Source: Methanogenium organophilum (lineage in GTDB: Archaea > Halobacteriota > Methanomicrobia > Methanomicrobiales > Methanomicrobiaceae). Taken from it: a stretch of DNA of 64,000 nt. Each line of letters opens with the position of its first letter. Position 1 is the stretch's first letter. The position numbers and the translations under genes were made by a program. Below the pieces are notes generated by a model. The model saw nothing but the letters and a program-made list of their open reading frames with translations. It was not told the origin of the DNA and searched no databases. Location: NCBI RefSeq assembly GCF_026684035.1, contig NZ_CP113361.1, positions 62,001 through 126,000 of the forward strand, written 5' to 3'. Positions 1 through 64,000 of this stretch are shown here, piece by piece.

Positions 1-772
1 AGATATTGAAGTCCCCATAGAGTTCATGGATGGCTGGTGCATCAGAATTACTCAGCATTACAGAAACCCCTTTTTCGGCAAGGCGTTTATATGTTTCAGC
101 AAGTCTTACCTGATCGTCATAAGAGAAACCATTTGAGGTGTAATTAGTAAAATGTGCTGTATCAGATAGAGGCATGTAAGGCGGATCGAAATATACAAAA
201 TCCCCTTCCTTTGCATCAGCAACTACAACCTCAAAATCTTCATTCCGAATATTTACTTTCTGGAATAACTGACTCAAGCCATGAATCATTTTATTGTCAG
301 CCAATTTGGGGTTTTTATATCGACCAAAAGGCACATTGTAGTTATTTTTTTTATTGACACGCCAAAGACCGTTGAAACAGTGACGATTTAAATAAATAAA
401 AATTGAAGCGCGTTCAATATCAAATTCATCTTTGGCTTTTATTTCATTGAAGTGATCACGGAACTGGTAAAATATTTCTTGGTCATTTTGATATTTCCCC
501 GATTGTAGTTCCTGAAGGAGATCTTCGGGCGATTTTTTAATTACATTATATAAATTAATTAATTCCAAATTAATATCTGAAATTATCGCTTTGTTGATTT
601 TTTTAGAATTATTCAATTCAATTAGTAAAGCAGCACCACCAATAAATGGTTCATAATATACATCCCAATTTATTGGCAATCTTTTTACAATTTCGGGAAG
701 TATTTGCCGTTTTCCGCCTGCCCATTTAACTACCGGTCGTAGCATCACAAATAAGGTTATCCTTGAATCCAT
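1..772 (-). CDS. DNA adenine methylase (Dam/MT-D12 family), 3' end cut by window edge
   Basis: The reverse strand reads as a class D12 adenine-N6 methyltransferase. The SAM-binding motif WAGGKRQ lies about 20 residues from the start, EPFIGGAAL follows, and the catalytic DPPY motif is seen as YFDPPYMP further on. About 257 residues are present and the frame is still open at base 1, so only the last few tens of residues are missing. ATG at 772 is the first start; ATG at 745 (MLRPVVKWAGG) fits the usual family N-terminus equally well. No restriction endonuclease is beside it on this side, so it may be an orphan methylase or have its partner left of the window. Confidence 0.9.
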   Translation of the reverse strand, partial: MDSRITLFVMLRPVVKWAGGKRQILPEIVKRLPINWDVYYEPFIGGAALLIELNNSKKINKAIISDINLELINLYNVIKKSPEDLLQELQSGKYQNDQEIFYQFRDHFNEIKAKDEFDIERASIFIYLNRHCFNGLWRVNKKNNYNVPFGRYKNPKLADNKMIHGLSQLFQKVNIRNEDFEVVVADAKEGDFVYFDPPYMPLSDTAHFTNYTSNGFSYDDQVRLAETYKRLAEKGVSVMLSNSDAPAIHELYGDFNI

Positions 773-1207
773 TTATTTGTGTGTAAAACCACATGCTTCT
801 AATTGGCACACAAAATGAAATATTTATTAGAATGATAATTTGGTAAGATTGATGGTAACACCTTTCCGCCTGTATATTTTGATTGGCGTAATGTTTTTCA
901 GCAACACTTTCCTATATCCCTTCCTTAACCAGCATATTGTTATGCATTTTTAGAGATTATATACTAGTTCTCACCCAAATCCCAACCACTACACCACCCA
1001 CGCTGCAAGGGCCCCCACAATCCCACTGGCCCGTTTTTCTCCCCGGCGCCCCCTTCTCAGCCTGCCATTCAAAGTATGCATCTATTTTTTATTTTGTCAG
1101 ATAATTTAAGATTTCCAAATGGGAATTATGGATTAAACAAAAAGACACAGAAATACACAAAAAATGATAGTTTTCTGGCGAGTTCAAATTATTGGGATAA
1201 TATGTTA
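773..1207. other. intergenic region with a short GC-rich patch
   Basis: No convincing gene. Bases 989-1081 form a GC-rich patch inside AT-rich DNA; read on the minus strand it gives a 30-residue open frame ending RASGIVGALAAWVV. That may be a relic of core-type coding sequence, but nothing else supports it. Confidence 0.35.
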
Positions 1208-2608
1208 TTATCCTTTTTTCTGAGAGACTAATTTTCCACTACTGTCATACAGGTAGGCAGTATCACCATCATTGTTCCAGACATTTTTCCCATCCCAGTA
1301 GAGTTCAGTGGAAGTGTCTGTTCCCTTTTCGGAATGTAAGGTTACTGTTGATTCGGATACAAGTGTAATCGATGGAAATGTGTAGGTGTGTTTAGCATCA
1401 TCATCCTGAATGTACCATCCTTTGAGATTCACAGATGACCCCTTATTTGTTATCTTCACCCATTCATCTTCAAGTGAGATTCCACTTATGTAAACATCGG
1501 ACGTGCCAGAGGTCACTGGAGTTGGATTAGATGTTGTTGGTATAGTAGTTGGAATGGTTGTGGATATGGTAGTTGAATCAGTATGCACTGGAGTTGGTAT
1601 AGTCGTTGTCACAGCAGAATTGTATGTCCCTGTACCACCTGTGAAAAATATAGCATAGACTGGGTAATGATCTGAAACATCCTCTGTTTCATCCTGTGTA
1701 AGTCCATATTGAGTGTCATACCTGAACACTCCTGCATCACCAGTAAAGTAAGGTGTCACAGATTTTGTGAGAACTATTCGATCATATGTGTAATCAGTAG
1801 ATTTTGTGGTCGTGTCCACATCATTACCAATAATCCATTCGTACTCACTACTCGTCATGGAAGATGAGCAATCCTCTTTGAAATATGAACCATCAGCATT
1901 GAAATCCCCCATTACAATGACATCCTGGTCGTAGGGGGTATGACTTACAGCATAATCCACAACAGCATCAAGTGAATTTATTTCTTCTGTGGCTTCATCG
2001 GGATCGGTATGAACTGTGATCATTGTTGCATCAAAATCCCCGTTTATTGCCCCAAACGATGCAATATATGGCTCACGGTGGAAAGGATCAGTTCCTGCTG
2101 GTTCAGGATATGTATATGGAGTTGACGTCAAAACAGCGGTCTTGGTATTGTAGATGTATGCATATTGTTCTTTGCTGGATGTTCGTCCAAGACGTTCACC
2201 AACCACATATTCATATTGTGAACCGTCAGAATTTACCAGATTTACCAAATCAGGAAGTGCTGTCTGTGAGCTGTCACGTATTTCCTCAATAGAGACAATA
2301 TCAAATGTTCTGATTGTATCAGCAAGCACACTCATCACTTCAGGCTTGGATGCCTTACTTACGCCAAAAACCTGCACATTGAATGCACCAATGCGAAGTT
2401 CATCAGATCCCGTGTTAGTGGTATGTGTGGGGTCGACCGTTGGCTTAAAAGATGTCTGAACGGGTGTTTGTGTTTGAAATGTGGTTTGCGTTGGTAATGT
2501 TGTGATAGTTTCAGGCTCAGAAATTGATTGTTCTGTAGATGTGCATCCTGCTATAAATATCATGGATAACACCATTACAGCAAGAATTATTGAGATAATG
2601 TGCTTCAT
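1208..2608 (-). CDS. lipoprotein endonuclease/exonuclease/phosphatase-family protein with lamin-tail domain
   Basis: The 466-residue protein starts with a lipoprotein signal (hydrophobic stretch then IAGCTS, lipidated Cys near residue 22) and a Thr/Pro-rich linker. Residues about 70-325 match the DNase I-like EEP fold: LRIGAFNVQVFG at its start, IEEI with the metal-binding Glu, GDFNADG, and the terminal SDHYPV with the catalytic Asp-His. A second Thr/Pro linker leads to a lamin-tail (LTD) beta-sandwich at about 375-460 (GWYIQDDD and following). It is probably an extracellular, membrane-tethered nuclease, perhaps for scavenging DNA. Phosphodiesterase activity on another substrate is possible. 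It stands alone. Confidence 0.87.
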   Translation of the reverse strand: MKHIISIILAVMVLSMIFIAGCTSTEQSISEPETITTLPTQTTFQTQTPVQTSFKPTVDPTHTTNTGSDELRIGAFNVQVFGVSKASKPEVMSVLADTIRTFDIVSIEEIRDSSQTALPDLVNLVNSDGSQYEYVVGERLGRTSSKEQYAYIYNTKTAVLTSTPYTYPEPAGTDPFHREPYIASFGAINGDFDATMITVHTDPDEATEEINSLDAVVDYAVSHTPYDQDVIVMGDFNADGSYFKEDCSSSMTSSEYEWIIGNDVDTTTKSTDYTYDRIVLTKSVTPYFTGDAGVFRYDTQYGLTQDETEDVSDHYPVYAIFFTGGTGTYNSAVTTTIPTPVHTDSTTISTTIPTTIPTTSNPTPVTSGTSDVYISGISLEDEWVKITNKGSSVNLKGWYIQDDDAKHTYTFPSITLVSESTVTLHSEKGTDTSTELYWDGKNVWNNDGDTAYLYDSSGKLVSQKKG

Positions 2609-2902
2609 ATAAAATAATAAATTTGTTGAAACATTAATGTTTCATTTCTTGAATTTAAAAATATTATAACAGATCTAACAAAAATAATCCATTGTTATTC
2701 ATGTGTTCTAATATTCATGGTATTTTGCTTCAATGGGACTGGATGCTGAAATGGCTGCATTCAAAAATACTGATTCGGGGGAGGGGGGAACCTTACTCCA
2801 GCCCTTTGATATGGTTGAATATTTCAACATCCAATCTCTCTCGGTGACTGCTGACCACCCATGCGGACGTTTTTTCGGGGGGCGGGCCTTGGAGAGAGTA
2901 TG

Positions 2903-3127
2903 TTATGTGCTACTTAATCCAGGGGCGGGTATTTTACCCAAGATGAAGAGTATCGTAATCCGCACCTGCATGAGGAAGCAAATGCCACATCCAGCGGCCA
3001 GCGCCCAGAAGGCAAATACGGATTCTGTTGTTGAGAAACGGAAGACGAGGGCAACCAACATTGAGGTAATGAAAAACCGAAATCCCCATTCTGCCGGGTA
3101 GAGGAGTTCGCGCCAGTTATAGGTCAT
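2903..3127 (-). CDS. small two-helix membrane protein
   Basis: A 74-residue protein beginning MTYNWRELLYPAEWGFRF, with two predicted membrane helices (about 15-35 and 42-65). ATG at 3127 is preferred over 3169 because the family-like segment starts there. The upstream AAAGAGAAGA is kept in a decayed copy of this gene near 53.3-53.5 kb, where LLYPAEW and FLGKI are still readable. That second copy supports this reading frame over the competing plus-strand frame. Function unknown. Confidence 0.6.
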   Translation of the reverse strand: MTYNWRELLYPAEWGFRFFITSMLVALVFRFSTTESVFAFWALAAGCGICFLMQVRITILFILGKIPAPGLSST

Positions 3128-3327
3128 AATCTTCTCTTTCACGGTGGCAGAATTAAATGATGCGATCATAATGCATCAAAATACTTTCAATAGAATCGTG
3201 GCGTTTTTCCCAACTAACTATAACCCCGCATTTTCAGTATGGGAAATAGTTTTTTTGTAATTTTGCAACAAGTGATTCTCATATACAGAATGGGCAGTAT
3301 TTTTAAGATCAATAACAATTTGCTCAT

Positions 3328-3537
3328 ATGACCTCACCCATTGAGGAAATAGAAATAGTATGCCCAAAATGCAAAAAGACATACAAAGATTGGTATCGAG
3401 GATCTGTTAACCTGGGCCTTGATGATTTTGATGAGGATTATATCGATGAGTGTTCAAGTGCGATTTGCCCATATTGTAAATTTAAAGTCTATTTTAATAC
3501 GCTTGTTGTTGACAAGGATGGTGTTTTCACAGTTTGA
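3328..3537 (+). CDS. small zinc-ribbon-like protein
   Basis: A 69-residue acidic protein with two Cys pairs, CPKC near residue 12 and CPYC near residue 48, spaced as in a zinc ribbon. The acidic middle (DDFDEDYIDEC) adds one more Cys. It is monocistronic and the start ATG is preceded by an AT-rich promoter-like region. A nucleic-acid or protein-binding role is plausible but not shown. Confidence 0.7.
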   Translation: MTSPIEEIEIVCPKCKKTYKDWYRGSVNLGLDDFDEDYIDECSSAICPYCKFKVYFNTLVVDKDGVFTV

Positions 3538-3797
3538 AACAGCGAACCAAATCCAAAATATCTATTCTCTCTAGCAGGAATTAGGGTGCTGAAAGCCAGA
3601 GGCAGCACACAAGGTATAGAAGGGCGGATATGAGCCACACTGCGGCACGGTATGGCCCACCACCGTCATTGGCATGGGTTTATACCACACCATAAACATA
3701 GGGCAACACAGGAACCAATACGGACACCTAATCAAACGGGAATATTAAACCATACAATAAATTTCATGCGGCGAAGGTTTCCAAAAACAGGGCATTT

Positions 3798-3910
3798 GTA
3801 AAGTATATCGAGATGCCTCAGAAAGGATTGAAACCATGCAGTATAGGTCGTGTCTACGAACACGTCAATAAATCATCACGAGGCAGACCCACTACAACAA
3901 AGATTGAAAC
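3798..3910 (+). CRISPR. decayed two-repeat CRISPR remnant
   Basis: Two segments ending AGGATTGAAAC (to 3834) and AAGATTGAAAC (to 3910) lie exactly 76 bp apart, the period expected for a 37-bp repeat plus a 39-bp spacer. The second (3874-3910) contains ACTACAACAAAGATTGAAAC, close to the 3' half of the common methanogen repeat whose core is CCACTAAAACAAGGATTGAAAC-like; its 5' half also resembles that repeat. The first is conserved only at its 3' end. No further units fall at the expected spacing. A cas1 relic 2.5 kb downstream supports the reading. Confidence 0.5.
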
Positions 3911-4553
3911 CTACTGGGAAGATCCAGTTGACCCCGACATCGCCACCACCCCTTCACCCCACCACCGGCACCCCTCGCATTATTTCCGAATCAAAGTCCA
4001 TCCCATCGTTTTTTGTTTGTTGTAATTATGGTCTTATATCCTCCGGATATTTGGGCTTATTGTGGTAAGATGTTCCAAAACAGATTATTACACCGTCTTT
4101 TTTCCGCAAACGTGACGAACAACTGAATACCATCGGGCTAATATTGTCATATTTTGCACCAAACCACGCCCATTTTTGCTCCCATTTCCCAGTTATTTGC
4201 ACTGATACCATTATTTATAATTACCCATTTGTCTTTCAATATTATACTTGAATAGGGGTCAATATGGACTCTAATTGCAATATGGTATCAAGCCACTGTT
4301 ATCCCAATAAATGATTGAAATGGCCACATAATTTTCCTCATCCATGAACACAAGCTCAGGGAAATAGTTATCTAGTTATTATTGAACCTCTGAAACAAAG
4401 GTTCAAATTATACCCCTCGAACACAAGTTTAGGGTAATAGTTATCTATCGATTTTGCAACTATTGAAAAACTCTCCCGACTTAATAGCAAATATAATTTT
4501 AATATTCAAATTAAATTGGATATTTTTTTATTATCAAAAATTATATTTTCATC
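3911..4553. other. gene-poor AT-rich stretch with repeats
   Basis: No supportable gene. The stretch carries a partial copy (4346-4387) and a full copy (4418-4467) of a direct repeat that recurs at 8046-8095, and an AT-rich promoter region before the protease gene at 4554. Confidence 0.5.
4418..4467 (+). repeat. 50-bp direct repeat, left copy
   Basis: Begins cgaacacaagtttaggg and ends attttgcaactattgaa. It matches bases 8046-8095 with three mismatches in 50. A third, shorter relative lies at 4346-4387 (gaacacaagctcaggg...atagttatcta). The two full copies bracket a 3.6-kb segment with the SDH protease, cas1 relic and rhomboid genes. Confidence 0.85.
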
Positions 4554-5645
4554 ATGGTATTTGAACAAAGGAAAGAGATTATTCAAAAAATTGAGAATTT
4601 GAGAAACTCGAAAGTAATCACTTATGTCGTTACATCGAGGCCCAATATTAATACAATGATGGATAGGAAGGACTTAAGGGAATTTTACCGTCATTTAGAA
4701 GCCTTTTCAGATAATGATGTTGAAAAAATTGATCTATTCATATATAGTCATGGAGGAGATTCTGTTGTTGGTTGGGCACTTGTGAATCTTATTCGTGAAT
4801 ATTCCAACAAATTCGCTGTTCTAGTACCATATAGCGCATTTAGTTGCGCTACATCAGTTGCAGTAGGGGCAGACGAAATTGTAATGTCAAAACTTGGTAC
4901 CCTCGGCCCAATCGATCCAAAAGTATCAAACGAATTTAATCCTGAACGAAATGGAGCACAGATCCCAATTTCCGTTGAAGATATTGGCGGATACATTTCA
5001 CTGTTAAAAGATAAATTTGATATGCGGGATGAAGAATTACTTTCTAAATTGGCTGAAATTCTCTCCAAGGATGTAAGACCTCTTGCACTAGGAAATGCCT
5101 ACCGTCAATATATCAAGGCAAGAGAAGATGCGAGAAAGTTGCTGGAACTTCATATGGACCCAATAAATGATAGGAATACAATCGATAGAATTATCGAAAC
5201 TTTGGTTGAGAAATTATACAGCCATTCACATCATGTGAATCGAAAAGAAGCAAAAAACCTAGGTTTAAAAGTGCAGTATTCTGAAGAATTTAAAGACGAA
5301 AACGATAATTTATCCAACCTTATGTGGGATCTTTATTTGGATTATGAAGCAGAATTACAGTTATCAAGGCCCTATGTAGACGAATTGCCCGAAGGGACTA
5401 ATACCAAATGCGAAATACCGACCAAATATATTGAATCTGTTAACAATTCATCTGTTTTTGTCATTGAGCAAGAATGGATAAACAAAGGATTCCAAGAAGG
5501 AGCAAAGGTTAGTAATACAAATAATGGTCCCGGTGTTTTTATTCCACCAAGCACACTGATCCCAATACCCGTAAGAGGGCAACTTGTTCAAATGAACAAT
5601 TTGGTATATGAAAAAAGAGAAACCACTTATTGGAAATCAGTATAG
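4554..5645 (+). CDS. SDH-family (Clp-fold) serine protease
   Basis: A 363-residue protein of the serine dehydrogenase proteinase (SDH_sah, PF01972) type. Residues about 60-125 carry the ClpP/crotonase-like core: IDLFIYSHGGDSVVGWAL (oxyanion Gly-Gly region), then FSCATSVAVGADEIVM with the likely nucleophile Ser, then LGTLGPIDP. In the family the nucleophile is usually in SAG; here it is SCAT, so the exact Ser is uncertain. A helical C-terminus follows. No signal peptide is visible, so a cytoplasmic protease or peptidase is likely. A small gene follows directly. Confidence 0.82.
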   Translation: MVFEQRKEIIQKIENLRNSKVITYVVTSRPNINTMMDRKDLREFYRHLEAFSDNDVEKIDLFIYSHGGDSVVGWALVNLIREYSNKFAVLVPYSAFSCATSVAVGADEIVMSKLGTLGPIDPKVSNEFNPERNGAQIPISVEDIGGYISLLKDKFDMRDEELLSKLAEILSKDVRPLALGNAYRQYIKAREDARKLLELHMDPINDRNTIDRIIETLVEKLYSHSHHVNRKEAKNLGLKVQYSEEFKDENDNLSNLMWDLYLDYEAELQLSRPYVDELPEGTNTKCEIPTKYIESVNNSSVFVIEQEWINKGFQEGAKVSNTNNGPGVFIPPSTLIPIPVRGQLVQMNNLVYEKRETTYWKSV

Positions 5646-5685
5646 GAAAATTAGATATAATCATAATATGAAATTTGGTGTAATT

Positions 5686-5859
5686 ATGAATGATACAAAT
5701 CCTCTCCATCCTATTTGGGAAAATGAAACAAGGACTAATCCAAAAGAGGGAATATGGGAACTTAGGACAAATACAAATCCCTTTTTTGAAAGAATAACTA
5801 ATCCTCAGAGTAATTGGAGAGAATCAGGACATACAGATAGTGATAAAAAATATCTTTAG
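5686..5859 (+). CDS. small Asn/Pro-rich protein, unknown
   Basis: A 57-residue frame directly after the protease, rich in N-P pairs (TNPLHP, TNPKEG, TNPFFE, TNPQSN) in an imperfect repeat about every 13 residues. ATG at 5686 is favoured by GGTG five bases upstream; 5668 is an alternative, and the longest version overlaps the protease stop. No family recognised. Its position suggests co-transcription with the protease. Confidence 0.45.
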   Translation: MNDTNPLHPIWENETRTNPKEGIWELRTNTNPFFERITNPQSNWRESGHTDSDKKYL

Positions 5860-6515
5860 TAATTATATAAGGATTTAATCCCTTTACTCATCATAATTTT
5901 ATTATTCAATTTCTTCTTCATCCTCCACAATGTTCCCCGATTTATCCCCCTTCTCTCACCCTCACTATAGGACATATTCAGAATCTCTTCCCAAACCTCA
6001 TGCTTATTAACAAACACCTGTGACCTCTTCACATCAAGAGCCTGTTCATCAACACTATTGGCTTCCTTCCCGACGTGAAGTAATCCATCAGCAACAATAT
6101 GTTTCCTTTCAAGAAGTCCAACATTACCTTCAAACTTATGTTCGGGATGGGCCAGATATTGCGAAATCGTCTTTCCCAACCGCTTGAAATAGTGAGTGCC
6201 TTCCTTCATCTCACCCGATTGATAATCGATAAATGGTCGGTGAACGGCTTCTTGGGAATCCTTTGAAAATGGGCATATCGGTTTGACGGACTTCCCATTT
6301 TCTTCAAATGCCTGAAAACCGATGAGATAGAAATTGAAGGGTTTAATCTGTTCGCTCCATTCCTTCCCGTTATTCGTTGTCTTGTAAATCCTATGGACAT
6401 TTTCAGGATTGAGTGCTATTCCTTCTAGCTCAGACCTAAGGGCGCAAAGAAGATTAAAGATGAGATGAACGCGTAGTTCAACAAAAACGTGGAGTATCAA
6501 GGGAAAGGAATGCAT
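5856..6515 (-). CDS. hypothetical protein, probably N-terminally truncated
   Basis: The 219-residue frame has well-formed protein character from about residue 26 on (RSELEGIALNPENVHRIY; IKPFNFYLIGFQAF; RPFIDYQSGE; LAHPEHKFEGNVGLLERK; VADGLLHVGKEAN). Residues 1-25 are read from DNA that on the other strand encodes a cas1 relic, so the true N-terminus seems replaced at a junction near 6.44 kb. The C-terminus (SYSEGERRGINRGTLWRMKK) resembles the Cas1 tail encoded opposite (SYKDWKDMGFSKGTLHYLKQ), pointing to a shared small helical module. Family not named with confidence. Confidence 0.5.
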   Translation of the reverse strand: MHSFPLILHVFVELRVHLIFNLLCALRSELEGIALNPENVHRIYKTTNNGKEWSEQIKPFNFYLIGFQAFEENGKSVKPICPFSKDSQEAVHRPFIDYQSGEMKEGTHYFKRLGKTISQYLAHPEHKFEGNVGLLERKHIVADGLLHVGKEANSVDEQALDVKRSQVFVNKHEVWEEILNMSYSEGERRGINRGTLWRMKKKLNNKIMMSKGIKSLYNY

Positions 6516-6792
6516 GTTGAGTTATGTCATGCTCCTTAAGACACGGGACCTGGCTCAGTATCTGACCGGGAAGAAGAAGAAGACACTTGATTTCAAATCT
6601 CCTGAATTCAGACTGAATAGACAGGATTCAGATGAGATGAGGACAAAGATTCTGGCCCTTTCCTACAAGGACTGGAAGGACATGGGATTTTCAAAGGGGA
6701 CTCTGCATTATCTAAAGCAGAACGCCAAGAGCGGGAAGCCATTTACGATGAATGTGCATGTGAGGGAGAGGATTCAGAAATATAATATTTAA
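6441..6792 (+). pseudogene. cas1: cas1 relic: C-terminal end of a CRISPR integrase
   Basis: Bases 6441-6506 read AKKIKDEMNA, an amber stop, then FNKNVEYQGK. After a +1 shift in the GGGAAAGG tract (about 6501-6508) the frame continues ECMLSYVMLLKTRDLAQYLTG and runs to 6792 through LALSYKDWKDMGFSKGTLHY and PFTMNVHVRERI. This matches what I know of the C-terminal part of methanogen type I Cas1, including its short tail. The catalytic N-terminal two thirds are absent, replaced by the opposing gene. ATG at 6514 could only make a 92-residue fragment without active-site residues. Confidence 0.68.
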
Positions 6793-6795
6793 GTT

Positions 6796-7196
6796 TCATT
6801 GTTTAGAAAGATATGATTCAAGACTATCGATTTTCTGGATTAATTCAGTCTGATTTTTTGATAATTCATCAATTGTGTCTTTTAATTTGTTAATTTGATA
6901 TTTCCCTTCACTATCATGTTGATCATTAATTGTGTTTGCTATTACAGAAGTTACTAGAGCAATCATTGTGATAGTGAAACTAAGGCTTTTGAATTGGTTT
7001 AACTGGTATTCGGGCACTAAATAGATTCCAAATGCTATTCCAATAGTCAATAAAAAAATATTAATAACACCGTAATTTGGAGACCCAGAATAGTGGAAGC
7101 AACTTTGTTCAATTTTGTTGTTTTAGTCACTATAGCAGTAAAGAATATACATAAACAGAAGAAAACTGAAAGTCCAATAATTACAGGTGAAACCAT
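6796..7196 (-). pseudogene. three-helix membrane protein with coiled coil, frameshifted
   Basis: From ATG 7196 the frame encodes MVSPVIIGLSVFFCLCIF and a second helix, then stops just after a run of seven T (minus strand; A7 at 7052-7058). One extra T restores the frame into LLTIGIAFGIYLVPEYQL, a third helix and a C-terminal coiled coil (INKLKDTIDELSKNQTELIQ) ending at 6796. The joined product has about 133 residues. The homopolymer position makes a sequencing error possible. It ends 4 bases from the cas1 relic, convergent. Function unknown. Confidence 0.6.
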
Positions 7197-7263
7197 ATTA
7201 ATCGATTATATTATTATAATAATAAGTTTTTGTCTATTTTAATGGGGCAAGTATCTTTGATTT

Positions 7264-7995
7264 CTATTTGTATAACAAAACAATTAATCCAATAAACGCC
7301 GGAGTGATTAGACCAAAGGAATAGCCCATCATATGAGCAAAGACATTTGCATTTCCACCAATCTCTGAAAGCATATACCAAAGTGGTAATAAACAAACTA
7401 TAATGCTCACAAACAGCAATGAGAATGTTATCTTATTGGGATTTTTATTATAATTTTTTTTAAGAATAACTTCAAAAAACCACCAAAGAATGAGAAATAA
7501 TGCAAAACCCAATAGTGCTGAAATAATCCCAGAAAAACCAAATGACCATGTACTGTCGATCATTGCTTTTTTGAAATACATAGTTGTTGCTGAAATAATG
7601 AAAGGTAAAATGAAGAGAAATATGAAAAAAACCCCGAAAACATTTTTCCATGATATTTTAATTTCGTAAGCGGGCATTACAATAAAAATCATCCCAGATA
7701 TTATTCCCATAACGAGCACTGTGACCCAAAAATTGTTAGTAAAATGGCTCATATCGGATACTGAATGAATATAATTTGAAAAAAACATTCCCGATATTGT
7801 TGGTTTTTCATAGACCAGTGCAACGTACTCGCAAGAAATATTTAAAGGAATTATCACAGTATAAAGAACGAATTGTAGCAATAAAATAAGAAATGGCAAA
7901 ACAATTATAAATAATATAATATTAATTAAATCACTTATTTTTAGCTGAAAAACCCTTTTTATTATAGGAGTATTCATCAAGTATTTATAATTCAT
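7264..7995 (-). CDS. rhomboid-like intramembrane serine protease
   Basis: A 243-residue protein with six or more membrane helices. Rhomboid landmarks appear in order: a lumenal-loop-like SNYIHSVSDMSHFTNNFWVT (about 75-95, H-x-x-x-N pattern), GFSGIISALLGFAL (about 153-166, nucleophile Ser in G-x-S-G), and NVFAHMMGYSFGLI (about 217-230, catalytic His followed by a glycine-zipper-like helix). A short amphipathic N-terminus precedes helix 1. Overall similarity to standard rhomboids is low, so assignment rests on the catalytic pattern. Substrate unknown; the neighbouring membrane gene could be one. Confidence 0.72.
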   Translation of the reverse strand: MNYKYLMNTPIIKRVFQLKISDLINIILFIIVLPFLILLLQFVLYTVIIPLNISCEYVALVYEKPTISGMFFSNYIHSVSDMSHFTNNFWVTVLVMGIISGMIFIVMPAYEIKISWKNVFGVFFIFLFILPFIISATTMYFKKAMIDSTWSFGFSGIISALLGFALFLILWWFFEVILKKNYNKNPNKITFSLLFVSIIVCLLPLWYMLSEIGGNANVFAHMMGYSFGLITPAFIGLIVLLYK

Positions 7996-8045
7996 AAAAA
8001 CATCTTGAAATAATAAGTTGCATTTTTACAAGATAACTATTACCC

Positions 8046-8095
8046 CGAACACAAGTTTAGGGCTATAGTTATCTATCTATTTTGCAACTATTGAA
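8046..8095 (+). repeat. 50-bp direct repeat, right copy
   Basis: Matches 4418-4467 with three mismatches over 50 bases. It lies just upstream of the rhomboid gene start (minus strand) and closes the 3.6-kb bracketed segment. Confidence 0.85.
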
Positions 8096-8151
8096 CCTAA
8101 TAGTAAAATTACTGATTAACAATCGATTTTTAATAATATTGTTGACCCACA

Positions 8152-8304
8152 TCAGCTTTGGATAATAATTTTTAGGTACTTTTCAATTGGTTTTGGTAAA
8201 TTTTGTCCGAATATTTTGCATGTTACAATAATTTCCTCAACATCACACTCATCCGTGATTGTTATCCTCAAATGGTCTCTAAATAAAAATTGGGGAATTT
8301 TCAT
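8152..8304 (-). CDS. possible 50-residue protein
   Basis: An open frame starting MKIPQFLFRDHLRITITDE and ending KYLKIIIQS, with balanced charged and hydrophobic residues typical of a folded alpha/beta fragment (VEEIIVTCKIFGQNLPKPIE). It is divergent from the glycosylase-like gene, with 15 bp between starts. It could be a whole small protein or a leftover N-terminal domain. No ribosome-binding site is seen. Confidence 0.4.
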   Translation of the reverse strand: MKIPQFLFRDHLRITITDECDVEEIIVTCKIFGQNLPKPIEKYLKIIIQS

Positions 8305-8319
8305 TTAGGACACACTGCT

Positions 8320-9050
8320 ATGACCCTCTCACAATCCCAACATGATACCATCAACCAATTCCTTCAGGAAAATGACATGCCCAACCTCTATCGGAGATAT
8401 ACCTGGAAAGGGGACAACTGGGAAAAAGGGTTCCCGGATCTCTATCGTCTGGAAGATATGTGCTCGAAGGCAGCGATGGAATATTCACTCAATACGACTC
8501 ACCTGATGGAAATTGCGAAATGGGGTTCCCTTCGCAATCCCAAACAGATCTCCTGCCCTGACCCTATCGGGATAACCCTTTATATCGACAGCATGCCGGC
8601 CATTTGGTTAGAAAAAGAACCCGAGAACGCTGTGTGTATCCTTGAATGCAAGGTCCGTGGTTTTGGACCCACCTATTGCAGTAAGATCCTCCACTTTTCC
8701 GTTCCTCAGATATTTGGGGCCATTGATACACGGTTGGTCCGGGTCTTCGGAAAGGGAGATAGTCAATGTGGGGGTCACTATCAACTCCTTGAATTATCTG
8801 TTTCTCTATCGGGAAAACGGTGGCAGATTCCCCCATCTCAGGTAAAATGGCCCGGAGAATATGGTACATGGGTTCAGGTTCTCAACGATATCGCAAATAC
8901 CATGAACAGCGATGGAATTTCATGTCCCCATCCGCCACAGTATCTGCAATCCGGGCGACGGGAAGAGGGAAATGGCTCCCAGCAGATGTTGAAACAGCTC
9001 TTTTCAGCTATGCATCACAGGTAGTGAAAGAAGAGAAAGGGACGACATGA
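8320..9050 (+). pseudogene. helix-hairpin-helix DNA glycosylase-like protein, frameshifted near the end
   Basis: ATG 8320 opens MTLSQSQHDTINQFLQEND. Around residues 105-145 ILECKVRGFGPTYCSKILHF and FGAIDTRLVRVFG resemble the HhH motif and the Asp-bearing helix of HhH-GPD glycosylases, so a base-excision or DNA-binding role is inferred. The frame stops at 9024 with a poorly protein-like tail, but a one-base deletion in GAGGGAAA (about 8967-8972) explains it: the next frame continues KWLPADVETALFSYASQVV to 9050. Either the gene is newly damaged or one G was missed in sequencing. Confidence 0.6.
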
Positions 9051-9159
9051 ATTCTCTAAGTGGGCAAATAATTGATTTTTTTCTTCATGTTCTCCCCTCT
9101 TCCTATTCCAAAATCACCATTCAAAAATCCTATCTCCCATGTAATTTAATACCTCAACA

Positions 9160-10140
9160 ATGAGAAAACCCCGGCAGGAAATCAAATCCCCTCAAGATCC
9201 ATCCTCTCCCCGGTATGCCGATATCACCCTTGACAACAACCGTGAAGAAACAGATTCAACCAAAAACCGTCTTGCCACCGTTTCTCAGGAAATTTGTGGC
9301 CTTGCAGCAGAAAACTCCTCCACTGCCTGGCTCGCAACCATCACCCTCGATAACGCCCGTGATGGAACCTCTTCAACCAAAGACCGCCTCGAAACTATCT
9401 CACAGGTGATAACAAACCTTGCAGCAGAAGGGTATCCAACCGGCGGAGTCCTTCTCTTTCCAGGTGGCTGGCTGGATGCAAGGGAAGCGGTTCCTGATGC
9501 TGATTACTGCAAGAGAACAACGGCTACACTCGCACCAGCCCTTCAGGGAACAGGGCATACTGTATGTTTCGGTATTGACGGCGGAAAGGATGCAGAAGGG
9601 TTTGCCCGAGACCAGCTGGCCCTTGCCGTACGTGAAGGGGAAGGCATATGTGCAATGGGCCGTAAATTTGCTCCCTCACCGCAGGAAGTGGGGCACGTCT
9701 CTCTCTGTAAGAATTTCGCAGCGGGTGAGGCAGGGTATCCCCGGAACTTCACACACCGCGGTAAGACATTCTTCCTTGCTGTCTGCTATGACGTATATGG
9801 CATCAGCCATGGCGCCGGGCCGAACCCCGGTGCTGACGCAGTCCTAAACTGCGTCCACTGCTTCTACCCACAAGGACAGGGGCCATCGGGCGTACAGTAT
9901 TTTGCAAAATTAGGTTTTGCTGGAGCTTCAAAACAGTGGGGCTGCCCGGTATTCGGAACAGCAGTATTCTACGACCGAAACATGCCGGTGCGGTGGCCGA
10001 CAGGAGTGATGTGGACGTCGGGGGAAAAAAGCACGAAAAAATGGCGGTATGATGAGAATCCGCTTGTTCCGTCTGTGGTTTTTGGGATGAAAAAAGATAA
10101 GGGAAAGATCACGGTCCGGGTTTTTGACGGGGGGTGGTGA
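9160..10140 (+). CDS. nitrilase-superfamily (carbon-nitrogen hydrolase-like) protein with duplicated N-terminal unit
   Basis: A 326-residue protein. GVLLFPGGWLDA (about 94-105) occupies the place of the first catalytic region of nitrilases, MGRKFAPSPQE (about 166-176) supplies a Lys, and FFLAVCYDVYG (about 203-213) the nucleophile Cys. The usual Glu is not obvious, so the triad is only partly supported. Residues about 20-52 (ITLDN...STKNRLATVSQ) and 59-91 (ITLDN...STKDRLETISQ) are a direct repeat of 39 residues, a duplicated strand-helix unit. Monocistronic. Amidase activity is unproven. Confidence 0.65.
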   Translation: MRKPRQEIKSPQDPSSPRYADITLDNNREETDSTKNRLATVSQEICGLAAENSSTAWLATITLDNARDGTSSTKDRLETISQVITNLAAEGYPTGGVLLFPGGWLDAREAVPDADYCKRTTATLAPALQGTGHTVCFGIDGGKDAEGFARDQLALAVREGEGICAMGRKFAPSPQEVGHVSLCKNFAAGEAGYPRNFTHRGKTFFLAVCYDVYGISHGAGPNPGADAVLNCVHCFYPQGQGPSGVQYFAKLGFAGASKQWGCPVFGTAVFYDRNMPVRWPTGVMWTSGEKSTKKWRYDENPLVPSVVFGMKKDKGKITVRVFDGGW

Positions 10141-10144
10141 ATAT

Positions 10145-10603
10145 TTATTTTATGCTTGATTTTTTATTCTGTATTGAATTTTTAATTGCCCTTTGCATAT
10201 GTCCAATTCCTGCACAGTCCTTAAATGGAAAATGGATATCGACTTGATAATCTTCAAAACTTTCAGAAATTCTCCTGCGATAATTGTCTCCCCCAAGACC
10301 AATAATCTGGTTGTACTGGAAAAGATTTTGAATCAATATCTGCTCTTTGAGGACATATTTTGAAACCGGATTTGTCTTTTTGTTATTGAAGGAAATATCA
10401 TAATCTTCAATCATTGTATCCGGATCGATAAAACCATATTTTGCACTTAATATGACCCACCTGTCTCCGAAATTATAGGCATAATCCCTGTTTAATCTAA
10501 AAAATGTGCTTGTATAGGCGTCTTTTGCTGCTACAAAATTCAGTTCCGACTTTTTATCCCATATTTTTGCCTTACCGCACGGAACAATGACCAGTGTTGT
10601 CAT
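10145..10603 (-). CDS. DUF6884-like protein
   Basis: A 152-residue protein starting TTLVIVPCGKAKIWDK with the conserved Cys-Gly-x-x-K pattern, followed by AKDAYTSTFFRLNRDYA and WVILSAKYGFIDPD, hallmarks of DUF6884 proteins (distantly YaaA/DUF1643-like). It is the second gene of a two-gene unit, 10 bp after the double GIY-YIG gene. Biochemical role unknown; relatives are often encoded on mobile or phage DNA. Confidence 0.65.
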   Translation of the reverse strand: MTTLVIVPCGKAKIWDKKSELNFVAAKDAYTSTFFRLNRDYAYNFGDRWVILSAKYGFIDPDTMIEDYDISFNNKKTNPVSKYVLKEQILIQNLFQYNQIIGLGGDNYRRRISESFEDYQVDIHFPFKDCAGIGHMQRAIKNSIQNKKSSIK

Positions 10604-10613
10604 ATTTTAATCC

Positions 10614-11489
10614 TCATTCCAAATTTTTGAACTGATATTTCGGGGGTCTGTTATATTCTGAAAAAAAACCTGCGATGAGGTCATTCTCCCATTCATGTAA
10701 TTGATACTCCCTGATTTCCACATCAGTCATACAGACAGCAACTTCAGGATCACCCTCCCAGTTCTTATTTACATGGCTGTTTAGTCGTGATTTGAGTGAT
10801 GATGACTGCCCGATATACACCACCTCATCACCAAACATAATTTTGTATAATCCGGGACTATTTCCACAGTCACCTCCACAACCTTTTGTAAGTGGTATCG
10901 GGCCTTTCCAGTCAAGATCCATCCAGTCTGCATTACATGGTGAACCTTTAAGATTCAATGGTGGCAATGAGGGGCCGCCTGAAATGTTTATTTCATCTTC
11001 CGATAACCTGTCCCCCCGTCTTCCGGAACTTCTGCTTGAGGACTTGAAATATTGGGGATGAAATCGTCCAAAATTACAGAGTGTTGATTCTCCTTTTTCA
11101 AGGCGATATCTCCACAGAAGATATGATTCAAAACCCTCTCTCATCTGTTTGGAATCTCTTTTTGTCAGTTCATTAAACTCTACTGACGCAACGGAGCATT
11201 CAAATTCCCATCCTTCTGCATCTCTCCAAGCCCAAAGTGATGGGGCGGCAGTATGCGGGTCATTAAATGGCATCTCAGATTCGGATCTGGTATATATTCT
11301 AAGTTGGCCCATTCTCTCCCGAAGAGATCTTCCAGTCTGCCCGATATACATGAGAAAATCCTTCTGTATTGGTCGTATACGGTAAAGTCCCGAAGTATTG
11401 GAAAGGTTTGAGAGCTCTTTATTGTAATTCTGTAAAGGAGCCCACCTACTCCATTTAAGACTGCACCATGAATCTGAGAAATAATCCAT
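10614..11489 (-). CDS. protein with two GIY-YIG nuclease domains
   Basis: The 291-residue protein carries GIY-YIG twice: SGLYRIRPIQKDFLMYIGQT with RSLRERM (about 33-60) and PGLYKIMFGDEVVYIGQSS with LKSRL (about 212-237). Both keep the Tyr pair and the following Arg; the metal-binding Glu is plausible only after the second (EWENDLIAGF). Tandem GIY-YIG domains in one chain are uncommon. Pairing with the DUF6884 gene suggests a shared nucleic-acid task such as mobile-element control or repair; this is inference. Confidence 0.78.
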   Translation of the reverse strand: MDYFSDSWCSLKWSRWAPLQNYNKELSNLSNTSGLYRIRPIQKDFLMYIGQTGRSLRERMGQLRIYTRSESEMPFNDPHTAAPSLWAWRDAEGWEFECSVASVEFNELTKRDSKQMREGFESYLLWRYRLEKGESTLCNFGRFHPQYFKSSSRSSGRRGDRLSEDEINISGGPSLPPLNLKGSPCNADWMDLDWKGPIPLTKGCGGDCGNSPGLYKIMFGDEVVYIGQSSSLKSRLNSHVNKNWEGDPEVAVCMTDVEIREYQLHEWENDLIAGFFSEYNRPPKYQFKNLE

Positions 11490-11737
11490 ATTAATCCTAG
11501 TTTAATTTTATCCCAGATGTCCCATAACTATGTGGTTCGATTCTTCCGTTTTCACGAGGTTGTCAATTGCACCCTGCCCAATGCCTCTTCAGTCTTTGTA
11601 ACAGGAACCGTTGAAATCTGTACGAATAATTCGGGGATTTGTGAGTAGAAGAGTTACAGGATTATTTACCAGAGTTTGCAAATCGGGTGCATAAATCGGA
11701 ATTGAGCCATTTCTTCAATCCCTTCGGAAGAAACCTT

Positions 11738-11945
11738 CTACATGAGATTTAGATGTATTTTATCTACTCTTTGCTGTTCCATTTTGAGTTCATGCATATA
11801 CTCCTGTAATACAGATGTTTCTTCGAGAATGTAATTATTCGATACTTCGTTAGGTAATATAATCATTTCACTATCAGGTATCATAACAGAAGGGTGGACA
11901 TCCCAAGTCTCAATGCCGGAGGAAAAAAATCTTCATCTGTCTAAT
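11738..11945 (-). pseudogene. C-terminal relic of an unknown gene
   Basis: The minus strand reads DEDFF, then after one missing T in a T7 run (A7 at 11923-11929) SSGIETWDVHPSVMIPDS and onwards through MHELKMEQQRVDKIHLNLM to a stop at 11738. Composition is protein-like but there is no start; stops lie just upstream. The rest of the region 11490-12386 shows no gene I can support. Confidence 0.35.
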
Positions 11946-12386
11946 GTTAATCAGATAGGCTCCCCCCTTCCCCATGCTCCTGTCTAAAAATTTTCAAAAA
12001 AACACTCCCTTCTCTTACACACCCCAGTGCAATGTACATATTTGTACAAAAAAAATCCATTTTAATCGCGTGAATGTTTCGGGCGAGATTAGAGACCAAT
12101 ACCCTCGCGCTCATGATGGAATAATTAAACTGATGGCACCAAGGACCTAGGATATCGACTATACTCCCCTCCGCAAACAACATCCCTGCGGCCCTTCGGA
12201 TCTTATCATTCATACCAGCACCTCCGGATACAAAGGATTTTGTGGAGGCGGCAGAAACAGATGGTTTGGGTATAACAGATGCAGTCTCATCTCCCATCAC
12301 AGCATTAAGATCCTTCGCATCGGTTGTAGCGTCGCATATCTGTTTTTAATTCAGGGCAAAATTAAGCCATGAAAGGAAAAAATTGT

Positions 12387-13583
12387 TTAAGGAGCATTGG
12401 CGAGTAATTCAATAATCTGCTCCTTTGAAAGCTCACTGAGCAATTCTTTAATCTTCGTTCTATCAGCTACAGCCCCCTTCGTTAATGCAAGACCACATTT
12501 GTTACAATATTCCATAGTAGGTCCGTTGATCGTATAACACCGGGGGCACTGGCGGGCCTCAAGCGGTGAATCTGCCCTCTGGTCTTCAGTGACAATCCCT
12601 TCATGCAAGGCGACCTCATTGTCTATGTCAATATCCGAGAGATGGGCATAAACCGCAAACATCGTCGTCGTGAGATTTCCCCAAAGCATTTTTTTGATAA
12701 CAGATTCTTGATAGCCTTTCCGGATAAGGTCGGTAATTCTGCTATGCCGGAAGAGATGGGGATTTATTTTTCTCTCGATTCCTGCACGCTTTGCAATTTT
12801 CGTGATTTTCTTCTTCAATCCCGCATACTGGACCGGCTTACAGGAATCAAGGGTGAGGAATACATGATTATCACCGACCGGCTCAAAAGGATAATCATTC
12901 TTCCACTGTGCAATGTATGCTTTACTCATAACCAGTGGTATATGGCGTGGTTTTCCCGTCTTTTCTGCGGTGTTTACCACTACATTCCATTCGTTAAATT
13001 TAACCTGCTTCCATTGCAGGGTACCGAGCTCACTGATTCGGAATCCTCCATCCCATAGCATTGAAATGATCGCCCGGTCCCTGGAATTCCAACAGGTCTG
13101 AATCATCCTCAATGCCTCTTCCTCGGTAATCAGGTCTTCTACGGTGACCGTCATTTCGTCCGTGGCCGGCACCCGTATTTTCATTATTTTTTTCTCAGGT
13201 ATGGAGGTGTATTCATTTTCAACCATCCACAAATAGAGACGCTTAATGAAGCGGACATAGTCACTGATTGTATGGGAGGAGTATGGTTTTCCGTTCTCCC
13301 GTGTGTATCCTTTCAGTTGTTGTATTCCCCTGTACAGATCACCGGCCTGGTTCTCCCGGAAAGGACCAATAAAGGTTCTCCAGTTTATGAGGATAGAATA
13401 ATGTTTGTATACCCTTTGTGGGTTCATATTTATCGATATTTCATCGACAAATTCTATCAGGAGTGCTGCATCATCGGGAGTGATCTTTCCTTCAGCCAGT
13501 CCTTTTGAAATGGCAGTTTTTGCATACTCTTCGTATTTTTTTGCGGGTAAATGAAACCCACTATGTCTGGTAACGTCTGACAT
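12387..13583 (-). CDS. tyrosine recombinase/integrase with C-terminal zinc ribbon
   Basis: A 398-residue XerC/D-like archaeal integrase. An N-terminal SAM-like core-binding domain (about 20-130) precedes the catalytic domain, with FRISELGTLQW (first Arg), HLFRHSRITDLI (His-x-x-Arg) and MFAVYAHL (nucleophile Tyr). After it, CPRCYTINGPTMEYCNKC forms a zinc ribbon, as in many methanogen phage-type integrases. A decayed relative begins 180 bp away on the other strand. It probably moved part of the surrounding island; no att sites could be identified. Confidence 0.92.
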   Translation of the reverse strand: MSDVTRHSGFHLPAKKYEEYAKTAISKGLAEGKITPDDAALLIEFVDEISINMNPQRVYKHYSILINWRTFIGPFRENQAGDLYRGIQQLKGYTRENGKPYSSHTISDYVRFIKRLYLWMVENEYTSIPEKKIMKIRVPATDEMTVTVEDLITEEEALRMIQTCWNSRDRAIISMLWDGGFRISELGTLQWKQVKFNEWNVVVNTAEKTGKPRHIPLVMSKAYIAQWKNDYPFEPVGDNHVFLTLDSCKPVQYAGLKKKITKIAKRAGIERKINPHLFRHSRITDLIRKGYQESVIKKMLWGNLTTTMFAVYAHLSDIDIDNEVALHEGIVTEDQRADSPLEARQCPRCYTINGPTMEYCNKCGLALTKGAVADRTKIKELLSELSKEQIIELLANAP

Positions 13584-13766
13584 TAGAACTCAATATGTGA
13601 CAATACTATTAATACTTTTCTTAGGGAACACATACCGGTTGTATACATCCCCTCCAACGGCTTCGGGCATTCATTTCCAAATCTCCCCCATAATCCATTA
13701 ATATTCCTATTCTAAACTTTCTTTCATGAGAAGTATCACAGCACCAACCAGAAATGCATTAATTTT

Positions 13767-14195
13767 CATTATGTCAAACCTTCCTATGCAGACAGGTCAT
13801 TTGAAAAAGCATTGAAGGAAGACCGGATTACTCAGAATAAAATTGATCTCATTCATTAATTCATAACTGAACTTCAGGCGTCACAAAATATCGGCCTTCT
13901 GAGAACAAACAAAATAGTCTACTCTCTTGTAAACTGGAGACGTTTTATCTGTCCTTTCAGAGAGGCAAAAATCTCTGATATTTACAAAGCAATTTCAGAC
14001 CTGAAATCTGCAAATAGTGACAGAAGGAGACCTTACAAAGTCAATACAATTCATGATTCTGAAAGTATAGTTAAATTCAACCTCTCGCATCAGAAATACA
14101 TTAAATTTAATAGAAATAATATGCGAGCATTAAAACAAGAATTAAAAAAAGAGTTGTTAACATATTATGAAAAATATCAACCTTCAAAAGTGTAA
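13767..14195 (+). pseudogene. relic of a second integrase (core-binding domain)
   Basis: The frame reads HYVKPSYADRSFEKALKEDR, a TAA stop, then ITELQASQNIGLLRTNKIVY and LVNWRRFICPFREAKISDIY. The last part aligns with LINWRTFIGPFRENQAGDLY of the intact integrase encoded divergently next door. The catalytic domain is missing; the frame instead continues into Lys-rich sequence ending at 14195. An older integrase copy, divergent enough not to be a recent duplicate, is likely. Confidence 0.7.
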
Positions 14196-14262
14196 TTTGA
14201 TACCTTCTTCTATTTAATTTCTTAATGAACTTTATAAAATTTCAAACACTATTACTATTTTA

Positions 14263-14718
14263 ATGACAATATGGATTGCATCAACCAACCGGAACAATTG
14301 GGAAATCATAAAAAATAAGAATCTTTGGGGTGTGCCAAAGCGAAATAAAAACAGCATTGAGAGATCGAAACCTGGAGATAAAATCCTTATATTTGTCAGG
14401 CAGGAAAAAGTAGGAGATGCAATTCTTCCGTCTGCAATAACAACAGCCTTTGAGATTTCATCAAAGCCTTTTGAAGATGAAACAGAGGTTTTCAAAAAGC
14501 CTGTTACAATGCTAGGAGAAGAGGTATTCCCATATCGTGTCAAATTAAAGCTTATTAAAATATTCAAAGAGGAATTTGATTTTAAGACTCTAATTTCAAA
14601 TCTGGAGTTTATTACAAACAAAAAACAGTGGACGGGGCACTTGCGAACTGCAATGAGAACTATTCTTGAAGAAGATTATGAATATATGTTGAAAGCCGCT
14701 GAAACTCCGAGAGGTTAA
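14263..14718 (+). CDS. EVE-domain protein
   Basis: A 151-residue single-domain protein. WIASTNRNNWEIIKNKNLWG and VPKRNKNSIERSKPGDKILI are the standard N-terminal EVE (PUA-like) signature, with the aromatic residues that cage a modified base. EVE domains bind modified cytosine or RNA and are common beside restriction nucleases. The next gene starts 4 bases after the stop and encodes a PD-(D/E)XK nuclease-like protein, so a two-gene modified-DNA recognition and cleavage unit is plausible. Confidence 0.85.
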   Translation: MTIWIASTNRNNWEIIKNKNLWGVPKRNKNSIERSKPGDKILIFVRQEKVGDAILPSAITTAFEISSKPFEDETEVFKKPVTMLGEEVFPYRVKLKLIKIFKEEFDFKTLISNLEFITNKKQWTGHLRTAMRTILEEDYEYMLKAAETPRG

Positions 14719-14722
14719 ATGA

Positions 14723-15649
14723 ATGGGAGATATTCGTATTTTTAGTATGAAAGATGGCAGTGCATCTGAATTAAAGGGGTATTCAGTAGCTCTAGAAAAA
14801 TCACTTCAGAATTACATAGAAAAGAACCTTGAATCTATCCTTGGAATTACATTTCTTGGGAGTGAATATTCAACAGGCAAAACTCACGGGGGCCGTATTG
14901 ATACAATAGGAATTGATGAAAACGGATTTCCAGTAATAATTGAATATAAAAGGGCCACTAACGAGAATGTTATCAATCAGGGCTTGTATTACCTGGATTG
15001 GTTACTTGATCATAAAGGGGAATTTGAGTTAAATGTATTAAAAAAACTGGGGAATAAATGGGGAGAAAAAATAGACTGGAGCAATCCTCGTCTTCTTTGC
15101 ATTGCCGGCGATTTTACAAAGTATGATCTTCATGCTGTTCAGCAAATCAATCGAAACATTGAGCTTCTGCGATATCGCAGGTTTGACCCTGATCTTCTTC
15201 TTCTTGACCTTGTTAATGCAACATCTGCACAAAATGGAAGACCAACTGAAATTAATAAGTCTCTGAGAGGAGAGAGAAAGAAGGAAAATGTTCATAAAAC
15301 TTTCACGGAATTTTTGGAACAATCTGATGAAGATTTAAAAGATCTTTATGAAGAATTACGTGCATTTGTCGAAGCATTAGGTGATGATGTTCAAACAAAA
15401 GTGCTTAAATTTTATGTAGCATTTAAGAGAATCAAAAATTTTGCATGTGTCAATATTGCACCACAAAAAAAAGAGATTACTGTCTGGGTAAAAATTAATC
15501 CAGACTCGATTGAGCTTGAAAAGGGTTTTCTTAGGGATGTAAGACAGATTGGTCATTTTGGAACTGGTGATCTTGAAATTATTATAAAAAATAATGATGA
15601 TCTGGAAAAAGCTAAAGTTTTAATTTTGCAGAGCTATGAAGAAAATTAG
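14723..15649 (+). CDS. PD-(D/E)XK nuclease-like protein with DUF5655 C-terminus
   Basis: 308 residues. The N-terminal half has the NucS/DUF91-like nuclease core: GGRIDTIGIDENGFPVIIEY followed by KR supplies the D...E-x-K catalytic set at about residues 55-77, and QGLYYLDWLLDH the next helix. The C-terminal half (about 190-300) is DUF5655-like, ending in the DLEIIIKNNDDLEKA segment. It is translationally close to the EVE gene (TAAATGAATG). Likely a DNA endonuclease; the combination resembles modification-dependent restriction, though no activity is shown. Confidence 0.82.
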   Translation: MGDIRIFSMKDGSASELKGYSVALEKSLQNYIEKNLESILGITFLGSEYSTGKTHGGRIDTIGIDENGFPVIIEYKRATNENVINQGLYYLDWLLDHKGEFELNVLKKLGNKWGEKIDWSNPRLLCIAGDFTKYDLHAVQQINRNIELLRYRRFDPDLLLLDLVNATSAQNGRPTEINKSLRGERKKENVHKTFTEFLEQSDEDLKDLYEELRAFVEALGDDVQTKVLKFYVAFKRIKNFACVNIAPQKKEITVWVKINPDSIELEKGFLRDVRQIGHFGTGDLEIIIKNNDDLEKAKVLILQSYEEN

Positions 15650-15711
15650 AGAACTTTATTAAATTCACTCATATAAAATTCAAACAACCCCCTCCTTCCC
15701 ATTCTCCTATC

Positions 15712-15850
15712 TCAAATTCTCCCATAACACTTCTCACAAATCGCAAGCTTCAGACCATCCGCGCTAAACAAAGCTTTCCCATCATTATAAAGACTGCACC
15801 GGCCGAGATCAGCACTCACCTTCTTAATATGAAATTTTCACTTTCACAGC
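15712..15850 (-). pseudogene. C-terminal relic matching the relic at 17.6-18.1 kb
   Basis: The minus strand reads SADLGRCSLYNDGKALFSAD then GLKLAICEKCYGRI and stops at 15712. The same segment recurs at 17.6-17.75 kb (ASVDLGRCGL...KALFRSCDLKLAICEKCYG). Both share long nucleotide runs such as acacttctcacaaatcgcaa. The rest of the gene is missing here. The bases up to 15943 hold the promoter of the zinc-ribbon gene. Confidence 0.55.
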
Positions 15851-15943
15851 ACACGGCTATCAATTATAATACATGACGAAACATGACAATATTATATCAC
15901 AATATTAATTATATTGTGTAATTTAAAAGGGAGGTGAAAATAA

Positions 15944-16081
15944 ATGTATAATACAGGGGAAAAACCCGGCAAGGGGGACTACAAATGTATTCACTGTCTC
16001 CAAGTAATTACGCTTGACGACAACAGCGATACTTTACCGCCATGTCCAAAATGCAGCAGAACAGAATGGGTGAAGAATTAG
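15944..16081 (+). CDS. 45-residue zinc-ribbon protein
   Basis: Starts MYNTGEKPGKGDYKCIHC and ends CPKCSRTEWVKN, with two CxxC pairs about 25 residues apart, a compact zinc ribbon. GGGAGGTGA lies just before the ATG, one of the strongest ribosome-binding sites in the window, which makes the small gene convincing. It precedes the HNH nuclease gene by 73 bp on the same strand. Confidence 0.75.
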   Translation: MYNTGEKPGKGDYKCIHCLQVITLDDNSDTLPPCPKCSRTEWVKN

Positions 16082-16154
16082 AACTCTTCTCCTCATTTTT
16101 AAATCATAAGTCCAGACATATGAAAATATTTGAAATTCAAATTGGAACTCAGAC

Positions 16155-16433
16155 ATGGCAACAAACACAAAAAAAGACAAAGCATGGAATAATGCAAAGA
16201 CAGTAAGAGGCAAAGATCCAAAAAGATACAGAAAAGATCCATATGGAAATGTAATCTGTATATCATCGTATGGCAAAACAAGTCCTATGGGTTGGGATGT
16301 TGATCACATAGAGCCAAAATCAAAAGGGGGCTCAGATTCAACCAGAAACCTTCAGGCCCTCAATGCTTCTGTAAATCGAAGTAAAAAAGATAGTCAAAAA
16401 AAGAAAAGCCGGCATTCAAAATGCAATAAATGA
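16155..16433 (+). CDS. HNH endonuclease
   Basis: A 92-residue single-domain protein. WDVDHIEPKSKGGSD carries the Asp-His of the HNH motif, and NLQALNASVNRSKKD the two Asn positions. The flanks are very basic, in keeping with DNA binding. The zinc-ribbon Cys pairs found in many HNH enzymes are absent. It is probably a free-standing nuclease of phage or defence origin. Confidence 0.85.
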   Translation: MATNTKKDKAWNNAKTVRGKDPKRYRKDPYGNVICISSYGKTSPMGWDVDHIEPKSKGGSDSTRNLQALNASVNRSKKDSQKKKSRHSKCNK

Positions 16434-16896
16434 TGAGAAAATTTAATGAACAATATTACGAAAATAAAAATCCACGTGGTGGTTACCATGAGGTTCATGA
16501 GTAAAAATGTCCTAGACTCTCTGAAGTGTTGGAACGAACGGATCTAGGATCTTTTAACAATTGCAAAGATGTAAAAGCAAAAACCATTTATTCAAATTCG
16601 GATGGATGCTTTTACAGTTCAAAGAGTGCCATCGACACTAACCTTTTTTGAACAAATCTCCTTTCTAGAATGATTATATAATTATAAATTGTATTTATAT
16701 TCTAAAATGACATCATTCTAATTAACTTTGGATAATTATCTATTTAGGGTGTTCAGACCGCCCTCTTACTCTCTTTATCCTGCCACTTCAGATATTGATA
16801 TACTGAAATAACCAGCGATGCAGTCGTAGGACTTTGCACCTGTCATATGTTTTTCAAAAAATTGGTATCATAATTATCTATGAAAAGTAAAATGAT
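16434..16896. other. gene-free AT-rich spacer
   Basis: No open frame with protein-like composition, no RNA gene and no clear repeat seen. Confidence 0.5.
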
Positions 16897-17568
16897 TTAA
16901 GTTCTCCAACAATCGTCACGATACTCAGCGCAAAGTTCAGCATGATATTCATCCATCAATCTTTTGTTTTCATAAATTCCAACACATAGACCATCAAGAG
17001 CCTGCGGTAGCCAATTTGTCACTATAACCAGATTTTCAATATTCAATACAGCGATCGAATCTTTCATTAGAGGTTTGCTATTTATGTCCACCGGATAACG
17101 GAAGGTTTGTGCTTTTTTATCCTGACAAAGTTCTTTGACAAAATGATCTATTGTAAGAAAAATCTCTCTTCCTTCTTTATCAAGGTCGGAGTATTCTTTC
17201 CATTTATAGACTTCTTTTAGAATTTTTTTGCATTCTCCCCACAGATTAAGCAAATCATGGTGGCCAGGAAAACCTCTCTTTTCTCCTAATAGCGGTCGGC
17301 CAATTTGTATGATTTCTTTGAACCTAAGTTCAAGGTAATGTGAAAAAAGGTAGAATATGGGATAGCCAAAGGTGTCGCTGTTAAGTCTTCCTTCCAGTAC
17401 AGATTTTACAAGTTCATCAACTGCAATTAGGTAACCCCTTGCATATGTTCCCCATATCTCTTCAGTATTTCCCATCCCTGCACGATATACATATCCAGCA
17501 TTCCGATAATCTTCAGCAGGTTCAAATAATGATAATTTTCTGTCAGGTATAGGAAAAAGAAAGTCCAT
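16897..17568 (-). CDS. hypothetical mostly helical protein
   Basis: 223 residues, no signal peptide or membrane helix. The helical middle contains FGYPIFYLFSHYLELRFKEI followed by a GHHDLLNLWGECKKIL segment, a layout reminiscent of HEPN-like or abortive-infection proteins, but the R-x4-6-H motif of HEPN ribonucleases is not seen. No family is assigned. Located among nuclease genes and relics of the accessory block. Confidence 0.7.
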   Translation of the reverse strand: MDFLFPIPDRKLSLFEPAEDYRNAGYVYRAGMGNTEEIWGTYARGYLIAVDELVKSVLEGRLNSDTFGYPIFYLFSHYLELRFKEIIQIGRPLLGEKRGFPGHHDLLNLWGECKKILKEVYKWKEYSDLDKEGREIFLTIDHFVKELCQDKKAQTFRYPVDINSKPLMKDSIAVLNIENLVIVTNWLPQALDGLCVGIYENKRLMDEYHAELCAEYRDDCWRT

Positions 17569-17591
17569 TGATTTACTTTTGTAAACTGTGA

Positions 17592-18064
17592 TTATTTAAT
17601 TCCACTCCTCCCATTCTCCTCCCTCAAAAGTCTCCCGTAACACTTCTCACAAATCGCAAGCTTAAGATCACAAGACCTAAACAAAGCCTTCCCTTCATCT
17701 CATAATCCACACCGGCCGAGATCAACACTCGCCCTCTCAAAATTCGCTGCACACATAACACCCGGCAGCGGATGAGTGAAACCATTCTCGTTTGCACTTT
17801 TGCACTGGGTTTCACTGACTTGCACCGGATCTGCCCAATGTCCCGGCCATCCCCATAAAACAGCAAATGGATTATCGCGTCTGAGAAGTTACGGTCCGGG
17901 AAAACCAGATAACAGCAATCAGTGGGCGTCTTGCTCCAGAGGAGGTTGAAGTTTCTCAGCTTGCCACCTTCGGTGAACTCTGCTCCTCTCCGGATCATGA
18001 TCCAGTAAAAGGTATCCAGACTGGCGACATTGATCACATTCCAGGACTGACAGGCCACCACGAA
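17592..18064 (-). pseudogene. degraded gene with C-terminal Cys motif
   Basis: An open frame from 18061 reads WNVINVASLDTFYWIMIRRG, GGKLRNFNLLWSKTPTDCCY and FSDAIIHLLFYGDGRDIGQI, clearly protein-like, then loses quality. In another frame downstream the sequence continues QCKSANENGFTHPLPGVMCA, ASVDLGRCGL, an in-frame TGA, and LKLAICEKCYGRLLREENG to a stop at 17592. One frameshift and one nonsense codon are therefore needed. The C-terminal part recurs as a fragment at 15.7 kb. Confidence 0.5.
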
Positions 18065-18621
18065 CCGAACCCCCAGGGATCACGACAGGACACTACCACC
18101 ACCACCACACCTGTCATAAAACACCTGAAAACCTAGGTAATTACACCTTTTTTTTTGAGTGAAAACGTCCGGAAAAGCCGCCTTTTCAAACATACCGAAA
18201 TGACTTTGAAAAACGGCCAAATTGTGCATCATTTTCAATATTGCAGAATTATTGGGGACCATATTGGGTGCGTCATTCACACCACATTTGAGAGGACGTA
18301 TGGGTCGGGTCAGGGTGAGAAACACCCTCTCCGGCCGTCTGTGAGGATGCGTTTTTCCGGGGCAGAGGTCACCCCAAACCCAATTTAATCGCCAATTATG
18401 CGCCAATTAAGCTTTATTTGCCAAAACAGAGACATTCTCCGGAATACAGAGTATCGTATGTGTCACCACCTCCAAACAACAATGACCATACCTGCATACG
18501 CCATTATCACCTTCACCAAGGCCAACGCCAAAGCGAGCACCGTGTCTCACCAACCACCCCAACCACCCCAACCCCCATTCAGTAATTTTATATTTCTCAC
18601 TGGAGAACTGAACCACTAACA
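18065..18621. other. spacer at the change from AT-rich to GC-rich DNA
   Basis: No gene supported. Bases 18293-18368 resemble 53211-53290. From 18.6 kb on, codon use switches to GC-ending codons, marking the edge of the accessory block. Confidence 0.45.
18293..18368 (+). repeat. dispersed repeat, copy 1
   Basis: Shares gga(c/t)gtatgggt, then ctccgg, then (t)ctgtg-ggat-g-tttttcc and ggc--agg in the same order and spacing with bases 53211-53290. A shorter, weaker relative lies at about 2860-2890. Between 18310 and 18335 ggtgagaaacaccc can form a small hairpin. Confidence 0.4.
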
Positions 18622-19440
18622 ATGAAGAATACGACATCACCAAACCGGGCACTCCGGGCACTCCTCGCACTCCTCCTCATCGCAGGACTCGCCATCATCT
18701 CCGCACACCCGGCCGCGGCCGCAGGCCCAACCGCGACCGGTCTCACCGCCGTTCCCGCCGAACTCAACATCACCAGGGCCACGGCAACAATGAACACCGC
18801 GTTCGATGAAGGCAACTGGCCGCGGGCCGCTGCATATGCAGAGCTGATCACCAAAAATGACGAGAATGCCCCCGCCGACGTATGGTGCAAATGGGGATAT
18901 TCCCTCAGAAAGATGGGAAAGTATGACGAGGCACTGGCTGCCGCAACTGTTAGTATTGAGAAAAATCCGGATGATGCAGCAGCCCTCCTGAACCGCGGCT
19001 ACACCTATCTCGCCCTCGGTGAATACCAGAATGCACGCCTTGACGCAGAAGAAGCACTCCAGATCGAACCGGATTCCGCCAGTGCATACAACATCATCGC
19101 CTCAGGCCTCCTCGGAGAAGGCGATGCGAAAAACGCCCTTGTTGCCGTTGACACCGCGCTTGCCCTCCAGCCGGATCATGTCAATTACCTCAACACCAAG
19201 GGCGTCATACTCATGGAACTGGGCAAATATTCGGATGCCGTAACCACCCTCACCCGTGCCGTTGAATTGCAGGACACCTACATCGCCCCCTACCCTGATG
19301 CCATCCCGCCGGAAGAAAACCTCAGGACTGCCCAAAAGCTCTATGACGAGAACCAAGCACCGGTCGGGCTCATCATCGCTGCCGCTGCCCTGATCCTCAT
19401 CATCGGTGCGGGCGCCATCTTCCTGCAGAAACGGAAATAA
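18622..19440 (+). CDS. membrane-anchored TPR protein
   Basis: 272 residues: signal peptide (LRALLALLLIAGLAIISAHP then AAAA), four or so tetratricopeptide repeats from about residue 55 to 210 (WCKWGYSLRKMGKYDEALAA; LLNRGYTYLALGEYQNARLD; YNIIASGLLGEGDAKNALVA; LNTKGVILMELGKYSDAVTT), and a C-terminal helix (VGLIIAAAALILIIGAGAIF) with a basic tail. The TPRs therefore face the outside, held by a C-terminal anchor. It probably acts as an extracytoplasmic scaffold. GC-rich codons mark it as the first gene of the core-like block. Confidence 0.88.
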   Translation: MKNTTSPNRALRALLALLLIAGLAIISAHPAAAAGPTATGLTAVPAELNITRATATMNTAFDEGNWPRAAAYAELITKNDENAPADVWCKWGYSLRKMGKYDEALAAATVSIEKNPDDAAALLNRGYTYLALGEYQNARLDAEEALQIEPDSASAYNIIASGLLGEGDAKNALVAVDTALALQPDHVNYLNTKGVILMELGKYSDAVTTLTRAVELQDTYIAPYPDAIPPEENLRTAQKLYDENQAPVGLIIAAAALILIIGAGAIFLQKRK

Positions 19441-19688
19441 CATTACCATTCCCCCCACATCTCCCCTATTCCCTACGAATTTCAATTCACATTCCAATCC
19501 AATCCCGATTATATCCCAATCCAATCCCATTTCTGCATAAATCCAATTCTATCCTGATTCAGTCCACACAGAAAATTATCACAAAGGAAATCTGTTACAA
19601 AATGAACAAGAGCAGGGGGATGCTCGTCCATCACACCGCCGACACATTCAATACCCCCCACACCGAAAACAGGCATCAGAGATCACCA

Positions 19689-20270
19689 ATGCTTCATTTC
19701 GAGAAAAAAGGAATCCGCATCTTAGGCATCGCCGAGAGCTACCGCGGACGCGAACAGTCTCTCATCTGCGGCATCGTCATGCGGCGGGACAGAATCATTG
19801 ACGGATGCGCCTTCTCCCGTGCCACCGTGGGGGGAATGGACGCAACAGATGCTGTCCTTGCCATCTGGAGTTCCCTCGCACGCGACGACATACAGGCCAT
19901 CATGCTGGGCGGCACCGTCATCTCCTGGTTCAATGTCATGAACATCAGCCGGGTGCACGAACACACCGGACTCCCGGTCATCTCCGTCACCTATGAAGAC
20001 TCCCCCGGTCTTGAAGATGATATCCGCTACCACTTCCCCGGCGATACAGAACGACTCGCAGCATACATCGCCCTCGGGAAGAGAAAACCATGCGAACTTG
20101 AAACAGGAGAGACCGTATACCTCCGTGCAGAAGGCATCACTCTCACAGATGCCGTCCGTGCCTGCAATATCTTTACCGCCCAGGGAAAAATCCCTGAGCC
20201 AGTACGGGTGGCGCGTATCGTTGCACGGGGCCATCTCCCGGATCATCCGGAAGCAAAAGACAGAGATTGA
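19689..20270 (+). CDS. DUF99 family protein (endonuclease V-like fold)
   Basis: From ATG 19689 the 193-residue protein reads LHFEKKGIRILGIAESYRGR, typical of DUF99; an in-frame ATG at 19602 would add 29 residues without family character. GIVMRRDRIIDGCAFSRATV, GGMDATDAVL and IMLGGTVISWFNVMNI are conserved family segments. DUF99 has the endonuclease V fold but no confirmed enzymatic role; it is found mainly in archaea, often near replication or repair genes. Confidence 0.9.
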   Translation: MLHFEKKGIRILGIAESYRGREQSLICGIVMRRDRIIDGCAFSRATVGGMDATDAVLAIWSSLARDDIQAIMLGGTVISWFNVMNISRVHEHTGLPVISVTYEDSPGLEDDIRYHFPGDTERLAAYIALGKRKPCELETGETVYLRAEGITLTDAVRACNIFTAQGKIPEPVRVARIVARGHLPDHPEAKDRD

Positions 20271-20615
20271 AGAACACAGCTGGAAGACTCCTGCAAAAAT
20301 CCGACAAAGAAAACCCAAACAGATTAGATTGAAACGCAACCGATTCTTTTTGAAATTCAATAGAAATGAGATTCATCTCCAAATTTCTGAACCAAATAAA
20401 TTCCACGATATTTTATCGCATAAATATACAACAGGCACAAAAGAGGAGCAAGGGGGAATGCTCACCCATTCTCCCTGCGACCTATCATACCTTGGGGGAC
20501 ACACACCTTGCTCGTCATCTGAATCCAAAGAAATATTGATATTGACAGGACTTTCGTTCATGTGAATAGCGAATTCACTCTTTTTTGAGAATTCACCCCA
20601 AACAGCAATGAACCG
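20271..20615. other. AT-rich spacer
   Basis: No supportable gene between the DUF99 stop and the CobO stop; only short frames with poor composition. Confidence 0.5.
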
Positions 20616-21131
20616 TTAAAACTCAATCCCTTTGCGGGCCCGCACACCGGCGGCATAGTAATGCTTAATCTTCTTCATCTCGGTCACAAGATCGGCTTCC
20701 TCAACGAGTTCGGGGGAAGCATACCTGCCGGTGCAGATCACATCAACATTGGGCGCCCTGCCGGTGAGTGCCGCAATCACCTCTGATTCATCAAAGAGCC
20801 CATAGTGAAGCGCCACATTGACTTCATCCAGGACGACCAGATCATATTCCCCGGACCGGAGCACCTCTGCGCAGATTTCGAGCCCATTTCGGGCCGCAAC
20901 AATATCACTCTCTTCCGGCTTCCCGTCAATAAACCGCCCCTCTCCATACTGAACAATCGTAAATTGGGGGAACGAATCTGCAAGAGAGAGTTCACCGGTC
21001 TGCACCCCCTTGATAAACTGAGCGAAATATACCCGGTGTCCGGCAACAAGAGATCTGATACTAACACCCAGAGCAGCCGTTGTCTTTCCTTTTCCGTCCC
21101 CTGTGTAAACCTGAATATATCCCTGTTTCAT
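20616..21131 (-). CDS. cobO: cob(I)yrinic acid a,c-diamide adenosyltransferase
   Basis: 171 residues of the CobA/CobO/BtuR family. The P-loop GDGKGKTTAALG is at 11-22, and VLDEVNVALHYGL (about 110-122) and VICTGRYASPELVEEADLV follow in family order. It transfers the 5'-deoxyadenosyl group from ATP to cobalt, completing adenosylcobamide synthesis or salvage, needed in methanogens with a large corrinoid demand. Length matches the family. Monocistronic. Confidence 0.94.
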   Translation of the reverse strand: MKQGYIQVYTGDGKGKTTAALGVSIRSLVAGHRVYFAQFIKGVQTGELSLADSFPQFTIVQYGEGRFIDGKPEESDIVAARNGLEICAEVLRSGEYDLVVLDEVNVALHYGLFDESEVIAALTGRAPNVDVICTGRYASPELVEEADLVTEMKKIKHYYAAGVRARKGIEF

Positions 21132-21224
21132 GCAATAATTCCTTCAAACCTGCCCTTGGGAAAAGGAGTCTTGGTATACTACCACCCCGGCCGCAGGGGC
21201 GGTCCAGTCGTTACCAAAAATTGG

Positions 21225-23315
21225 TTACAGTATATTATAAACGTGCTTTTCCAGAGCTTCCTTCTCACGTTCCAGATCCCGGAGCAGATCATCCCGGACA
21301 TTTTCATAAATTGTCCCCTCTGCTGCCTTTTGTCTGATAATAAATTCTTCCCGCATAATAAGGGTCATTCTCAGGTAGTAATCCTCAATATCCTCAGCAA
21401 GCTCCCGATATTTCTCCGCCATCTGTTTTACGGCGATATTGCACTGGTCAATATGCCGGGAATATACATCCCGCACATTCGTAAGAATTTCATCGGGAAC
21501 GGTGAAATCACGGGACATTTCCTCAATGCTCTGTAATGCCATGCCGGCACTCCCCGCTTCTGAAATAAGAGTCTGGTATTCAATACTCAGAGAAAATTTT
21601 CGGAGATTTTTTGCTGCCTTTGCATGCGGCGCCACACGATTGATTGCAGATATTATCCACTGGATAATAATCGTTTCCAGTGGTTTTTCGTTAATACTGA
21701 ATACCGGCGTCTCCATCTTCCGGACACAGGCATACCGGACATTCAGAGAATGCGTCAGAATTTCAAGCACAAATTCTGAGATCAGGGATTTATCATACAG
21801 TTCAAGATATGCTTTCCTCTGAATGGCAAGCAGACGTGACCAGAACGCCTGTTCAATCATCTTTGGCGTCAGATTGAGCGACCTCTCAAACACCCGGAAA
21901 TCCAGTTCGCACTGGCGAACGGCATTCTCATATTCCCTGTGTACCGATTCATAGATTCGCGGGTCAATATCCCGGGTTTCATGGATCTTTTCCAGAAGAA
22001 CAAGTGCCCTCCGTTTTGCGGAAAGGCGTGTATCCAGATATTCCACCCATGCAAGGTTACTGGGACGGTTCAGATTCAGGCGATTGATCAGGGCCCGGAT
22101 CGTCGAACCCTGCACCAGAATGGTAAAGAGGGCCACAATAATTGTCATTACAAGAATCTGATCCCGGAATGGCACAGAATCAGGAATACTCAGCGCCAGC
22201 GCCAGCGCCAGCGCCACCGCACCCCGCAGCCCTCCCCAGAACAGGACATGCTGGTAGCGGAGACTGATATTTTCGGAACCCGGAATCACATTGTATATCG
22301 CCGTTAATCCATAGACAACCACCATCCGCCCCACAAGCACCGCAAAAACGCCTGCCAAACCGAGAAGAATGATCATTGTTCCTGTTCCGAACATCTCGAT
22401 GAGATTCACCGCAGTGATACCGACAAGGAGAAAGATCAGGCTATTGGAGATGAACCCTGCAAATTGCCAGAATTCATTCATGTGATCCCGTTCAGCCGGT
22501 TTCAGGGTCACCGATGCAATCCACCCGAGAGTCAGCCCTGCAAAAACAACGGAAATCACCCCCGATACACCAAACAATGCCTCCGCAACCAGATATGACG
22601 CATATGCAACAATGAGGGAGACCGTTTCTGCAAATGCCATATTATCCCGGGAAAAGAGGATCAGGTATCCAATAATGACGCCTGTCAGACAACCGCTTAC
22701 AATCCCCCCCATAAAATCAACGGCGATCTCTACCACGCCGGATGTTACGTCAGTTGCAGAAATTATTCCGGATATCGCTATGACAATAACCACGTTGTAG
22801 AGAACAATTGCTGTTGCATCGTTGAAGAGGCTCTCTCCTTCCACAAGCGTTTTCAGCCGTTCAGAGACACCCAGCTCTTCGAAAAGCGCCAGTACCGAAA
22901 CGGGATCGGTGGCTGAGATCAGTGCACCAAAAAGGAAGGCCGAAAACAGGGGAATAGGAGTTAAAACGGCGGAAATACCTCCTACAACCAGCATTGAAAT
23001 AACAATACCCGGAATTGTCAATACCAGAACAGCGACAATATCCCGAAAAAAAAGACGACTCTTCATCCGATATGCAGATTCAAAGATCAGGGGCGGCAGG
23101 AAAAGAAACAGGATGATCTCCGGTGAAAGTGTGAACGAGATAAGCGGCCCGAGTGTCCCGGTCAGATCAGAAAAAAGAGCAATGGCTGCTCCAATAATAA
23201 CAAGACCAATCGTATACGGAATTTTCAGCCGTTGAAAACAGACCACTGAAAGAAGAGCAACTATCAACAGAAAAACAATGAGAATCAGTATATCTTCAAT
23301 AAGCAGTTCCACCAC
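21225..23315 (-). CDS. Na+/H+ antiporter, CPA1 (NhaP) family
   Basis: 696 residues. About 12 membrane helices fill residues 5-410, with the CPA1 markers FGALISATDPVSVLALFEEL and GESLFNDATAIVLYNVV (the Asn-Asp ion site near 165) and the later LRGAVALALALALS. A long cytoplasmic, charged helical C-terminus (about 415-696) likely regulates transport. It exchanges Na+ for H+, important in methanogens that use both gradients. It may use K+ instead of Na+; the sequence alone cannot decide. Confidence 0.92.
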   Translation of the reverse strand: MVELLIEDILILIVFLLIVALLSVVCFQRLKIPYTIGLVIIGAAIALFSDLTGTLGPLISFTLSPEIILFLFLPPLIFESAYRMKSRLFFRDIVAVLVLTIPGIVISMLVVGGISAVLTPIPLFSAFLFGALISATDPVSVLALFEELGVSERLKTLVEGESLFNDATAIVLYNVVIVIAISGIISATDVTSGVVEIAVDFMGGIVSGCLTGVIIGYLILFSRDNMAFAETVSLIVAYASYLVAEALFGVSGVISVVFAGLTLGWIASVTLKPAERDHMNEFWQFAGFISNSLIFLLVGITAVNLIEMFGTGTMIILLGLAGVFAVLVGRMVVVYGLTAIYNVIPGSENISLRYQHVLFWGGLRGAVALALALALSIPDSVPFRDQILVMTIIVALFTILVQGSTIRALINRLNLNRPSNLAWVEYLDTRLSAKRRALVLLEKIHETRDIDPRIYESVHREYENAVRQCELDFRVFERSLNLTPKMIEQAFWSRLLAIQRKAYLELYDKSLISEFVLEILTHSLNVRYACVRKMETPVFSINEKPLETIIIQWIISAINRVAPHAKAAKNLRKFSLSIEYQTLISEAGSAGMALQSIEEMSRDFTVPDEILTNVRDVYSRHIDQCNIAVKQMAEKYRELAEDIEDYYLRMTLIMREEFIIRQKAAEGTIYENVRDDLLRDLEREKEALEKHVYNIL

Positions 23316-23398
23316 GAGTATCTCCGCACCGTTAAACTCTCTTGTGTAATCGATTGCATTAATGTCTTTTCAATAAACGGCCGGTGGAAAAAAGGACG

Positions 23399-23593
23399 CT
23401 ATTTCGTTTCCCTGTGAATGTATCGGCGGTCCACAAAATCAAGTGCACCGTAACATACAACCAGAACAACGACCGTCACAAAGAGACCTGCTATCTGATC
23501 CCCAAAATAGTTCCGGGCAATATTCCCTCCAAAAATTCCGGCAAAAACAGAGACCAGAAGTTTCACAAACTCAATTCTGTCGAGCCTGACCAT
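23399..23593 (-). CDS. small two-helix membrane protein
   Basis: 64 residues with two hydrophobic helices (FVKLLVSVFAGIFGGNIA and IAGLFVTVVVLVVCYGALDF) and charged ends. It lies between the antiporter and the sugar operon, on the same strand as both. Function unknown; it could form an oligomeric membrane partner. Confidence 0.62.
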   Translation of the reverse strand: MVRLDRIEFVKLLVSVFAGIFGGNIARNYFGDQIAGLFVTVVVLVVCYGALDFVDRRYIHRETK

Positions 23594-23670
23594 ATCTATC
23601 CGTTCTCCCTGGTATCAGAAGTATATTCCTCTTTGAAAAAAGGAAAAAACCGGAAGAATCCCCTCTATCA

Positions 23671-25104
23671 TCATACAAGCGGATGCCCGTTCTTATCCCC
23701 ACGGCCAATCCCCTTATAGACAAACCCGGCAGCAATCCACGCATCCGGGTCAGCAATATTCCGACCGTCAACAACCACCGGATACGCCTGCCCTGTCATC
23801 CCGCAGCACCGCACCGGATCAAGCTCCCGATACTGTGAATGTCCGGTGAGAATCGCCACCACATCTGCACCGTCGAGCACCGCATCCGCATCCTGTAAGA
23901 TGGGAACGCCCGGATAGGTGAGCACATATGGGTCATGCACAACCACATCAGCACCCTCGCCAAGACAGAGATCCCGGTACATCTCAGACGGCGTATTTCT
24001 CGCATCGCCCGAGTTGTTCAGAAACGCCCATCCCAAGACGGCAATCTTTGCTCCCAAAATATCCTTCCCCACGCGGGCCAGCGCATCCTTTGTAAGTTTC
24101 AGCATATGCGAGGGCATAAAGTCATTAATCCCACGGGCCAGCAGAAAGAGCGACTCACGCCCCTCCGGGTAGTCCGGAGGTTCGGCCGCGACTACCTGCA
24201 CACCCCGTTCCAGATGGTAGGTGTCCTTTGTCAGGCAGTGCCCGCCCACACCGGCACCGGGCCAGAGGATGGCACGGGTAACACCCTCACCTTTCAGTGA
24301 TGCAACACCGGTCCGCACATCATACACATTGATCCCCATCGCCTCACAATAGAGCGCAAGTTCATTGACCGCTGCAATCTGCAGATCACGGAAGGTGTTC
24401 TCCGCCGTCTTCGTCACCTCTGCTGCGGTCGCACTCATCAAAATGAGCTCGCCCTTCGTTAAGATCGGCCCGTAGAGTTCACCGGCCCGTGTCGTACACA
24501 CGTCATCAATACCTCCTACAATCCGGTCATATTCCCGGATATTCTGTAAGAGCCGCCCGACCATCACACGCTCCGGGGCATGAGCAAGACCAAAATCAAC
24601 ACCTGCAACAAGGCCGGACTCCTCCTCGAGAATCTCACGGGCCATCCCCATCGTGGTCCCCGGTGTGATCGTTGACTCGAGGACGACAAGGGTGCCGGGT
24701 GTGAGATAGTGGCCAACATTCCGGATACCATCCGTGAGCGGGGTAAAATCAGGAATCAAATCTTTGGGGTCGGCAAATGGTGTCTGGATGGCAAGTGTCA
24801 CCGCGTCACACTCACGAATCTTTGAGAAGTCCGCGGTGCACACAAACTTCTGTTCACGGACGACCTTCCAGATCAGGTCTTCCAGCCCCGGCTCCTCACC
24901 TTTCAGGGGACTCTCCCCCGCGTTGAGCATCCCAATCTTATACCCGGAATTCTTCGAGTCCCGCTGGAATCCATACACAAAATCAAATTCCGGTGCATCC
25001 GCAAAGAGCACCGCTGCGGGAATTCCCACATAGCCCATGCCAATGACACCGATAGTTTTCACCGGCCCGCGTTCCCTGAAGAGTCGCTGCAGGTTTTCGC
25101 TCAT
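23671..25104 (-). CDS. UDP-N-acetylhexosamine 6-dehydrogenase (WbpA/WecC type)
   Basis: 477 residues from ATG 25104, which overlaps the upstream stop by four bases (ATGA). Upstream in-frame codons are part of the previous gene. An NAD-binding GVIGMGYVGIPAAVLFADAP lies near residue 20, STITPGTTMGMA near 150, and GVGGHCLTKDTYHL carries the catalytic Cys (about residue 285). It oxidises the C6 of a UDP-HexNAc to the uronic acid. With the next three genes it forms a complete route to UDP-GlcNAc(3NAc)A-type sugars. UDP-ManNAc is an alternative substrate. Confidence 0.9.
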   Translation of the reverse strand: MSENLQRLFRERGPVKTIGVIGMGYVGIPAAVLFADAPEFDFVYGFQRDSKNSGYKIGMLNAGESPLKGEEPGLEDLIWKVVREQKFVCTADFSKIRECDAVTLAIQTPFADPKDLIPDFTPLTDGIRNVGHYLTPGTLVVLESTITPGTTMGMAREILEEESGLVAGVDFGLAHAPERVMVGRLLQNIREYDRIVGGIDDVCTTRAGELYGPILTKGELILMSATAAEVTKTAENTFRDLQIAAVNELALYCEAMGINVYDVRTGVASLKGEGVTRAILWPGAGVGGHCLTKDTYHLERGVQVVAAEPPDYPEGRESLFLLARGINDFMPSHMLKLTKDALARVGKDILGAKIAVLGWAFLNNSGDARNTPSEMYRDLCLGEGADVVVHDPYVLTYPGVPILQDADAVLDGADVVAILTGHSQYRELDPVRCCGMTGQAYPVVVDGRNIADPDAWIAAGFVYKGIGRGDKNGHPLV

Positions 25105-26012
25105 AACTGCATCGTTCCTGTTATTTTCTCGCATATCCGGACATTCGCCACACCCTGCTCCGGTGTCACGGGGAATGGTGTTCCCATCCGGGCACACCCA
25201 ATAAATGTTAAGAGCTCTGTCCTCAGAGGCTCAACCTTACTCACCATCACTTTCTCGGTGATATTCTCCTGCACATAGCGTTCAGCTTCCTGATGATAAT
25301 GCTCCGGTTTGCGGTAGACATAGACCTCCTGACTCATGAAGTCACCTTCAATCGTAAAGTCCTCTTCTTCAATCCGGATGAGCCGTATCTTCTTTGACGC
25401 CTTACGTGAGGCAGAGAGGTAGACGGGCGTCTCACCAAAGTTAAAGAGGGCTGCGCAGACATCAAACGAACCAAAGGCATTCATTCTGTAGCCACCGCCA
25501 AAGAGGGCATTGAACACCAGATCAATGTCATGGATCATCAGGTCTTCCACCACCGACGATCCTGTCACACGGGAGGACGCCGGATTATGGCGGTTTATTT
25601 CCACATAGAGGGGGTCTTTGACGATCCGCTTAATCTCCGCGATGATCGGGTTAAACCGCTCAATGTGCCCGACTCCCACGACACACCCATCCGGAATACT
25701 CTTCAGAAGTTCTGCACCTTCCGCTGCCGTCAGGCATATCGGTTTTTCAACAAGCATATGCACACCTGCAGCAAGCACCTCCTTTGCTATGGTGCAGTGA
25801 TACGGTGTTGGCACACAGAGGCTAACCGCGTCCACCTTGTGGAGGAGCTCCTCCATTGATTTTGCATAGTTCACATTATTCTGCTCTGCGACATCGCGTG
25901 CCACGTCCGTGTCCAGGTCGTACACCCATACCGATTTTGCGGCCTTCATATCTGAGTAGACACGGACATGATTTCTGCCCATAACACCCGTTCCTATCAC
26001 ACCGACATCCAT
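25101..26012 (-). CDS. Gfo/Idh/MocA oxidoreductase, WbpB-like
   Basis: 303 residues. DVGVIGTGVMGRNHVRVY is the N-terminal Rossmann motif, and MLVEKPICLTAAEGAELL carries the EKP signature Lys. GHIERFNPIIAEIKRIV fits UDP-N-acetylglucosaminuronate 3-dehydrogenases. It would oxidise the 3-OH of UDP-GlcNAcA to the keto form for the aminotransferase encoded just upstream (3 bp gap). Confidence 0.88.
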   Translation of the reverse strand: MDVGVIGTGVMGRNHVRVYSDMKAAKSVWVYDLDTDVARDVAEQNNVNYAKSMEELLHKVDAVSLCVPTPYHCTIAKEVLAAGVHMLVEKPICLTAAEGAELLKSIPDGCVVGVGHIERFNPIIAEIKRIVKDPLYVEINRHNPASSRVTGSSVVEDLMIHDIDLVFNALFGGGYRMNAFGSFDVCAALFNFGETPVYLSASRKASKKIRLIRIEEEDFTIEGDFMSQEVYVYRKPEHYHQEAERYVQENITEKVMVSKVEPLRTELLTFIGCARMGTPFPVTPEQGVANVRICEKITGTMQL

Positions 26013-26015
26013 GTA

Positions 26016-27104
26016 TTACCACTCCGCTCCGTTGATGGTCTCTACAATATAGGCACAGTCTTCTTCCGTCACACCGGGGTGCACCGGCAGGCTCAGCACC
26101 CGTCCGGAGAGTTCATCCGAAACCGGGCATACAACACCAGGATCACCCGCATAAAACGGCTGGTGGTGCACCGGCATCGGATAATGCACTGCAGTTCCAA
26201 TCCCCTTTTCCAGCAGGTAGGCCATCAGTGTCTCGCGGTTTGTCGGGAAGGCATCGGTGCACTCGGTCACATACTGGTGGAATACATGGGTGCACCCCGC
26301 ACAGATGAGAGGAGTGTTCAGCCCAAAAGCATCCAGATGTTTCGTATAATACGCGGCATTCGCCTGCCTTCTGCGATTCATTGCATCCAGCTTTCTGAGC
26401 TGCACCCGTCCTATCGCAGCGCCGATGGAGGTCATCCGGTAGTTGTATCCCAGTTCGGTGTGGAGATACTTATCACTCTGACCGTGGTTTGCAATCCTCC
26501 GGCAGCGTTCTGCAAGGAGGGGATCATTTGTCGTCACCATCCCGCCTTCCCCGGTGGTCATATTCTTGGTCGGGTAGAACGAGAAACACCCGGCAGCACC
26601 AAATCCCCCGACCTTCTCTCCCCTGTACATTGCCCCGTGCGCCTGTGCACAGTCCTCGACCAAAAGTACATCCGCATCCGCACATATCTCAGCGACAGGG
26701 TCCACGGCAAACGGCTGGCCAAAGAGGTGCACACCAATAACCGCCTTCGTCTTTGCATTCAGGTATTCAGACACCTCTTCGGGATCAATAGTATAGGAAC
26801 GTTCGTCCACATCCACCATCACCGGTTTTGCCCCGCACATGCTCACGGCGGTTGCGGTGGCAATAAAGGTGAAGGCGGGCACGATTACCTCATCCCCATG
26901 CCCGATTCCAAGGGCCCGTAGCGCCGTATGGAGTGCCGCAGTCCCGGTATTCATCCCCACCGCATGCTCCACATTGCAGTAATCGGCAAACTCTTCTTCA
27001 AACGCGGTCACTTCAGGCCCTGTCGCAAGCATCCCGGTGCGTATTGCCGCAGCAACGGCAGCAATCTCCTCTTCCCCAACCGTGGGTTTTGCGATGGGAA
27101 TCAT
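26016..27104 (-). CDS. DegT/DnrJ/EryC1/StrS aminotransferase, WbpE-like
   Basis: 362 residues. [20 protein letters not shown] binds the cofactor phosphate, [20 protein letters not shown] follows, and [16 protein letters not shown] has the PLP-binding Lys. It would place an amino group at C3 of the 3-keto sugar. Its start overlaps the acyltransferase stop by four bases, so the two are translationally coupled. Confidence 0.92.
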
Positions 27105-27691
27105 TGTTTCGCACCCTCCGGCAGGTCATGGAACCGTGCAGGGTTACCGATGGCAAGCGTCCGGGGGGGTACATCACGGGTCACGACAGCGCCCGCTGCG
27201 ACAAGGGCACCCTCACCTACCACCACCCCCGGCAGGATCGTTGCGTTCGCACCGATAGACGCACCTTTCCGTATCACCGGCCCCAGCAGATTGTCCCCAC
27301 CGTGGGGTGGATAGGGGTCATTGGTGAGCACCGCATTCGGGCCGATGAAGACATCATCTTCAATCACAACCCCGGTGGGGATGTAGACAAGACTCTGGAG
27401 ACTGACATTGTTCCCGATAGCGACATTGCCTTCGATGATAGTATTCGTCCCGACAGAAACACCGTCACCGATGGTCGTCTTCTCGCGGATCATCACATTG
27501 TGTCCGGTTGAAAAATTATTCCCGGCTACCACATCGGCATAGAGTACCGTTCCCGATCGGATGAACCCGTTCGGACCGATAGTCGTTCCCGGAAACGTTT
27601 CTCTGCCCATATACTCACGTGATGGAAATCCGAGAACAACCCCTTCAGCGATTACGACATTTTCCCCGACTGCATTCGTTCCGTAGATCAT
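27101..27691 (-). CDS. hexapeptide-repeat N-acetyltransferase, WbpD-like
   Basis: 196 residues made almost entirely of left-handed beta-helix repeats ([IVL]GxxxxI pattern: [50 protein letters not shown]). It would acetylate the 3-amino group, completing the 2,3-diacetamido sugar. First gene of the four-gene operon. The product is likely used in N-glycosylation of S-layer or archaellum proteins; glycosyltransferases are not in this window. Confidence 0.88.
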
Positions 27692-27894
27692 GAAACCCCC
27701 TCATGTCAAACACTCCCGACACGTCGTGTTAATGCACCGGAGATTTATATACATAACCGATGAAAACCAGCTGATCGTGCAGGGCAGCGAAAACCGGAAA
27801 CCCGGACACAAAGAACAGGAACAGATATCAGACAAAACCGGAAAAAAGGGCGAAACCAATATATTCAGTCCCGCAAAACCAGATCCGCCCTGTC

Positions 27895-28842
27895 TCAGGC
27901 AGACGGTTCATTCTTTGCTGCAAGAGACCATGCAATCGTCTGTGAAAGACCATCAGCAATACTGCATTCCGCAACTCTGCCGATTGTCTCTTCAAGCCGG
28001 TGTGTATCTGCAAGTGAACGGTGGATGTCTCCTTCCCGTGGCACATCGAACCGGATGTCAGAGGAGTTCCCCGTGCACTCCATTATCACTGCTGCGAGTT
28101 CGTTGAGTGAGGTCTCACGCCCTCCTGCAACATTCACTACGCCACAATATTCAGAATTCATCGCACGCATATTCGCCCGGACGACATCACTCACATAGAT
28201 GAAGTCCCGTGTCTGCGTCCCGTCACCATAGATGGTGATCGGGTCCCCGACAGAGATACGGTCGATGAATATGGATATCACACCTGAATACGGCGAAGAC
28301 GGGTCCTGCCGCGGGCCGAAGACATTGAAGTAGCGCAGACAGGTTGTCTCCAGTCCATAGAGCTCTGTGAAGAGGCGGGCATAATATTCGTTCATCACCT
28401 TCTGTGCCGCATACGGGGATTGCGGCCGGGGAGGTTCGGTCTCTTTGAGAGGGAGGTTCGGGTTGTCACCGTAATTTGCGGCAGACGAGGCGAGCACCAC
28501 CTTTCGGACGCCGGCATCCCGGGCCGCCACAAGCACATTCAGGGTGCCATCCACATTGACCGCGTTCGACCCCACCGGGTCTGCGACAGATCTGGGCACC
28601 GAGGCCACCGCCGCCTCATGAAAGACACCGTCCGCACCGGCACAAGCATCCCGCAAAAGAGAGATATCTGTGATGCTCCCTTCAACCACTCTCACAGAGG
28701 GCACTCCGTCTGCCCACCGGAGATTCTCTTTATTTCCGGTGGAGAAGTCGTCCACAATCACGACTGAATGTCCCTCATCTGCCAGTGCCTCTGCAATATG
28801 GGAACCGATAAAGCCGGCCCCCCCGGTGACAACATACCGCAT
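27895..28842 (-). CDS. NAD-dependent UDP-sugar epimerase (WbpP/GalE type)
   Basis: 315-residue extended SDR. VTGGAGFIGSHIAEALADEG is the NAD motif, and SPYAAQKVMNEYYARL has the catalytic Tyr-x3-Lys with an upstream Ser (VLASSAANYGDN). RYFNVFGPRQDPSSPYSG is typical of UDP-GlcNAc/UDP-glucose 4-epimerases. It sits upstream of the diacetamido-sugar operon with 203 bp between, so it may be separately transcribed. Confidence 0.9.
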   Translation of the reverse strand: MRYVVTGGAGFIGSHIAEALADEGHSVVIVDDFSTGNKENLRWADGVPSVRVVEGSITDISLLRDACAGADGVFHEAAVASVPRSVADPVGSNAVNVDGTLNVLVAARDAGVRKVVLASSAANYGDNPNLPLKETEPPRPQSPYAAQKVMNEYYARLFTELYGLETTCLRYFNVFGPRQDPSSPYSGVISIFIDRISVGDPITIYGDGTQTRDFIYVSDVVRANMRAMNSEYCGVVNVAGGRETSLNELAAVIMECTGNSSDIRFDVPREGDIHRSLADTHRLEETIGRVAECSIADGLSQTIAWSLAAKNEPSA

Positions 28843-28947
28843 ATGACCTGTCGTTTGTCATTCATTATTGGAATAGATACCGGTGGACTCTCCCCCAGAA
28901 GATATCCACCCTTTTTTATCCGGAAGACATCCAATACTGTATATACC

Positions 28948-29130
28948 ATGTCTAAAGTAGTCCGCATCCAGGAGGACGCTATTGATATCGCCCTCTCCTA
29001 CGGCCCCTCGATATCCGAGGGAATCCGTGCGATGGAGGCACGGCTGAAACGGGCCGAACGAAATCAGACTGACACCGAGGCGATCCGGATGGTCATCCGT
29101 GAAGAGCTCGAATCGTTCGGCAGATATTAA
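28948..29130 (+). CDS. small RHH-like/antitoxin-type protein
   Basis: 60 residues from ATG 28948 (the TATA-like tatatacc is just before it, so a leaderless or short leader transcript is likely). SKVVRIQEDAIDIALSYGPS then ISEGIRAMEARL fits a ribbon-helix-helix DNA-binding fold, with a charged C-terminal helix. No toxin gene is adjacent, so a general small regulator is equally possible. Longer upstream in-frame starts lie inside the promoter of the divergent epimerase gene and are not favoured. Confidence 0.7.
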   Translation: MSKVVRIQEDAIDIALSYGPSISEGIRAMEARLKRAERNQTDTEAIRMVIREELESFGRY

Positions 29131-29274
29131 TTAAAAGAATGGTGGGAGATAGGGATGCCGTCACCAAACCACCATAAAATGACTGAAATGCGCAAAGAAC
29201 GCTGAATACACCCAATGTTACAATAAGTAACAGAACGCCACACCCTCGTTACGAATTGTAACACACCCAGATCC

Positions 29275-30510
29275 ATGCAAACGAACACACCGGAATATGC
29301 AATTGCCAACCCGCTCTTTGCCGGGTGGAAACTAAACGACGCCATCCGGGAATTCGGGGAGACGATGCATATCACGGGTACCATTCCCATCACAGGAATT
29401 CCCCTCCCTGATTCTTTCACGCATACTATCACACATGCCGTGACATCACCGGGGGATGAAACCCGCTATCTCCCGGTCACCATCACCGGCTGGAACCGTA
29501 TCCGCCGGGGCTGCCGCTTCTCTTTTGAACTGAGAGCCACGTTGGAAGAACGCCCCCCCATATCCAGTCGCACCACCGGATCAGGTCCGGCTGCTTCAGT
29601 CTGTCTTCCCATCACTCCACCCGGAGGGTACCTTGCCACCCTCCTGAAGATGCACCGCCACAATATCCCTCTTACCGGAATGGATGCTCACATCGCAGGA
29701 GCCTTCGCAAAGGTCACCCACAGAGGAAAAACACAGAAACACCACCGCTGTCGTCCGCTCCTTCTCGCGACCGACGCAACCCGGATAATCCTGCCGGAGA
29801 ACGATATATACGACCTCCCGCTCGGCCGATCTCTCACCGAGACAGAAGCGGCCTCAGAGACGGTCCTCCGGGAGTCCCACACCGCATACCGCAGGGCCCG
29901 CGGCTATGAATGCACGGGACCGTTTTGCACCGCCGCACCGGAGACCTTCCTCACCGCAGACCTCCATCTTGGTCACCGGGACGCCATCCGCTACTATTGC
30001 CGCCCGTTCCTCCCGGAGGATTCCACCACGATGGACCGTGTCCTCATATCCAACTGGAACCACACCGTCGGCCCGGAAGACCATGTCATCTTCGCGGGTG
30101 ACTTCACCTACAAGGCAGACGGGGAACAAACAGATGCCTACCGCTCCATGCTGAATGGCACCATCACCTGGATTGAAGGAAATCATGACACCTGCCTTAG
30201 AGACACCGTTGCATCACACACCCTCACCGCAGACGGACACTCCTTCCTTGTCGTCCACAACCCGAAACATGTCCCCGCCACCTATCGGGGCTGGGTGATT
30301 CATGGCCATACCCACAATGCCCGCCTTAGTGACTATCCCTTCATCAGTTTTACAAACAGAACGGTTAACATCTCAACCGATGTCACCGGTTACCGTCCCG
30401 TCCCGCTTACCGAGATCCTCACACTCATACGGGAAGGGGAGAGAACCGGCCGTACCAGACCCATCCTCACCCGTGCAGTTTCCCCCCCGGGAACAGATAC
30501 CCTGCTCTGA
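29275..30510 (+). CDS. metallophosphoesterase with unassigned N-terminal domain
   Basis: 411 residues. The C-terminal half is a calcineurin-like phosphoesterase: LTADLHLGH (about 223-231), FAGDFT (about 271), EGNHD (about 300) and IHGHTHN (about 343), all in order. The N-terminal 200 residues read as a beta-rich domain (YLPVTITGWNRIRRGCRFSF) that I do not recognise; it may bind substrate. Spacing and size of the catalytic half match small archaeal phosphodiesterases. Confidence 0.85.
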   Translation: MQTNTPEYAIANPLFAGWKLNDAIREFGETMHITGTIPITGIPLPDSFTHTITHAVTSPGDETRYLPVTITGWNRIRRGCRFSFELRATLEERPPISSRTTGSGPAASVCLPITPPGGYLATLLKMHRHNIPLTGMDAHIAGAFAKVTHRGKTQKHHRCRPLLLATDATRIILPENDIYDLPLGRSLTETEAASETVLRESHTAYRRARGYECTGPFCTAAPETFLTADLHLGHRDAIRYYCRPFLPEDSTTMDRVLISNWNHTVGPEDHVIFAGDFTYKADGEQTDAYRSMLNGTITWIEGNHDTCLRDTVASHTLTADGHSFLVVHNPKHVPATYRGWVIHGHTHNARLSDYPFISFTNRTVNISTDVTGYRPVPLTEILTLIREGERTGRTRPILTRAVSPPGTDTLL

Positions 30511-30555
30511 TGCCATCCACAACAGCTATCATGACGGTGACTCTATCCTCATAGT

Positions 30556-32616
30556 ATGACAGACGCCCCCCGGATGCTGAGTGAGCCGGAAAGTTATGCA
30601 CTCCTGAACGATTATCGCATCCCCGTGCCCCGCCATGCGGTTGTACACTCCGCTGACGTTGCCATAACCGCAGCAGAAACGGTGGGCTACCCCTGTGTAG
30701 CAAAGGTACTCTCCCCCTCCATCACGCACAAGTCAGACGCGGGTGGCGTGCAGATTGGAATCCACAACCCGGCAGAATTGAGAGCCGCGATTGAAACCAT
30801 CCAAAGCACGATCCACGAACGGGCACCGGATGCAGAAATAACCGGATTTGTCATCGAAGAGCAGGCACCACCGGGCCTTGAACTCTATATCGGCGGGAAA
30901 CGCGATCCGGCATTCGGCCCGGTCATTACCTTCGGCACCGGAGGCACACTCGTCGAACTGGAACACGACATCACGATGCGGGTCGCACCCGTTACCCCTG
31001 AGGAGGCAACGGCAATGGTTCGTTCCATCCGCCACTACCCGCAGATTGCAGGATACCGCGGCACTGAACCGCTCGACGAATCGGCACTCGCGGATACCAT
31101 ACACAAAATCTCCACCCTGTTCATCAACCGCCCGGAGGTGGCAGAACTCGATATCAACCCCCTCATCCTCTATCCGGACGGGCTCTGTGCGGTGGACGCC
31201 CGAATCCTCATCCGCCCGTATGCACCTGCACCCGTAACGTCCCGTCCACCGCTGCCGCAGGACCTCTTTTGGGTGTCACGCATCGCTCTCGTCGGCGCCT
31301 CGGCGAATCCGGAGAAGATCGGTTACATTGTCCTCAGGAACCTCCTCTCCTTTACCGGCACCGTCTACCCGGTGAACCCGAAAGGCGGGGAGATCCTTGG
31401 AAAGTCGGTCTACCCGTCCCTTGCGGACATCCCTGAGAGGCCGGACGCCGTGATCATCACCGTTCCCAGCACCATCGTCCCCCAGGTGATGCGGGATGCG
31501 GGGGAACGTGGCATCCCGCTTGCGGTCATCATCACCTCAGGTTTCCGGGAAACCGGAGAAGATGGAGCCCGTCTGGAAGAGGAGATTGAAGGAATTGCAC
31601 TGGAATATGGCATCCGCTACACCGGCCCCAACTGCCTTGGGATGCAGGTACCCCGTCTCTCCCTGAACGCCACCTTTGATCCGAAATCACCCCGTGTCGG
31701 CCATACCGCGTTCATCTCACAGAGCGGCGCCATCATCACCACGCTCGTTGACTGGAGCCTGACAGAGGGCATCGGCTTTTCTGCGGTTTTTTCGGTTGGC
31801 AACCAGACGAACATCGACTTCGTCGACTACATCCGCCTTGCCGCAGCAGATGATTACACCCGCACCATTGTCCTCTATATAGAAGAGATCCGTGACGGCA
31901 GGCGCTTCTTTGAAGAGGCGGCAAAGGTCACCCCGGTAAAGCCGGTGATCGCAATCAAGGCGGGCCGCTCAGAAGTTGGCCAGAAGGCAGCCGCCTCCCA
32001 CACCGGCTCCCTTGCCGGGAGTTATGAGGTCTACGAAGCCGCCTTCCGTCAGGCGGGGATCATCAATGCACAGAACCTCTCGGACGCCTTCAGCCTTGCG
32101 ATGCTCCTCGGATCAGAGGGATACCCAAAGGGGAACCGTGCCGTTGTGATCTCCAGTGCCGGGGGATTCTGTGTCCTTGCATCTGATTATGCAGAGCAGC
32201 ACGGTATCCGGATAGCTCCCCTCTCAGACACACTCCTGGAGGAGATGAACGCCTTCATGCCACATGGCTGGAGCCGTCAGAACCCGATAGACATGGTCGG
32301 GGATGCCGGCGTCCACCGGTTTGCACTGACATTTGACGCGCTCATCCGTCACCAGGATGAATGGGACATCGCGTTTGTAATATCGGTTCCTACGGCAACC
32401 CTTGACCCGGTACACCTTGCAACCGAGATGGCACGGTTCTCCCGCCATACCGAAAAGATGGTCGTCGGATGCCTCTTAGGCGGAGAGAGCATGGCAGCAG
32501 GTGTACGTATTCTCCGTGACGCAGACATCCCTAATTTTGCAGAGCCGGAAGATGCCTTCCGGGCTGCGGGGACCGCCGTCAAACGGGAAGATGAACTGGA
32601 AAAAGAGAAAAAATAA
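30556..32616 (+). CDS. ADP-forming acyl-CoA (acetyl-CoA) synthetase, fused beta-alpha subunits
   Basis: 686 residues. The N-terminal ATP-grasp beta domain (1-225; YPCVAKVLSPSITHKSDAGG and VAELDINPLIL) is followed by the CoA-binding alpha part (about 235-; RIALVGASANPEKIGYIVLR) and the ligase domain with GYTGPN-like RYTGPNCLGMQV, SQSGAIITTL and the phosphorylated His in AASHTGSLAG. The reaction is acyl-CoA + ADP + Pi to acid + ATP + CoA, or the reverse. Substrate may be acetate, aryl acids or other acids. The beta-alpha order differs from the more usual alpha-beta fusion. Confidence 0.9.
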   Translation: MTDAPRMLSEPESYALLNDYRIPVPRHAVVHSADVAITAAETVGYPCVAKVLSPSITHKSDAGGVQIGIHNPAELRAAIETIQSTIHERAPDAEITGFVIEEQAPPGLELYIGGKRDPAFGPVITFGTGGTLVELEHDITMRVAPVTPEEATAMVRSIRHYPQIAGYRGTEPLDESALADTIHKISTLFINRPEVAELDINPLILYPDGLCAVDARILIRPYAPAPVTSRPPLPQDLFWVSRIALVGASANPEKIGYIVLRNLLSFTGTVYPVNPKGGEILGKSVYPSLADIPERPDAVIITVPSTIVPQVMRDAGERGIPLAVIITSGFRETGEDGARLEEEIEGIALEYGIRYTGPNCLGMQVPRLSLNATFDPKSPRVGHTAFISQSGAIITTLVDWSLTEGIGFSAVFSVGNQTNIDFVDYIRLAAADDYTRTIVLYIEEIRDGRRFFEEAAKVTPVKPVIAIKAGRSEVGQKAAASHTGSLAGSYEVYEAAFRQAGIINAQNLSDAFSLAMLLGSEGYPKGNRAVVISSAGGFCVLASDYAEQHGIRIAPLSDTLLEEMNAFMPHGWSRQNPIDMVGDAGVHRFALTFDALIRHQDEWDIAFVISVPTATLDPVHLATEMARFSRHTEKMVVGCLLGGESMAAGVRILRDADIPNFAEPEDAFRAAGTAVKREDELEKEKK

Positions 32617-32624
32617 CAGCCCGT

Positions 32625-32993
32625 TCACCCGGAGGTGGACACTGCCTCTGCTGCGGCATCACGGAACGCCCGTGAGACATTCCCCGGCCCGAGTTTGATA
32701 CCACCAAAGATCCGTGAGACGACGATCATATGCTCTGCAAGGTCCTCACGCTGGAGAAGATGCAGGAGTACCATCCCCGGCCGTCCCACCTCGCCGTCAC
32801 TCCCGAACGGTTCGATGATACCGTCCGGTCGGTCCAGCCGGGCGGCATAACAATGGTGAGCCGCCTTGCGGTATTTTTTCCGGTGCATTTCCCGGACGTC
32901 CGCAATATCCTCAACAGATGAAATACGGTAGAGATGAGCGTAAAACCGTGACTTCTTCACCACGAGGAGCGCCGCACCCTCTTCTTCCCACAT
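32625..32993 (-). CDS. IMPACT/YigZ-family protein
   Basis: 122 residues from ATG 32993, which lies 1 bp after the upstream gene's stop; longer starts overlap that gene and add no family sequence. KKSRFYAHLYRISSVEDIAD, AAHHCYAARL and SDGEVGRPGMVLLHLL then VVSRIFGGIKLGPGN are the UPF0029 core. The family is thought to act on translation stress or RNA but lacks a settled function. Shorter than bacterial YigZ because the second domain is missing. Confidence 0.85.
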   Translation of the reverse strand: MWEEEGAALLVVKKSRFYAHLYRISSVEDIADVREMHRKKYRKAAHHCYAARLDRPDGIIEPFGSDGEVGRPGMVLLHLLQREDLAEHMIVVSRIFGGIKLGPGNVSRAFRDAAAEAVSTSG

Positions 32994-32994
32994 C

Positions 32995-34719
32995 CTACTC
33001 TCCCATCTGTCTGGCCCGCAGGGTGCGCAGGCGGTTAATGGCCTGCAGGAGTTCAAGGGATCGAAACGCCGCATAATCCCCCCGCTTCCGTTTCGACAGC
33101 ACATCAAGCCCTTCCCGCTCAATATCATGCATCACCCGCTCCGCCACCTCTGCTGCTGTGGCAGAACCATCCATATAGCGAACGGCATACCAGATGGCAT
33201 CTGCGATGGCACGGGTCTGGCTCTCAGACGCGATCTGTTCAACCGATGTGCAGTCGATATCGTTCACCCCGAAGACAATAGTCCCTTTGCCGCGGGCCAT
33301 AATCCGCACCGCCTTCTTCCCCTTCGCAGGGGAGAACGACCGGCCGTCATACACCCGTCCGGGTGAGCGGGGAAACGGCGTACTTGTTTCCCGTTCCCGT
33401 CCAGTTGGATTATCCGCTGCGACCTCACGGGCCCGGTCCGTGACCAGATACGGGTGGTAGGCATCCATGCAGATGACCGTGTCTGCCACATCGAGATAGT
33501 CCCCCGACCCGCCGATCACGATCACCGAGGAGACCCCATGGTCCGTGAAGAGGTCCCGCACCCGGTCGATATACGGCGTGATCGGTTCATGCTCCTTTGC
33601 GATTAAGGCCTGCATCCTCCGGTCGCGGATCATGAAGTTCGTTGCACTCGTGTCCTCATCAATACAGAAGAGAGAGGCCCCGCCCTCCAGTGCCTCCATG
33701 ATATTCGCCGCCTGCGATGTGCTGCCGCTCGCATCCTCTGAAGAGAAGGAACGGGTGTCCTTTCCGCCCGGAATGCCGGAGATGAACGGGGAGATGTCCA
33801 CCGCTTCCACCCTGCGTCCGTCCTCGGCACGGATCTTCACCGCCGTCGGATCACTCACCACATACTCCCGCCCGTCGCCGGGGATATGGGTATACACCCC
33901 GGCTGTGATTGCGGCAAGAAGCGTGGACTTGCCGTGATACCCGCCGCCCACGATCAACGTCACGCCGCGAGGGATGCCCATTCCCGTAAGGGCTCCTGCA
34001 TTCGGAACATTGATTGTCACCCGCAGGTCGGGCGGGGAGGAGAACGCCACCACATCGCCCCCCTTCATCGGCCGGTCAGAGGCCCCGCTCTCCCGCGGCA
34101 GGATGGCGCCGTCCGCGACAAATGCAACAAGGCCACGTTCCCGAAGTGCACCACGGAGCACGTCTGCGTCCTCCGCCACATTGATGTGATGATACAGCCG
34201 CGTGACATCATGGGCACGCAGCAGAAGGGACGCCGCAACACATTCCGCCAGGCGATCAAAGATGATCTTCTCTGCCTCGCGGGCGGCAATCCTCCTGCCC
34301 CGTGCAGGCAGTCCCACCACAAACCGCCCCTCAACCCCTGCATCGCTGATGCCGACCGATGTCCGCTCAAAAATCTCCTGTCCGGGAAGATCCATTTCAA
34401 TCAGACCGCTCTTCCCGCTGCCGGACCGCCCGCTCTGTTTTCCCGCCACACTACAGAACGCACGGGTGAGATAGTCACAGAGTCCCCTGCGGCGGGACGG
34501 GGTGTTCCACATATCGGGGGGGAAACCCGCCGCTGCCGCGTCAACAATGACCCGCACACGGGAGGGGGATGCAAACGGATCTTTTTGCACATGGTCGATG
34601 TGGAGCACAAATGTGTCAAAACGGTACCGGCCCCTGATGTCCCCATAGTACCCGTAGCCCTTCCCGTCAATCCGGCGAAGCTTGTTCCGGAGTGTCTCTG
34701 CGGGCTCGCTTGCTGTCAT
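32995..34719 (-). CDS. ABC-class P-loop ATPase (PF09818)
   Basis: 574 residues from ATG 34719. VTLIVGGGYHGKSTLLAAIT is the Walker A (GGGYHGKST), ASLFCIDEDTSATNFMIRDR the Walker B region, and VSSVIVIGGSGDYLDVADTV follows, all as in the predicted ABC-class ATPase family. The N-terminal LRRIDGKGYGYYGDIRGRY is also conserved in it. No membrane helices, so not a transporter; function is unknown, with RNA or translation links suspected for relatives. Next gene starts 1 bp after its stop. Confidence 0.9.
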   Translation of the reverse strand: MTASEPAETLRNKLRRIDGKGYGYYGDIRGRYRFDTFVLHIDHVQKDPFASPSRVRVIVDAAAAGFPPDMWNTPSRRRGLCDYLTRAFCSVAGKQSGRSGSGKSGLIEMDLPGQEIFERTSVGISDAGVEGRFVVGLPARGRRIAAREAEKIIFDRLAECVAASLLLRAHDVTRLYHHINVAEDADVLRGALRERGLVAFVADGAILPRESGASDRPMKGGDVVAFSSPPDLRVTINVPNAGALTGMGIPRGVTLIVGGGYHGKSTLLAAITAGVYTHIPGDGREYVVSDPTAVKIRAEDGRRVEAVDISPFISGIPGGKDTRSFSSEDASGSTSQAANIMEALEGGASLFCIDEDTSATNFMIRDRRMQALIAKEHEPITPYIDRVRDLFTDHGVSSVIVIGGSGDYLDVADTVICMDAYHPYLVTDRAREVAADNPTGRERETSTPFPRSPGRVYDGRSFSPAKGKKAVRIMARGKGTIVFGVNDIDCTSVEQIASESQTRAIADAIWYAVRYMDGSATAAEVAERVMHDIEREGLDVLSKRKRGDYAAFRSLELLQAINRLRTLRARQMGE

Positions 34720-34769
34720 ACAAAAAAGAGTCGGCCGGAGGGACAATAAGTACTCCCGTCACCGTTTTG

Positions 34770-35855
34770 TCAGCGGGGCATTACGTGAACGGCTTCCGGG
34801 TTAAACGAGACCCATACCCAATCCCCGGTCTTCACACCCACCCGGTCGGCAAACCGCCACCCGACGACCACCTCCAGGGGAATGCCGCAGTCAGCCATCA
34901 CATGATTCTTCGGGCCGACAAGAGCGATATCCTTCACCCTGCCCCGGAGATGGTTGCGTATTTTATCCGTGTGTCCATTCAGACGCTCTTTCATATGCAG
35001 GTGCATATCCTCGGTGCGGATGCACCAGGTGACCGCTGTCCCTGCGGGGAGGGGAGTTTCCCCATAAATATTCGTATTTCCGGACTGTATCACCGCGGTC
35101 CTGCCATCTGTACGCTGAATTTTGCCTTCAAAGACATTGTCATACCCGATAAACCGAGCGACATCCCCGTTTGCAGGCAGGGTAAAGACCTCCTTCGGGG
35201 TGCCTGACTGAACGATTCTTCCGTTCATCATCACGCCAATGCGATCTCCCATCCGCTGTCCCTGCAGCATGTCATGGGTGTTCATGATCATAGTGGTGTT
35301 GTAGGTTTTCCGGGTATACCGGATGATTTCCTCAATTTTTTCTGTCGTAATGGGGTCTACATTCGAAGTCGGCTCATCAAGGAGAATGATCTCAGGTCGG
35401 GTCACCATCGTGCGGGCAAAGGCAATCCGCTGTTTTTCCCCACCGGAAAGGCTGTGTGCATCCCTCTTCTCGTATCCTTCCAACCCCACCTCACGGAGTG
35501 TCTGTGACACCCGTTCATGCATTTCAGAGGAAGAAATTTTCCTGTACCGCAGGCCATATGCAACATTATCAAAGACTGTTCCCTGGAAGATTGCCGGGTT
35601 CTGGAAGACCATGCCGATCTTCCTGCGCATCTTATGATGGTTGCCATCGCCGTGGGTGTAGAGGGACTCATTTTTGATTCGTACATCCCCGGATGTCGGC
35701 ACTTCAAGCGTGTCAATTATCCGCAGGAGAGTGGACTTCCCCTGTCCGGACGGGCCGATGATCACAAAGATCTCCCCGTCCGCAACAGACAGGTCCACTC
35801 CTTTGAGCACCGGATTATTCCCGAATGATTTCGTCAGGTTCTCTACCTGGATCAT
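34770..35855 (-). CDS. tupC: tungstate ABC transporter, ATP-binding subunit
   Basis: 361 residues: ATPase core with GPSGQGKSTLL (Walker A, about 34-44), LSGGEKQRIAFARTM (signature), IILLDEPTSNVDP (Walker B), then a C-terminal TOBE-like domain from about 240. Powers oxyanion uptake by the adjoining permease and binding protein. Tungstate is favoured over molybdate because the binding protein is TupA-like. Start lies 1 bp after the permease stop. Confidence 0.9.
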   Translation of the reverse strand: MIQVENLTKSFGNNPVLKGVDLSVADGEIFVIIGPSGQGKSTLLRIIDTLEVPTSGDVRIKNESLYTHGDGNHHKMRRKIGMVFQNPAIFQGTVFDNVAYGLRYRKISSSEMHERVSQTLREVGLEGYEKRDAHSLSGGEKQRIAFARTMVTRPEIILLDEPTSNVDPITTEKIEEIIRYTRKTYNTTMIMNTHDMLQGQRMGDRIGVMMNGRIVQSGTPKEVFTLPANGDVARFIGYDNVFEGKIQRTDGRTAVIQSGNTNIYGETPLPAGTAVTWCIRTEDMHLHMKERLNGHTDKIRNHLRGRVKDIALVGPKNHVMADCGIPLEVVVGWRFADRVGVKTGDWVWVSFNPEAVHVMPR

Positions 35856-35856
35856 C

Positions 35857-36546
35857 TCAGCCCCCCCTCCGGATTGCGGTCATGACAAAGTTCACAATCA
35901 GCGCAATGAACAGGAGAATAATACCCAGCGCCATGGAAAACTCGATATTTCCCATCGAGGTCTCCAGTGATATGGCAGTCGTGAGGACACGGGTGGATCC
36001 CTTGATATTTCCACCGATGATGATCGCCGCTCCGACTTCCGATATGGCCCGCCCGAATGCCATTGCTATTGCCGCATATATCACAAACCGGACTTCCCGG
36101 AGAATTGACATGACAAACTGCAGATAATCCGCCCCAAGCGAGATGATGGTGTCCTTTACCACTGGATCAAGGGAGGTGAGCGCGGAGTAGGTGAGCCCCA
36201 CCAGAATCGGTATGATCAAAATGACCTGCCCGATGATCATCGCACCCGGCGTAAAGAGCAGTCCGAAAAACCCGAGCGGACCTTTCCGGGAGAGCAGGAG
36301 AAACACAAGAAGGCCGATGAGGACCGTCGGCAGGGCATACAGGGTGTGAATGAGATTGACGAGACTCATCTTCCCCCGGAAATCATGAAACGCGAGGTAC
36401 ATCGCAATCGGAATCGAGATGACCGATGCAATGATGGTTGCGGTAAGCGTGATGTATATGCTCCGGAATGCAATCTCGTACACTTCCGGATCCAGTGTCA
36501 CAATCAGGATGACTGCTGTAATAAACCCGTCAATAATCTCATTCAC
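35857..36546 (-). CDS. tupB: tungstate ABC transporter, permease
   Basis: 229 residues with five or six membrane helices. The EAA-like coupling loop is SLGADYLQFVMSILREVRFV then FGRAISEVGAAIIIGGNIKG. GTG is the start codon, with AGGTG five bases upstream. Middle gene of tupA-tupB-tupC. Confidence 0.9.
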   Translation of the reverse strand: MNEIIDGFITAVILIVTLDPEVYEIAFRSIYITLTATIIASVISIPIAMYLAFHDFRGKMSLVNLIHTLYALPTVLIGLLVFLLLSRKGPLGFFGLLFTPGAMIIGQVILIIPILVGLTYSALTSLDPVVKDTIISLGADYLQFVMSILREVRFVIYAAIAMAFGRAISEVGAAIIIGGNIKGSTRVLTTAISLETSMGNIEFSMALGIILLFIALIVNFVMTAIRRGG

Positions 36547-36607
36547 CGTGACACACCTGATGCTTCATAGATTAGCGAAGAACATTAAAGAATTCGGTAA
36601 AAATTGG

Positions 36608-37579
36608 TTACGCAGAAATGGGTACCTCTGCTTCCGCCTGGGTGATACCCATCACTTCAAAGTTGCCGCGTGACTCAAAGAAGAGTGGCTGGCCATACTC
36701 ATCCACGCCAAATCCGCCGATGAACTCCTGCGTTTCCGGGGTGATGAGGAAGTTGATCCATTCGCGTGCCATCTCACTGTTCACGTAATCAAACATCTCC
36801 GGGTTGATCTGCATCGCACTGTAGACATTCAGGAGGGAATCCCCCTCATCCACGAGCGGCACCAGATCAAGCTCTGTTTTGTAGGAGAGGTATGTTCCCG
36901 AGTCGGAGAGTGTGTATGCAAATTTCTCATTTGCATGGTTCAGGGTTGCACCCATTCCCTGACCGCCTTCGACATACCAGTCACCGGCGCCTTCCACTTC
37001 AGTCTCATAGTCATATCCGGCACTCGTCCAGATCGCCTGCTCCTTGGCATGCGTACCGGAACTGTCCCCCCGTGAAATGAAGACCACATCGGGATTCGTC
37101 TCTGCCGTTGTATAAATCGCGGTCAGTGCATCTTCCGGTGTCATTCCGGCAATACCTGCGGGGTCAGACTCGGGCCCGACGATCATGAAGTAGTTATAGG
37201 CAATACCACGGCGGTTGATCCCGTATCCATCGTCGATGAAGGTGTCTTCACGGGAACGGTCATGGACCATCAGGACGTCAACGTCTCCGCGCTGTCCGTA
37301 TTCAAGTGCCTTGCCTGTCCCTGCTGCGATGATCTGCAGGGTTACATCGTGGTCCTTTTCAAACCGCTCCTGAAGTGCTTCCAGGAGGCCGGTGTTGTCA
37401 AGACTTGTTGTTGTCGCAATCCTTAACAGTTCAGGGTTTGCTGCGGTGTTTGTCCCTTCCGGTGCTGCAGTAGCAGTAGCCGTTGGGGTCCCGACATCAG
37501 AATCCGTCCCGGTGCAACCGGCAATGAAGATTACACTCAATAGGAGGAGTAAAACCAATGCAATTTTTTTTACATCCAT
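36608..37579 (-). CDS. tupA: tungstate-binding lipoprotein
   Basis: 323 residues. Lipoprotein signal ends VIFIAGCTGT (Cys 22). LRIATTTSLDNTGLLEALQE and AAGTGKALEYGQRGDVDVLM with VHDRSREDTFIDDGYG are the TupA signature for oxyanion binding, and ISRGDSSGTHAKEQAIW follows. Captures tungstate outside the membrane for cofactor synthesis in tungsten formylmethanofuran or formate dehydrogenases, as expected in this group. Molybdate cannot be excluded. Confidence 0.92.
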   Translation of the reverse strand: MDVKKIALVLLLLLSVIFIAGCTGTDSDVGTPTATATAAPEGTNTAANPELLRIATTTSLDNTGLLEALQERFEKDHDVTLQIIAAGTGKALEYGQRGDVDVLMVHDRSREDTFIDDGYGINRRGIAYNYFMIVGPESDPAGIAGMTPEDALTAIYTTAETNPDVVFISRGDSSGTHAKEQAIWTSAGYDYETEVEGAGDWYVEGGQGMGATLNHANEKFAYTLSDSGTYLSYKTELDLVPLVDEGDSLLNVYSAMQINPEMFDYVNSEMAREWINFLITPETQEFIGGFGVDEYGQPLFFESRGNFEVMGITQAEAEVPISA

Positions 37580-37656
37580 GTTAACCAGAATCTGGTATAA
37601 CCAATTTATGCTATAAAGATTTTTAAAAAGAAATGTATATATAGAACATATGAGTA

Positions 37657-38133
37657 CTAAAGGTTCTTCAACGCCACAATATCGGTCACACCAGTCAGTT
37701 TCCAGATGTTTGAGCGCTCTTCTTCGAGAAGGGACTCAATAGGTTCAGAAGGATCATGGCCCAGTGCCGCAAGGATGTTATGGGAGAGTTTATGCTCACG
37801 AATCAGATTCAAAAACATCTTCCGCACTTTTTTCTTATTGATGGCATCCTCTTCCTGCACCAGACGCCCCTGCATGGTCACAAAGGTGTAACAGGACATA
37901 TCCGGAGAGTAACGTTCCACCTCAACGGAGACATACGGGCTCTTTTTGAATAGATCGTTTTTTCTCCCGTACTTCGTCGACAGGAAATATAGAAACGACC
38001 CGTCAAAGACATACATAAACGGTGCAATGTAGGGATACTTCTCTCCCTGAAAGGCGATTCTTGAAACGCATCCATCGCGGATTAGTTCGTCATATTCCTC
38101 TTTTTCCATCTGCGGAATCTTGATGATGTCCAT
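37657..38133 (-). CDS. pyridoxamine 5'-phosphate oxidase-like flavin-binding protein
   Basis: 158 residues from ATG 38133, favoured by GAGGTG close upstream. IRDGCVSRIAFQGEKYPYIA, FMYVFDGSFLYFLSTKYGRK and VSVEVERY are the split-barrel PNPOx/NimA pattern, which binds FMN or F420. C-terminal helices extend it. Substrate unknown; a role in redox detoxification is common in the family. Confidence 0.85.
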   Translation of the reverse strand: MDIIKIPQMEKEEYDELIRDGCVSRIAFQGEKYPYIAPFMYVFDGSFLYFLSTKYGRKNDLFKKSPYVSVEVERYSPDMSCYTFVTMQGRLVQEEDAINKKKVRKMFLNLIREHKLSHNILAALGHDPSEPIESLLEEERSNIWKLTGVTDIVALKNL

Positions 38134-38308
38134 CTCACACCTCAATAGGTTATACTTCGGGTTTAAGCATTCATAGTAATAAAAGAGTTGTATTTAAACC
38201 GGAGCGGACATAAAGGATTTTCCCATTTCTTTCTGCAGAACCCTGCATAATACATATCTTTCTGCGGGGTAAATTACATGCAGTGAACTTCATCAGGGAG
38301 ATACCGGC

Positions 38309-39925
38309 ATGAATCAGGTATATATCATCGGGCACAAAAAACCGGATACAGACAGTATCTGCAGCGCACTTGCATATGCACAGTTCCTGAACCGAAAAGA
38401 ACCCGGCAAGTACATTGCTGCACGCTGCGGGCCGGTGAACCCGGAGACGGTCTTTGCACTGAAGACATTCGGTTACAAATCCCCCGAGTATATTGAGAGT
38501 GTCGTCCCGAGCGTTTCAGATATGCCCTTCACCTATACGATGAGTGCTCCGGCGGATCTCCCGACAATCGATATCGCAGACCTGATGACCACCCATGATG
38601 TGCGTAACTATCCCCTCACCGATGAAAACGGAAGGTTCCAGGGCATTCTCAGTGAGTATGTGCTGGCCCGCACCTACGTTACCCGCCAGAAGATTGAACA
38701 GCTCTCGTTTGCCCCGATAACCCTTGAGAATCTCTCGAGAATTGTTAAAGGCACGATCATCGTCCCATCTGATGATCTCATCGAGGGAAAGGTCTACATA
38801 GCAATTGATGCCCTGCATGTCACCCTCTCGCGGCTCACGGAAAATGATATCGCAATCGTCGGTGACAACGAACCCGTCCAGCTTGCCCTGATTGCAGCGG
38901 GCATTGCCGCGATCATCGTTGCTGATAGTGCACCGGTCGGGGAACGGGCCATCCGGGATGCAAGAGAGAAGGGTGTTGCGGTCATCTCAACATGCCTTGA
39001 TGCCTTCGGTGTGGGGAAGATGATCAATCTCTCCCTTCCCGCACGAAACATCATGGCCACCGACTGCCCGGTCATAACCGGAGACACCACGATTGAATAT
39101 GCAAAACACCTCGTCTCTGATTCCCGGTACCGTACAGCCATCATCGTGGGCGAGGACAACCAGTATCTCGGCATGCTCTCGCGAAACACCTTCCTGCAGG
39201 ACGTGGCAAAACAGGTGATTCTCCTCGACCACAACGAGTATGCACAGGCGGTGGACGGGATTGAGACCGCAGAGATTCTTGAGATCATCGACCATCACCG
39301 GATCGGCGCCATCACCACCCTCCGGCCGATACGCTTCTTCAATGACCCGGTCGGGTCAACCTGCACGATCATTGCCGGGAAATATATGGATTCAGGCACT
39401 GACCCCGATATCCAAACGGCAGGCCTTCTCCTCTCCGGCATTCTCTCAGACACGCTCGTCCTGCGTCTTTCAACGACAACCGATCAGGACCGTGCCGCTG
39501 TCCGCTACCTGGCAGAGGTCACCGACACCGATCCCGAGGAATACGGGACTGAGTTAATACGCAAAGCGATGGACTTTGGCGATGCTCCTATCCGGGATCT
39601 CCTGACGGCTGATATGAAGGGATACGAACTCTTCGGGAAATCCATTGCCATCTCGCAGGTGATGGTGCCCACCTATGAGTTTGCGCAGATGCATGCAGAA
39701 GAGATTAAAACCGATGCGGAATCCATACGTTCAGCGCAGAACCTCGACATCTTCCTTGCACTCTTCACGAGTGTCTTTGAGGATGGAAGTGTGGTCTTTG
39801 CCTCCGCACCATCTGCACTTCTTGAGACGATGGAACTGACAGACAGCCCGGTGACGATGAAAGGGGTGATGTCACGCAAGAACGACTTCATTCCGTATCT
39901 GGGGAATCTGCTGAAGAACAGTTGA
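38309..39925 (+). CDS. ppaC: manganese-dependent inorganic pyrophosphatase with CBS and DRTGG domains
   Basis: 538 residues. The DHH core is split: GHKKPDTDSICSALAYA at the N-terminus and LLDHNEYAQAVDGIETAEIL, IIDHHRIGAI after a regulatory insert; the DHHA2 domain is C-terminal. The insert (about 70-300) holds two CBS motifs (first YPLTDENGRFQGILS, second YRTAIIVGEDNQYLGMLS) around a DRTGG-like domain, the layout that lets adenine nucleotides control the enzyme. GGGAGATACCGGC precedes the ATG. Confidence 0.94.
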   Translation: MNQVYIIGHKKPDTDSICSALAYAQFLNRKEPGKYIAARCGPVNPETVFALKTFGYKSPEYIESVVPSVSDMPFTYTMSAPADLPTIDIADLMTTHDVRNYPLTDENGRFQGILSEYVLARTYVTRQKIEQLSFAPITLENLSRIVKGTIIVPSDDLIEGKVYIAIDALHVTLSRLTENDIAIVGDNEPVQLALIAAGIAAIIVADSAPVGERAIRDAREKGVAVISTCLDAFGVGKMINLSLPARNIMATDCPVITGDTTIEYAKHLVSDSRYRTAIIVGEDNQYLGMLSRNTFLQDVAKQVILLDHNEYAQAVDGIETAEILEIIDHHRIGAITTLRPIRFFNDPVGSTCTIIAGKYMDSGTDPDIQTAGLLLSGILSDTLVLRLSTTTDQDRAAVRYLAEVTDTDPEEYGTELIRKAMDFGDAPIRDLLTADMKGYELFGKSIAISQVMVPTYEFAQMHAEEIKTDAESIRSAQNLDIFLALFTSVFEDGSVVFASAPSALLETMELTDSPVTMKGVMSRKNDFIPYLGNLLKNS

Positions 39926-40499
39926 GCAGTCATGGGCTGTGGAAACCATTTTTCCCACCCTGCCCGTGTGACAGAGTTTCATTGCAGCAGACATCAGGTA
40001 TTTTGGCCCGGTTAAATTCATCCAATTTTATATTAAAAAGATTGAACCGCTTTCGTAAGATTATGGAGGATAATTTTGATCTTGATTCCTTTAATCTGAC
40101 ACCGATATTTCATGCCTTCAAATCTTTTCAAAATCTTCTTTCAAGGACTGAAAATGTTGTTTCGATGATATTTTTTTACGAAAATGCTCATCATCAAAGT
40201 TCGAATGCATCTCTGCTCTGTATTTTTCAGAATGGATTTTTCCCTTTCCATTTTATAACGTGTATGACCGAATTTGCAGGAATAAATTGGTAAATAGGGT
40301 GATCGAAGTACCGGGACGATACCACTGATATTATTGACATAGCTATTTGTTTGCAGAATCTCTGCTCCTTGTGTTTTGTTTGGCCCCTCACATGAGGAGC
40401 AGCGATTAAATATGGTATTCCCGTTGAAAATCAACATTCAAAAAAATAGGATTCAACAATGCCAGAATTATATTCCTTATTATCGAATCCATTTGTTTT
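39926..40499. other. AT-rich border region
   Basis: Composition drops to AT-rich after 39.95 kb. A plus frame from ATG 40062 to 40293 (MEDNFDLDSFNLTPIFHAFK; 77 residues) is possible, but its C-terminus is poorly protein-like. No other feature seen. Confidence 0.35.
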
Positions 40500-41489
40500 T
40501 CACCGCAAATCCATCCGCATAAACCTGACATAGGCAATGCCGAAAAAGATCACCGGGTATGCAATCAGGAAGAGAATATACCCCCATAACCTGCCCAGCA
40601 TATCGAATAGTTCCGGCTCAGGATAGTCAGTGCTCATATCATCTGACTGGCTTTTAAGGTAATATTCAGGTTTGGTGAGGGCTATGGCAACTTTTCGATA
40701 ATTGTTGTCAATAGAAACATAAAACACCAGATTGGTAAGTTCCATCTGTCTTTGATAGTAGGCACTGGATTGTTCATAATATTCATCGATCTCTGACATA
40801 TCCATATTCTCAGTATTCATTGATGGTTTTGGCCCCATTACAACATCAACAGCAAAATTGCCTGTTGAATAGATGACACTTGTCAAAAGCAGAAACAGCA
40901 GCAGTGAGTAGATAAACGACATCCCGCTTGTCTTCACAAAGGACGAAACCATAACAGACATCACAAAGATTCCTGAGAGATAAAGAATTGTTACAAGCCA
41001 GAATACACATATGAAACCCAGTTCATCCAGTCCCGGAACGATGCTGTATACCAACATAATGCCAAGTGTCAGTACGAAAACAACCGTTACGGCAAACACA
41101 ATTGCAATTATTCCTCCCAGTGCCTTGCCGTTTATAACCTCGTCGCGGTAAAGCGGAACGGACAGCAACGCTTTGATTGAACCGGTTTCCCTCTCTTTTG
41201 TTATCAGGTCAAACCCCAGTGCAATCGCAATTATTGATCCGAATACAGAACCACCTGCAATTCCGGATTTTATCCCCTCAAAAATGTTCATCGCCTTAGG
41301 GAGTCCGAATATTGAATATGCAAGAGGGTCATTGTATCTTTCCAGGGCCTCAAAATAAGACCCGATATCTTTAAAGACATATACTCCTGTTATTGTCAAC
41401 ATCAGAAACAGAAGGGCTAAAAAACGCCGGCTTGTCAGATGGTCCTGAAATTCCTTATATCCAATGAGAATAATCCGTTTAACATTCAT
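40500..41489 (-). CDS. ABC-2 type permease (NosY-like), cassette B second permease
   Basis: 329 residues. An N-terminal amphipathic stretch (LIGYKEFQDHLTSRRFLALL) leads to helix 1, a large outside loop, then FGSIIAIALGFDLITKERET with GSIKALLSVPLYRDEVINGK, the cytoplasmic coupling helix of the COG1277 family. Five more helices follow, interrupted by a second outside loop (about 215-290). It ends IPVIFFGIAYVRFMRMDLR-like, shared with its paralogues at 41.5, 45.4 and 46.4 kb. Forms a heterodimer with the next permease, driven by the ATPase at 42.5 kb. Confidence 0.88.
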   Translation of the reverse strand: MNVKRIILIGYKEFQDHLTSRRFLALLFLMLTITGVYVFKDIGSYFEALERYNDPLAYSIFGLPKAMNIFEGIKSGIAGGSVFGSIIAIALGFDLITKERETGSIKALLSVPLYRDEVINGKALGGIIAIVFAVTVVFVLTLGIMLVYSIVPGLDELGFICVFWLVTILYLSGIFVMSVMVSSFVKTSGMSFIYSLLLFLLLTSVIYSTGNFAVDVVMGPKPSMNTENMDMSEIDEYYEQSSAYYQRQMELTNLVFYVSIDNNYRKVAIALTKPEYYLKSQSDDMSTDYPEPELFDMLGRLWGYILFLIAYPVIFFGIAYVRFMRMDLR

Positions 41490-41505
41490 GTCACACCCCC
41501 CAAAA

Positions 41506-42519
41506 TCATCTCAAATCCATCCGCATAAACCGCACATATGCAATTCCAAAGAAAAGAACCGGCCACATGATGAAGACGATAATTTTCATCCATTTATCGC
41601 CCAGAATTTCCCATAACGACGGTTTTTCAATTCCTTCTGCAATGTCAGGATTGATGGAAAATTCTGAGAAACCGATCCGGCTTATTACATACTTGGAAGG
41701 CATCGTTATCGGGCTGGTTATATCGTTATATACCCGTTGTATTGAAAACAGACTGAAAAAATCATATAATACTGTTCTTTTCTGATTGTATTCATACTGA
41801 ATATTCTCAAATGATTCAACCTGAGATTGCGACCCGAAATCATACTCTTCATCCAACGGTTCCGGCCCGAGCAGGACGGATATGCCAAATTCCCCTCCCC
41901 CAACAGGTATGATGTACATCAGTGTGAAAAGAATAATGAGAGACATAATCAGGGCGCCGCTGCTTGTTTTTGCAAGAACGGAAGACATCAGGGCCAGAGA
42001 GAACGCTGAGATCATAAATAACAGGGTAATCAGCCAGATGACACCTATCAGGAAAAACTCGTCAACTGAAGGAACAATCCCGATAATTAAAAAGATTGCA
42101 AGTACGGTCAGAAATCCTGCGAGAGTTATTATGGAAAGACTGATTATTCCACCGATTGCCTTGCCGTTTATTAGTTCATCGCGATATACGGGTTGTGAGA
42201 GTATTGTCTTTAAGGATTTCCCTTCTTTTTCTCCTGACACGAGATCAAATCCGATTGCAATCCCTATCACCGCACCCAGTCCGTCATGACCAATCGAGTT
42301 GGTAATCTGATTAAATGCCAGAAGGATAGAGGGAAAAAATAAATATCCCACATTTTCGTTTTTATACTTTTCAAGTGCGTCGTTGTAGTTCGTCACACCG
42401 TTAGCGGCTGCAACCCCAAGGACCAGACAGATAATGAAAAGAATCAGGAGAAATCGTCTGCTGGTTATATGATCCGAAAACTCCTTTTTAGAGATTGATA
42501 TCAGGCGGTTCATGTTCAA
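41506..42519 (-). CDS. ABC-2 type permease (NosY-like), cassette B first permease
   Basis: 337 residues, same topology as its neighbour: SISKKEFSDHITSRRFLLIL at the start, AIGFDLVSGEKEGKSLKTIL and SQPVYRDELINGKAIGG in the coupling region, and the shared AYVRFMRMDLR end. Its closer relative is the first permease of cassette A (46.4-47.4 kb). It starts 3 bp after the ATPase stop, so the three are one unit. Confidence 0.88.
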   Translation of the reverse strand: MNMNRLISISKKEFSDHITSRRFLLILFIICLVLGVAAANGVTNYNDALEKYKNENVGYLFFPSILLAFNQITNSIGHDGLGAVIGIAIGFDLVSGEKEGKSLKTILSQPVYRDELINGKAIGGIISLSIITLAGFLTVLAIFLIIGIVPSVDEFFLIGVIWLITLLFMISAFSLALMSSVLAKTSSGALIMSLIILFTLMYIIPVGGGEFGISVLLGPEPLDEEYDFGSQSQVESFENIQYEYNQKRTVLYDFFSLFSIQRVYNDITSPITMPSKYVISRIGFSEFSINPDIAEGIEKPSLWEILGDKWMKIIVFIMWPVLFFGIAYVRFMRMDLR

Positions 42520-42522
42520 TCT

Positions 42523-43446
42523 CTATTCCCTCCTGTAGACCTTCAGGAACAGATCTTCAAGACCTGGCCTCTCAAGGTACATCTCTGTTATGCCGGAGCA
42601 GTTTCCTTTGAGTATTTCTGCAAGTTCGTCTCTTATGTCTCTTTTAACCTGAACCTCAACACCGTTTTTGAGCCTGTTTACTTCCAGAATATCGGGGTTT
42701 GATATGGATTCAATAAAATCATAAACATCCGGGTTTATCGATCTGATGACTATTTTTTGTGAGGTGTTGCTCTGTAAAATCAGTTCGTTCTCTACTTCTT
42801 CAACAGACCCCCGTGCAACAAGTCTGCCCTGTGAGATTATTCCAAGTGTTGTGCAGACCGCCTTTACTTCTGAGAGAATATGAGAACAGATGAGGACGGT
42901 TTTTTCTTCTTTTGCCAGCTGGTTTACGATTTCCCTGTATCTGAGGACACCTTCGGGATCAAGATTTGCGGTGGGTTCGTCAAGAATGACCACTTCAGGG
43001 TCGTTTAGAAGAGCAAGAGCAAGGCCGAGTCTCTGGTTCATTCCCCTTGAATATTCGCCGACTTTCTGCGGGACATCCTGGAGCCTGACACTTTTAAGGA
43101 GTGTTTCAATTCTCTCTTCCCTGTCACTGCTGCTCATGGGATAGAATTTTCCGAGGTAGTCGAGGTTTTCACGCCCGGTGAGATTTTTGTAAAATCCGAC
43201 ATCTTCAGGCAGATAACCAAGAATTTCTTTTCCTTTAAGAGGGTTTAATGCAACGTTTACCCCATTGATGGTGCAGCTCCCCGATGTAGGCTCAATCATC
43301 CCGGTGAGCATGAGAATGGTTGTACTTTTACCTGCCCCGTTTGGGCCTAAAAAGCCGAATACTTCCCCGTCCCCGACTTCTAAATTGAGATTGTCAACAG
43401 CTTTTTTTCCGTTGTATTTTTTGGTGAGGTTTTCTGTGATTATCAT
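42523..43446 (-). CDS. ABC transporter ATPase, cassette B
   Basis: 307 residues from ATG 43446 (MIITENLTKKYNGKKAVDNL). Walker A is GPNGAGKST, the signature EYSRGMNQRLGLALAL, Walker B VVILDEPTANLDP and the switch His SHILSEV. The C-terminal 80 residues (VIRSINPDVYDFIESI and following) are an added domain shared with the cassette A copy. Belongs to the CcmA/NatA export class. Has its own operator-like motif at 43531-43550. Confidence 0.93.
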   Translation of the reverse strand: MIITENLTKKYNGKKAVDNLNLEVGDGEVFGFLGPNGAGKSTTILMLTGMIEPTSGSCTINGVNVALNPLKGKEILGYLPEDVGFYKNLTGRENLDYLGKFYPMSSSDREERIETLLKSVRLQDVPQKVGEYSRGMNQRLGLALALLNDPEVVILDEPTANLDPEGVLRYREIVNQLAKEEKTVLICSHILSEVKAVCTTLGIISQGRLVARGSVEEVENELILQSNTSQKIVIRSINPDVYDFIESISNPDILEVNRLKNGVEVQVKRDIRDELAEILKGNCSGITEMYLERPGLEDLFLKVYRRE

Positions 43447-43530
43447 TTGTTCCCCGCGTATTGATTCTGCAAATGTTCTCTGCAAAAATCCCGTATTTTT
43501 TTATTGCTCCTCCATTAATATGGCGTTTAT

Positions 43531-43550
43531 GGGACAAACACCGAACTGAT
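43531..43550 (-). promoter_or_regulatory. conserved operator-like motif of the exporter regulon
   Basis: The minus strand reads atcagttcggtgtttgtccc followed by ATAAACGCCATATTAAT, a TATA-like stretch, about 85 bp before the ATPase start. It is identical in core to the motifs before the regulator and NEW3 genes. Confidence 0.7.
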
Positions 43551-43738
43551 TTGGATTTTGGAGTCAATCAGATCGGTTCTTCCGGCGAATAATAAGCGCA
43601 AAAAATAATTACTCCAGGATGTTTAGGCTCAGTACAATTGGAATAAAATGGCATACACACCATGGGAAAAAGTATGAATATGTTCACATATTTATTCAGA
43701 ATTGCCCAAAAAAGGTTTATTGGGGTTATATGGTTCCT

Positions 43739-44896
43739 TCAAATTATTGCGATGTCCCGGTATCTAAGGGAAATAATTTCCCCCGTATGGGCATCAATAA
43801 TTGCGGTAGTTGTTAATCGGGAATCTTCATTGCGCATCTTTTCGTCATTGAACGATATGTACCAGATGAGTCTGATCGGCTCTGGCTGCTGAGAGTAAAC
43901 CAATTCCTCCTTATCATACCAAAGAACATTATTCTCGAAGTCGTTCCAGACATGATACTGTATCTGTAGATCTTCACCAGGGTAGCTTTCGCTCAGTTTT
44001 TCTTCCAGAATCTGTTTCGCTTTTCTTTTTGAAATCGTTGGTTCAGGTGAGAGGGTGGTGAGTTTTGTCATCAGTTCAGGGTCTTTTAACTTGTCCCAAT
44101 ATCTAATTACCCTGTCAAGAATCAAATCATATTGCATATACAGTTGGTCATACATGTATTGAACACCATTACAGGTGTTAAATGGAATTATGAAAGCAAG
44201 GCCATTTTCCGAATTTGCATCGGTGTCTATGTTACAAAAAGAAAAATCATTAATCTTCCCATCAACGAAATCATTTCCTTTTACCTTCCGTAAAAATTCC
44301 AGACATTTATCTTCGCTATCTTCAAATGAAACGGTTCGTATCTCCTCCTTTAAAGGCCAGCTCATCGATTCACCGCCATAAAATACAATATTTCCGGATT
44401 CCGGATCGACTCTAATCATTACGATATTAGGGCGTACATTCGCTTCAATTCCTCTTGACCGTAATTTCTGTAACTCCATATATTTTTCAGATGTATCATC
44501 CACATTTTCAAATATGATCCTAGGGGGACCATACGCTGTTGGAACTACTTTTGTCCCATACCCGGAATCATGATCCACCCAGTATCCGTCAAGTGTTGAC
44601 CGATCTACATCGGGATATATTCGTACGATTTCATCCTTTGCTTCTTCAATCAGTCTCTGTTTGGTCTGTTCATCGTATTCAGGATAGATATCCGACCATG
44701 AGAGCACCGGGTCGGTATTATCTGATTGGGCTGATTGCGGCGTTGCCGGGGCGGGAGTTTCAGCTGCTGTGGTTGCTGTTGCAGCAGGAGCGTTTTCAAT
44801 ATTCCCAGCATTAAGCATGGTGCAACCAGAAATCAGGATGACACATATGATACATGACAAAACAGTTCCCGTTAGAATTCTTTTTTTCCCTGACAT
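43739..44896 (-). CDS. PepSY-like lipoprotein
   Basis: 385 residues from ATG 44896. Signal: GTVLSCIICVILISGCTMLN with lipobox Cys. A Thr/Ala/Pro-rich linker is followed by DIYPEYDEQTKQRLIEEAKD and, near the C-terminus, KRKAKQILEEKLSESYPGED and TTAIIDAHTGEIISLRYRD, the alpha-beta layout of PepSY/YcdB-like domains. Related to the two lipoproteins at 48.4 and 49.7 kb but clearly diverged. Likely works with the exporter at the outer membrane face; role unknown. Confidence 0.8.
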   Translation of the reverse strand: MSGKKRILTGTVLSCIICVILISGCTMLNAGNIENAPAATATTAAETPAPATPQSAQSDNTDPVLSWSDIYPEYDEQTKQRLIEEAKDEIVRIYPDVDRSTLDGYWVDHDSGYGTKVVPTAYGPPRIIFENVDDTSEKYMELQKLRSRGIEANVRPNIVMIRVDPESGNIVFYGGESMSWPLKEEIRTVSFEDSEDKCLEFLRKVKGNDFVDGKINDFSFCNIDTDANSENGLAFIIPFNTCNGVQYMYDQLYMQYDLILDRVIRYWDKLKDPELMTKLTTLSPEPTISKRKAKQILEEKLSESYPGEDLQIQYHVWNDFENNVLWYDKEELVYSQQPEPIRLIWYISFNDEKMRNEDSRLTTTAIIDAHTGEIISLRYRDIAII

Positions 44897-44941
44897 AGTG
44901 TTCCTCACATTTTTGAATGAAAAAATTACATCCATTTTCAA

Positions 44942-45249
44942 CCGGTCGATAACCGGATTTCTTCATGTGTTCTTCACCGTTGTTTGTTCAGTCGTTTTGA
45001 AGGGGTTTTATCAGGATTGGTATATACAGGTTGCACATGATTTTTGTGTGATTTCATGACGAAATGGTGTGTATTAAACCCCTTCATTACGGAGCCGAAC
45101 AGGCGGGAAAGGATAATAAAAACTGCAGGTGAATGGTGAACTAACCCTTCCCTTTGCAAATGAATTGTCCTTTCCGGAAAAGTGAGAGGTGAATGTTCTC
45201 CACTGTTTCTCCGATAAAGAATTGGAAAACGTCATATTTATGCTTTCTA
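44942..45249 (-). ncRNA. homologous structured 5' leader, copy A
   Basis: Between the divergent promoter and the lipoprotein gene. Bases 44999-45008 (GAAGGGGTTT) and 45076-45085 (AAACCCCTTC) are perfectly complementary over 10 bp, enclosing a smaller stem ATTTC/GAAAT (45051-45065). The same layout with different bases is seen at 51.4-51.5 kb. It may be an mRNA leader or a separate RNA. Confidence 0.45.
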
Positions 45250-45293
45250 GGACAAACGCCGAACTGATTTCAAACCGTTCGGTGTTTGTCCCA
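45250..45293. promoter_or_regulatory. divergent operator-like inverted repeat
   Basis: GGACAAACGCCGAAC (45250-45264) and GTTCGGTGTTTGTCC (45277-45291) form an inverted repeat with one mismatch. Each half is followed outward by a TATA-like sequence (ATAAATATG on the minus side, ATAAACTATATC on the plus side), so it looks like a shared control site for two opposite promoters. Confidence 0.72.
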
Positions 45294-45381
45294 TAAACTA
45301 TATCTTTCTAAAAAGGGCGAATTGGAGAGTGATTTCTGTATGCGCCGGTGTCGCGACATTGTTAAAGACGCTTTTTACAGT

Positions 45382-46377
45382 TCACCGCAAATCCATCCGC
45401 ATAAACCTGACATAGGCAATGCCGAAAAAGACTGCCGGGTACGCAATCAGGAAGAGAATATATCCCCACATAGGTGCAAGTGCCTCCCTTACCGGAGGCA
45501 ATGTTCTGTCAAAATTTCCCGGATCTTCATCTGGTGAGATGCTCTGAGACCGTAACAGGACATCGGAGATCTTGTGATAATTTCTTCTATATGACAGGTA
45601 TGAAGCAATCTGAATGATATTCTCCTTCTTCTCATTATATGCTAAAGACATTTCATATAAGACAGGATCATTATCATCAAGACCTTTATACTCTTTTACA
45701 GGGTCAGAAATGACGTAGTTTGCTGCAAAACTCCCTATTGTAAAAACCATTGTTGTTAAAACAAGAAGAGTAAGTAATGAAATGATAAGTGACATTCCAC
45801 TTGATTTTGCAATGGTTGAAATCATTACAGACATAATAAAAATTCCGGATAAATACAGATTGGTAATCGCCCAGAATGCAAAAAAATAGCTTAACTCACT
45901 TGTGTCCGGAACAATTGAATTTAAGAGCAGAATGGCAAATTCAAGTGCAAAAAGAATTGTTGTTGCAAGTATGATCACAATTATGCCGCCAAGCACTTTT
46001 CCGTTTATAACTTCATCCCTGTAAACAGGAACAGAGAGCATAGTTTTTAACGTTCCGGCCTCTCTCTCTTTTGTCACGAGATCAAAACCAAATGCGATTG
46101 CAATTATTGGCCCATATATTCCTATCTCAATAGATCCCCTGATTCCTTCAAAGATACTCAGTGAGTACGGTATATTAGAGAGAGCATAAACGAGATCAGC
46201 GGGGGCAAACGGGGCATTAGCATAATAATCAACAAGAGAAAAATAATTCCCGATCTCAGAAAACACCTGAATTGTGCATAGTGCAATGAGTAGGAATAGG
46301 AGTCCAAGAAAACGAAGGCTTGTGACGTGATCATGTGTCTCTTTTATAGCAATTAGTTTAATTCTTGTAAGATTCAT
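45382..46377 (-). CDS. ABC-2 type permease (NosY-like), cassette A second permease
   Basis: 331 residues. LIAIKETHDHVTSLRFLGLL, IAFGFDLVTKEREAGTLKTM and SVPVYRDEVINGKVLGGIIV match its cassette B counterpart at 40.5 kb, as does the FFGIAYVRFMRMDLR end. Last gene of the longer cassette. The end region also shares long DNA runs with 40.5 kb (e.g. accgcaaatccatccgcata). Confidence 0.88.
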   Translation of the reverse strand: MNLTRIKLIAIKETHDHVTSLRFLGLLFLLIALCTIQVFSEIGNYFSLVDYYANAPFAPADLVYALSNIPYSLSIFEGIRGSIEIGIYGPIIAIAFGFDLVTKEREAGTLKTMLSVPVYRDEVINGKVLGGIIVIILATTILFALEFAILLLNSIVPDTSELSYFFAFWAITNLYLSGIFIMSVMISTIAKSSGMSLIISLLTLLVLTTMVFTIGSFAANYVISDPVKEYKGLDDNDPVLYEMSLAYNEKKENIIQIASYLSYRRNYHKISDVLLRSQSISPDEDPGNFDRTLPPVREALAPMWGYILFLIAYPAVFFGIAYVRFMRMDLR

Positions 46378-46384
46378 TTCTTTG

Positions 46385-47392
46385 TCACCTCAGATCAGCC
46401 TTCATAAATCTCACATATGCAATTCCAAAGAAGATAACAGGCCACAAAATAAACACAACAACTTTTCCCAACTGATCATCAATAAGAGACCAGAATCCTG
46501 GCTTTTCACGTTCTTCAGGACTATCTGGATCTGTTGATTTACCAAAATCCTTTCTTGCCTGATATGTAGAAGGTGCAATTATCGGGAGCGTAATATCATC
46601 ATATATCTGTTTTATTGAAATTGAATGGAAAAAATCGTTTATGGCCCTTTTTTTATTCTGGTACTCATTGTTTTTTTCCTGAAATTCGTACATCTCTGAA
46701 CCGGAATTAAACGATTGTGATGATGGTACCGGCGGCTGGCCCAGCAGTATATGGTTTGTCAGAGCTGCAAGACCAAAAGGGAGAACAAACAATATCAGGA
46801 AAATTATAGCAAGGGAAAGAATCAGAGAAGCACTACTGGTTTTTGTAATTACCGATGTCATTAACGCAAGTGAGAATGATGTAATCATGAACAGAAGGGT
46901 GATAATCCAGATTATCCCAATTCCAAGCAATTCATCCAGATTAGGCACAATTCCAAGAATAAGCATGACTGCAATGACAAAGATAAAACCCGTAACTGAA
47001 ATTACCGTAAGGGTTGCTACTCCACCGATTGCTTTTCCGTTTATCAGTTCATCACGGTAAACGGGCTGGGAGAGTATTGTCTTTAATGTTCTTCGTTCTC
47101 TTTCACCTGAAATCAGATCAAAACCAAGTGCCAGACCAATGATTATGCCAAGACCTTCTGTACCAATTCCGGTTACAATTCCTGAAAAGACCTCAACAGG
47201 TGACGGGAGGAAAATTATATGCGAATATCCGGCCCCGTAGGCTTCAAGTAATTCATTGTATTTAACGACCCCGTTTGCCGCTTTTACGCTTAGAAACAGA
47301 CAAAATAGTGCCAGGATAAATATGAGCCTTTTACTTCCGATATGATCAGAAAACTCTTTTTTTGAGATAGTAGACAGTCTTGAGAGATTCAA
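46385..47392 (-). CDS. ABC-2 type permease (NosY-like), cassette A first permease
   Basis: 335 residues. STISKKEFSDHIGSKRLIFI, IGLALGFDLISGERERRTLK and ILSQPVYRDELINGKAIGG are the family landmarks. The final residues are VRFMKADLR, with Lys-Ala in place of the Arg-Met of the other three. It starts 1 bp after the ATPase stop and ends 7 bp before the next permease. Confidence 0.88.
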   Translation of the reverse strand: MNLSRLSTISKKEFSDHIGSKRLIFILALFCLFLSVKAANGVVKYNELLEAYGAGYSHIIFLPSPVEVFSGIVTGIGTEGLGIIIGLALGFDLISGERERRTLKTILSQPVYRDELINGKAIGGVATLTVISVTGFIFVIAVMLILGIVPNLDELLGIGIIWIITLLFMITSFSLALMTSVITKTSSASLILSLAIIFLILFVLPFGLAALTNHILLGQPPVPSSQSFNSGSEMYEFQEKNNEYQNKKRAINDFFHSISIKQIYDDITLPIIAPSTYQARKDFGKSTDPDSPEEREKPGFWSLIDDQLGKVVVFILWPVIFFGIAYVRFMKADLR

Positions 47393-47393
47393 T

Positions 47394-48320
47394 TTATCCC
47401 TCCCTCCTGTAGACGTTTAAAAATAAGTCTTCAAGGCCGGGTCTGTCGAGATACATCTCTGTTATGCCTGAACAGGTTCCTTTGAGTTCTTCTGCAAGTC
47501 CGGGTCTTATATCTTTTTCAACCGAGATTTCAACACCATCTTTGGTTCTTGCGATTTCTAAAATATCAGGGTTTTTAATGGATTCAATTTTGGTGTAAAG
47601 CTCAGGGTTGATAGATTTGATAACAATTTTCTGATGAGTGTTGCTCTGTCTGATGAGTTCATCTTCAACCTCTTTGACGGATCCTTTTGCTACAAGTTTC
47701 CCCTGTGAGATTATACCAAGTGTCGTACATACGGCTTTCACTTCGGATAGAATATGAGAGCAGATGAGGATGGTTTTCCCGGCTTCTCTTAGTTCATTAA
47801 CGATTTCCCTGTATCTTAAGACACCTTCAGGATCAAGGTTTGCAGTCGGTTCGTCAAGGATTACTACCTTTGGATCATTTAGGAGTGCCAGTGCGAGACC
47901 AAGTCTTTGGTTCATTCCTCTTGAGTATTCTCCGACTTTTTGTGTGACGCCATTTAGTCTGACACTCTTTAACAGAGTTTCAATTCTATCTTCCCTCTCC
48001 CGATCATTGATGGGATAGAATTTTCCCAGATAATCAAGATTTTCATATCCGGTTAAATTGGCATAAAATCCTACATCTTCAGGGAGGTAGCCGAGAATCT
48101 CTTTTCCTTTGAGTGGATCAAGTGCTACATTTACACCATCAATTGTACAGGTACCGGATGTCGGTTCTATCATTCCGGCGATCATAAGGATTGTTGTACT
48201 CTTTCCTGCGCCGTTTGGGCCAAGAAATCCAAATACTTCCCCTTTTCCTATCTGAAGGTTGAGATTGTTTACCGCTGGCTTTCCGTTATACTCCTTTGTG
48301 AGGTTTTGTGTTTTTATCAT
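47394..48320 (-). CDS. ABC transporter ATPase, cassette A
   Basis: 308 residues, roughly three quarters identical to the cassette B ATPase by eye. Walker A GPNGAGKSTTIL, signature EYSRGMNQRL, Walker B VVILDEPTANLDPEG, switch ICSHILSEV. Shares the same 80-residue C-terminal extension. Drives the two permeases encoded directly after it. Confidence 0.93.
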   Translation of the reverse strand: MIKTQNLTKEYNGKPAVNNLNLQIGKGEVFGFLGPNGAGKSTTILMIAGMIEPTSGTCTIDGVNVALDPLKGKEILGYLPEDVGFYANLTGYENLDYLGKFYPINDREREDRIETLLKSVRLNGVTQKVGEYSRGMNQRLGLALALLNDPKVVILDEPTANLDPEGVLRYREIVNELREAGKTILICSHILSEVKAVCTTLGIISQGKLVAKGSVKEVEDELIRQSNTHQKIVIKSINPELYTKIESIKNPDILEIARTKDGVEISVEKDIRPGLAEELKGTCSGITEMYLDRPGLEDLFLNVYRREG

Positions 48321-48350
48321 GTATCCTGCCCTTTTCTTTGATTTTGAGTG

Positions 48351-49526
48351 TCAGTCATAATTTTTTCCAAAAATCTTGATCTTGCTATTATGCAGGGAAA
48401 GGATCTCTCCGCTGTTGGCATCGATGGCGGCCCATACATTACGATCTCCCCAACTACGGGATTCTTCTGTTTTGAATGAGATTCCCCATGCCAGAGGAAC
48501 AGGGCTTAAAAGATAGCCGTCTTCTATGTCCATATACGGACTCGAATCAAGCCAAAACAGACAGTTTGTAAATTCCTTTTCCGGATTGTACTCAATTTTC
48601 TGTGGATCGTCAGGATACAGTTCATCCAGTTTTGCTTCAAGAATTGCTCTTGCTTCTTCCAGAGATATTTCAGGAACAGGAGATAATGTTACAGATTTTT
48701 TAAAGAATTCTTCATCGTTAAATTCATCGCCATATGCGAGTATCTCGCCAGTTGCCCTGTTGAAATAGATCTGTGTCTTACCCATATATGATTTAACGCC
48801 ATTACGGGTTTCGCGTATATGTGCAACTGTTGTCAGGGGCATATTGCCACTGTCTACCAAGTAGATGAAGTAGTTGTTTTTATTCTTCTCATACTCTTCA
48901 TCACCGATCATTCTCTTTAAGATGGGAATTATGTCCCTCTCTATATCGACATCCTCGTGGCGGATTATTTCACCACTACTTTTATCACGGATTGGTGAAT
49001 CAGGGGTATAATACCACCAGACAATTCGTCTTTTTTCAGCATTATAAGCAACTAATTTACAAACATTATCCGGCTCGTCCGTATCCACAATCACACCTTC
49101 AAAGACGATTATAGGTACAAAGAATGTGCCGGCCCGTTTTGCCTCCCAGTGATAATTATTCAGTGAAGAAGTGCTTAATTTGGGGAATACTCGCAAAATT
49201 TCAGTTTTTGCGTCGTTGAGAAGGTTTTTTTCTTTTTCAGAGTCGTATTCAGGTATTGCTTTATTTTTTTCTTTGGCAGATACCACTCCTGGCAGTTTTA
49301 CAGGTTCAGGAAGTTTTACATCTGCGGATTTAGCAGCACTCTCTGCTGCCGGATTCCCGGCAGTTCCTTCTTGCTGAATTGCCTCGATATTCGCATCTTT
49401 TGGTGCATCGGCAGCTTTGGTTGTGACTGTGCCTGCTCCTGAATTCTCGGTGCATCCTGAGAAGAGTACAGCCGACAAGGTGATTCCCACCAGAATTACT
49501 GATATGACCAATTTTCTCATCGTCAT
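48351..49526 (-). CDS. PepSY-like lipoprotein, tandem copy 2
   Basis: 391 residues: lipoprotein signal ending SAVLFSGCTENSGAGTV, Ala-rich linker, then EYDSEKEKNLLNDAKTEILR, LSTSSLNNYHWEAKRAGTFF and a C-terminal unit ISLEEARAILEAKLDELYPD ending WAAIDANSGEILSLHNSKIK. It is a tandem duplicate of the gene at 49.7-50.9 kb, with long stretches identical. A 23-base conserved stretch (starting cccttttctttgattttgag) lies at both gene ends. Confidence 0.8.
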   Translation of the reverse strand: MTMRKLVISVILVGITLSAVLFSGCTENSGAGTVTTKAADAPKDANIEAIQQEGTAGNPAAESAAKSADVKLPEPVKLPGVVSAKEKNKAIPEYDSEKEKNLLNDAKTEILRVFPKLSTSSLNNYHWEAKRAGTFFVPIIVFEGVIVDTDEPDNVCKLVAYNAEKRRIVWWYYTPDSPIRDKSSGEIIRHEDVDIERDIIPILKRMIGDEEYEKNKNNYFIYLVDSGNMPLTTVAHIRETRNGVKSYMGKTQIYFNRATGEILAYGDEFNDEEFFKKSVTLSPVPEISLEEARAILEAKLDELYPDDPQKIEYNPEKEFTNCLFWLDSSPYMDIEDGYLLSPVPLAWGISFKTEESRSWGDRNVWAAIDANSGEILSLHNSKIKIFGKNYD

Positions 49527-49699
49527 TTTTCATGAACTCCGTTTATCTTGTAAAGAGGGGAAAATCTGCCAGATGAGCCAAAGATTTCCCCTTTTCCAAC
49601 ATGGAGTTTGAACTCATTTCCGCCCGATTCGCCACCATGTTTTTTCGTGAAATTTGCAGATTCTGCCATGTATTTTGCCCTTTTCTTTGATTTTGAGTG

Positions 49700-50887
49700 T
49701 CAATCATAATTTTTTCCAAAAATCTTGATTTTGCTATTATACAGGGAAAGGATCTCGCCGCTGTTGGCATCGATGGCGGCCCATATATCACGATCTCCAT
49801 AACTGCGGGATTCTTCTGTTTTGAATAAGATTCCCCATGCCAAGGGTATGGGACTCATAATATAATTCGGCGAAGTATTGTAGTCTCCCTTAAGATTCAG
49901 GAATTGTGTCCTGTCCATCCAGAACAGACAGTTTGTGCATTCCCCTTCCGAACTGTATTCAATATTCTGCGGATCGTCAGGATACAGTTCATCCAGTTTT
50001 GCTTCAAGAATTGCTTTCGCTTCTTCAAAAGAGATTTCAGGAACGGGGGACAATGTTACAGATTTTTTAAAGAATTCTTCATCGTTAAACCTGTCTCCAT
50101 ATACCACTACCTCCCCAGTTGCCCTGCTAAAATAGATCTGTGTATTACCCATATATGATTTAACGCCATTACGGGTTTCGCGTATATGTGCAACTGTTGT
50201 CAGGGGCATATTGCCATTATCTGCCAAGTAGATGAAGTAGTTGTTTTTATTCTTCTCGTACTCTTCAGCGCCGATCATTTTCTTAAAGATGGGAATTATG
50301 TCCCTCTCTATATCGACATCCTCGTGGCGGATTATTTCACCACTGCTGGTATCACGGATTGGTGCATCCGTGGAATAATCCCAATGGACAATCCGCCCTT
50401 TTTTCGGGTCATAATAAACTCTCTTACAAACATTATCCGGCTCGTCCGTATCCACAATCACACCTTCAAAGACGATTACAGGTACGAAGAATGTGCCGGC
50501 CAGATTTGCTCCCCAATGATAATTATTCAGTGAAGAAGTGCTTAATTTTGGGAATACTCGCAAAATTTCAGTTTTTGCGTCGTTGAGAAGGTTTTCTTCT
50601 GTTTCAGAGTCATATTCGGGCATTACAGCTGTATCTTCCGTAATAGAACCTGGAAGTTTTACAGGTTCGGGAAGTATTACATATGCGGATTTAGCAGCAT
50701 TCTCTGCTGCCGGATTCACTTCAGTTTCATTCTGTTGATTTGCCGGGACATTTGCATCTTTTGGTGCATCGGCAGTCAAGGTTGTGACTGTGCCTGCTCC
50801 TGAATTTTCGGTGCATCCCAACGTCATTGCGACAGAGATGGTAATGACTACCAGGGCAATTAGTATAACCGGTTTTTTATTATTCAT
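49700..50887 (-). CDS. PepSY-like lipoprotein, tandem copy 1
   Basis: 395 residues from ATG 50887 (MNNKKPVILIALVVITISVA then MTLGCTENSGAG; GGAGGGG precedes). A longer upstream frame overlaps the small secreted-protein gene and is not favoured. Body and C-terminus match the next lipoprotein closely (SSLNNYHWGANLAGTFFVPV; WAAIDANSGEILSLYNSK). Differences concentrate in the linker and around residues 325-345 (FWMDRTQFLNLKGDYNTSPN), which may be the ligand side. Confidence 0.8.
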   Translation of the reverse strand: MNNKKPVILIALVVITISVAMTLGCTENSGAGTVTTLTADAPKDANVPANQQNETEVNPAAENAAKSAYVILPEPVKLPGSITEDTAVMPEYDSETEENLLNDAKTEILRVFPKLSTSSLNNYHWGANLAGTFFVPVIVFEGVIVDTDEPDNVCKRVYYDPKKGRIVHWDYSTDAPIRDTSSGEIIRHEDVDIERDIIPIFKKMIGAEEYEKNKNNYFIYLADNGNMPLTTVAHIRETRNGVKSYMGNTQIYFSRATGEVVVYGDRFNDEEFFKKSVTLSPVPEISFEEAKAILEAKLDELYPDDPQNIEYSSEGECTNCLFWMDRTQFLNLKGDYNTSPNYIMSPIPLAWGILFKTEESRSYGDRDIWAAIDANSGEILSLYNSKIKIFGKNYD

Positions 50888-50945
50888 TTTCCCCTCCGTT
50901 TTTATAACAAAAAATGGTGATTTTGGTTGATTTGAACTCCCTTGC

Positions 50946-51362
50946 CTACGGAGACGCATATACTGTGCTACCCGCAGAACCCACATTACAGTAATTCCGT
51001 GTCATTGGATTATAAGGGGATTCATAAAGGTTAACATCCTGGTTGGTGCTGTAGTACCCTAAGAGCGGAGTTGTCAACGATGTGGTGACGCTACCTGTCG
51101 AATATGTTACAGTACCCGGGGCAGCATCTGTTCCAAGAACCTCGAGATTGATATTGATCTGCTCAGGACCGGTGTAACTCTCACCGGAGCCTTTGTATAA
51201 ATAGCCATATTGATAGCTTGAAGCCTGTCCGTAAGCTCCTACCCGATAGTCGTCGTCTGTGTAATAATGCCAACCCGCACTAACCGGCCCGACAAGTATT
51301 GCACTTGCAACAAGCATCATGACAAGCAGAATGCCTGTTTTCTTTAAATTGAAAGTTTTCAT
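50946..51362 (-). CDS. small secreted protein, candidate cargo of the exporter locus
   Basis: 138 residues from ATG 51362: FNLKKTGILLVMMLVASAIL then VGPVSAGWHYYTD, a clean signal peptide with cleavage after VSA. The mature part is rich in Tyr, Gly, Ser and Thr (YGQASSYQYGYLYKGSGESY; TYSTGSVTTSLTTPLLGYYS) with one Cys. First gene after the promoter at 51.64 kb, ahead of two lipoproteins and the ABC genes. Its signal peptide and leader are shared with the frameshifted gene at 52.3 kb. Function unknown. Confidence 0.72.
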   Translation of the reverse strand: MKTFNLKKTGILLVMMLVASAILVGPVSAGWHYYTDDDYRVGAYGQASSYQYGYLYKGSGESYTGPEQININLEVLGTDAAPGTVTYSTGSVTTSLTTPLLGYYSTNQDVNLYESPYNPMTRNYCNVGSAGSTVYASP

Positions 51363-51641
51363 TTTCTTCACCTTTGTGTTCGGTTTTTTGTTTGGTTTTT
51401 GAAGGGGCTGATAAGATCCGGATTGGTGTATACGCATGGTGCATGGAATCTTCCTGAAGATTCCTTCATGCGCAGGTATGCTACAGGGAAACCCCTTCAA
51501 ACGGGGCTTTGAATCCCGGAAAGGATACAATCCTGCACCTTTGATGAAAACAGGTACATTTTTCTTCCCGTACAGTGGGTAAGAGCAACTCCTCCACTGT
51601 CCTTAGATAAACATAAAAAAATGTCATATTTATGCTTTCTA
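51363..51641 (-). ncRNA. homologous structured 5' leader, copy B
   Basis: Bases 51398-51407 (TTTGAAGGGG) and 51492-51501 (CCCCTTCAAA) are perfectly complementary over 10 bp. Inside, GGAATCTTCCTGAAGATTCC (51445-51464) is a near-perfect palindrome forming a stem-loop. Against copy A the outer stem keeps GAAGGGG but its flanking pairs have moved, and the inner stem has wholly different bases while still pairing. Confidence 0.5.
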
Positions 51642-51684
51642 GGACAAATGCCGAACTGATTTCAAACCGTTCGGTTTTTGTCCC
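51642..51684. promoter_or_regulatory. divergent operator-like inverted repeat
   Basis: ggacaaatgccgaactgat on the minus-gene side and gttcggtttttgtccca on the plus side, with the same centre (ttcaaacc) as at 45.27 kb. TATA-like ATAAATATGAC (minus) and ATAAACTATATC (plus) follow. Confidence 0.72.
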
Positions 51685-51822
51685 ATAAACTATATCTGTC
51701 CAAAAAGGCGGAGATGGTTATCAAATCTTGCTGAAAATATGAAAATCAACATTTCGCGGGTAATTTTTAAAAACAGTTGCATATATCCATTCAAACAGTG
51801 AAAACAAGAGAGTGATTTCTGT

Positions 51823-51873
51823 ATGCGCCGCTGTCGGGAGATAGTTGACGACGCTTTTTACAAATCATTTTAG
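51823..51873 (+). other. conserved micro-frame MRRCREIVDDAFYKSF
   Basis: A 16-residue frame on the plus side of the divergent promoter. At 45340 the same start recurs as MRRCRDIVKDAFYSS, again on the plus side of the matching promoter and preceded by the same gagagtgatttctgt. It may be the N-terminal relic of a gene once read from these promoters, or a leader peptide. Confidence 0.4.
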
Positions 51874-52277
51874 AATGAATATAGAAATCCTGAGGTAATT
51901 AACAAATTTTTTGCTGAGATTATTTGCCGGAACTGACAGAAAGATGGGATGATTTTCAGCCTTTCCAAACATGTATCGGAAAAAATCACAATTTCCCAAA
52001 AACAAAGATAGACCTCATAAAAATCCAACCATATATCCCCGGCCCATACGTTTGTAGAATGAAGTCCCACAAATCGATTCATTTTAGAATAGCAATTCTT
52101 TCCGGCACAAAATACCATTCAAAAAGAGGATGAGAGGTAAAAATTCTAAGAAAAGAATCGTATTTTTGGAAAAGGCATCCGGAATGAATCATCATGAACC
52201 GGACAACAAAAATAATATTCAGATTTTGGTATAAACCGGTTTTTCCCGGTTATGGTTTCAGTATGAGAAACACAGTA
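51874..52277. other. gene-poor spacer
   Basis: No gene supported; only short frames in unlikely composition. Confidence 0.45.
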
Positions 52278-52608
52278 CTACCCTTTGATTTTACGCAATT
52301 TCAGACCAAAATAAATGAATGACAGCGTCACAACCGAGGCATACACTGCTCCAATTAAAAGCCTTGGATCGGGTTCAATCCAGATTTTTACTGAAGAAAT
52401 AACCAGCCACAGTGGTAAAAAAGCAATCGCTATTACCGGTACCGATGCCGCTCTTAGAATTTCATCCGTTTTTTCATATTCCATAAATGTTTTACCTGGT
52501 AAATAACCCGCTTTGGTAGCATTTAAGCTAAGATCATGAGTATAACCTGATCCCGGAATAAGCATCATGATAAGCAAAATACCTGTTTTCTTTACACGGA
52601 TTTTTCAT
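52278..52608 (-). pseudogene. frameshifted paralogue with shared signal peptide
   Basis: ATG 52608 opens MKNP and then loses frame; removing one A from the A5 run (plus-strand T5 at 52601-52605) gives MKIRVKKTGILLIMMLIPGS, matching KKTGILLVMML of the secreted protein at 51.36 kb. The rest (GYLPGKTFMEYEKTDEILRA, then two membrane helices with VPVIAIAFLPLWLVIS) differs. A TTG at 52577 could rescue translation. The signal peptide, leader and promoter thus seem duplicated onto an unrelated body. Confidence 0.5.
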
Positions 52609-52897
52609 ATCTTCTTTCCCTTTTTAGTTGTTTTACCTTTTTTCCAAAAGGGTCGTTTCAATCTGGATTTCTGTCTTCAAAGACTACACAGAATCTTCCA
52701 TAATATACTTTCATGCAGGGATTTTGCAATGAAGCCCCTTTCAATATGGGGCCTAAACAGGCCGAAAAGAAAATAACAGCAGGTGAAAAGTGAACTGGTT
52801 CCCCCCTGCAAATGAATTTCCCTTTCGAACAGTGAGAAATGGAATGCCCTCAACTGTCCCTAACTATACTTGAAAATAGTCCTATTTATGTTTTCCA
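52609..52897 (-). ncRNA. homologous 5' leader, copy C
   Basis: Shares order of landmarks with copies A and B (tgcaggtgaa-like gcaggtgaaaagtgaac, ccctgcaaatgaatt, aacagtgagaa). The outer stem is weaker: AAAGGG (52647-52652) with CCCTTT (52736-52741). Sits between the 52.9-kb promoter and the frameshifted gene. Confidence 0.4.
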
Positions 52898-52932
52898 GGA
52901 CAAACACTGAACTGATTTCTGTGTTTGTCCCA
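52898..52932. promoter_or_regulatory. divergent operator-like site, shortened
   Basis: ggacaaacactgaactgat on the minus side; on the plus side only ctgtgtttgtccca is left, as the central ttcaaaccgttc was lost. TATA-like ATAAATAGG (minus) and ATAGACCATATG (plus) follow. Confidence 0.6.
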
Positions 52933-53020
52933 TAGACCATATGTACGTAAAAATTCGGCTCTGGAGAAATGCTGCGAAGCAAAAGAATGCGTACATGTGC
53001 AACCCGCCCGGATAAATGAC

Positions 53021-53042
53021 GGAAACAGGTGGTCCTGTTTCC
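53021..53042 (+). terminator. strong hairpin, possible terminator
   Basis: GGAAACAGG tggt CCTGTTTCC is a perfect 9-bp stem with a 4-base loop, followed by CCCGTTTTAT. Archaeal termination relies on T-runs more than hairpins, so the role is uncertain. Confidence 0.35.
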
Positions 53043-53210
53043 CCCGTTTTATACCCTCTTTGAACCCTTGTTTTGGGGGATTTGGGGGATAAAATGGACG
53101 TATTTTGTGATCTATTTTACTGCCAAAATAATACGGCTGTAATCCCTTCCTTTCCTAAAAATACGGGATATTGCGAACAAATGAACGGTTGCTATTAACA
53201 GACATTCTGG

Positions 53211-53290
53211 GAGGATGTATGGGTTGTCTCCGGTTGAGATCGGCCTGCTCCGGGCTTCTGTGTGGATCGGTTTTTTCCAAGGCGCAGGCT
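53211..53290 (+). repeat. dispersed repeat, copy 2
   Basis: Counterpart of 18293-18368: ggatgtatgggt, ctccgg, cttctgtgtggatcggttttttcc and ggcgcagg in the same order. It directly precedes the membrane-protein relic, as the weaker relative does at 2.86 kb. Confidence 0.4.
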
Positions 53291-53315
53291 ATTTTGAGGG
53301 TTATTTATGTCTTAC

Positions 53316-53530
53316 TTAACCAGAACCAAGGATCTTGCCCAAAAAACGGAAATCGTACATCACAGCGTATAGGATGAACAAACAGCATGTCCTATTCCCA
53401 TCGTCCGGATAATGATACCTGATACCAATGTTGAGAAAATAAGATGAGTACAATCAATGAGGCAGTAAATATGAAGCAAAATTACCATTCTGCCGGGTAA
53501 AGAAGTTATCTTCAGGTATAGCTTGTCTTC
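53316..53530 (-). pseudogene. relic of the small membrane protein at 2.9-3.1 kb
   Basis: The minus strand reads LLYPAEW, a stop, FCFIFTASLIVLILFS, and later FLGKILGSG and a stop at 53316, matching ELLYPAEWGFRFFITSMLVA and ILGKIPAPG of the gene at 2903-3127. At least three stops or shifts separate the pieces. Confidence 0.6.
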
Positions 53531-53811
53531 TTCTCTTTTATGGTCTGGTTTATCTCTGAGGATTTCCACAGGGCCAAAAACAATTATTTCCCGTCCTGAT
53601 TATTTGGGAAACACCATCAATAAAATTCATAAAATGGGTTGCGCTTCTGTTAACATACATAATTGTGATATGATAAATCGATACGGAAATCGGCAAGTAT
53701 TCATGAAAGCAGGTGATTCTACCAAAGATTGCGACTATAATTTGGAATAAGCTAATAAGGAAATATATACACTATTCACAGAAATTTATGTGTTTATTAG
53801 ACCAAATCCGG

Positions 53812-53832
53812 ATCAGTTCGGCGTTTGTCCCA
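53812..53832 (+). promoter_or_regulatory. operator-like motif before the small peptide and regulator 1
   Basis: cagttcggcgtttgtccca followed by AAAAATATTATATC. One base differs from the consensus (gcg for gtg). Confidence 0.68.
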
Positions 53833-53868
53833 AAAATATTATATCAAATTAAATTATAAAATGAACAA

Positions 53869-54033
53869 ATGATAATATCCGGGATCAGATTATGCGCAAT
53901 CCCAGCAATCTTGCTGATTTCAGTTATTCTGGTTCAAACTGTTTCGGCAAAAAAGGATGCCGCCAATTCCATCAGCCCATTAGTCTACGGAGAACAGGTT
54001 GCCTCATCCAGGACATACCAATTTACTGTTTAA
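53869..54033 (+). CDS. 54-residue predicted secreted peptide
   Basis: Starts ISGIRLCAIPAILLISVILV then QTVSA, a textbook signal peptide with a likely cut after VSA, leaving about 27 residues (KKDAANSISPLVYGEQVASS plus RTYQFTV). It lies 37 bp after the operator motif and 21 bp before regulator 1. In the second repeat unit the same DNA keeps only GEQV before a stop, so the peptide has no twin there. A relic of a longer surface protein is the alternative. Confidence 0.45.
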   Translation: MIISGIRLCAIPAILLISVILVQTVSAKKDAANSISPLVYGEQVASSRTYQFTV

Positions 54034-54054
54034 GAATATTAGAGGGACCTGATC

Positions 54055-54837
54055 TTGAAATTACCCGTGATTATCATCATCTTTTTGCTTTTTTTTGTCA
54101 CAATAGCAGATGCGACTGAATATACCATAACACCTTCAAGAAATGTGGGCAAACCCCCGGGGACTTCATTTGATGGTGAAATAGTCCGTGAACTGCAACC
54201 GATTCCTGTATGGTTTGCAGTACTTCTGACAATATTTCCACAGCTGGCTGTTATAAATCTTGAATCATTTATCGTTTTCAAATCATCAGTATACATTTGT
54301 TATGTAAAAATAAAACAAGCAAGATCCCGTTCCAGAGAAAAAAAAGAGGCAATATACGACCTGATAAAAATGAATCCCGGGATGCACTTCAGGGAACTTC
54401 AGCGAAAAACCGGTCTGAAAAAAGGGACATTTGAATACCACATAAAAAATATGGAGCATGAAGGACAGGTAAAAGCAGTACAAAATAATAGAAAGGTCCA
54501 TTATTTCATAAATAATTCAACGTATTCTCCGGAGGAAATGAAGATCATTTCTGTCATGAATAATGAATCCCTGAAAAATATTCTTTTAGAAGCCTCTACG
54601 AAACCCCTCATCACCAATAAAGAGATTGCTGAGAATTTAGAACTATCAAAGTCATCAGTAAGTGAAAAACTGAATTATTTAAACGATATTGGGATTCTGA
54701 ATGCAAAAAAAGAAGGCTGGTACACGTTTTATGAAATATCAAAGGAATACGATGATGCAATTCCGAATTATATCGCCAACGATATGTATACTGAGCAAAA
54801 CAGAATTGTACAGAAAGAAAGAATATCCTCATTGTAA
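54055..54837 (+). CDS. membrane-anchored double winged-helix regulator, copy 1
   Basis: 260 residues. The N-terminal hydrophobic segment LPVIIIIFLLFFVTIADA and a second (VWFAVLLTIFPQLAVINLES) place about 45 residues outside. Inside are two wHTH domains: IYDLIKMNPGMHFRELQRKT with GLKKGTFEYHIKNMEHEGQV (about 97-140) and LITNKEIAENLELSKSSVSE (about 185-205). The start codon is probably TTG 54055: copy 2 has ATGAATTTG where copy 1 has CTGATCTTG. Likely senses something at the envelope and controls the motif-bearing promoters. Confidence 0.85.
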   Translation: MKLPVIIIIFLLFFVTIADATEYTITPSRNVGKPPGTSFDGEIVRELQPIPVWFAVLLTIFPQLAVINLESFIVFKSSVYICYVKIKQARSRSREKKEAIYDLIKMNPGMHFRELQRKTGLKKGTFEYHIKNMEHEGQVKAVQNNRKVHYFINNSTYSPEEMKIISVMNNESLKNILLEASTKPLITNKEIAENLELSKSSVSEKLNYLNDIGILNAKKEGWYTFYEISKEYDDAIPNYIANDMYTEQNRIVQKERISSL

Positions 54838-54946
54838 CAGATACTGGCCAAAACAGGGGCAATGAAGAACCTGTTAGGATAAACTGTTTCCATTTTGCAA
54901 TGTTATTTTATTCCAAATTTTATTTGAATCTCAACATACATTCGCC

Positions 54947-54967
54947 ATCAGTTCGGTGTTTGTCCCA
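54947..54967 (+). promoter_or_regulatory. operator-like motif before regulator 2
   Basis: cagttcggtgtttgtccca followed directly by ATAAAATATATG, the best TATA-like box of the set. The regulator start is 132 bp downstream. Confidence 0.72.
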
Positions 54968-55098
54968 TAAAATATATGTTGTATCAAAATATAATTCAAA
55001 TGAATGATATTGTCCGGAAATCTATCTTTGATGTTTCCGGAGAGCAGGTTGTTTAATTCAGGTGATACCAGTTTCCTGTTGAAAATCCCCAGAGAGTC

Positions 55099-55887
55099 AT
55101 GAATTTGAAATTGCCGGTAATCATCATCATCTTTTTGCTTTTTTTTGTCACAATAGCGGATGCGACTGAATATACCATAACACCTTCAAGAAATGTGGGC
55201 AAACCTCCCGGTTCAGCAATTGATGGTAAAATAGGCCATGAAGCACAACCAATCCCTGTATGGTTTGCAGTACTTCTGACAATATTTCCACAACTGGCTG
55301 TTATAAATCTTGAATCATTTATCGTTTTCAAATCATCAATATACATTTGTTATGTAAAAATAAAACAAGCAAGATCCCGTTCCAGAGAAAAAAAAGAGGC
55401 AATATACGACCTGATAAAAATGAATCCCGGGATGCACTTCAGGGAACTTCAGCGAAAAACCGGTCTGAAAAAAGGGACATTTGAATACCACATAAAAAAT
55501 ATGGAGCATGAAGGACAGGTAAAAGCAGTGCAAAATAATGGAAAGGTCCATTATTTCATAAATAATTCAACGTATTCTCCGGAGGAAATGAAGATCATTT
55601 CTGTCATGAATAATGAATCCCTGAAAAATATTCTTTTAGAAGCCTCTACGAAACCCCTCATCACCAATAAAGAGATTGCTGAGAATTTAGAACTATCAAA
55701 GTCATCAGTAAGTGAAAAACTGAATTATTTAAACGATATTGGGATTCTGAATGCAAAAAAAGAAGGCTGGTACACGTTTTATGAAATATCAAAGGAATAC
55801 GATGATGCAATTCCGAATTATATCGCCAACGATATGTATACTGAGCAAAACAGAATTGTACAGAAAGAAAGAATATCCTCATTGTAA
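55099..55887 (+). CDS. membrane-anchored double winged-helix regulator, copy 2
   Basis: 262 residues, nearly identical to copy 1 with a repeat period of 1050 bp. Differences cluster in the outside loop (copy 2 GSAIDGKIGHEAQP, copy 1 GTSFDGEIVRELQP); the two DNA-binding domains differ by about one residue (NGK for NRK). It keeps a proper ATG. Same family and predicted topology as copy 1. The change in the outside loop only suggests different inputs to the same targets. Confidence 0.88.
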   Translation: MNLKLPVIIIIFLLFFVTIADATEYTITPSRNVGKPPGSAIDGKIGHEAQPIPVWFAVLLTIFPQLAVINLESFIVFKSSIYICYVKIKQARSRSREKKEAIYDLIKMNPGMHFRELQRKTGLKKGTFEYHIKNMEHEGQVKAVQNNGKVHYFINNSTYSPEEMKIISVMNNESLKNILLEASTKPLITNKEIAENLELSKSSVSEKLNYLNDIGILNAKKEGWYTFYEISKEYDDAIPNYIANDMYTEQNRIVQKERISSL

Positions 55888-56004
55888 CAGATACTGACCA
55901 AAACAGGGGCAATGAAGAACCTGTTGGGATAAACTGTTTTCATTTTCGAACGTTTTTCGATTTTTAAATATTTATTATTATTTGAACTATTGCATGTACT
56001 TGTA

Positions 56005-56025
56005 ATCAGTTCGGTGTTTGTCCCA
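56005..56025 (+). promoter_or_regulatory. operator-like motif before the NEW3 protein gene
   Basis: cagttcggtgtttgtccca followed by GAAACATCATCAATC; the TATA-like box is weaker than in the others. Confidence 0.65.
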
Positions 56026-56117
56026 GAAACATCATCAATCAAAAAACCAATACAATATTTGTGGCATTATAATCCGCGGGAGTGGATTATAAAAATAAAT
56101 ATGAATGGATGGATTAT

Positions 56118-57572
56118 ATGAATAAAATCAACAAAATTATGAAAATTCTCCTTGTAACCACAGTTATAATGATGTTTTTTGGGGGGATTGTAAATCCCGT
56201 CATGGGGGAGACACAGGATGCATCAAACATAAAGGTCTCATGTAAATACCCTGGAAAAGTTATAGAGGCTGGTGAAACCGTCATTTTTGATCTTGTCATT
56301 AAAAATTCGGCAACCACCAATTATCCAAAAATGCTGCGTGTTGATACATTCAAAGGTGAGGAAGACTGGAAATTCAGGTTTTTAACAGAGGGTGGGGAAA
56401 TTGACCGCATTGCCTATTCAGGAGGAGAAACAGACACCATTCAGCTTGAAGTAAAAACCACAGGAGATACTCCTAAAGATACCTACCCATTTCGATTCAG
56501 CGTTGACAGTGGAAAACTCTGGCTATATATAACAATAAAAGAGTCACACGCTGGCGAAAATGGTATCTTAAAACTCGAAGTTGTTAACGAGCAGGGTGAA
56601 AAGATAGATGGTGCTACGGTATCCGTATTCCGGGGAAAAAGCACATCTGCAGATATGGTTGTTTACTCTATGGCAGACGGAAAAATCCGAACGGATCTTG
56701 ATCAGGGAGAATACCGGATTTTAATTGAGAAAAACGGCTATTTAAGTAGGGAGATTGAGGATCTAAATATTCAGAGCGGATACACAGAAGACATTGATAC
56801 GGTAATGCTTGAAAGAAAAAATTTTGGCCTTGATGTCGATGTAAAAACTCCGGTAACAACCTCATTGATTGGACAAAAACCCGTTTATGAGATAGATCTC
56901 ATGAATGTAGGGAAAAGTGATGATCTTTTCTGTCTCTCCTCAAACAATATGCCTGAAGGATGGTATGGACGATACAAAGAGACGATTGATTCTAAAAGTG
57001 AATTGTCAGAAATTTTCATAAAAACGGGTGAAGAAAAAACCGTATTTTTTGAAATAATTCCACCGTATTCAGTAATGAAAGGAGATTATAGTTTTAATTC
57101 AGTTATCAACTCAACGGACGGTATGGAGTACATTACAGAACTTAAGGCAATAATAAAGGGGAGTTCTGATCTGCAGGTATTCTCTGAAAAATATCTCTAT
57201 GAGATTACAAAAGGCAAAACTGCAGAGGTACCGGTTACAATTTTAAATGACGGAAATGGTGTGGCCCTCACAAATATAATAGTCGAAGTCTCTGCGCCTG
57301 AGGGGTGGAAAATTACCACATCTCCAGAAACAATACCAAGTATTGAACCGGGAGAGAGAAAAACGGTATTCCTTACGGTTGTACCCCCTTCAGATATCGC
57401 AGCTTCCGAGTACAAGATTACCACAAATGTGATCTCCGATCAGGAAGAAGTAACAGATAGTCTCAGGATTGTCGTAAATGAAAGCTCAATGATTGGTGTA
57501 TTTGGAATTATTCTTATGATTACTGCCGCAGGGAGTGTGATTTATATGTACAGAAAATATGAACGGCGATGA
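56118..57572 (+). CDS. NEW3-type surface protein with C-terminal membrane anchor
   Basis: 484 residues from ATG 56118. Signal peptide (ILLVTTVIMMFFGGIVNPVM then G), then repeated beta-sandwich domains: KVIEAGETVIFDLVIKNSAT (about 45), a carboxypeptidase-regulatory-like unit GILKLEVVNEQGEKIDGATV with RILIEKNGYLSREIEDLN, and NEW3-type units (YEIDLMNVGKSDDLF; EVPVTILNDGNGVALTNIIV with APEGW). A C-terminal helix (MIGVFGIILMITAAGSVIYM) ends YRKYERR. Proteins of this kind are often encoded beside NosY-type ABC permeases and may be their outside component. Confidence 0.85.
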   Translation: MNKINKIMKILLVTTVIMMFFGGIVNPVMGETQDASNIKVSCKYPGKVIEAGETVIFDLVIKNSATTNYPKMLRVDTFKGEEDWKFRFLTEGGEIDRIAYSGGETDTIQLEVKTTGDTPKDTYPFRFSVDSGKLWLYITIKESHAGENGILKLEVVNEQGEKIDGATVSVFRGKSTSADMVVYSMADGKIRTDLDQGEYRILIEKNGYLSREIEDLNIQSGYTEDIDTVMLERKNFGLDVDVKTPVTTSLIGQKPVYEIDLMNVGKSDDLFCLSSNNMPEGWYGRYKETIDSKSELSEIFIKTGEEKTVFFEIIPPYSVMKGDYSFNSVINSTDGMEYITELKAIIKGSSDLQVFSEKYLYEITKGKTAEVPVTILNDGNGVALTNIIVEVSAPEGWKITTSPETIPSIEPGERKTVFLTVVPPSDIAASEYKITTNVISDQEEVTDSLRIVVNESSMIGVFGIILMITAAGSVIYMYRKYERR

Positions 57573-57756
57573 CTTGTTTTTACAGAAATATTCCATTCAT
57601 TTTTTGAAATTCTGTCTGAATTATGACTTTAACAAAATTGTCTGCGCAGCCCTGCCCTAAAAACTGTATACCCGACAATAAACCTGGCAGGATCATATGG
57701 CATAACCACACATACACATACATATATATACACACACAAGATAAAATGTGGATCAT

Positions 57757-58734
57757 ATGACGGGGGAAAACAGCATTTTAAAACTCATCTTATTTTCAAT
57801 ATTGCTAATTACAGCCGCATTCATCTGTGGCTGCACTGCACCCGGTGGTTCTGATGAACAAGAGGAATGGATCATTCTTCCGGAATGGGATTATCCTGAA
57901 GGATCAACATCTGTTTTACGAAGTTCTGATTTTGCCGAAGGGGATTACAACGGACTGGCGGTTTATGCTGTTTCCCAATCTTCCGGGATGGTGCAGGGAG
58001 ACAATGGTACAATAACGGTAATATTTGCAAACATTGGAAATTCACCGGTAAGTATTGAAAATTACCCTCCGAAATTTCTCATAAAAAATCCGGCGGATCT
58101 TTCTCAACCATCTATGACCGTTCAAAGATACCCACGTGGGGATGATGACATCACAATTCTTCCGGGTGAAAATATCAGTTACGATATCAAATGGGATTCG
58201 TCATTAAATGGCAACGGTGTGGGAGTCCCACCTGGTTTGTATATTCTTGAAATTACGGATGTAATGACATGGGACGGCAAAACAGAAATGGTCTATAGGG
58301 GTGAGTCCGGCAAAAAGATAGCAGAAATCGGGATACGACCTGAGGGTGAGATTCTTAGGAAAACAATTCCTGTCAATATGTCTGAAAAACGTGAAGGAGT
58401 AACAATAACGATTGACAGGATTGAAGCAACAGAAAACAGCACTGAACTCTTTTTCTCGGTTTACGTGCCCGAACCTGTTTATAATACAGAAATGGATGAT
58501 GGAACCATCTGGTCATATACCCTCTCATCGGAAGACAGGCCCGGAGGCTATTACCGTATAGACAACGGAGAACAGAAATATCTCTGGGATATGAATCTTA
58601 TCGGCAGCAGTAACTATACCTATACATACCGGTCCCGGATTGAACCCCTTTCATCCGGAATAGGAGAAATTTCTGTTGAAATCAATAATTTTGGACCTCT
58701 TGCAGGACAATGGGAGTTTGATGTTTCACTGTGA
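57757..58734 (+). CDS. lipoprotein with beta-sandwich domains
   Basis: 325 residues from ATG 57757. Lipoprotein signal LILFSILLITAAFICGCTAP. The body holds an intracellular-proteinase-inhibitor-like beta domain (MVQGDNGTITVIFANIGNSP; PGENISYDIKWDSS; PGLYILEI) and a second beta region (GVTITIDRIEATENSTELFF). No operator motif precedes it; the upstream stretch is a TA/CA repeat (catatatatacacacacaag). Function unknown, probably an envelope protein. Confidence 0.75.
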   Translation: MTGENSILKLILFSILLITAAFICGCTAPGGSDEQEEWIILPEWDYPEGSTSVLRSSDFAEGDYNGLAVYAVSQSSGMVQGDNGTITVIFANIGNSPVSIENYPPKFLIKNPADLSQPSMTVQRYPRGDDDITILPGENISYDIKWDSSLNGNGVGVPPGLYILEITDVMTWDGKTEMVYRGESGKKIAEIGIRPEGEILRKTIPVNMSEKREGVTITIDRIEATENSTELFFSVYVPEPVYNTEMDDGTIWSYTLSSEDRPGGYYRIDNGEQKYLWDMNLIGSSNYTYTYRSRIEPLSSGIGEISVEINNFGPLAGQWEFDVSL

Positions 58735-59416
58735 TACCAAACCCTTTTTTTAATTTCCCCCACTACGGATCAAATCTACAGATCCGGGTAATTCCCGTAT
58801 TTGACATATTTTATCTTTCTTGATACCTGGTGCTCTGTAATCTCAGCTTCCAATTGTCCTCATCTGATGGCGATTTATTGCAGAACGCACTACTCATCTG
58901 AAATATTCCATATATTTTCATTCAGTTTTCTGCCATGTGGATCAATGAGGACATACATTATCGAAAATTTCGATAAACCTCCAAATAAGGCACTACCTGA
59001 TGTAAACCATATATATGGTGATGAGATTTTTATGGAGCGTATTGAGATCCAATATATGTACCTCAGCAGATCATCCATTAATAGACACAGATTTCAATGT
59101 TTTTTTAAACAGGTGTGAAATATAGGAATCAGGGCACGGGGGAGACTTGCATGGAAGGGAGCACACCATCTCCTGATCTTTGTTAAACACAAAAGACGAT
59201 ACCATTCCGAAGAGAGAGGGTGACTGACCTGAAAATCTCTGAAAAATAGATTCACTTGGGGGAAAACCCCATAAGAACGATGGACCTTCTGTATCCCGTG
59301 AGAACTCTCTTCTTATTCACCGGTTCTGATACACAGAGGAATTTGACCAATAACAATAGCAGGTTCCAAGAAGGGGGGGGAGAAAAACTCCCGGTTCGGG
59401 AACACCGGAACGATGT
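58735..59416. other. gene-free spacer at the AT- to GC-rich border
   Basis: No frame with convincing composition on either strand; the base composition shifts to GC-rich near 59.4 kb. Confidence 0.5.
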
Positions 59417-60748
59417 TCATTCATCCGTACGCCGCAGCAGAAAAACAGCAGCGATGAAAAGCCCTCCCAAAACCGGCAGGAATCCCACAGGAACAGGTGT
59501 GGATACAGGTGTCGCGGCAGTCATCTGTGCGACGACATTGACCGTGTCCTCCGGAAGGAGGTTAATGGTCGTTGTCCAGTCGTTATAGCCGTCAAGGCGC
59601 ATGAGAACCTCATACTGTCCCGGCGGCAGCGGCAGGGTCACCGGTGTTATGCCCTTCACTTCATTATCAAGATAGACGGTCGCACCCGATGGTGCTGATG
59701 AAAACGAGAGAATACCCTCTCCATCAGGAGCGATCACCGGGGTGTCTGACGGGCAGGGTGTGGCGGTTTCAACCGGCACTTCTTCCACCGGGAGGGAATA
59801 GAGGTACAGTCTGCCGTCAGAAGAGGCCACCGCACAGAAACCGCCTGATGGCGAAAGGGAAACGTCATTTACCCCGGCAGCAGCAGACATCTGCGTGATT
59901 GGCATTCCATCCACATCATAGATCATTGTTTCACGGTCCCCGCGGCCCAGTGCAAAATATTCTCCGTTCAGCGCAGCCGAAACACCGTTGACCTGAGTTA
60001 CCGTGCGCAGCTGGGTTGCAATCTTACCCGCATCATCGAAGATATAGACATACGCATCGTTGCCTCCTGCAATCAGGTAAGCCCCGTCAGGGGAGAGGTC
60101 CAGGCCAAATACCTGCCCGTTGATCTGGTAACTCCAGACCTTCTGTCCCTCACTGTCCAGAACCCGTATCAGAAATCCCTTGGTCCCTGCCCCGATGAGA
60201 CTCCCGTCCGCAGTAACGGAAACAGACAGCACCGCTGAGCTCATACTCTGCCCCCAGACCTCTGAACCCAGGTTTGTGTACCGGTACACTTTTCCGTCTG
60301 CACAGGCGACAGCGATCACCGACCCGTCTGCAGAGATATCCACATCATGTATGATGCCCTTAAACCGTTTGGACCAGAGCAGATCACCTTCCTTGTCATA
60401 TACCAGAAGGTCTCCGATATCGGTTCCGGCGACCACATATCCTCCCCCACGGGATACGGCCACGCCCCACACCGGAGAATACGTCTCAGCAGTCCAGAGG
60501 AGTTCTCCTTCGATGGTCAGGAGGAACACTTTCCCGTTATAGGTCCCGCCCGCCACATATGCGACATCAGGGGATATGTCACAGCCGTACATGTTTGTCG
60601 CCTGATAATAGTTCCACATCTCCGTTGCTTTCGGCGTTGCCGCCACCGCACTCCCAACCGTCATTGCACATCCAATGATGACGATAAAAAGAATCATCAA
60701 TACCGGTGAATACCGGAGAGAAGGTTTCCACGCACAAGATTGTTTCAT
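59417..60748 (-). CDS. surface beta-propeller protein with PEGA domain
   Basis: 443 residues. Signal segment (VLMILFIVIIGCAMTVGSAV then AA), then a six- to seven-bladed propeller of WD40/PQQ type (VWGVAVSRGGGYVVAGTDIG; IHDVDISADGSVIAVACADG; VLSVSVTADGSLIGAGTKGF; VFGLDLSPDGAYLIAGGNDA), a PEGA domain (about 345-410; APSGATVYLDNEVKGITPVT and LRLDGYNDW-like MRLDGYNDW) and a C-terminal anchor (VGFLPVLGGLFIAAVFLLRR). Likely an envelope protein for binding. Confidence 0.86.
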   Translation of the reverse strand: MKQSCAWKPSLRYSPVLMILFIVIIGCAMTVGSAVAATPKATEMWNYYQATNMYGCDISPDVAYVAGGTYNGKVFLLTIEGELLWTAETYSPVWGVAVSRGGGYVVAGTDIGDLLVYDKEGDLLWSKRFKGIIHDVDISADGSVIAVACADGKVYRYTNLGSEVWGQSMSSAVLSVSVTADGSLIGAGTKGFLIRVLDSEGQKVWSYQINGQVFGLDLSPDGAYLIAGGNDAYVYIFDDAGKIATQLRTVTQVNGVSAALNGEYFALGRGDRETMIYDVDGMPITQMSAAAGVNDVSLSPSGGFCAVASSDGRLYLYSLPVEEVPVETATPCPSDTPVIAPDGEGILSFSSAPSGATVYLDNEVKGITPVTLPLPPGQYEVLMRLDGYNDWTTTINLLPEDTVNVVAQMTAATPVSTPVPVGFLPVLGGLFIAAVFLLRRTDE

Positions 60749-60835
60749 TCATACACCACCTGATACATCACTCGTATCATATACCTGAGGCTTCGTGATA
60801 CGACTATTTAAGATGTATGTGGCACCCGGTGAGCT

Positions 60836-61732
60836 CTATGCAATCCTCAGGCGCCCCGATTCATCCGTCAGAAGAGATTCATCCATCATTTTTCGAATGA
60901 TCTTTTCCGTCCGGTCGATATCATCACCACAGGCGGCAGCCACAATATCCCGCCGGGTTGGCCCCTCCTCTAAGAGATAGCGCAGGACACGCCCCCGGAT
61001 TTCCCGATCAGAACCGGCAAAGGAGGGCTGCACGGTATATCCATGGCTTCTCCGGTTCGGATTTACCACAATATTCTTCAGCATCGCACCGTAGTCCATC
61101 AGGGCATAGTACCATTCCCGGGGATTTTCCCGGTACAGCGTCTGCCGGACCAGAGGACGGATACGGTCGTCATGCACCTTCTCCTCATGGGGAAAGAAGA
61201 AATGAATGAAGACCCGCCGGATATTGGTCTCAATGAAGACAACCGGTGTGTTGTATGCAAACGCAACGATGGATGCAGCTGTTGCAGGGCCGATGCCGGG
61301 GAGAGTGACAAGCTCTTCGGGAGTTTCAGGAAGTCTGCCGCCGAATGTTTCCATGACGATACGGGCGGCATCCCTAAGCATCTTTGCCCGCCTGTTATAC
61401 CCCATCCCCTGCCAGACACGCAGCACCTCTTCAAGCGGTGCTTCGGCGAGAGTGGCGAAATCAGGGAAGGCGGCCAAAAATTCCGGGTATTTTGTATGCA
61501 CCCGTGCCACCTGCGTCTGCTGGAGCATCACCTCTGCGACGAAGATGGCATAGGGATCTCTCGTCTCCCGCCATGCCATCTCCCGCCGGTTCGCATGGTA
61601 ATACTGCCGGATAATGTCACGAAACTCTGTGACAGCCTCGGAAGAGAGAAGATTTCCGTCAGATTCTGCAGTAAACGGTGTTTTATTGTGAGCAAAAAAA
61701 GGGGATGTCAGTTTGGTTTCGGGATCAGCCAT
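60836..61732 (-). CDS. MutY/Nth-family DNA glycosylase without iron-sulfur cluster
   Basis: 298 residues from ATG 61732, overlapping the CarB stop by 8 bases. RREMAWRETRDPYAIFVAEV with MLQQTQVARV is the MutY motif with the catalytic Glu. The HhH is LVTLPGIGPATAASIVAFAY. At the position of the catalytic Asp the sequence is PVVFIETNIRRVF, Glu in place of Asp. The four Cys of the usual [4Fe-4S] loop are absent; the C-terminus is instead a short winged-helix-like tail (RRDIVAAACGDDIDRTEKII). Mismatch specificity is therefore uncertain. Confidence 0.85.
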   Translation of the reverse strand: MADPETKLTSPFFAHNKTPFTAESDGNLLSSEAVTEFRDIIRQYYHANRREMAWRETRDPYAIFVAEVMLQQTQVARVHTKYPEFLAAFPDFATLAEAPLEEVLRVWQGMGYNRRAKMLRDAARIVMETFGGRLPETPEELVTLPGIGPATAASIVAFAYNTPVVFIETNIRRVFIHFFFPHEEKVHDDRIRPLVRQTLYRENPREWYYALMDYGAMLKNIVVNPNRRSHGYTVQPSFAGSDREIRGRVLRYLLEEGPTRRDIVAAACGDDIDRTEKIIRKMMDESLLTDESGRLRIA

Positions 61733-64000
61733 GATAATGGGATAACGGCTCAATCGTGATAACATCCGTCTTCAGGCTGCGGATGGCCTGTGCTGCGGCG
61801 TTCGCTGCCTGAATGGTGGTGATATAGGGAATATTGTAGTCCAGCGCCGCCCGCATGATACGGACATGGTCCTGCCGGGAGTATTTTCCGGAGGGTGCAT
61901 TGATGATAAGCCGCAGGTCGCCCCGGCGCATCACATCGATGACATTGGGGGAACCCTCCTGCACTTTCCGGACAAGGCTCGCGGAGATGCCATTTGATTC
62001 GAGGAATTCCACGGTACCTTTTGTCCCGAAGATCTTCAGGCCCAGTTCATGCAGATTCTGGGCAGCGGGAAGGACGCCTTCCTTGTTCTCAGTCCCGACC
62101 GATATGAATACATTCCCATCAAGCGGCAGTTCATTGTCTGCAGAGAGACAGGCCTTGTAATAAGCACGGCCAAAGTCGTAATCAATACCCATCACTTCAC
62201 CGGTGGACTTCATCTCCGGACCGAGGACAGTATCAACACCGGGGAGTTTGTTGAAGGGCAGGAGAACTTCCTTTACGGCGACATGTGACATCTCTGGTTC
62301 TGAAACCCCCAGATCTGCAAGTTTCTGCCCGAACATTACCTTTGCGGCAATCTTTGCAAGCGGCAGACCGGTGGCCTTTGATACAAAGGGCACCGTCCGG
62401 CTGGCACGCGGATTGGCCTCAAGGATATACACAATCTCATCTTTGACGGCAAACTGGATGTTGATGAGCCCGACCACGCCGATGCCGACGGCAAGGCTTT
62501 TGGTATACTTCCGCACCGTCTCAATCACGTCAGCCGTAAGAGACTGGGGCGGAATGACACAGGCCGAGTCACCGGAGTGTACACCGGCTTCCTCGATGTG
62601 CTCCATGATACCGCCTATCAGGACATCCGTTCCGTCACATACTGCATCAACATCGATCTCGATTGCATTCTGCAGGAATGAATCGAGGAGCACCGGGTGC
62701 TGACGGCTGACCCGCACCGCCTCGCGGATATAGGTCTGGAGTTCAATCTCGTCATGCACGAGCTCCATCGCACGCCCGCCAAGGACATACGAAGGCCGCA
62801 CGAGAAGCGGGAACCCAATCTTCTCTGCGATGGCAAATGCCTCCTCTTCCGAGTAGGCAGAACCATTGGCAGGGGACGGGATCTCAAGCTCTTCTAAGAG
62901 CTGGCTGAAGCGGTCCCGGTCCTCTGCCATGTCCATTGCGTCAGGAGCAGTGCCGAAGATTTTGGTATTCAGGTTTCCGGACGCGACCGCACGCTCCAGC
63001 GGGAGGGCGAGATTGACCGAATTCTGTCCACCGAACTGCACCATCACACCGGCGTAGGTATCGGACTTCAGGATATTGGTCACGTCCTCAAGGGTCATCG
63101 GCTCAAAGAAGAGCCTGTCTGACGTATCGTAGTCCGTTGAGACAGTCTCCGGGTTGTTGTTGACAATATGCACCTCAACCCCCTCTTCCCGGAGAGCCAT
63201 CACGGCATGAACCGTACAGTAATCAAACTCAATGCCCTGACCGATACGGATGGGGCCGGACCCGAGGATGAGGACCTTCTCCTTTTCGTCATGGACAATC
63301 TCGTTCTCATCCTCCCAGGTGGAGTAGAAGTACGGGGTGGTCGCCGGAAACTCAGCGGCACAGGTGTCGACCATCTTGTAGGTGGGCATGCCGCCCACGT
63401 CTCCCACCATCTGTTCCGAGATGCCGGAGAGGGTGGCAATCTCCTCAGAGGAGAAACCGGCCCGGCGCGCTTCCTTAATGGTCTCAGGTGTAGGGTTTCC
63501 TGCCGCAAGGGTTTCTTCCATCTGCACGATATTACGTATCTTTTCGAGGAAGAACGGTGCGATTAAAGTGAGCTCTGCTACTTCCTCAACAGAGAAACCG
63601 GCCCGGAACGCATCAAAGATACACCCGAAGCGTTCATCGGTCGGGTTTGCGAGGAGCATACGAATCTCCGACTCAGAGGTGTGGGAATAAATATCCGTGT
63701 CAAGAGAGCGCATCGCCTTCTTGAACGCCTCCTCGAGCGTGCGCCCGATGGACATCACTTCACCGGTGGACTTCATCGCTGTCGTCAGTGTACGGTCCGC
63801 ATTCGGGAATTTATCAAACGGCCACCGCGGCACCTTCACGACCACATAGTCTATTGCCGGTTCAAACGATGCCGGGGTACATCCGGTGACGGTGTTCGTG
63901 ATCTCATCAAGGTTCAGGCCAATGGCAATCTTCGACGCCACACGGGCAATCGGGTATCCGGTTGCCTTGGATGCGAGCGCTGAAGAACGTGACACACGCG
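61725..64000 (-). CDS. carB: carbamoyl-phosphate synthase large subunit, N-terminus beyond the window
   Basis: About 758 residues of the usual 1060 or so. It enters as RVSRSSALASKATGYPIARV, mid first ATP-grasp domain, so the GTG at 63995 is an internal Val and not a start. KVLILGSGPIRIGQGIEFDY opens the second half, FGGQNSVNLALPLERAV and VRPSYVLGGRAMELVHDE the second ATP-grasp, and FISVGTENKEGVLPAAQNLH the C-terminal allosteric MGS domain. It makes carbamoyl phosphate for arginine and pyrimidine synthesis. CarA would lie to the right. Confidence 0.95.
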   Translation of the reverse strand, partial: RVSRSSALASKATGYPIARVASKIAIGLNLDEITNTVTGCTPASFEPAIDYVVVKVPRWPFDKFPNADRTLTTAMKSTGEVMSIGRTLEEAFKKAMRSLDTDIYSHTSESEIRMLLANPTDERFGCIFDAFRAGFSVEEVAELTLIAPFFLEKIRNIVQMEETLAAGNPTPETIKEARRAGFSSEEIATLSGISEQMVGDVGGMPTYKMVDTCAAEFPATTPYFYSTWEDENEIVHDEKEKVLILGSGPIRIGQGIEFDYCTVHAVMALREEGVEVHIVNNNPETVSTDYDTSDRLFFEPMTLEDVTNILKSDTYAGVMVQFGGQNSVNLALPLERAVASGNLNTKIFGTAPDAMDMAEDRDRFSQLLEELEIPSPANGSAYSEEEAFAIAEKIGFPLLVRPSYVLGGRAMELVHDEIELQTYIREAVRVSRQHPVLLDSFLQNAIEIDVDAVCDGTDVLIGGIMEHIEEAGVHSGDSACVIPPQSLTADVIETVRKYTKSLAVGIGVVGLINIQFAVKDEIVYILEANPRASRTVPFVSKATGLPLAKIAAKVMFGQKLADLGVSEPEMSHVAVKEVLLPFNKLPGVDTVLGPEMKSTGEVMGIDYDFGRAYYKACLSADNELPLDGNVFISVGTENKEGVLPAAQNLHELGLKIFGTKGTVEFLESNGISASLVRKVQEGSPNVIDVMRRGDLRLIINAPSGKYSRQDHVRIMRAALDYNIPYITTIQAANAAAQAIRSLKTDVITIEPLSHYHG

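Follow-up and report, generated by a model that had tools for sequence, protein, structure and literature searches.

Two adjacent regulator genes of a methanogen, R1 and R2, have, on the evidence of trees and silent sites, undergone recent gene conversion over about 690 bp, ending at a short loop predicted to lie outside the membrane, and this event accounts for the contrast between their differing loops and the near-identity of the rest. The best explanation of the resulting pair, to which we give a confidence somewhat better than even, is that two receptor variants, homogenised downstream of the loop, would feed one local operator set or regulon. The genes lie in a window (the whole stretch of DNA analysed, 64,000 nucleotides, C1:62001-126000) of a single-contig 2.65-Mb genome of the genus Methanogenium. 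What is most interesting at this locus is that homogenised DNA-binding ends occur together with loops that different species share, a set of operator-like sites and a wider family of regulators with a partner gene, X.

Anatomy of the tandem pair

By sequence comparison, R1 (54055..54837, plus strand) encodes a membrane-anchored regulator of 260 aa with two winged helix-turn-helix domains (wHTHs), a conserved TTG start and a loop of type A. Its tandem paralog R2 (55099..55887, plus strand), with a loop of type B, counts 262 aa if read from an ATG gained at 55099 and 260 aa if read from the conserved TTG at 55105. The tandem duplication with a 1050-bp period described by an earlier sequence-only reading is confirmed as a direct repeat, and the two proteins are 97% identical. 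The 5' flanks share 68% identity over the 72 bases ahead of the start, and the resemblance stops again just past the stop codon. The two genes differ at 21 codons (12 synonymous, 9 non-synonymous), and seven of the nine amino-acid changes fall within the loop, GTSFDGEIVRELQP in R1 and GSAIDGKIGHEAQP in R2.

Both proteins match PF13412 and PF24266 above cut-off, which predicts a DNA-binding domain, and the AF2 model of the regulator displays two wHTHs with a pLDDT of 65-87 in that part; the AF2 models were built on 2-3 sequences and their overall pLDDT is low (62 for X, 61 for the regulator). Hydropathy, used here in place of a dedicated topology predictor, reveals a hydrophobic N-terminus and, further on, another hydrophobic stretch with basic residues after it, a predicted transmembrane segment. 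By this predicted anatomy, R1 and R2 are one-component transmembrane transcription regulators, for which NCBIfam holds no specific name. Both reading frames and both operator-like sites are intact, and dN/dS of the regulator copies against their CSMAG_280 counterpart is about 0.2-0.3. At codon 146 (54490-54492), in the turn of the wing hairpin, R1 carries Arg, and R2 and nearly all orthologues carry Gly (a few Asn or Ser); this Gly-to-Arg change may alter DNA binding by R1.

The orthologous regulator is present in only three Methanogenium genomes, that of the window, Methanogenium sp. CSMAG_280 and M. cariaci JCM 10550, the latter two with one copy each at the corresponding locus. Their comparison reverses the earlier suggestion that R1 had lost its ATG: the codon opposite the R2 ATG is CTG in R1, CSMAG_280 and M. 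cariaci, so that CTG is the ancestral state. The proposed TTG start of R1 is supported: GAGGG or GAGAG stands eight nucleotides ahead of the TTG in all copies, and the GAGGG-N8-TTG start is conserved. By this evidence the TTG start is ancestral and the upstream ATG was acquired by R2.

Gene conversion and the contrast between loop and DNA-binding part

The conversion tract comprises the membrane helix, both wHTHs and the 3' flank. It covers 54205..54896 (plus strand) on the R1 side, with 4 differences in 633 coding bp, and 55255..55946 (plus strand) on the R2 side, as delimited by trees, dS and codon differences. Among the 17 loop codons (34-50), 12 differ, five of them by synonymous changes only and seven by non-synonymous ones; codons 51-260 hold four differences, two of each kind, and downstream of the loop the copies are 99.4% identical. 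Nei-Gojobori estimates give a dS of 0.95 and a dN of 0.25 in the loop, where the comparison rests on only about 13 synonymous sites, against 0.016 and 0.004 outside it: dS is 60-fold lower outside the loop than within, and dN/dS is 0.26 in both.

The trees change at the same place. Considering the sites that split R1, R2, CSMAG_280 and M. cariaci two and two, all 30 informative sites from 54205 onward pair R1 with R2, and all eight in the loop pair R1 with CSMAG_280 and R2 with M. cariaci. The AU test rejects the grouping of R1 with R2 for 54055-54204 (p 0.0013) and rejects its alternatives for 54205-54837 (p < 1e-5). The longest identical run between the copies extends over 78 polymorphic columns, a length reached in none of 20000 shuffles. 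Segment-wise discordant trees and a local collapse of dS are thus found together, as in gene conversion between tandem paralogs. In the first codons, three sites agree with the loop pattern and two others pair R1 with R2, a mixture that makes a small second conversion tract possible there.

Silent changes are not removed by purifying selection on a DNA-binding domain. Because the contrast sits in dS while dN/dS is equal, it points to gene conversion and not to selection. The sequence-only reading had observed a practically unchanged DNA-binding part and a changed loop, which is correct insofar as seven of nine amino-acid changes are in the loop, but the silent sites are nearly unchanged too, and codon 146 does differ between the copies. 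Its interpretation, a recent duplication followed by purifying selection on the wHTHs and diversifying selection on the loop, we regard as very improbable. The concentration of amino-acid changes in the loop speaks for it; the equal dN/dS and the 60-fold difference in dS rule out a selective contrast, and amino-acid changes in the loop are rarer per site than silent ones, the outcome which that reading had itself named as contrary to its idea. Moreover, the loop types are common to other species at silent sites, and exceptional silent-site constraint on the wHTH DNA is disfavoured by CSMAG_280, which differs there at a dS of 0.25. More improbable still is an artefact of assembly: a near-identical tandem of 690 bp is indeed hard for assemblers, but the genome is a single contig and the copies differ in their upstream DNA, in their remnants of X and at many positions beyond the tract.

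Two loop types shared with other species

The loop of R1 (codons 34-50, 54154..54204, plus strand) is of type A, with the ancestral motif G-E-x-V, and the corresponding codons of R2 (55204..55254, plus strand) are of type B, with the derived motif G-K-I-G. In trees and codon comparisons the R1 loop groups with that of CSMAG_280 (GTSFDGEVVHELQP) and the R2 loop with that of M. cariaci (GTAIDGKIGHEAQP), the matches including synonymous sites in both cases. The outside segment is strongly conserved in the orthologous group (EYTVRPSRNVGKEPGTSxSGExVQEIDPIPLW or similar), and the type B loop alters residues otherwise invariant in the family. Since G-E-x-V occurs in R1 and, across several families, in 20 distinct relatives including all outgroups, and G-K-I-G is confined to R2 and M. 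cariaci, A is the ancestral type and B a derived one. Between species both types are conserved, with a dN/dS of 0.20 for A and 0.09 for B, on few sites. From these comparisons, A and B either predate the split of these Methanogenium species or were exchanged between them. A third paralog elsewhere in the genome was rejected as the source of a loop, nothing there exceeding about 30% identity. The draft M. cariaci JCM 10550 locus (L121) contains several small frame breaks at G/C runs, including in the X and regulator genes, which are probably sequencing errors.

An operator-like site and its putative targets

A 16-bp operator-like site, TTCGGTGTTTGTCCCA, lies ahead of R1, R2, the gene at 56082 and the exporter units. 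The window contains 11 matches with at most 3 mismatches where 0.66 would be expected, and of the ten sites in the whole genome that deviate from the pattern by no more than 1 mismatch, nine fall in the same 19 kb. Pattern search placed sites on the plus strand before R1 (53817..53832, TTCGGCGTTTGTCCCA, with the ATG of an X remnant about 36 nt downstream), before R2 (54952..54967, TTCGGTGTTTGTCCCA) and before a surface-protein gene (56010..56025). The latter gene (56082..57572, plus strand) encodes, by profile match, a membrane-anchored NEW3-domain protein (PF10633) and by synteny is a neighbour of the regulator in CSMAG_280 too.

Further upstream, inverted pairs of sites occur in three intergenic regions, at 52896..52932, at 51640..51685 before a minus-strand unit (51360-45382) encoding a secreted protein, two lipoproteins, an ABC ATPase and two permeases, and at 45248..45293 before a minus-strand lipoprotein gene (43739-44941). 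A single minus-strand site (43530..43545) precedes a minus-strand ABC-2 exporter operon (43485-40500). The three inverted pairs are not independent, because they are located in related duplicated DNA; the flanks of the R1, R2, 56010 and 43530 sites are less alike. The segments 40500-43485 and 45382-51360 are related exporter units comprising lipoproteins, an ABC ATPase and a pair of ABC-2 permeases; both follow the same type of site, and this cluster also exists in M. cariaci. No plus-strand gene is evident downstream of the plus-strand halves of two inverted pairs, 45278-45293 and 51670-51685. A match at 37442, inside the coding sequence 36608-37579, was set aside as probably due to chance.

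CSMAG_280 and M. cariaci likewise carry the site ahead of the orthologous operon. In members of two other families, three in total, it accompanies the regulator in forms such as ATCGGTGTTTGTCCCA. Near some orthologues, for example L107-L109, L017 and L018, no such site was found. No cluster of sites was found in four genomes of the same genus that lack the regulator; this, together with the concentration in 19 kb, led us to reject a general promoter element. In R1, CSMAG_280 and three further relatives (G055, G128, G125), X or what remains of it begins with an ATG about 35-37 nt past the site, which places the site right beside the position expected for TATA. An activator helping TBP/TFB and a repressor blocking them would both fit this position. 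From association and co-conservation, we infer that the regulator binds the site directly. The protein families of the targets allow a guess at a role in cell-surface export or envelope stress.

The partner gene X

In relatives, the gene immediately before the regulator encodes X, a secreted protein of 150 residues with a PPC domain (PF04151); about 12-28 nt separate the X stop from the start of the regulator. An adjacent, co-encoded partner outside the membrane, arranged as in ToxR/ToxS, is thus found in relatives only: X is intact in CSMAG_280 and others, and only remnants of it stand ahead of R1 and R2. Compared with relatives, the remnant before R1 (53869..54033, plus strand) retains 54 codons, in which the signal peptide runs on in frame into the end of X, and that before R2 (55000..55056, plus strand) retains 18 codons and has lost the signal peptide. 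The former reads as a secreted mini-X (signal peptide, motif NSISP, end of X) directly past the operator-like site, and could be a remnant or a functional peptide.

Across this genome and the order, X precedes 60 of the 100 distinct regulators having enough upstream sequence. Outside the window, the same genome carries more pairs of a PPC-like X and a membrane wHTH regulator (L003, L005, L006, L007, L010), which often share a strand motif. This short motif past the signal peptide is alike in X and regulator, as in EKNGYIVRSGYD/TKKGYVVTSGYD and NGYIVTPAGDTD/GGYIVKPAPETD. Similarity within modules exceeds that of shuffled pairings for 52 modules (z about 7-8) and for 22 modules below 45% identity (z about 4, p <= 3e-4), an identity filter that only partly removes shared module ancestry, with segments cut by hydropathy and manual corrections. 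Modelled by AF2 from two sequences (pLDDT 62), X shows the motif as a strand at residues 33-37, and the best fold matches include PPC-bearing subtilases, with weak scores. This modelling suggests that the outside segment of the regulator imitates or competes with the strand of X.

Extending this, X and regulator could together make up a signalling system of Methanomicrobiales encoded by two genes, where the outside segment of the regulator would mimic the N-terminal beta-strand of X and signal by strand competition or exchange; in the window genome X would have been lost, and two loop variants would drive one operator set with DNA-binding ends kept identical by conversion. We offer this larger scheme tentatively and think it less probable than not. 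No description of the X-regulator pair was found in the open-access literature.

Proposed function of the pair

R1 and R2, each consisting of a signal peptide, a short segment outside, one membrane helix and a cytoplasmic pair of wHTHs, derive from a two-gene module in which the secreted PPC-domain protein X is encoded just upstream of the regulator. Recent gene conversion in the window genome has homogenised the sequence downstream of the loop, and the loop and first codons have kept two types. Because everything downstream of the loop is nearly identical, R1 and R2 should read the same DNA, most likely by binding the operator-like site that adjoins the TATA position in the promoter of each gene; further targets would be the surface-protein gene at 56082 and the units of lipoproteins and ABC-2 exporters, whose export function is presumed from their families. 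Two outside inputs, possibly different ligands or partners, would thereby be connected to one local regulon. The idea of two sensors with different signals and one set of sites had been reached through a logic of selection that does not stand; the conclusion remains plausible on other grounds, namely the old shared loop types, the 99.4% identity downstream and the same type of site before both genes.

Two alternatives bear on this model. The loss of X before both copies means that the pathway could be decaying, and the pair might then be a passive remnant, redundant or degrading, whose loops sense nothing and differ only because the tract happened to end there. The cutting of X to its two short remnants and the changed wing glycine of R1 would agree with this, but the intact frames and sites in both copies, the dN/dS against CSMAG_280 and the conservation of the loop types between species, albeit on few sites, make it unlikely. 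Somewhat less doubtful, though still short of probable, is an acquisition of the type B loop, or of the whole R2 copy, from a M. cariaci-like strain by transfer or recombination, followed by homogenisation downstream; this is a question of origin and is compatible with the dual-input model. It would explain why the R2 and M. cariaci loops differ at only 4 of 54 bases (92.6% identity, 81% in the rest) and have a dS of 0.285 against 0.457 in the rest, and it fits the single copy at the locus in CSMAG_280 and in M. cariaci. These are few sites, however, the R2 5' flank is not specially near M. cariaci (73.6%), whose assembly is a draft, and ancient duplication with differential loss fits equally well.

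Outside-in signalling in archaea is poorly understood. If the dual-input model is correct, the same DNA-reading half, two old loops and an identifiable operator set would amount to a compact natural experiment, in which the effect of 14 outside residues on transcription inside could be directly asked. The locus also points to a large family of gene pairs of secreted partner and membrane regulator in methanogens.

Comparison with known systems

Methanomicrobia are listed as enriched in transmembrane transcription regulators (TTRs), of which ToxR/ToxS and TcpP/TcpH are examples (PMC10269533). Like R1 and R2, TTRs combine a DNA-binding domain and a membrane helix in one protein, and some are encoded together with a partner located outside the membrane (PMC10269533), as the regulator of relatives is with X. 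Unlike ToxR/ToxS-type TTRs, R1 and R2 have an outside segment of only about 30 residues and two archaeal-type wHTHs, and the partner in their family is a PPC-domain protein encoded upstream, lost at both copies here. A membrane regulator pair sharing a promoter is also known in Archaea: ArnR and ArnR1 of Sulfolobus acidocaldarius are membrane-bound one-component paralogs with the shared promoter flaB (PMC6396743), likened to R1 and R2 by description and not by homology. They differ in regulating the archaellum and pili, and conversion with a spared loop is not reported in the abstract. The closest precedent for the evolutionary pattern comes from the same archaeal order: mtrA-1 and mtrA-2 of Methanomicrobiales and Methanococcales are paralogs of the same operon whose main domain was homogenised by gene conversion while another remained distinct (PMC4632066). 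In these methyltransferase genes, what stays distinct is a transmembrane domain acquired through fusion (PMC4632066), whereas in R1 and R2 it is the short outside loop of a regulator, in variants common to other species.
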